A stretch of 21,793 nucleotides of DNA, taken from positions 1-21,793 of IMG/VR virus record IMGVR_UViG_3300042923_001794. One strand, 5' to 3'. The stretch comes from a virus. The notes under the pieces are model-generated. The model did no database searches. It was not told the origin of the DNA and was given only the letters and a program-made list of their open reading frames with translations. This document shows, one piece after another, positions 1-21,793 of this stretch (the stretch's first letter is position 1; the number at the start of each line of letters is the position of its first letter). The translations under genes were made by a program, and so were the position numbers.

Positions 1-621
1 ATGAAAAAATTAATATCTGCACTATTGTTAATGACATTATGCATTATGCTTGTGCCACCGCAAAATGTGAGTGCTGCAGTAAAGATTAGTAAAGCTAAAG
101 CTACCATGGAAGTCGATTCTACACTTAAATTAACGATCAGCGGAACAACAAGTAAAGTTTCATGGAGTTCAAGCAAAAAAACCGTAGCGACCGTGAGTAC
201 CTCTGGTACCGTGACAGCAAAAGCCGAAGGTAAAACCACCATAACCGCATCTGTAAGTGGGAAAAAATATACATGCTCAGTTACAGTAGTAGATAGTAAT
301 AAAGTAGTAAAAGAAAAGACATTAAGTGATTTAGTTGAATACCTAAAAAGTAATGCAGTTTTATCCGGGAATGAAACCCAAATGGACGCATCAATGATTG
401 GTGCGGAAAACGGTGTGAAATATTCAGATTCAAAAATAGAATTATATGAATACGATATTAACTCAGATAGTTATAAAACAATCGTAAAAACGGAAAAGAT
501 AACATTAGAAGGTTTTGGAATTGAAATTCCTGTTAGTGCAATAAGTGGCAAATTTATCATCTTATGCGAAGACGCTAAAAACAAGGATACTATAGTAAAA
601 ATCTTTAATGAGTTTAAATAA
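1..621 (+). CDS. Secreted BIG_2 (bacterial Ig-like) domain protein
   Basis: Predicted exported protein of 206 aa. The N-terminus is a Sec signal peptide: a Lys pair, a hydrophobic core at about residues 5-18, then a small-residue cleavage region near VSAA (23-26). Residues about 27-97 form one BIG_2 Ig-like domain, recognised by the VSWSSSKKTVATVS segment, the GTVTAKAEGKTTITAS segment and the closing TCSVTV strand. Residues about 100-206 are a separate mixed domain of unknown function with an IELYEYDINSDSY stretch and a C-terminal NKDTIVKIFNEF helix. There is no LPXTG anchor, lipobox or transmembrane tail, so it is probably released or loosely wall-associated. It is transcribed toward the lysis genes and has its own terminator. 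BIG_2 domains are common in clostridial surface proteins and phage fibres. Whether this is host-derived or a prophage cargo (lysogenic conversion) gene cannot be settled here. The ATG lies at the window edge, so its ribosome binding site is not visible. Confidence 0.8.
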   Translation: MKKLISALLLMTLCIMLVPPQNVSAAVKISKAKATMEVDSTLKLTISGTTSKVSWSSSKKTVATVSTSGTVTAKAEGKTTITASVSGKKYTCSVTVVDSNKVVKEKTLSDLVEYLKSNAVLSGNETQMDASMIGAENGVKYSDSKIELYEYDINSDSYKTIVKTEKITLEGFGIEIPVSAISGKFIILCEDAKNKDTIVKIFNEFK

Positions 622-626
622 TTACA

Positions 627-658
627 CCCCCGGCGATTAAACCGGGGGCTTTCCTTTG
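627..658 (+). terminator. Rho-independent terminator of the BIG_2 gene
   Basis: A perfect 7-bp GC stem (CCCCCGG / CCGGGGG, 627-633 with 642-648) with an 8-nt loop lies 5 nt after the BIG_2 stop codon and is followed by CTTTCCTTT. On the opposite strand the 3' side reads TGTAATTA, which is a poor U-tract, so it mainly serves the plus-strand gene. It may weakly oppose readthrough from the lysin. Confidence 0.85.
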
Positions 659-765
659 ACCTCGTATTTTGACATTTAAGGCGGTTTCAGTTTCAGGCAT
701 TCAGTTAACCGTGTTTGCTCACAACGCTCTAATTTACTTATAAATTCACAGTCCTGTACATGGGT

Positions 766-1494
766 TTATCGTCTCATGGACTGCCTTGTCTTAGTCCCGA
801 CTTTACCGTCAACTACTAAGCTATGTTTCCTCTGATACTCCCTTATCACCTGATCTGTAATCGGTCCGCAGCTACCATCAATATCAATCTTAAACCCATC
901 CTGATTAAGCGCCCACTGTACCCACTTTACACCTTCGCTCTTGGATCCGAGCCTGATGGTTAGCATAGGTTCTTTATATGGATTCTTGTCCCCGGTCCCA
1001 TCCTCTAGTGCCATTACTACATGGCTGCCTTCTTTAAGGTAGATACCGCCACGCTTAGCATATTTATCACTGGTCAAATGAGCTGCGTCCATGTATAGTT
1101 TAAATTTACCGGTTGCCATAAAATTCGCACGGATAGATCTGGTAGTGCTCGATGGCGAAATATTTAGTCCGGCCAGACGATAACAGGTTGATACCAGGGA
1201 TGAACAATCAAACTCCCCTTTTGCTCCGACAACCTTACCGCCATTGGCTTTAATAGAATTATATCCGGTGATCCTCTGGGACTGATCATACCCATAGTTA
1301 GGATCTGCACAGATTTGTTCCATAAAACTAGTGGCCTTATCCGCTATGACCGGATCCGTACATTCCAGGTATACGTTCCACGGTTTGCTATACCAATTCC
1401 GGATACAGATCTCTTTCCCGGTCTGATCGCCTATATTTCCACCGACAATCTTACCGTTTTCATCGATACTTGCATGTCCTATTTTTATACTCAT
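766..1494 (-). CDS. Phage endolysin: cysteine peptidase/amidase with C-terminal peptidoglycan-binding domain
   Basis: This is the peptidoglycan hydrolase that lyses the host at the end of the lytic cycle (242 aa). The N-terminal 165 residues look like an NlpC/P60- or Amidase_5-type cysteine hydrolase: the likely nucleophile is Cys97 in GEFDCSSLVSTCYRLAG and the likely His is His158 in GSHVVMALEDG. The early GNIGDQTGKE segment is typical of Firmicutes phage lysins of this type. Residues about 178-240 are a PG_binding_1 domain (RLGSKSEGVKWVQWALN, then IDGSCGPITDQVIREYQ and VDGKVGTKT). There is no signal peptide, so release through a holin is expected. Its ATG overlaps the holin stop by 4 nt (ATGA), which suggests translational coupling. 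Whether it cuts as an amidase or an endopeptidase cannot be told from sequence alone. Confidence 0.9.
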   Translation of the reverse strand: MSIKIGHASIDENGKIVGGNIGDQTGKEICIRNWYSKPWNVYLECTDPVIADKATSFMEQICADPNYGYDQSQRITGYNSIKANGGKVVGAKGEFDCSSLVSTCYRLAGLNISPSSTTRSIRANFMATGKFKLYMDAAHLTSDKYAKRGGIYLKEGSHVVMALEDGTGDKNPYKEPMLTIRLGSKSEGVKWVQWALNQDGFKIDIDGSCGPITDQVIREYQRKHSLVVDGKVGTKTRQSMRR

Positions 1495-1865
1495 GCGCTC
1501 ACCGCCAATCTCTTAACCTCTGCTTCGATCTTGGAGTTAATCCAGCCGTCAAAATCTCCAAGTGCCTCCTCGAGTAACACTCTGCCGGTAATACCTAAAT
1601 GCTGCAGGGCCTTTTCTTTTGCAATATTAAACGCTTCATGCTTGGTTTCCTCGCCCCAATTCTCATCTTTTATTCGGTCAATCACTGTCTGTGCCACATC
1701 AGCCACCGCATCGGTTACGCAATCAGTAGCGATAACAAGATACTTTTGGACATTCTTATCCTTAATATTAGCCTCTATGTACTTCCGCAGAGAATTACCG
1801 AGTACCACGATTGCCGGAATAACTACAGCCGTGATAAGTGTCATTAATATTTCATTCCAATCCAT
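1491..1865 (-). CDS. Phage holin, LL-H type (Phage_holin_6-like)
   Basis: Membrane protein of 124 aa with one N-terminal transmembrane helix (about residues 6-23, LMTLITAVVIPAIVVLGNSL) and a long helical, charged cytoplasmic domain. This matches the Lactobacillus phage LL-H holin family, where a single N-terminal helix precedes an amphipathic C-terminal region with a conserved Lys/Leu-Gly segment (here KALQHLGI) and a terminal helix (INSKIEAEVKRL). Its role would be to perforate the membrane so that the neighbouring endolysin reaches the wall. Its ATG shares one base with the upstream stop (TAATG) and its own stop overlaps the lysin start, so the three lysis genes appear coupled. The family assignment is from pattern recognition and is fairly secure given position and topology. 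Confidence 0.82.
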   Translation of the reverse strand: MDWNEILMTLITAVVIPAIVVLGNSLRKYIEANIKDKNVQKYLVIATDCVTDAVADVAQTVIDRIKDENWGEETKHEAFNIAKEKALQHLGITGRVLLEEALGDFDGWINSKIEAEVKRLAVSA

Positions 1866-2122
1866 TAACTCACCTTTTCCCTTTCTAAATCATCTAATCT
1901 GTGATTGGCTACTTTCATTTTCTCATCCTGGAGCGTACATCTTTCCTCCAGCTTGTATGTACGTTCAATCAGATTGTTGTGCTTATGCACCTTGTCTTCC
2001 AACTGCTCCAACCTATACGATATCAAAGCAGCACTTTTCCGTTGTGAGAAATAGGATCCTGCCAAGGTACCAGCAAGACTTAAACTCCCTGTTATTATCG
2101 CTACGATTATCACATCATTCAT
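1865..2122 (-). CDS. XhlA-like membrane-anchored coiled-coil lysis protein
   Basis: Small protein of 85 aa with an N-terminal hydrophobic helix (residues about 4-25, IIVAIITGSLSLAGTLAGSYF) followed by a charged coiled coil (about 30-82) with regular Leu/Ile spacing (YRLEQLEDKVHKHNNLIERTY). This is the layout of the XhlA/hemolysin-type accessory lysis proteins that pair with a holin in Bacillus PBSX and many clostridial phages; here it directly precedes the holin. It is the first gene after the strong terminator, so its transcription needs readthrough, antitermination or a promoter I cannot identify. The region upstream contains AGAGAGGA about 13 nt before the ATG, a rather long spacing. A second ATG (GTATATCATGC) just upstream is out of frame. 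Confidence 0.75.
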   Translation of the reverse strand: MNDVIIVAIITGSLSLAGTLAGSYFSQRKSAALISYRLEQLEDKVHKHNNLIERTYKLEERCTLQDEKMKVANHRLDDLEREKVS

Positions 2123-2152
2123 GCATGATATACCATCCTCTCTTTATATAAT

Positions 2153-2174
2153 AAAAAGGAGCCCGAAGGCTCCT
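2153..2174 (-). terminator. Strong Rho-independent terminator ending the tail operon
   Basis: Read on the minus strand, AGGAGCC-TTCG-GGCTCCT is a perfect 7-bp stem closed by a UUCG tetraloop and followed by TTTT. It lies 13 nt after the stop of the 57-aa gene and about 30 nt before the XhlA-like gene. It therefore separates tail genes from the lysis cassette. The plus-strand side also has an AT-rich run, so some bidirectional activity is possible. Confidence 0.9.
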
Positions 2175-2186
2175 ATTATTTTGATG

Positions 2187-2360
2187 TTATTCAGTTACTT
2201 CCGGAACTTCTTCCGGATGAATTAGTTTGTATAATTCCGCTCCCTGCTCCTGCGTCATGGTGCCTTTGGTCATATGGAAATCTATCATTAGTGTCAGTGT
2301 ATTGGTATCTATGGACCGGTCGGATATTGCCTTCTGAAAACTCTCAAACCTATCAAACAT
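2187..2360 (-). CDS. Small phage protein of 57 aa, XkdX-like in position
   Basis: This ORF of 57 codons starts at an ATG preceded by GGGAGGGATGATT, a good ribosome binding site. It begins MFDRFESFQKAISD, has a hydrophobic/helical middle (TLTLMIDFHMTKG) and ends in an acidic tail (EEVPEVTE). The KGTMTQEQGAELYKLI segment resembles the short helix-turn-helix pattern of XkdX-like small proteins found after tail fibre genes, but similarity is weak and no function is assigned. It starts 13 nt after the tail fibre/baseplate stop codon and is the last gene before the terminator. It is probably cotranscribed with the tail genes. Confidence 0.65.
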   Translation of the reverse strand: MFDRFESFQKAISDRSIDTNTLTLMIDFHMTKGTMTQEQGAELYKLIHPEEVPEVTE

Positions 2361-2373
2361 AATCATCCCTCCC

Positions 2374-4290
2374 TTAAGGTTCTAATGCGGTTAATCTTAG
2401 GTCGAATTCTAAGTTAATCGCATTCTGCTTGATTAATCGCTTATTTATCTCTGTTATGGCACCGCTGTTAGCAAGGATTACCGCTTTATCAGATAAATTG
2501 TAAGTCACATATACTTTTGCATTGGCTGATTCATTAGGTGTCACAGGCTCTTGATATATGGTGCCATTAGGATAAACTTCGATACCGCCCTCGCACTTAA
2601 AACCGCTGCTGTCACCGTCAATGTAGGTAACTGGTACTGCTAACGGGTATATAATTTTTGTGCCTGCTAGAGCTGCTTGGGCTGCTGCTAAGTTGGCATA
2701 TGTGCCTTTAGCAGTTATAATACATAAGTTATTATTACCTGACGCTGTGTAAGTAAAGAATTTACCAATATCAGATGCGGGTATTTGTGCCTGATAAATC
2801 GTTTCTGACATCCCATTAACAATAATTTGTTTGGTAATAGTGTTAGATGCGCCTAAAACAGTGCAATCGGTCGGTAGCATGCATTCATAATAGTCAACTT
2901 CTGTTAGCTGATGACGTGCTATAACATCACTAGCCTGTAACACATATTCCTTTGCTCTCTTGACAAGCATCTTTACGTTGTTAACTTCCTCCACCGTGTC
3001 GACAATACCGTCTGGTAGTCTATGAAGTTGCATTCCTGCTGGAAGCGTATAGACTAATTCAGAAGATTGGTAAGGCTCATACGTTGTAGCTGTAGTGCCT
3101 TCTTCGAGCTGTATGTCAAAGTAATCAACATCACCAAGAGCAGCAGTTGCGCCACTTGCGTAGAAATTAATCCTAACCCGTCCATCAGAAGGGCATATAA
3201 AGGTTAGAGTATAATTATTTGATGATGTCCCACTGATTGCACCTGACATAGTATTCTGATAAAAATCTCTTGCAGAAATTACACCTTCACCATTCCGAAC
3301 TACAACATTATTTGCACGAAGTCTATATGCAACATTAGATTTTAACCTAGTAAATATTACATACCCAAAACGGTAAGTTCCGCTAGACAACCCTTTAACA
3401 TTAAGCCCATTTTGAATCCTTGTTATTGCGGCACTAGATTCATTAAGTACAATGTTTGCCCAATCAAATAAATTCTTACCTACGCTAACAATCTTTCCAC
3501 TTCCTACACCCTGTAAACCATTGATGTGATGGTCATACATAAAATCGCATTGCTCTTTGGTGAGGGTGTCCATGCCTAATGCATCAAGATTAATCGCCAT
3601 TATATCTTTGACTTCCATTACTTTCCCATTGGAAGTTGCTACATCGGCATAGGCACAAGAGAACTGTACATATGTGGCAAGTTTATCCCCTGCAATTGTA
3701 ATAATACCGCTCATGTCATACCACTGATTAGCGATAGGATAATTTACCATCTTAACAAATGCTGAAGGGTTACTAACAAGCGTAGTTGCTATATTTAATA
3801 CGTCAGCACTTAACACCCTTTGAGAAGCTCTAATAAACCATTTTTCTCCTGTTTTGGTTGAAAATCTGTTTTCTGCTACTTGTACAACATAAGGTGTTGT
3901 ACTTGTGCTATTGCCAGTAACTTTTAATGCGTTATCGCTTGCTGATATGGTTGAATATACACCCGTCCACCCAACAGTTCCATTACTAAAATCACCATTC
4001 TTGACCGAATTTACCGCAGTAAATCCCTCCACCTCCACATCACTCTGCCCTTCGACCAGTGATCTGAAGTCCTGCTCAGCTCCTGCTGTATCTTTTCCCG
4101 TGCCCGCAGAAAAGACGGGTTTGTGTTGGGATAAGGTACTTTCGACTGCAATCCCCTCTGATTCCAAAGCGACCATCTTGTTATCCAGGTCATCAATACC
4201 CTTATCCAACTTGTTAAGATTAGAGGCATTAAGCGGTGTAGCGGTAGAAGGTTTATTGATCCAGTTAATCCTGTTGTATATCTTCGCCAT
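2374..4290 (-). CDS. Tail fibre / baseplate upper protein with carbohydrate-binding-like modules
   Basis: Protein of 638 aa at the distal tail end of the operon. The N-terminal 50 residues (YNRINWINKPSTATPLNASNL) are the type of tail-attachment segment seen in many Firmicutes phage baseplate and fibre proteins. The remainder looks like beta-rich binding modules: one beginning near residue 99 (NGDFSNGTVGWTG, typical of CBM-like jelly rolls), another around 268-405 (starts VGKNLFDW, ends DIQLEEGTTATTYEPY), and a C-terminal region ending in a short helix (INLEFDLRLTALEP). The IQLEEGTTATTYEPY motif is common in phage receptor-binding proteins. It starts within the preceding 70-aa gene (26-nt overlap) behind AAGGAG. 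The likely role is recognition of surface polysaccharide; the exact receptor is unknown. Confidence 0.72.
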   Translation of the reverse strand: MAKIYNRINWINKPSTATPLNASNLNKLDKGIDDLDNKMVALESEGIAVESTLSQHKPVFSAGTGKDTAGAEQDFRSLVEGQSDVEVEGFTAVNSVKNGDFSNGTVGWTGVYSTISASDNALKVTGNSTSTTPYVVQVAENRFSTKTGEKWFIRASQRVLSADVLNIATTLVSNPSAFVKMVNYPIANQWYDMSGIITIAGDKLATYVQFSCAYADVATSNGKVMEVKDIMAINLDALGMDTLTKEQCDFMYDHHINGLQGVGSGKIVSVGKNLFDWANIVLNESSAAITRIQNGLNVKGLSSGTYRFGYVIFTRLKSNVAYRLRANNVVVRNGEGVISARDFYQNTMSGAISGTSSNNYTLTFICPSDGRVRINFYASGATAALGDVDYFDIQLEEGTTATTYEPYQSSELVYTLPAGMQLHRLPDGIVDTVEEVNNVKMLVKRAKEYVLQASDVIARHQLTEVDYYECMLPTDCTVLGASNTITKQIIVNGMSETIYQAQIPASDIGKFFTYTASGNNNLCIITAKGTYANLAAAQAALAGTKIIYPLAVPVTYIDGDSSGFKCEGGIEVYPNGTIYQEPVTPNESANAKVYVTYNLSDKAVILANSGAITEINKRLIKQNAINLEFDLRLTALEP

Positions 4291-4477
4291 CCTTTTTATC
4301 TCCTTCCTCAGATTCTAGTTTTCTCTCATACTCAACTGCTTGCATAGACTGTAACCTTAGCTGCGTAAGTATATCGGAAAAAACTACTTCAAGTACTGCC
4401 GGAGGAAGCTTTGCATTGTTAACCAGATCCTGCAATCCTCCTTTTAGTTCATGTATTGCCGTATTAATACCTTTCAT
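4265..4477 (-). CDS. Small tail-region protein, unknown function
   Basis: A 70-aa protein between the two fibre-type genes. It has an AAGGAGG ribosome binding site 5 nt before the ATG; that site sits beside the stop of the upstream fibre gene. The protein is helical and charged, with LVNNAKLPPAVLEVVFSDIL as the most recognisable stretch. Similar short proteins with a NAKLPP segment sit beside tail fibre genes in clostridial phages as I recall them, without known function. The C-terminus is very acidic/basic (ESEEGDKKDGEDIQQD) and its coding region overlaps the next gene. A role as a fibre chaperone or adaptor is possible but not shown. Confidence 0.65.
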   Translation of the reverse strand: MKGINTAIHELKGGLQDLVNNAKLPPAVLEVVFSDILTQLRLQSMQAVEYERKLESEEGDKKDGEDIQQD

Positions 4478-4487
4478 AAAATCCTCC

Positions 4488-6097
4488 TTAAATTAATCCA
4501 TAAGCTTGTAATACATCGATAAGTGACCTAAGCTTTGTTACAGTCTGCTCCAAAGTTGATCCAGTTGCTAAGTCCGCAATTGCAGTTTTTGTTACTGGCG
4601 TAGCACCAAAGAGCCCTAAAGTACCACCACTTTTGTGAAATATATTTTTAATATGCAGGTCTGTCCAAGGATAACTGCTATTACCTAAATCAAAAGGATA
4701 TGATGTACTACTTGAACTTGGTACAAGCTCCCTTGATGAATTTAATGTTATTGTAAATGATGAGTCTGAATATAATGTGTTAATCAAGTTTCCGTTTTGG
4801 TAAATATTTTTAAAGTAACCGTTTGTCCATGGATATGAGCTACTACCAATTGAGAATGGATACGAGCTACTATTTGCATTTGGGACAAAAGCCCTTGATG
4901 AATCTAACGTTGCATAGTAAGCCGTTGTAGCGTACAAAGCACTTATATCACTTGCAGCTAAAAATGTCTTTTTCGTTCCCCCTACATATATTTCATCAAT
5001 GTATAGAGTATCAATATAGCCCTTATCCCATGTATTATTGCTGTTTCCTATGCTGAATGAATAATCACCTGGGAGCAATTCTTTTGATGTAGTTAATCTA
5101 ACTCTCGGTTGTATTGGGCTACCGGCTGCATACAACGAATCTACAAGTGTGGGTTTAAATTCATAACTACCAATATAAAGCTTATCGACCCTTGCTTCAT
5201 TAATGTAAGCATTCTTTTTATCGGACGAATTACCAATTTGAGCATAAACATAACCGGTTGTCAGACTGTTAAATTTAAGGGTAGATGATATTTCTTTTGA
5301 TTGTTGACCCTGTTGGTATATTGTCCTACCTGCAGTAATAGCACCGCTGGTAATGTCAATATACTCATACCAAACACCATAAGTATTGCCATCCCACGCC
5401 GAAGAGCTAAATTGCCCGCCTTCAATAGTTGAACCCTTAATAACAGAGCCCTCAACTAAACCGCTGAATTTAGCATTTACTGCCTCAATGCTACCATCCA
5501 AGTTGATTTTAAAGTTATTATTGGCAGTTATTACGCCTTCCAACGTAATTTTATTAGCTGATATTTTTACCTCTTCAGGACTTAAGTTAATGGCAGCAAT
5601 AACCTGATTAGAACTAACCTTAAGCGTAATGTTACCTGCCAAAATATCTATCTGTCCAATCAAGATGTTTTCTTGACCTGTAGCCCTGCTCACTTCAGCT
5701 GTAATAGCATTGGCATTTTGTGTGATAGATGCCTTGGCAGTGACTAAATCAGCTGCTACCTCATTAGCTTTAGTATCATCTGTATACTTAACTGCCTTTT
5801 CCCAGTCACCGGCCACATAACTACCGGTTGCCCTCGCTGTTTTACATTTGTATAGCTCGCCATTCTGCCCTTGTGTCCATAAGTCTCCGGCATCATAAGG
5901 GGGGACGGGTTGAGCAATAAACACCCTACGCTTACTATCTGCGGTGTCCTGGGCTTTTTGTGCATCGGCCAGAGCCTTAGTGATATCGGTATCAGTTATC
6001 TTAACCCATGAATATACTCCGCCAGCTAATTGCCACCGATATGCATACCCGTTTGATGTATTGTAGAATAAGTCGCCAAGATGAATATTTTTTTTTC
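4488..6097 (-). CDS. Tail fibre portion of the hub/fibre protein, reached by a -1 shift
   Basis: This open frame (about 536 codons after the A-run) continues the tail hub protein encoded just upstream. It contains the phage tail motif PYDAGDLWTQG with the following CKTAR and DWEKAVKYTDD (about 70-112), a coiled/beta linker (about 115-235) and three degenerate repeats near 339-375, 402-437 and 456-491. Each repeat carries a Leu/Ser-rich start, a (F)SIGNS-like turn, a Trp and a Tyr/Phe-Ile-N-Ile end. The last 40 residues (LFGATPVTKTAIADLATG ... VLQAYGLI) are a widespread Firmicutes phage fibre C-terminus. There is no internal Met anywhere, and the only possible local start (TTG at 6110) has no Shine-Dalgarno sequence. 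It is therefore best read as the downstream part of one larger protein of about 1,040 aa. Confidence 0.75.
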
Positions 6098-7621
6098 TGT
6101 AGTATCCCAACCCGTTGCAGGAGCGTTTGAGTTTGTAGGCTCATAATTATAAAACCAAGTTGTAATATTACCATCAATCTGGTTCTGCAGGTCATTCAAG
6201 CTTCCAGCTACTGTGTCCGCATACGTTGATAATTCATTCTTTGTAGCATAGGTTTGAGATGTTTCTTGCTTAATTTCATCAGCTGTAAGAGTTATCTTAC
6301 TATCTAGTTGTCCTTCTGCAGTTGATGCTCTGGATGCTTCTGCTGATATAGCAATTGCAGTCTGATCAAAACGCGTCTGAGTATTCTGTGCCAGGTCTGA
6401 TACTTCCGTCTGTATTCCTTCGACATCTTTTTTTATCTTCGTTGCTTTGCCCTGAAGCTGAATAACCTCATTGTTAACACCGTGGTTTTGTTCCCTTTCC
6501 TCCGATCCATCAGCTGAGTACTCGTCCTGAAGGACCTGTATTCCGGAAAGAGTGCGTTTAAATACATAACCTGTAACCGGATCCTCAGTCTTGAATTTAA
6601 TTGTGTCTCCTACTTCGATATAAGGCAGACCAATATTTTTACTTTGATAAGGCCGGTACGGTCTCCTGTTAATATTAGAGAAAGCATTCCATGCTATTGC
6701 TTCCAGCTCTGTGGCTGATTTACCGAAAACAAGGAAATTACCCTCAATAACATATGCATTCGTACCGGTTCCGACTATTGCTCCAATATCATGTTCTTCC
6801 GAACGGATCTGAAGCTTATCAATACCCTTTACGGTATACTCTTCAAAAGTTACTGGGTGATACATACCTTCATCAAGCTCAGCAGCATGGGAACCATCCT
6901 GGAAGAATGATGTATCTGTATCTACAACCGGGTTAAGATCCTCTGCAGGATACAAATTAATTGTTGGATACAAACCATATGCCGGCTCGAGGATGATATG
7001 AACGAACTTGCCCAGTCTGTTTATATGACCGAAACAGCCGTTTATTTCCTCACAGGCTTCCAATACCTTTCTACCACTTAATTGTGTGGGCTCTATGGTC
7101 TTCTGGACAAGCATGGAGTCGTTTGGAAGGGACCGCAGCTCCTCCACAATCCCCAGGTATGAAAGCAGACTTGCCCGGAATGCAGCAAGCGTCATCGGAA
7201 AAGATCTGGTATTATACCATGAAGATACATCATCATCTGCTTTCTTTAGTTTATCGTAAGCAATAACATCCTTGAATATGAGATTGTCCTGTTTCTTGGC
7301 TGAATCAACCTTGTATTTGCCAAGTGGGACCGTATAGCCGCTGATCAGCTGGTTAATAGTAAACTCTTGTCCCTTTAGCTCTTCCGGAACATTAGCCAGG
7401 GTGAATTTTATCTGTGCTGCTTCACATGCACCAAACCGAATATCATGATCCGAAAACAAACTTTCATCCAGTTCAAAACTATCATCTACAAAGCGGTCGG
7501 TATTTACGGTTAAATTTAATGCAGGGACATTTAACTGCAAATCCTTCCGAACGTTCTTTGATACCTTAGGGACTGTATCATTCTTATATATTGTTTTAAG
7601 AGCTTCTGCAATATCTAACAT
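6026..7621 (-). CDS. Tail hub (Tal-like) protein, zero-frame product
   Basis: Protein of 531 aa from the ATG at 7621, chosen over a GTG one codon upstream because GAGGGGG lies 7 nt before it. The N-terminal ~370 residues have the character of a siphovirus tail-associated hub protein: a Dit-docking-type beta region, IAYDKLKKADDD and VGDTIKFKTEDPVTGYVFKR segments. Residues about 385-500 are a helical coiled-coil linker. In the zero frame the protein ends 20 codons after an A9 run with an unrelated-looking tail (IFILATYSTIHQ...). A -1 shift at that run instead joins TEKK to NIHLGDLFYN and continues for about 530 residues. Its start overlaps the Dit-like stop (TGATG). The short form could be a real second product, or the break could be a mutation or sequencing error. 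Confidence 0.8.
   Translation of the reverse strand: MLDIAEALKTIYKNDTVPKVSKNVRKDLQLNVPALNLTVNTDRFVDDSFELDESLFSDHDIRFGACEAAQIKFTLANVPEELKGQEFTINQLISGYTVPLGKYKVDSAKKQDNLIFKDVIAYDKLKKADDDVSSWYNTRSFPMTLAAFRASLLSYLGIVEELRSLPNDSMLVQKTIEPTQLSGRKVLEACEEINGCFGHINRLGKFVHIILEPAYGLYPTINLYPAEDLNPVVDTDTSFFQDGSHAAELDEGMYHPVTFEEYTVKGIDKLQIRSEEHDIGAIVGTGTNAYVIEGNFLVFGKSATELEAIAWNAFSNINRRPYRPYQSKNIGLPYIEVGDTIKFKTEDPVTGYVFKRTLSGIQVLQDEYSADGSEEREQNHGVNNEVIQLQGKATKIKKDVEGIQTEVSDLAQNTQTRFDQTAIAISAEASRASTAEGQLDSKITLTADEIKQETSQTYATKNELSTYADTVAGSLNDLQNQIDGNITTWFYNYEPTNSNAPATGWDTTEKKIFILATYSTIHQTGMHIGGN
6088..6096 (-). other. A9 homopolymer: probable -1 frameshift or transcription slippage site
   Basis: On the minus strand the sequence is ACA GAA AAA AAA ATA TTC. 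It holds a slippery heptamer A-AAA-AAA in the correct zero-frame phase. A -1 slip (or one extra A added by RNA polymerase) gives Glu-Lys-Lys-Asn-Ile-His, which continues into a 530-codon frame. I see no obvious upstream Shine-Dalgarno-like stimulator. Genome error or natural indel at the run remains possible. Confidence 0.7.
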
Positions 7622-8025
7622 CACTGATCCCCCTCATATGCAATAAAGGTTATCTCCAAAGCGTTATATATCGGTTGTCCATACCTGTCCTGACTCTTAT
7701 GAACATATTCGATATCAGGTACATAAAACCTTGCAGTCTTATAGGAATCGGTTTCATCATTCCAGTATTCCATTGTGATAACATCCCTGGGGATAAAGAA
7801 GGCCTTCATGATAATCTTTTGTCCATATGTAAAACCGTCTATCGTTTTTATTTTTACTGTACTTCTCTGTACCGAAAGGATATTTCTGTGCAGCGCTCCA
7901 ATTCCATCAACATAGCTGTTCTTATCAGTCCGCTGATTTGGTGTATTCGAGTACCCTTCATGCGCCAGGAGGCGGTTGGGAAACGTTGTACCGTTAACTT
8001 TTATGTAATATCCACTAAATGCCAT
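7621..8025 (-). CDS. Distal tail (Dit-like) protein
   Basis: Protein of 134 aa between the tape measure and the hub gene, the position of Dit/connector proteins at the tail tip of siphoviruses. It begins MAFSGYYIKVNGTTFPN and is predominantly beta, with IKTIDGFTYGQK and ITMEYWNDETDSYKTARFYVPDI strands and a final NALEITFIAYEG strand. It is shorter than classical SPP1 Dit (about 250 aa) and seems to contain only the tube-like N-terminal domain, which would ring the end of the tail tube and receive the hub. A strong ribosome binding site (AAGGAGG, 7 nt spacing) precedes it. The name is based on position and fold character; I could not confirm it by alignment. Confidence 0.62.
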   Translation of the reverse strand: MAFSGYYIKVNGTTFPNRLLAHEGYSNTPNQRTDKNSYVDGIGALHRNILSVQRSTVKIKTIDGFTYGQKIIMKAFFIPRDVITMEYWNDETDSYKTARFYVPDIEYVHKSQDRYGQPIYNALEITFIAYEGDQ

Positions 8026-8040
8026 AACCCTACCTCCTTC

Positions 8041-10845
8041 CTAATATGCGAATGCTGATTTACCTGTTTGCTTCCGATATTCTTTATCGGCTTCAATAAT
8101 ACCTTCTAATATTGCTTTGTTACCAACCTTAATAGTGAAATGAGCCATTTCACCAGTGTTACCACTACGTCTGTTCATAACATTCTCCAGCGCTTTTTCA
8201 ATAGCTGAAGTAGGAGAAACAATCTCCGGTTCTCGTTTGTTATCACCGAGCACTGCAAGGAATTCACCATAATTGGCAGGTACCACTGTACCGGTTGCTA
8301 ATTTAGGTATCTTGGGAGCTGTCAACTCTTTTAAATTAAATCCGACATGTCCACCACCTAACCAATCAGGCATATCGAAGCTTATACTGTTTATAGCTTT
8401 TATTACGGCGTTTATACCTTTGACAATACCACCGACTAAACCATTGATTAAGTCAATAATAAGATTAATTGGAATTTTGACCACTCCAACTAAGGCATCC
8501 CATACACCCCCAAATATGTCTTTGATTCCTTCCCAGGCCTTCTTCCAATCTCCAGTAAACACTCCGGTAATAAAATCAATTATTCCACCGAGTGTCTTGC
8601 CAAGCCCATTAATTACTTCTCCTATACCGGAGAACACTGTATCAAAAGCCGGTTTCAATGTATCCCATAGAACTTTGATAATAGGGTTGATAACCTTTTC
8701 CCATAAGAATTGTAATACTTCGATTACTTTCTTAAATATTGGAATTACAGTTTTATTCAATATTTGATAAATACCGTCCCAAGCTTTTTTTAGTACACCA
8801 CCTACGGCATTAGCTAACGGTAAAACAATCTTTTCCCATAGCATTTTCAATAGATCTGATAAAACTTTAAATACCGGTTGTAAGACAGTACCAATAAATT
8901 TTCCTAACGGAACTAAGATATTTTCCCAAAGGTTTTTGAACGTATCAATTAAATTAGGCAATAGTGTGTTAACAAAAAAATCAATAACAGGTTTTAGGAT
9001 TTTTTCCCATGCATCTGTCAATACCGTTCCAACAAAATCCGCAAGAGGCTGCAGTGCAGTCAACCAAGTCTGCCCTAAATCCGCAATTGATTGCCGGAAG
9101 CTTTCACTACTGTTATATAAGTCAATGAAGCTGTATATCAATAGCCCGATCGCTACCACCGCAATAGTTATCGGACTTGTAATTGCTCCGATTATTGCAC
9201 CTATTCCGCTTAAAATTGTGCTAAGCAACGTACCACTACTAATCAATCCGGCCAGAGAGCCTAATAAAGGAGCCATTGCTGCAATCAAATTCATAACTCC
9301 AAATGCTGCAAAAAAACTACCAATTATAATTGCTGCATTTGCAACGACCTCTTGATTATTTAGTATCCAAGCAGATAAGTTATTTAGTGCATCAGTCATT
9401 AAATTCAAAATCTCTATTATAAGCCCACCTGTCCAAGTTGCTATAGGTAACAAAAAATTTTCCCACAACCATACTCCGAGCGGTTTAAGTACCTCAATCA
9501 CAGAACTTACTACCCCAATCGTAGCTCCCAAGTTATCTAAAAATGCTGGTATGTATTCTGTGACCGTCCAGGATGCAAATGGAACCAAAACATTATCATA
9601 CAACCACCTAAGCCCCTGTCCAACATTATCAGCAAATGGTGACACGGCTGTTTTAAGCCTGTCAAACGCATCAAATGATGGTTGTAATGCACTTTTAATC
9701 TTTTCTGCTATACCAGATAGACTTTTTTCTAATTTAGTTGCATCGACCGAACCTATCTCCGGAGTCAAACCTATACCAGATCCACCATCTATATCTAATA
9801 AGGAATCAGATGCTATTTCTGCATTATCTGCTATATTATCTGTAATATTATTGATCTGATCAAACCCAGATGCACTTCCTTTTGCATCTTTAGAGGCTTT
9901 TTTCGCTGACTTACCCATATCGGACAAGCCTGCGCTTGCATCCTCGGAACCTGATGCTATAGCTGCCGTATTTTGTACCAGATTATCAGTTGCACCACCT
10001 AAACCAAATACTGATGATAATACTTTGCCCGCTGCATTCGCCATGGATATCATGTATGACATGGCCGTATTCAGAAACCTTACTGCAGGAGTCAGTACCT
10101 GAATTAACCCTTGACCGATAAGTCCTAGGAACTCTTTCCACCGCTCTGTTAATACTCTAGTCTGATTCGCCCAGGATCCGGAAGTCTTTGCAAAGTCACC
10201 GGCTGCTAAGGAAGTCTTCTCCATAAAATACAGTTGTCTAACTAATAATTTTTGATCAGCAGCCATTTCACTGTATGCTGTTTTGAAACCTTTTTGTAAT
10301 GCAAATAGGGATAAATTCGTCTCTGTCGCCACCAGACCTATCGCCTTCAATGGCTCCGTCTCTCCAGTGTAAATCGCCTTACCAATGGTCTGAACTTCTT
10401 CCTTGGTCTTATTATAAAACGACATAATATCAGCAAGCCTACCAGTAATATTTACTGCCATATCGGATGCTGTATCTGATGCCTGACCCATTCCGGTAGA
10501 CATAGCCATGAAAAGCGATCCCATCTCTTTAGCCGCTAATTTAGATAATCCAAAGGTATCGATGGAGGTCTTCGCAAAATCTTCCATCTTATAAGCCATG
10601 TCACCAAATGCTGTATCAACAACGTTTTGAACTTCCTGTAGGTCACTGGCTGTATCGATAGCCTGCTTGCTATATCTAACCAGCTGCCTAACACCAAACA
10701 CTAAAGCCATTGTTTTACCAAGGCTTAATAAGGTACTTTTCATACCATTGGCCTGTGACTTTATTGTATTAGTACCACGTGCAAATCCCTCTGTATCTAT
10801 CTGGGTATCAAATTTCAAACTACCATCAAATGCGATATGTATCAC
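8041..10845 (-). CDS. Tail tape measure protein
   Basis: A 934-aa protein that sets tail length and is ejected with the DNA. The N-terminal ~250 residues carry the conserved tape-measure region (DGSLKFDTQIDTEGF, then FAKTSIDTFGLSKLAAKEMG, MSFYNKTKEEVQTIGKAIYTG and ANQTRVLTERWKEFLG). Residues 283-370 are a flexible Ser/Ala/Asp-rich linker. Around 500-575 is a long hydrophobic block. From about 413 to 720 an LW-(E)-x-(I/V/L)-x-x-P motif recurs (LYDNVLVP, LWENFLLP, AWEKILKP, LWENILVP, LWEKIVLP, LWEKVINP), the Trp/Phe periodicity known from tape measures. The C-terminus holds LATGTVVPANYGEFLAVLGD, also family-typical. The start is a GTG lying directly on an AAAGGGG tract just after the upstream TAG, so it is less certain than its neighbours. 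The length fits a tail of roughly 140 nm if the usual residue-to-length rule holds. Confidence 0.95.
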   Translation of the reverse strand: MIHIAFDGSLKFDTQIDTEGFARGTNTIKSQANGMKSTLLSLGKTMALVFGVRQLVRYSKQAIDTASDLQEVQNVVDTAFGDMAYKMEDFAKTSIDTFGLSKLAAKEMGSLFMAMSTGMGQASDTASDMAVNITGRLADIMSFYNKTKEEVQTIGKAIYTGETEPLKAIGLVATETNLSLFALQKGFKTAYSEMAADQKLLVRQLYFMEKTSLAAGDFAKTSGSWANQTRVLTERWKEFLGLIGQGLIQVLTPAVRFLNTAMSYMISMANAAGKVLSSVFGLGGATDNLVQNTAAIASGSEDASAGLSDMGKSAKKASKDAKGSASGFDQINNITDNIADNAEIASDSLLDIDGGSGIGLTPEIGSVDATKLEKSLSGIAEKIKSALQPSFDAFDRLKTAVSPFADNVGQGLRWLYDNVLVPFASWTVTEYIPAFLDNLGATIGVVSSVIEVLKPLGVWLWENFLLPIATWTGGLIIEILNLMTDALNNLSAWILNNQEVVANAAIIIGSFFAAFGVMNLIAAMAPLLGSLAGLISSGTLLSTILSGIGAIIGAITSPITIAVVAIGLLIYSFIDLYNSSESFRQSIADLGQTWLTALQPLADFVGTVLTDAWEKILKPVIDFFVNTLLPNLIDTFKNLWENILVPLGKFIGTVLQPVFKVLSDLLKMLWEKIVLPLANAVGGVLKKAWDGIYQILNKTVIPIFKKVIEVLQFLWEKVINPIIKVLWDTLKPAFDTVFSGIGEVINGLGKTLGGIIDFITGVFTGDWKKAWEGIKDIFGGVWDALVGVVKIPINLIIDLINGLVGGIVKGINAVIKAINSISFDMPDWLGGGHVGFNLKELTAPKIPKLATGTVVPANYGEFLAVLGDNKREPEIVSPTSAIEKALENVMNRRSGNTGEMAHFTIKVGNKAILEGIIEADKEYRKQTGKSAFAY

Positions 10846-10851
10846 CCCTTT

Positions 10852-11421
10852 CTAACCGAGGAGTTTCTCAAAATATTCTTTTTCTGCCTGTTCTTCAGGC
10901 GTGAGTTTCACTTTAATATCAATGAGTTTCTTATTTTCCCTATAGAATTCCTGCTCATATTTCTCTAATTTCTTACCTTTGTTTTTCTTTTGTCGAATAT
11001 TAATAACAGTCGAAAAAAGACCTTCTCCGATTTCATTAAAGTATCCAAGGAAGGTCCACCAGTGAAGATATTCTACTGATCGCGTTTCATAACCAGCCAC
11101 TTTATTTACAGCCGAGAAGATAAGCTGCTCATCCTGTTCCCAGTCCATAACCTTCTTTGCTTGTTGATGATTTGTGTTTTCATCCGGCTCGCCGCCGCCA
11201 TCCAAAAACCATAGCGCTTTCTCCTGGGCTTCATGGTAATCTTCAAACGGTATGCTATCGAAATCCTCATAAATACAGTCGAGCATTACGATACCTTTTT
11301 CCTGATCCGATAACTCCAGATCGTTATAGGCCTGGAATATCAAAAGAGCCACCCGAAAATCACTCCGAATAGCTCTTTCAATGTTATTGATATTTAATTG
11401 TTTTGGTAAGCAACCAATCAT
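10852..11421 (-). CDS. Tail assembly chaperone, bacteriophage Gp15 family
   Basis: A 189-aa protein directly before the tape measure. The N-terminus (IRSDFRVALLIFQAYNDLELSDQEKGIVMLDCIYED) and the central WWTFLGYFNEIGEGLFSTVINIRQKKNKGKKL segment match what I know of the Phage_Gp15 family, which occupies the second tail-chaperone position in Gram-positive siphoviruses. It would bind and solubilise the tape measure during tube polymerisation. It is a separate ORF: its ATG lies one base after the preceding stop (TAA-T-ATG) with an AGGTGA site just upstream. I see no slippery run that would fuse it to the first chaperone, unlike lambda G/GT. Confidence 0.82.
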   Translation of the reverse strand: MIGCLPKQLNINNIERAIRSDFRVALLIFQAYNDLELSDQEKGIVMLDCIYEDFDSIPFEDYHEAQEKALWFLDGGGEPDENTNHQQAKKVMDWEQDEQLIFSAVNKVAGYETRSVEYLHWWTFLGYFNEIGEGLFSTVINIRQKKNKGKKLEKYEQEFYRENKKLIDIKVKLTPEEQAEKEYFEKLLG

Positions 11422-11422
11422 A

Positions 11423-11860
11423 TTACTTCACCTGACTTGTATATTTGCCAATTCGCTTCTGGCTCGCTGCCATCTCTGATTTAACTTCCTTCTCTATCAC
11501 TGGAATAATGGAATTCAAGAATCGTTCATATAAAGGAACTCCCTTAACCATCCCAAGTGGACTCTGATGTCCAAATGCAGCCTCTGAAACCGAGCTATTG
11601 AAGATATAATCAATTTGCTTTTTAATCGTGTTGCTGATGCCCTGAACAATTTCAGCAGCCTTACCAATCAGCTCAACCGGAGATCCGTCAGCCTTAAGCT
11701 CTATATCCTCATCTATCTGAGTGGCTTTTTCAATCTCTTGATAAGCTACATTTATGCGCTCTATGATGCCAAAATCAGCCGGATTAAACCGAATTACCCT
11801 GTTCGGGTCATTGTTTATACTAAACTCCTTAAATCCATCATCAAAATTCAAATTTTGCAT
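11423..11860 (-). CDS. Tail assembly chaperone-type protein (first of pair)
   Basis: A 145-aa protein between the tail tube and the Gp15-family gene. It starts MQNLNFDDGFKEFSINNDPNR behind an AGGAGGG site and is helical afterwards, with an EIEKATQIDEDIELKADG segment and a basic end (AASQKRIGKYTSQVK). This is the slot of lambda gpG-like tail chaperones. The short beta N-terminus followed by helices, and the DRVIRFNPADFGIIERI-type pattern, agree with first-chaperone proteins of clostridial phages. The function is inferred from position. It is the first gene after a GC-rich hairpin that follows the tail tube gene. Confidence 0.68.
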   Translation of the reverse strand: MQNLNFDDGFKEFSINNDPNRVIRFNPADFGIIERINVAYQEIEKATQIDEDIELKADGSPVELIGKAAEIVQGISNTIKKQIDYIFNSSVSEAAFGHQSPLGMVKGVPLYERFLNSIIPVIEKEVKSEMAASQKRIGKYTSQVK

Positions 11861-11880
11861 GATATATCCCTCCTATAATA

Positions 11881-11911
11881 TGGGCAGTGGGAAGGAGGTA
11901 ACCACCGCCCA
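11881..11911 (-). promoter_or_regulatory. GC-rich hairpin behind the tail tube gene
   Basis: Minus-strand RNA can form a 10-bp stem, UGGGCGGUGG with CCACUGCCCA, containing one G-U pair, around an 11-nt loop. On the plus strand the wobble becomes an A-C mismatch, so the structure favours minus-strand transcripts. It is followed by TATTATAGG rather than a U-tract, so it is a weak terminator at best and could protect the tail tube mRNA 3' end or reduce downstream expression. Confidence 0.6.
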
Positions 11912-11934
11912 CCAAATAAATACTAAATGGTTAA

Positions 11935-12435
11935 TTAAGCATCCGGTGTAAAGGTCTTGGTTGCCAAAACAAATGTACCTTTTACGCGGTTACCGGTATT
12001 ATGCACATTGAATGGAATCTGATAACCGGTTGTATCGCCGCCGTAGGAAACAACCTCAATGATTGCATCCTCCTGATACGCAACGTAAGAACCTTCCGGA
12101 GCCGCAGCCTCCCAGAGATGCACCTCAACAGTTTTTGTCTTAAGATCATCCAATGTCTGACGTTCATCCACGATTTTCTGCAGCCTAGTAAACATAGGGT
12201 CACCAACAACCGCAAAATACGGTTCAACTGATGCCTGGGGCTGATATCCGTCAATGGAGGTTACACTCTCATTCAGGATATTTGTTTTAGTCTCGACATT
12301 GGCATTCATCTCAACCGTGTACTCTTCCAGATCCGATCCAAGGCGATTATATACCGCCGGACCAGCTACCGGAGCAGAGTCAATGAAATGTGCCATGTAC
12401 TTTCTTTTAATTTTGCCTGTAATAACTTCAGCCAT
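11935..12435 (-). CDS. Major tail tube protein
   Basis: A 166-aa beta-rich protein in the canonical position between the tail terminator and the tail chaperones. It begins MAEVITGKIKRKYMAHFID, continues with YTVEMNANVETKTNILNESV and DGYQPQASVEPYFAVVGDP, and ends with a KGTFVLATKTFTPDA strand. This is the pattern of Firmicutes siphovirus tail tube proteins (A118 Tsh-like), which stack as hexameric rings around the tape measure. Its ATG shares one base with the preceding stop (TAATG), and GAGGA lies about 9 nt upstream. A stable hairpin follows the gene, fitting a transcript that must be abundant. No additional Ig-like domain is attached. Confidence 0.88.
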   Translation of the reverse strand: MAEVITGKIKRKYMAHFIDSAPVAGPAVYNRLGSDLEEYTVEMNANVETKTNILNESVTSIDGYQPQASVEPYFAVVGDPMFTRLQKIVDERQTLDDLKTKTVEVHLWEAAAPEGSYVAYQEDAIIEVVSYGGDTTGYQIPFNVHNTGNRVKGTFVLATKTFTPDA

Positions 12436-12887
12436 TATAGTAATTCCTCACTTTCTAAATGGTATTGAGCATAAATCTGTAACTGATACGTTACTTGTCC
12501 GCTCAATGTGCCTTCCTGGTATCCGTAAAGCATACCGTTAGCACCGCTGAGCTTTGTTAATTTACCTGTCACAATCTGCTCGTCAATAGTAACTTCGATT
12601 GATTGACCATTGGCTGCATGTTCGAGCCAGTAAACCAAATCCAATAAAAATGTACTATTTGCTAATCTCTGATAATCATTGAAACCATCAAATACCGCAT
12701 ATAGCACGAAATTATGTGTTCTATCCTGATTACCTAGGATATCTTCTTTTATCAGCTGATCACCCGTCGGATATAATCCACAACAACCGCTATCTGCTTC
12801 GTTAAAATCCACATCCACACCCTTGTTTAAAGCGCTGATCTGTGGAAATTCTGAAATAATCTGCTTTACTAATTCAATAATATTCAT
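12435..12887 (-). CDS. Tail terminator / minor capsid protein (Minor_capsid_3-like)
   Basis: A 150-aa protein in the head-tail joining block, directly before the tail tube gene, the usual position of tail terminators. It begins MNIIELVKQIISEFPQISAL and has a DFNEADSGCCGLYPTGDQLIKEDILG segment followed by a beta strand (HNFVLYAVFDGFNDYQRLANS), which recalls phage minor capsid protein family 3 of lactococcal and clostridial phages. The role would be to cap the polymerised tail tube and dock it onto the head. Its ATG overlaps the preceding stop by 4 nt (ATGA) and its stop overlaps the tail tube ATG, so it is translationally coupled on both sides. Confidence 0.75.
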   Translation of the reverse strand: MNIIELVKQIISEFPQISALNKGVDVDFNEADSGCCGLYPTGDQLIKEDILGNQDRTHNFVLYAVFDGFNDYQRLANSTFLLDLVYWLEHAANGQSIEVTIDEQIVTGKLTKLSGANGMLYGYQEGTLSGQVTYQLQIYAQYHLESEELL

Positions 12888-13300
12888 CTTCCACCTGCTA
12901 TCTTCTGAGCTCCCCGGAGGATCTGCTCTTTCTTATCAGCCTTCATGCGCTCGAACCAAAACGGACCGGCCAGTGAATTCTTACTCGTGTTATGTATAAG
13001 ATCCTTATCGGTTAATACTTTACTCTCTCCATGGCTCCAGGCACTACCGGTGATGGAAGATACCATCAGTTTGCCGTAATACTGGTATCTAGCATATGGA
13101 GCATTTTGCTTGATGTCTCCGGATCCTATTTTTGTTCCCATGGTAGCGCTTTTAATAAGTATACCGTTTAGATTAGGAGTGTAAGGATCCATCAGCCGAA
13201 TTACTTCCTGGTCGATAAATTTCTGTGTCCTTCCGTTAACCTGGATGCCTCTTTCCTGGCATAGTTGATTTATGGATTTCATTTCAAGGTTATAATTCAT
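12884..13300 (-). CDS. Minor capsid / neck protein (Minor_capsid_2-like)
   Basis: A 138-aa protein of the neck region. Recognisable stretches are QKFIDQEVIRLMDPYTPNLNGILIKSA, then NAPYARYQYYGKLM and the C-terminal NSLAGPFWFERMKADKKEQIL; the YARYQYYG and GPFWFERMK motifs are hallmarks of the bacteriophage minor capsid 2 family, comparable in position to SPP1 gp17. It probably takes part in head-tail joining. An AGGTGA site lies 5 nt before the ATG. It is part of an unbroken string of four small head-tail genes between the coat and tail tube genes. Confidence 0.78.
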   Translation of the reverse strand: MNYNLEMKSINQLCQERGIQVNGRTQKFIDQEVIRLMDPYTPNLNGILIKSATMGTKIGSGDIKQNAPYARYQYYGKLMVSSITGSAWSHGESKVLTDKDLIHNTSKNSLAGPFWFERMKADKKEQILRGAQKIAGGR

Positions 13301-13308
13301 AATATCAC

Positions 13309-13680
13309 CTACTTACAGGATATTTGATAGTGCTGCATTACCGGGCTGCCATATAGCTTACCATCTGCTACCGTGACTGTATAAACATCATGAGTAGCTT
13401 TTAGATCTGTCAGTGACGCCGAAATCGTCTGCAGAGATGTATTATCAAATTCAGTTTCTACAATATCCTTAATAACCAGATCCTTGCCCGTAGTAAAGTT
13501 CAGTCCATCCGGAGCGCTGCCGGTCGGTATGAATACCTTCACTGCATCGGATGATGTCAGCCCGGTCTTCTCGATCAGAGCTTGCTTGACTTCCTCCCAG
13601 AATACTTTCCGGATAACCTCCCGGGTGAATTTACCGTCCTTACTGCAGGAATACAGCGTCATATCTGCATTGGTATACAT
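13309..13680 (-). CDS. Head completion / head-tail joining protein
   Basis: A 123-aa protein beginning MYTNADMTLYSCSKDGKFTREV and containing DAVKVFIPTGSAPDGLNFTTGKDLVIKD, a beta-rich pattern similar to stopper (SPP1 gp16-like) proteins of A118-type phages. The ATG is one base after the preceding gene's stop and the purine tract GGGGGTG lies upstream. Its role is inferred from position between the adaptor and the Minor_capsid_2-like gene: closing the connector after packaging and providing the surface for the tail. Confidence 0.66.
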   Translation of the reverse strand: MYTNADMTLYSCSKDGKFTREVIRKVFWEEVKQALIEKTGLTSSDAVKVFIPTGSAPDGLNFTTGKDLVIKDIVETEFDNTSLQTISASLTDLKATHDVYTVTVADGKLYGSPVMQHYQISCK

Positions 13681-13681
13681 A

Positions 13682-14050
13682 TCAACACCCCCGATACAAT
13701 AAGCCGGTCATTGCAAGCCAGTTATAGATGATACTCCGAACCGATACACTCAACAGTTTCTCCTTGGCTTCCGGGCTCACATAGGATACCGCGTATTCCC
13801 CAACCTTTTCTGAAGCAATTCCTTTAGTGTCTTCCTGATCTGCTCTGAACAGAGCCTCAGCAACCTCACAGCAACACATCTGGAGCTCATCCGGTAAGGT
13901 TGCATTCTCATCCACATTATCACCGGAATACTTCTTAATCCTCTGAGTAGCTTTCTGAGCTAATTGAGGGAAATCGGCGGCACTAATGACCGCCGTCCTA
14001 CCCTGCAAATACTTTTCAGTATAGTATTCTTTTGTGGTATAGCTAACCAT
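13682..14050 (-). CDS. Head-tail adaptor protein (gp6/gp15-like connector)
   Basis: A 122-aa helical protein immediately after the major capsid gene, the position of SPP1 gp15/HK97 gp6-type adaptors that ring the portal. The composition fits: YTTKEYYTEKYLQGR at the start, a helix with QLAQKATQRIKKYSGD, then PDELQMCCCEVAEALFRADQ and a C-terminal helix (SVRSIIYNWLAMTGLLYRG). Three consecutive Cys residues (CCC, near 59-61) are unusual in a capsid-associated protein. A purine-rich AAAGGGTGGGCGG site precedes the ATG. Confidence 0.75.
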   Translation of the reverse strand: MVSYTTKEYYTEKYLQGRTAVISAADFPQLAQKATQRIKKYSGDNVDENATLPDELQMCCCEVAEALFRADQEDTKGIASEKVGEYAVSYVSPEAKEKLLSVSVRSIIYNWLAMTGLLYRGC

Positions 14051-14069
14051 AAATACCGCCCACCCTTTC

Positions 14070-14951
14070 TTAAGCTACAATAGTTGACTTATGTAAATAG
14101 ATACCGGAAATCTTATTCTCATATGCATCAGCGATACCTACATTTCTGTAGCCATACTTCCATGCATCTGCATCCTGATTTGCTTCAGGAGTGATGATCT
14201 TCGGAGCAACTCTCTTCTGGAACTGGATAGCAGCCGACTTCTCTACAACAAGGAAGTTGATATCATTTGCACCAACTTTTCTGATGTATCCACCAGCCGT
14301 CTGGCCTTCAGTCTTGCCATCATATTGAGTAATCTCGGTATAGAAACGGCTCTGAGGAATCTGAACAATTCCTGCGAAGCGCTCCAGCACCTTTGCAGAC
14401 TTCGTTGTGTCCTGATCCTGAATAAGACCATAAAGAGTAGGAGTGATGAATAAGTATCTAGACTGAGTGTCAACCTCATCCTCATCCATGGTATTGGTTG
14501 CAACTCTAAGAGCGGAGATAAGCTTAGTTGCTGTATCAAGCGCAGCTGCATCTACGGTTGAAATACCTTCAACACCAGCGTATGTAGCCATACGGAAAGC
14601 ATCCAACTCAGGTACTACTTTGGTACGGATAAATTCAGCTGCAAGTTTACCAAATGCAATTCCCATAGTCTCCTGATCGTCTAACACATCGATCTGGAAC
14701 ATACGACCACGATCAAAATTACATTTCACAGTCTCAAATTCAACCTTTGCATCACCTGATACATAGCCGCTACTTCTAGCATATTCGCCTAGACCGTCCA
14801 TGCTGATCTTAGGGATTACAATTTCATTAGCATTCTGTCCCTGTCTCGCTAATTCATTAGCACCATCCAATATGGATGTCAGAGATGCATTTTTATAAAT
14901 CTCATCGAGTAAGGGGGAATAGCTCTTAAATAATTCAATCATATTTGCCAT
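14070..14951 (-). CDS. Major capsid protein
   Basis: A 293-aa coat protein, identified by position after the scaffold gene and by sequence character: MANMIELFKSYSPLLDEIYKNASLTS at the N-terminus, then GQNANEIVIPKISMDGLGEY and the E-loop-like KCNFDRGRMFQIDVLDDQETM, and a P-domain-like C-terminal half with SRYLFITPTLYGLIQDQ and AAIQFQKRVAPKIITPE. These fit the HK97-fold coat proteins of A118-like phages. There is no N-terminal delta/protease domain and no separate protease gene, so assembly probably relies on the adjacent Gp20-type scaffold. A GAGGT site lies about 9 nt before the ATG. Confidence 0.88.
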   Translation of the reverse strand: MANMIELFKSYSPLLDEIYKNASLTSILDGANELARQGQNANEIVIPKISMDGLGEYARSSGYVSGDAKVEFETVKCNFDRGRMFQIDVLDDQETMGIAFGKLAAEFIRTKVVPELDAFRMATYAGVEGISTVDAAALDTATKLISALRVATNTMDEDEVDTQSRYLFITPTLYGLIQDQDTTKSAKVLERFAGIVQIPQSRFYTEITQYDGKTEGQTAGGYIRKVGANDINFLVVEKSAAIQFQKRVAPKIITPEANQDADAWKYGYRNVGIADAYENKISGIYLHKSTIVA

Positions 14952-14974
14952 AATTTAATTACCTCATCTTTCTT

Positions 14975-15526
14975 TTATTTTTCCGGAGGCAAGCCCATAA
15001 TCGCTCTCATGGATGCCATACTGGTATCACCTGCAGGAGGATTGTTTCCAGTGGGCTTTACTCCTTTGTTAATAGGTTCATCCGACCCGAATAAGTAATC
15101 GTTCTCGGTTTTAACTGCTTCGAGGGCTTTCTTAATATCCTCAGTCTGGTTCTTACTACCCTTAAGAGCTTCGATATCCAGTAAAGCCTTTACCGTTTTA
15201 CTGTTCTTTGCGCCGGTAGCCGTAATTGTGCTGTCGAGAAGGGAATTAAAATCCCTGTCAGCAAGATCTTTCTGATACTGATCGTCTTTATCCTTAAGAG
15301 CTTTATTGAGTTTATCAATTTCACCTTTAAGGTTGTTAACGTCAACACCTTCGAAGCCTTTTAAAGTCTCTTGAGCTGTCTCAAGCTGTCCCTTGTAGTT
15401 ATCTCTTTCGAGTTCAACCTTAGCAAGTTTATCTTGCTCTTTTGCGATATCCTTGCCATTAAGCTTCTGAATCTCTGCAATTTGCTCCTCAGTCAATCCG
15501 AGTGCTGTTAAATCTTCTTTCTTCAT
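14975..15526 (-). CDS. Capsid scaffolding protein (Gp20 family)
   Basis: A 183-aa, highly charged, largely coiled-coil protein directly before the major capsid gene. It begins MKKEDLTALGLTEEQIAEIQKLNGKDIAKEQDK, a hallmark of the phage minor structural protein Gp20 family that serves as scaffold in A118/SPP1-like phages. Coiled coil runs from about residue 30 to 100, followed by a helix (NSKTVKALLDIEALKGS) and a Pro/Gly linker (KPTGNNPPAGDTS) leading to a short C-terminal helix (SMRAIMGLPPEK) that probably contacts the coat protein. An AAGGAG site lies 8 nt before the ATG. The gene begins a new transcriptional segment after two terminators. Confidence 0.88.
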   Translation of the reverse strand: MKKEDLTALGLTEEQIAEIQKLNGKDIAKEQDKLAKVELERDNYKGQLETAQETLKGFEGVDVNNLKGEIDKLNKALKDKDDQYQKDLADRDFNSLLDSTITATGAKNSKTVKALLDIEALKGSKNQTEDIKKALEAVKTENDYLFGSDEPINKGVKPTGNNPPAGDTSMASMRAIMGLPPEK

Positions 15527-15553
15527 GTATCAATCTCCTTTTCACTAATAAGT

Positions 15554-15599
15554 TGTTTTAGGTGTTTAACTATCCACCAAGTGACCGACTGTTTTAGGT
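15554..15599 (-). repeat. Pair of 10-bp direct repeats upstream of the scaffold gene
   Basis: ACCTAAAACA (minus-strand reading) occurs at 15590-15599 and again at 15554-15563, 36 bp apart, between the tandem terminators and the scaffold gene. No convincing promoter is recognised between or beside the copies. It could be an operator for a late regulator or chance. Confidence 0.45.
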
Positions 15600-15617
15600 C
15601 TAATCATCTGACCATAT

Positions 15618-15644
15618 AAAAAGCACCTGAATAATCAGATGCTT
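15618..15644 (-). terminator. Second tandem terminator after the candidate immunity gene
   Basis: Minus-strand RNA forms AAGCAUCUGA-UUAU-UCAGGUGCUU, a 10-bp stem with one U-G pair, followed by TTT (five T in a row including the stem end). The U-G pair would be a C-A mismatch in plus-strand RNA, so the structure is directional. Confidence 0.75.
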
Positions 15645-15656
15645 AATTTTAGATAT

Positions 15657-15689
15657 AAAAATACCACCTACCGTAATGATAGATGGCAT
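15657..15689 (-). terminator. First tandem terminator, directly at the immunity gene stop
   Basis: Minus-strand RNA forms AUGCCAUCUA ... UAGGUGGUAU, a 10-bp stem with two G-U pairs and a 9-nt loop, followed by TTTT. Its first base is the last base of the TAA stop of the 99-aa gene. Both wobbles become mismatches on the plus strand. The stem is less GC-rich than the 2153-2174 terminator, so leaky termination is likely. Confidence 0.72.
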
Positions 15690-15988
15690 TAATATGTTAT
15701 AAATTCAACTGAAATCATTCCGTTAGTATCTTTCCATTCCGCCCAACATAGATTGTCAAGCCATACATCTGAAACATTATCCACTAACCAGTTGGGTTCG
15801 AATTCATTCGCTTTATCTAAAGGAATTAACCATCCCCTTAAATCCTCACCTTCCATATCTTCGAGGAAGAACTCTCTGCCTTCACCACAATCACAAAAGA
15901 AAACTTTCCCCTGATTCTTTGCAGTACTCTGAATCAAATTCCAGAATTTATTGAATTTTTGGTTTTCTTGCGTCCTTAACCCTTGCAT
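15689..15988 (-). CDS. Small acidic protein, candidate immunity protein for the minor capsid BECR domain
   Basis: A 99-aa protein starting at ATG 15988; a TTG two codons upstream is possible, but GGAGGAG sits 6 nt before the ATG. The reading starts inside the 3' end of the minor capsid gene (41-nt overlap), so the two are made from one transcript. It is strongly acidic (18 Asp/Glu against 9 Lys/Arg) and rich in Trp (six), with FFCDCGEGREFFLEDMEGED and DKANEFEPNWLVDNVSDVWL segments. No signal or transmembrane segment is seen. An acidic cytosolic partner right behind a toxin-like C-terminal domain is the arrangement of polymorphic toxin/immunity pairs. This is inference: I recognise no named family, and a structural or morphogenetic role is the main alternative. 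Two terminators follow immediately. Confidence 0.7.
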   Translation of the reverse strand: MQGLRTQENQKFNKFWNLIQSTAKNQGKVFFCDCGEGREFFLEDMEGEDLRGWLIPLDKANEFEPNWLVDNVSDVWLDNLCWAEWKDTNGMISVEFITY

Positions 15989-17438
15989 TTTCAACTCCTC
16001 CCTTCAATACGGTTACAAATTTACCGTTATTCACAACCACTACATCCGATCCTTTAATATAAAAATCTGATATCCCTGGTTGACCTCTCCAATCTCCAGG
16101 TACTATTTCATCCCGATTATCAATTATGTCATTGATTATGTTGCCCAGCTTCATTCTATCATCCTGATTACTTGGGTCAAGTCCATAATCTTTTGCATGC
16201 CTTTTAACCTTATTACCAAATTGCTTATCTGTCATTATTATATCGCTTTTCTTAGATTTTGCAACCAGTTTTCCTCCGGGATCTACTCTTCCGAGACCAT
16301 CCATATAGATGCGTTCTTTTTGCTGAGGCAATTTCATCTTCTCGGAGAATAACTTATATTTTCTCATGGTTTCACGATAATCAATCTGTGCCGTCAGAAT
16401 ATCATCCGCAGCTCCATCACCTGATTTCAGTAGTTTGATCCTCTGCCTTTGAGCTCTCATGAGTGTTTCAAGCTGCCTCTGACGCTGTGTAGCCTCATAA
16501 GTGGTGTATTCCTTACCATTGAACACTTTAGGTTTGTTCTCAGCAGCATTCATATTATCGAGTTCTTCATCACTCCACTGCCGTTCAGACACTCCTTCAA
16601 TAAACGGGTAATAGCTATGATAGCAATTCCACCCCATGAGCCCTGGGCCGGTACCCAAACCGCATACTTCAACAAGCTGCTGTTTAGTATAAACCCTGCC
16701 CTGCCACTCCTGATGAGAAGGCCTTGCAGAAGCATGCCAGGACACTTCGAATTTGTCAGTCCCAAGCTGATCTGCGTTACTCTCATTAATATGACTTGTC
16801 ACTTGGGTAATTCCAGTCATTAATGCTCTGCGAGCTGCAACATCGATCCGGTTGCTCCATCCATTTGCATAATCTACCCTTCTGAGTCCGCTTTTGGTCA
16901 TTTCCTTAACAACCTTTTTGAGTGTGCTGTTATAATCAAACGTGCCGGTAGTCACTCCCATGACAGCAGTATCGAGTACCTGCTGTAAGTATTGAGACAT
17001 AGGAGCAAGCACCTGCTTACCACCTAAATCAATGGTAAATCCAATCGTTTGAGTGATATTAACCATCTCTGATTTAGTCTGTGTTATAACAGCTTGTATC
17101 AACTGCTGGAGCTCCTGATTTTCTTTGAAAGGTACGAATTCCTTACCAACTGCTTCGTACAGCTTCTTATCACGAGCATATCCGGACTGGATTACATTGC
17201 TATATAACCTATCCATCTCATCGTTGGTTAACTTCAATGTCTGCTGTATCTGTTGCTGTATGTAATCTGAGCTTTTACCAGTCTGTACCATGCGGTATAT
17301 CTGCCAGTCAGCCGATCGGGTAATCTCATCATTAATGCGAATACGACGAATGATATCCTCCATGATACGGATTTCTAATTCAGCCATGCGCCGCTCAATC
17401 TCGATCGGCATTTGCTCAAGTTCTGAAGGAGTAAACAT
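15948..17438 (-). CDS. Minor capsid protein with C-terminal BECR-type nuclease-like domain
   Basis: A 496-aa head protein. Residues about 1-375 match the Phage_min_cap2 pattern of A118-like phages: helical N-terminus, SNRIDVAARRALMTGITQVTSHI (195-217), the HASARPSHQEWQGRVY motif (235-250) and GPGLMGWNCYHSYYPFIEGV (264-283). Residues about 398-492 are a separate small domain with KVKRHAKDYGL (His414), Asp/Arg-rich DPSNQDDRMKLGNIINDI, DWRGQ (449-453), a DFYIKGSDVVVVN strand pair and KFVTVLKGG (Thr476). That pattern is how Barnase-EndoU-Colicin E5/D-RelE-like (BECR) RNase toxins fused to phage head proteins look. It lies where such domains usually attach, after a basic linker. It may enter the new host with the DNA. 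The active-site assignment is an inference. The ATG has GGAGG upstream. Confidence 0.85.
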   Translation of the reverse strand: MFTPSELEQMPIEIERRMAELEIRIMEDIIRRIRINDEITRSADWQIYRMVQTGKSSDYIQQQIQQTLKLTNDEMDRLYSNVIQSGYARDKKLYEAVGKEFVPFKENQELQQLIQAVITQTKSEMVNITQTIGFTIDLGGKQVLAPMSQYLQQVLDTAVMGVTTGTFDYNSTLKKVVKEMTKSGLRRVDYANGWSNRIDVAARRALMTGITQVTSHINESNADQLGTDKFEVSWHASARPSHQEWQGRVYTKQQLVEVCGLGTGPGLMGWNCYHSYYPFIEGVSERQWSDEELDNMNAAENKPKVFNGKEYTTYEATQRQRQLETLMRAQRQRIKLLKSGDGAADDILTAQIDYRETMRKYKLFSEKMKLPQQKERIYMDGLGRVDPGGKLVAKSKKSDIIMTDKQFGNKVKRHAKDYGLDPSNQDDRMKLGNIINDIIDNRDEIVPGDWRGQPGISDFYIKGSDVVVVNNGKFVTVLKGGVENARVKDARKPKIQ

Positions 17439-17449
17439 TTTCCCACCTC

Positions 17450-18802
17450 CTACGGAATTATCTCAGCCGGCTCATTAATCATCTTGGCAGCTGTCTTTTC
17501 ATCCTCATGGTACCATTTCATACGGTATTCAAGAAGTGTCATAGCACCGATTGCAACATCAGCTTTGTCCTGGGCTCTCTCTGTTTCCTCATCGACCAGG
17601 ATACTGTCCTTGAAATCACAGATATATTCATAACCGGTTGTGGCCAGGCTGTTATAGAAAGCGAGAGCATCAACCAAGTCACTCAAGCAATCCTTGAGGT
17701 TGCTTTGAATAGCAGTAACCATATTGTACTTACGCTTCTTTGCTGTTTTAACCTCTGTAGCTGTTTTTTCTATCATAGCCGGGTTAGAAATATCACCGTA
17801 GGACAAGCCGACACCAAACTCAATGTCACGCTTGTACTCTTCCAGTCCGTTAATAAATGACTGCTCCCTGAACTCAGGAGAAAATGTATCAAACAGTTCC
17901 TTCCCGTCACCGGGAGATACATCAACAGCTCTGTATAATCTCTTATTAAGCCTTGGTAACTTTCTCTCACCAGTAACTTTATCCGTTTTTAAAGCTGCAG
18001 GATCTACATGAACAGCTCTTTCACCAGATTCAAACTCCCAATCAAGGCGCCCAAATTGTATATCCGCCTTTTTAATTGTATTTATTTTCGGGTCATAGAT
18101 TGATACACCATTAAAGGATCCGTCAATCATATTCTTAATCGGATTCCGATAATATCCAAAGTCCGGTTTAGGGAAAGGAAACCATATATCCGGTACCAGA
18201 TCGGCCCAATCATCTACATCGGTGAGAGGAACTTCTCGACCTAACTCATTTACATTCTTGGCATGAAATGCCTTGTTGGTGATAGTCAAACCCTTTTTAT
18301 CAACTGCATGATATTCAAACCGGCGATAGATATCATCCTCTTTGATTTTCTTAGTCTCGATGAATACAACCTTCATCAGACGTCCACGGCTATCAAACTC
18401 TATGGGGATAAAGTTATCCTGGGTAACGTATTCAACTTTGTCTTCTCCGAGTGGCTTAATGATGAACGCACCAAGGGCAAGACCACTCTGTAGGTTCTCA
18501 TTCAAATCCTGGATAGCTTTCTGATAAATTTTATCAAGCTTATCAACCGTAACCTTCGAAGTCATTTCATTAAGAGTTACGTTAGCAAACTCCCTAACGA
18601 TGCCTTGCTCAAGCCGAAGAGAGTATACAGCGTCATTATCTATCCATTCAGCTTCGCCTTTATACATTTTGGACCAAATTTCAATTTTATCAACCATCGC
18701 ATTTGATATGGCTGCATCTACACCAATGGCTTGCTTTACGTTTTTAACTGGAAACACTTTTCTGATCAACTCCCTTACGAATTTTACTATGCTTTCAAAC
18801 AA
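17450..18802 (-). CDS. Portal protein (SPP1/A118 type)
   Basis: A 450-aa protein that forms the dodecameric DNA channel at one capsid vertex. The N-terminus (MFESIVKFVRELIRKVFP, then AISNAMVDKIEIWSKMYKGEAEW) and internal stretches such as EQGIVREFANVTLNEMTSKVTVD, VEYVTQDNFIPIEFDSRGRL and SFNGVSIYDPKINTIKKADIQFGRLDWEFESGE are typical of A118-type portals. The C-terminal half has GVGLSYGDISNPAMIEKTATEVKTAKKRKYNMV, a region that lies near the channel in this family. It starts at TTG behind AGGTGAT; an upstream in-frame TGA rules out an earlier start. It lies between the terminase and minor capsid genes, with 15 nt to the former. Confidence 0.9.
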   Translation of the reverse strand: MFESIVKFVRELIRKVFPVKNVKQAIGVDAAISNAMVDKIEIWSKMYKGEAEWIDNDAVYSLRLEQGIVREFANVTLNEMTSKVTVDKLDKIYQKAIQDLNENLQSGLALGAFIIKPLGEDKVEYVTQDNFIPIEFDSRGRLMKVVFIETKKIKEDDIYRRFEYHAVDKKGLTITNKAFHAKNVNELGREVPLTDVDDWADLVPDIWFPFPKPDFGYYRNPIKNMIDGSFNGVSIYDPKINTIKKADIQFGRLDWEFESGERAVHVDPAALKTDKVTGERKLPRLNKRLYRAVDVSPGDGKELFDTFSPEFREQSFINGLEEYKRDIEFGVGLSYGDISNPAMIEKTATEVKTAKKRKYNMVTAIQSNLKDCLSDLVDALAFYNSLATTGYEYICDFKDSILVDEETERAQDKADVAIGAMTLLEYRMKWYHEDEKTAAKMINEPAEIIP

Positions 18803-18817
18803 TACTCATCACCTGCC

Positions 18818-20494
18818 TTACTGCCCCCTTCTCTTCCAGATCGGGTTCATTGCGTATCTGACCATATCTATAGCATGATTGTCTTTATCCGGATAACCAC
18901 TGATAACATTACCTTCCTTATCCCTCTCATATTCGTAATTGAGGAATTCATCAGCTGTATGAGGGCATCTCCGATTATCTATGATAATCTCTCGTAGTGA
19001 TTGCAGCCACTTCATTGAGTAATCAACCGATCCAGGACCCTTCTCAGCACCTCTGGCTAATAATCCATATGAGCGGTAATCACCGATTGATTTTTCCTCT
19101 GCACTATCACAGGTAATCAGATCGTTCTCGGTTATGCCCATCTCCCGGAGTTTATCAGCAGTCTGTTTATTAGACTGTTTATTACACCGGTGTTCCATGA
19201 AGATAAATAACCGCATTCTAGCAGCATCATAATGCATTCTGCCGAAGTGATAAGGATCCGGATACCAGCCCCAGTCGATACCATTATATAAACGATCAAA
19301 TTGCTGTAGCTCTTTATCTGTAATTGCCCTGATAGTAACATTGTCAAATACATTACCCCCGGTACCATTAGCAACGCCCATGTACTCATTTTCATAAGCT
19401 GTAGGATTTACATCTTTCAGAAACTCAGCTTCATCCAGGAACGGTTTACCAAGCCACTGAGGAGGAACATCTTTATAAGTGCTGTGAGTTACCAACCGGG
19501 TTGCCTTAGGTATCTTAATATATTTATTCGCCCAGTTATTAACCGATTTCGGAGGGTTGAATGACTTAAATATATACGCCAGCTCACCACCACGGATTAC
19601 AGACTGCTCAATCTTACGAACAGCCTCTTCTCCGGTAAACTGATCAAGCTCTTCCAGCCATAGGATAGCAATATAACCAAATGGTACCTTTATTGATTTA
19701 ACCTTTCCTGGATCATCAGCTCCACGGAAGTAAATCTTCTGGCCGGTGCTCCTTCTGGTAATCTCCAGAGGGCTTACTGTACAGTGAAACTCATCATCAA
19801 GCCCAAGCGCCGATATTGCCCATAATATCTGTTGATATACAGAAGTCCGGAGTGTATCAGCAACCTGCCTCATTACTACCGCATGAGTGTCTTCATGCTT
19901 CATGATCAGGTCGATCACTTCGAGAGAAACAAAAGAAGACTTGGTTGAACCACGTCCTCCCGGGAATACATATTCATTATATAGCCGCTGCTCTATGTCA
20001 TGAACAACTTTGATAAATGCGGGTGCAATCATGGAAGCTGGGATTCCGGTATATTTTGTTCCTTCCTCCGGATTGTCCGGTTCTAGCTTCTTAGTTTCAG
20101 CCTTCAGCTTCTCAATACGCTGCTTCTGTTCTATTATGTCAAGTTCATCCTTTGTCTTAACCGTTTCAAATATTCTGTATCGTTTTCCGATAAGTTCAGC
20201 CGCTTTTGTTCTATCCTGTAAAGATGCATCCATATCAAAAGCATCCTTCTGCTCGCCCCTCATTACAGAAGTGAGGTACTCCATTACTTCTTTAGCGTCC
20301 GCAATGCGCTTAGATTCGATATCTGCTAGGCGCTTATCTATATATTGGCGAAGGTAAGGTTTTGACAAGTTCTCTGCGCCGATTTGTTTTGCTGTTTTCT
20401 TGCTATATCCAGCTTTGATAGCCGCCTCAGTAGCGTTTCCAGACTTTACATAATTATCACAAAATGCTTTCTGCTTAGGTGATAAATCATCCAT
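18818..20494 (-). CDS. Fused terminase: small-subunit domain plus PBSX-type large subunit
   Basis: A 558-aa DNA packaging motor in which two usually separate subunits are one polypeptide. Residues about 1-140 are a Terminase_2 small-subunit-like region: LSPKQKAFCDNYVKSGNATEAAIKAGYSKKTA (DNA-binding helix-turn-helix) followed by oligomerisation helices and a charged coiled coil. From about 150 the large subunit follows: Walker A GGRGSTKS (179-186), Walker B AILWLEE (276-282, with Glu281 and Glu282), the coupling-region-like SFNPPKSVNNWANKY, and a nuclease with Asp407 (GIDWGW), Asp463 (CDSAEE) and Asp537 or Asp543 (DKDNHAID). No separate TerS gene is present upstream. Its ATG overlaps the preceding stop by 8 nt. 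Headful or cohesive-end packaging cannot be told from this sequence. Confidence 0.92.
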   Translation of the reverse strand: MDDLSPKQKAFCDNYVKSGNATEAAIKAGYSKKTAKQIGAENLSKPYLRQYIDKRLADIESKRIADAKEVMEYLTSVMRGEQKDAFDMDASLQDRTKAAELIGKRYRIFETVKTKDELDIIEQKQRIEKLKAETKKLEPDNPEEGTKYTGIPASMIAPAFIKVVHDIEQRLYNEYVFPGGRGSTKSSFVSLEVIDLIMKHEDTHAVVMRQVADTLRTSVYQQILWAISALGLDDEFHCTVSPLEITRRSTGQKIYFRGADDPGKVKSIKVPFGYIAILWLEELDQFTGEEAVRKIEQSVIRGGELAYIFKSFNPPKSVNNWANKYIKIPKATRLVTHSTYKDVPPQWLGKPFLDEAEFLKDVNPTAYENEYMGVANGTGGNVFDNVTIRAITDKELQQFDRLYNGIDWGWYPDPYHFGRMHYDAARMRLFIFMEHRCNKQSNKQTADKLREMGITENDLITCDSAEEKSIGDYRSYGLLARGAEKGPGSVDYSMKWLQSLREIIIDNRRCPHTADEFLNYEYERDKEGNVISGYPDKDNHAIDMVRYAMNPIWKRRGQ

Positions 20495-20723
20495 CTACAT
20501 CACCAGCTTTCAGTACATATATGAGGGTTCTTAATAATTCAACCTTCCCATATACCTCTGCTATCGCATCATTATTTTTCCCCTTGGGTTTGCCATAATG
20601 GATAATATATTTCGTCACAGGACCATATTCTCCATAGAATTGTTCCTGATTAATCAGTGGCATTATGCCTTTTGCTTTTAAAGCTTTAGATACCTTGTTT
20701 ATATTTCTCTGTACATTTGACAT
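20487..20723 (-). CDS. Small phage protein upstream of terminase, unknown function
   Basis: A 78-aa protein from the ATG at 20723, preferred because GAGAGG lies 8 nt before it; a GTG at 20732 would add three residues. It is basic in the first half (NVQRNINKVSKALKAKG) and has a beta-rich middle (EYGPVTKYIIHYGKP) followed by an amphipathic helix (VYGKVELLRTLIYVLKAGDVDG). I recognise no family. It is the first gene of the late operon and overlaps the terminase start by 8 nt, so it is likely coexpressed with it. A packaging or HNH-adjacent role is conceivable but unsupported. No separate small terminase signature is seen in it. Confidence 0.72.
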   Translation of the reverse strand: MSNVQRNINKVSKALKAKGIMPLINQEQFYGEYGPVTKYIIHYGKPKGKNNDAIAEVYGKVELLRTLIYVLKAGDVDG

Positions 20724-20769
20724 GACCACCACCTCTCAATCTATTTATTAGAAAATAATATAAAAATAT

Positions 20770-20819
20770 TTGATTTTGACACATTTTGATGTATAATGGA
20801 AAATAATACCTTAAGGAGG
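20770..20819 (+). promoter_or_regulatory. Promoter and ribosome binding site of the right-end plus-strand gene
   Basis: A TTGATT -35-like box (20770-20775), a 16-bp spacer and a perfect TATAAT -10 box (20792-20797) precede AAGGAGG (20813-20819), which is 8 nt from the ATG. A perfect TTGACA also occurs at 20776-20781 but is only 10 bp from the -10 box. The layout suggests constitutive sigma-A-type transcription from the prophage. Confidence 0.8.
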
Positions 20820-20827
20820 TTATTGCA

Positions 20828-21793
20828 ATGCGAAAAAATTTTAGAAAAATACCAAAGCATATTAGTGAAAAGCTCGAGGCTTTTCAAAGCTCTACTATCA
20901 CTACATTTGCATTTCTTAAAGCTAGTAAGCAGGATATCATTGACGGTAAATTTGCATACTTAAATATAAACATAAAAGATGATCAATTGTCATATCCTGA
21001 ATACTTAATCCCTGACGAAGCGGTTGGTCGCTATAGTAAATACAATCTCGAGGGAAGATTGATAAAACTTAAAGACTTACCAAAAGTAGAAGTAGTTCAT
21101 TCATTTGATTCTCCTAATTTCGGTGATTCATCAAAAGGTTACCACACAACAACAATAACACATAAAGTATATCAAACTAAATTAATTCCCCCCAAGTTTT
21201 TATGTCTTATTTTTAGCCTCAATCCATCAGCGAATGAAGATCAATATATTTTCAAGGTTTATATTAATACTCCCCTATCAAAAACATCTGGTACTTTTTA
21301 TGAAGACCTATTATTTCAAATAAATTTATTACAAGAAAATATTCACGATTGCAATATTACAGATACTAATATTCTTGATGAAAAATACATTGACACGCAA
21401 AGTGTTGAATGGGAGTTGCTTCCCCCAGGAACTCTTGATGTCGACGAACTTATATCAAAAATGGTATCCCCGAAAGATATTAACAATCCAACAATCAGAG
21501 CTTTTATGAAAGAAAGGTTGGACTTTTTTAATGGTCTAGGCGCTTTACAATATATAAAGGGAACCAATGTTTTAAGTTCATATAAAGGCGCAAAGTTTTC
21601 TGAAAATATTGTTTTATTAGAAAATTTCGATTATGGTAATGCAGTGTATATTTTCAAGGAAAACTGGGAAGCTTTAACCCAATTAAGTCGAACCGAATTA
21701 TTATCGAACCACTCAGAAAGTATAATACGTATTAAACATACAGTAAATTGGAAAAACAATATAGAAACCGCACTTCATACTCTTTTAAAATAA
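20828..21793 (+). CDS. Protein of unknown function, autonomous prophage cargo candidate
   Basis: A 321-aa protein I do not recognise. No signal peptide or transmembrane helix is seen. A helical N-terminus (KIPKHISEKLEAFQ) is followed by a beta-rich centre with VVHSFDSPNFGDSSKG and ITHKVYQTKLIPPKFLCLIFSLN, then an acidic helical region and a C-terminal third with FMKERLDFFNGLGALQYIKG, FDYGNAVYIFKENWEALTQL and IIRIKHTVNWKNNIETAL. It has its own strong promoter, is divergent from the packaging genes and looks A+T-richer than them, the signature of a cargo gene expressed in lysogens. A role in phage defence, superinfection exclusion or host benefit is possible but unproven. It is intact: the window ends on its TAA stop. 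Confidence 0.7.
   Translation: MRKNFRKIPKHISEKLEAFQSSTITTFAFLKASKQDIIDGKFAYLNINIKDDQLSYPEYLIPDEAVGRYSKYNLEGRLIKLKDLPKVEVVHSFDSPNFGDSSKGYHTTTITHKVYQTKLIPPKFLCLIFSLNPSANEDQYIFKVYINTPLSKTSGTFYEDLLFQINLLQENIHDCNITDTNILDEKYIDTQSVEWELLPPGTLDVDELISKMVSPKDINNPTIRAFMKERLDFFNGLGALQYIKGTNVLSSYKGAKFSENIVLLENFDYGNAVYIFKENWEALTQLSRTELLSNHSESIIRIKHTVNWKNNIETALHTLLK

Follow-up and report, generated by a model that had tools for sequence, protein, structure and literature searches.

A prophage minor capsid protein with a predicted colicin D-type tRNase domain, a linked putative immunity gene and candidate promoters within the toxin segment

Polymorphic toxins on the MuF head proteins of temperate phages are a published class, in which MuF2 corresponds to PF06152 (Jamet 2017, PMC5576092). 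The Tox-ColD domain is known from polymorphic toxin systems, with MuF among its listed delivery systems and ImmD and Imm64 as its listed antidotes (Zhang 2012, PMC3482391). Head proteins also carry domains of the same BECR superfold in the PBECR-MuF fusions (Iyer 2017, PMC5512222), and the MuF toxins Bxa and Apk2 combine a head fusion with adjacent immunity genes, for which neutralisation has been shown experimentally (Alexei 2024, PMC11699363). Fusions of BECR nucleases to phage head proteins, called an established class in a first-pass annotation of the present locus, are indeed already known (PMC5576092, PMC3482391). The toxin and antidote pair described here is a member of the published MuF class.

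As in the systems of Jamet 2017 (PMC5576092), a MuF2 head protein has a C-terminal toxin and toxin-less short relatives, a small ORF lies behind the toxin, and the setting is a Firmicutes prophage. Promoters and terminators are unmentioned in the main text of that paper, whereas the cassette described here is seemingly framed by a promoter inside the toxin segment and a conserved terminator. The toxin is like Tox-ColD (PMC3482391) in being a predicted colicin D-type BECR tRNase with the motifs Hxx[ED] and [TS]xxK; however, its antidote belongs to no Pfam or NCBIfam family. The toxin fold and the His/Asp/Ser-Thr site are shared with colicin D, as seen in the colicin D/ImmD entries 1v74 and 5znm, but colicin D is carried by a receptor-binding bacteriocin rather than a phage head protein. 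In contrast to ImmD, the antidote has an alpha/beta model with no PDB match among the 50 matches listed. The PBECR-MuF fusions differ in that PBECR2 similarity is sub-threshold here, colicin D is the better fit and an immunity gene is linked (PMC5512222). Bxa and Apk2 are an ADP-ribosyltransferase or alarmone synthetase (PMC11699363), whereas a tRNase is predicted here. A literature search found no description of the antidote family or of the promoter-toxin-antidote-terminator layout.

The window, which is the whole stretch of DNA analysed, comprises 21,793 nt (positions 1 to 21,793 of IMG/VR record IMGVR_UViG_3300042923_001794), and all of the features described are on its minus strand. The 558 aa terminase ORF (18818–20494) has small (PF03592) and large (PF04466, PF17288) domains fused in one frame. 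Between this and the minor capsid gene is an ORF in the portal position (17450–18802) that has no Pfam match. The minor capsid protein (MuF2, Phage_min_cap2; 15948–17438) is 496 aa long and is followed by the putative immunity gene (15689–15988) and two hairpins. A GP20-b RNA (RF03003; 15549–15613), a cis-regulatory motif matched above its gathering score at 46.7 bits (E=4e-9), lies between the cassette terminators and the gene for the capsid scaffolding protein (14975–15526; PF06810, 2e-35) and is the downstream limit of the cassette. The order ends with the scaffold protein and then further structural genes. Because the contig runs on into bacterial genes beyond the window, the phage is taken to be an integrated prophage; the integrase half is outside the contig. 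Among named relatives, those nearest to the toxin come from Clostridia MAGs.

The 496 aa protein has an N-terminal head domain of the MuF superfamily, matched by Phage_min_cap2 (PF06152) over residues 3–364 (E=5e-107), with a second match (6e-106) to phrog_581, 'minor head protein'. The head domain ends at approximately residue 365–385, and comparison with relatives assigns residues 1–385 to it (16284–17438). A distinct C-terminal domain had been noted previously at about residues 395–496; this is confirmed, with the separate part being residues 386–496 (15951–16283), assigned as linker and colicin D-like tRNase domain by profile search and Foldseek. This part has a pI of 9.5 and is 36% GC, versus 44% in the head part. 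Of 23 head-domain relatives from IMG/VR, many copies that are 66–76% identical terminate at residue 386, and others have unrelated extensions that are each accompanied by a small ORF of their own. The C-terminal toxin region is therefore variable among related head proteins, and both the colicin D-like toxin and the 99 aa antidote family are absent from all 23.

Members of the colicin D tRNase family cleave tRNA-Arg within its anticodon loop. When an alignment of 13 toxin relatives was used as a profile against the PDB (hmmsearch), the four best matches were all colicin D, with E-values of 8e-8 to 1e-6. The AlphaFold2 model of the toxin (pLDDT 81.6) has a helix-helix-four strands arrangement, and the first five Foldseek matches to it are again all colicin D (probability 0.98–1.00), at TM-scores of about 0.53–0.55 by query and E-values of only 0.016–0.14. 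His414 (codon 16199–16197), Asp417 and Thr476 (codon 16013–16011) align with colicin D H611, D614 and S677, residues that are essential in colicin D (PMC3482391). Both motifs are retained, as H414 with D417 and as T476-V-L-K479; by sequence alignment there is no counterpart of colicin D W679 and K607. Pfam matches of the toxin to Colicin_D and PBECR2 are both sub-threshold, and PBECR2 (PF18810) was dropped at 14.2 bits against a cut-off of 27.1. The profile and fold searches bear out the BECR fold proposed in the first-pass annotation and narrow it to a predicted domain of specifically the colicin D type.

The small ORF begins at the ATG at 15988, with a strong Shine-Dalgarno sequence, GGGAGGAG (15995–16002), just 5' of this and inside the toxin coding sequence, and the two genes overlap by 41 nt. 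At 99 aa, with a pI of 4.3 and six Trp, its product is the acidic, Trp-rich protein starting within the toxin 3' end that had been recognised from the sequence at the outset. The model of the protein is confident (pLDDT 91), and no family was matched in Pfam and NCBIfam searches. There is no sequence match to ImmD or Imm64 in these databases and no fold match to either among the 50 PDB matches listed. The antidote appears not to be ImmD, since its confident model has no PDB match among those listed.

The association of the toxin with the small ORF exceeds what would be expected by chance. When 295 genomes of the order were searched separately with each, both searches found the same three places, at which toxin and small ORF are side by side; at two further places the small ORF is present without the toxin. 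In the loci from scans with the toxin alignment (L021–L034), the antidote family is directly 3' of the toxin in 8 out of 9 Firmicute or phage loci, the exception being L029, where the toxin is truncated. The pair is carried on MuF2 proteins (L023, L024), on MuF1 proteins (L032, L034 and, weakly, L033) and as standalone copies (L021, L022), and in prophage L067 it is on a portal-adjacent MuF1-like protein. The toxin domain is common to another polymorphic toxin family, ending the actinobacterial RHS-repeat proteins of L026–L028 and L030, where the antidote family is absent. Direct searches of the INPHARED phages and single-sequence scans of IMG/VR, with either toxin or small ORF, gave no matches; the alignment query and the genome searches did match.

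These loci and the 23 head relatives show exchange of cassettes: the small gene co-varies with the C-terminal ~110 residues while the head region is conserved, in line with the earlier expectation. The small gene was looked for beside toxin-less head proteins, where its occurrence would have counted against the pairing, and was found in 0 of the 23. Co-occurrence in independent searches and in 8 of the 9 loci supports the linked immunity gene proposed at first pass, and with it the identification of the 99 aa protein as the probable cognate immunity protein of the colicin D-like toxin.

Some of the copies in chromosomes are orphaned or damaged. The antidote is intact beside a toxin with a decayed 3' end in L014, and toxin and antidote are fused into a single ORF in L061. 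In L061 and L066 (8880–9551), the continuous toxin-antidote frame adjoins another small-gene cassette that has a similar linker (KNARIEK). The orphan antidote of L015 adjoins remnants of another phage cassette type, these being chromosomal fragments (5652–7001) of the cassette seen in L048 and L049. A truncated antidote amid repeated small paralogous genes in L064 resembles a polyimmunity locus, and the actinobacterial L031 has a short ORF that ends in the colicin D-like toxin domain, without the antidote family.

Sigma70-like consensus sites (at least 10 out of 12) were sought in the last ~340 nt of the extended genes, using a 345-nt cut. In the discovery set, 20 promoter-like sites were found in the toxin extensions versus 3.8 expected, with 3 versus 3.5 on the antisense strand and 0 versus 1 in the short head genes. 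Perfect TTGACA/TATAAT pairs are present in L024 and L056. An independent set of fresh PF06152 loci from genomes gave 16 sites in the extensions versus 3.4 expected, two of them perfect, with 4 versus 4.7 in the head body and 1 versus 3.0 antisense. Against a null of shuffled synonymous codons the excess is 21 versus 7.6 (discovery) and 15 versus 6.8 (independent), and the cluster-level codon null gave 2/200 and 0/200 shuffles, respectively, these statistics being limited by the shared ancestry of the cassettes and by the use of consensus-based scans. The head body of the discovery set is also above the codon null (22 versus 13), to which linker sites lying slightly beyond the 345-nt cut may have contributed. 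In several cassettes, no promoter or terminator could be detected. The toxin segments are thus enriched in candidate sigma70-like sites that are aimed at the antidote gene, on the sense strand only.

Two such sites were found in the window. Candidate promoter 1 (TTGCAA-16-TATAAT; 16237–16264) is encoded by the linker VAKSKKSDII and has a predicted transcript start at around 16229. This is immediately beyond the final in-frame start codon ahead of His414, and a transcript from here therefore cannot encode intact toxin. Candidate promoter 2 (TTGACC-16-TAGAAT; 16153–16180), at 10 of 12, has TG ahead of its -10 hexamer and is 3' of the His414 codon.

Two terminator-like hairpins follow the small gene, in agreement with the two terminators noted at first pass. 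The first, located at 15660–15690 and annotated as the cassette hairpin over 15648–15690, overlaps the immunity stop codon, and the second (15621–15644; AAGCAT...GGTGCTT type) resembles hairpins behind the immunity genes of L034, L050, L155 and L157. The presence of both hairpin types in tandem in the window is perhaps a trace of successive cassette swaps. The cassette hairpin recurs with 89–92% identity over 38–49 nt in three MuF2 relatives with unrelated toxins, with shorter matches of 27–59 nt (80–96%) in three more, and is missing from 13 MuF2 relatives without an extension. An IMG/VR pattern scan and a covariance model gathered 20 loci in which the conserved hairpin begins 1–4 nt after the small-ORF stop, covering ten sequence clusters of toxins, eleven of antidotes and two or more head families; conservation of the hairpin sequence in these is partly by construction of the pattern, but its position after the ORF and its T-rich tail are not. 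MuF1 relatives that had not been selected by the hairpin have it in 18 out of 25 cases with an extension and in 0 out of 2 without. A terminator of any type was found behind the small ORF in 12 out of 25 cases of the independent MuF2 set, where 0.2 would be expected, and behind 0 out of 11 short head genes.

Specificity of the hairpin for the colicin D-like toxin was rejected, as it is missing from the other phages and prophages that have the toxin and instead accompanies unrelated toxins. Hairpin matches outside head-toxin loci (L075, L076, L082, L085, L095, L097; for L085 the upstream context is lacking) were excluded, weak genome matches (E about 1e-4) were not counted as evidence, and Rfam gave no match above threshold for the cassette hairpin. 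Related toxin extensions are found with the hairpin on different head families in L050 and L079, and likewise in L088 and L116; the L116 extension is Ntox50.

It is likely that the locus encodes a prophage MuF2 polymorphic toxin of the colicin D type, with its immunity gene and a proposed lysogenic immunity transcript. The C-terminal RNase of the head protein is predicted to cut the anticodon loop of tRNA. The product of the overlapping gene would neutralise it as the immunity protein, probably by direct binding, since the toxin is basic and the antidote acidic. During lytic growth, expression of the late operon would yield both, and the toxin would be brought into the virion by the head protein and then, along with the DNA, into the next cell. 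In a lysogen, where the late promoter would be silent, the promoters in the toxin segment are proposed to drive an immunity-only transcript that would end at the hairpins ahead of the capsid genes. The lysogen would be shielded from toxin arriving with sister phages, and non-immune cells would be harmed.

The nature of the C-terminal domain could be read in two other ways. It is unlikely to be a PBECR-type effector on phage or host mRNA, or a mere RNA binder aiding infection, with the small protein an ordinary head gene. PBECR-MuF fusions have been described (PMC5512222) and there are weak PBECR2 matches (E=0.053 for the window toxin and 0.0026 for L024), but colicin D matches far better, and the small gene accompanies the toxin on different head families and in standalone copies and does not occur next to heads that lack the toxin. 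Decayed toxin copies in the relatives L013, L025 and L014 raise the further idea of an inactive remnant. This is very improbable for the window copy, which is full length and in frame, retains H, D, T and the TxxK motif, has a good predicted fold and is followed by an intact immunity gene.

A different doubt concerns expression. It is possible, although we do not favour it, that toxin and immunity are real and that immunity comes from the late operon only, with promoter-like sites and hairpins that have no lysogenic role, the hairpins for example only tuning the ratios of late mRNAs before the scaffold gene. Immunity would already be provided by late transcription when toxin is made, promoters found by scanning are uncertain, and the adjoining GP20-b RNA suggests that the scaffold gene is controlled separately. 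However, the promoter enrichment recurs in the independent set, persists against a null that preserves codons and is limited to the sense strand; the terminators are behind immunity ORFs and not behind short head genes; and a transcript from promoter 1 would start too late to include an in-frame start codon ahead of His414. On balance, we lean towards a general arrangement in which head toxin cassettes would be in-frame transcription units, comprising a linker promoter past the last start before the catalytic residue, toxin, immunity gene and terminator, with near-identical hairpins common to unrelated modules and different head families. From such a unit a silent prophage would make antidote and no active toxin.

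Shielding of the lysogen requires immunity to be expressed at a time when the late genes are silent, and internal promoters together with cassette-end terminators would explain production of the antidote under these conditions. At the DNA level, the hairpin conserved in these cassettes and the promoter in the linker may also serve as markers for finding new toxin-immunity pairs, and several of the pairs seen here are without a Pfam match.
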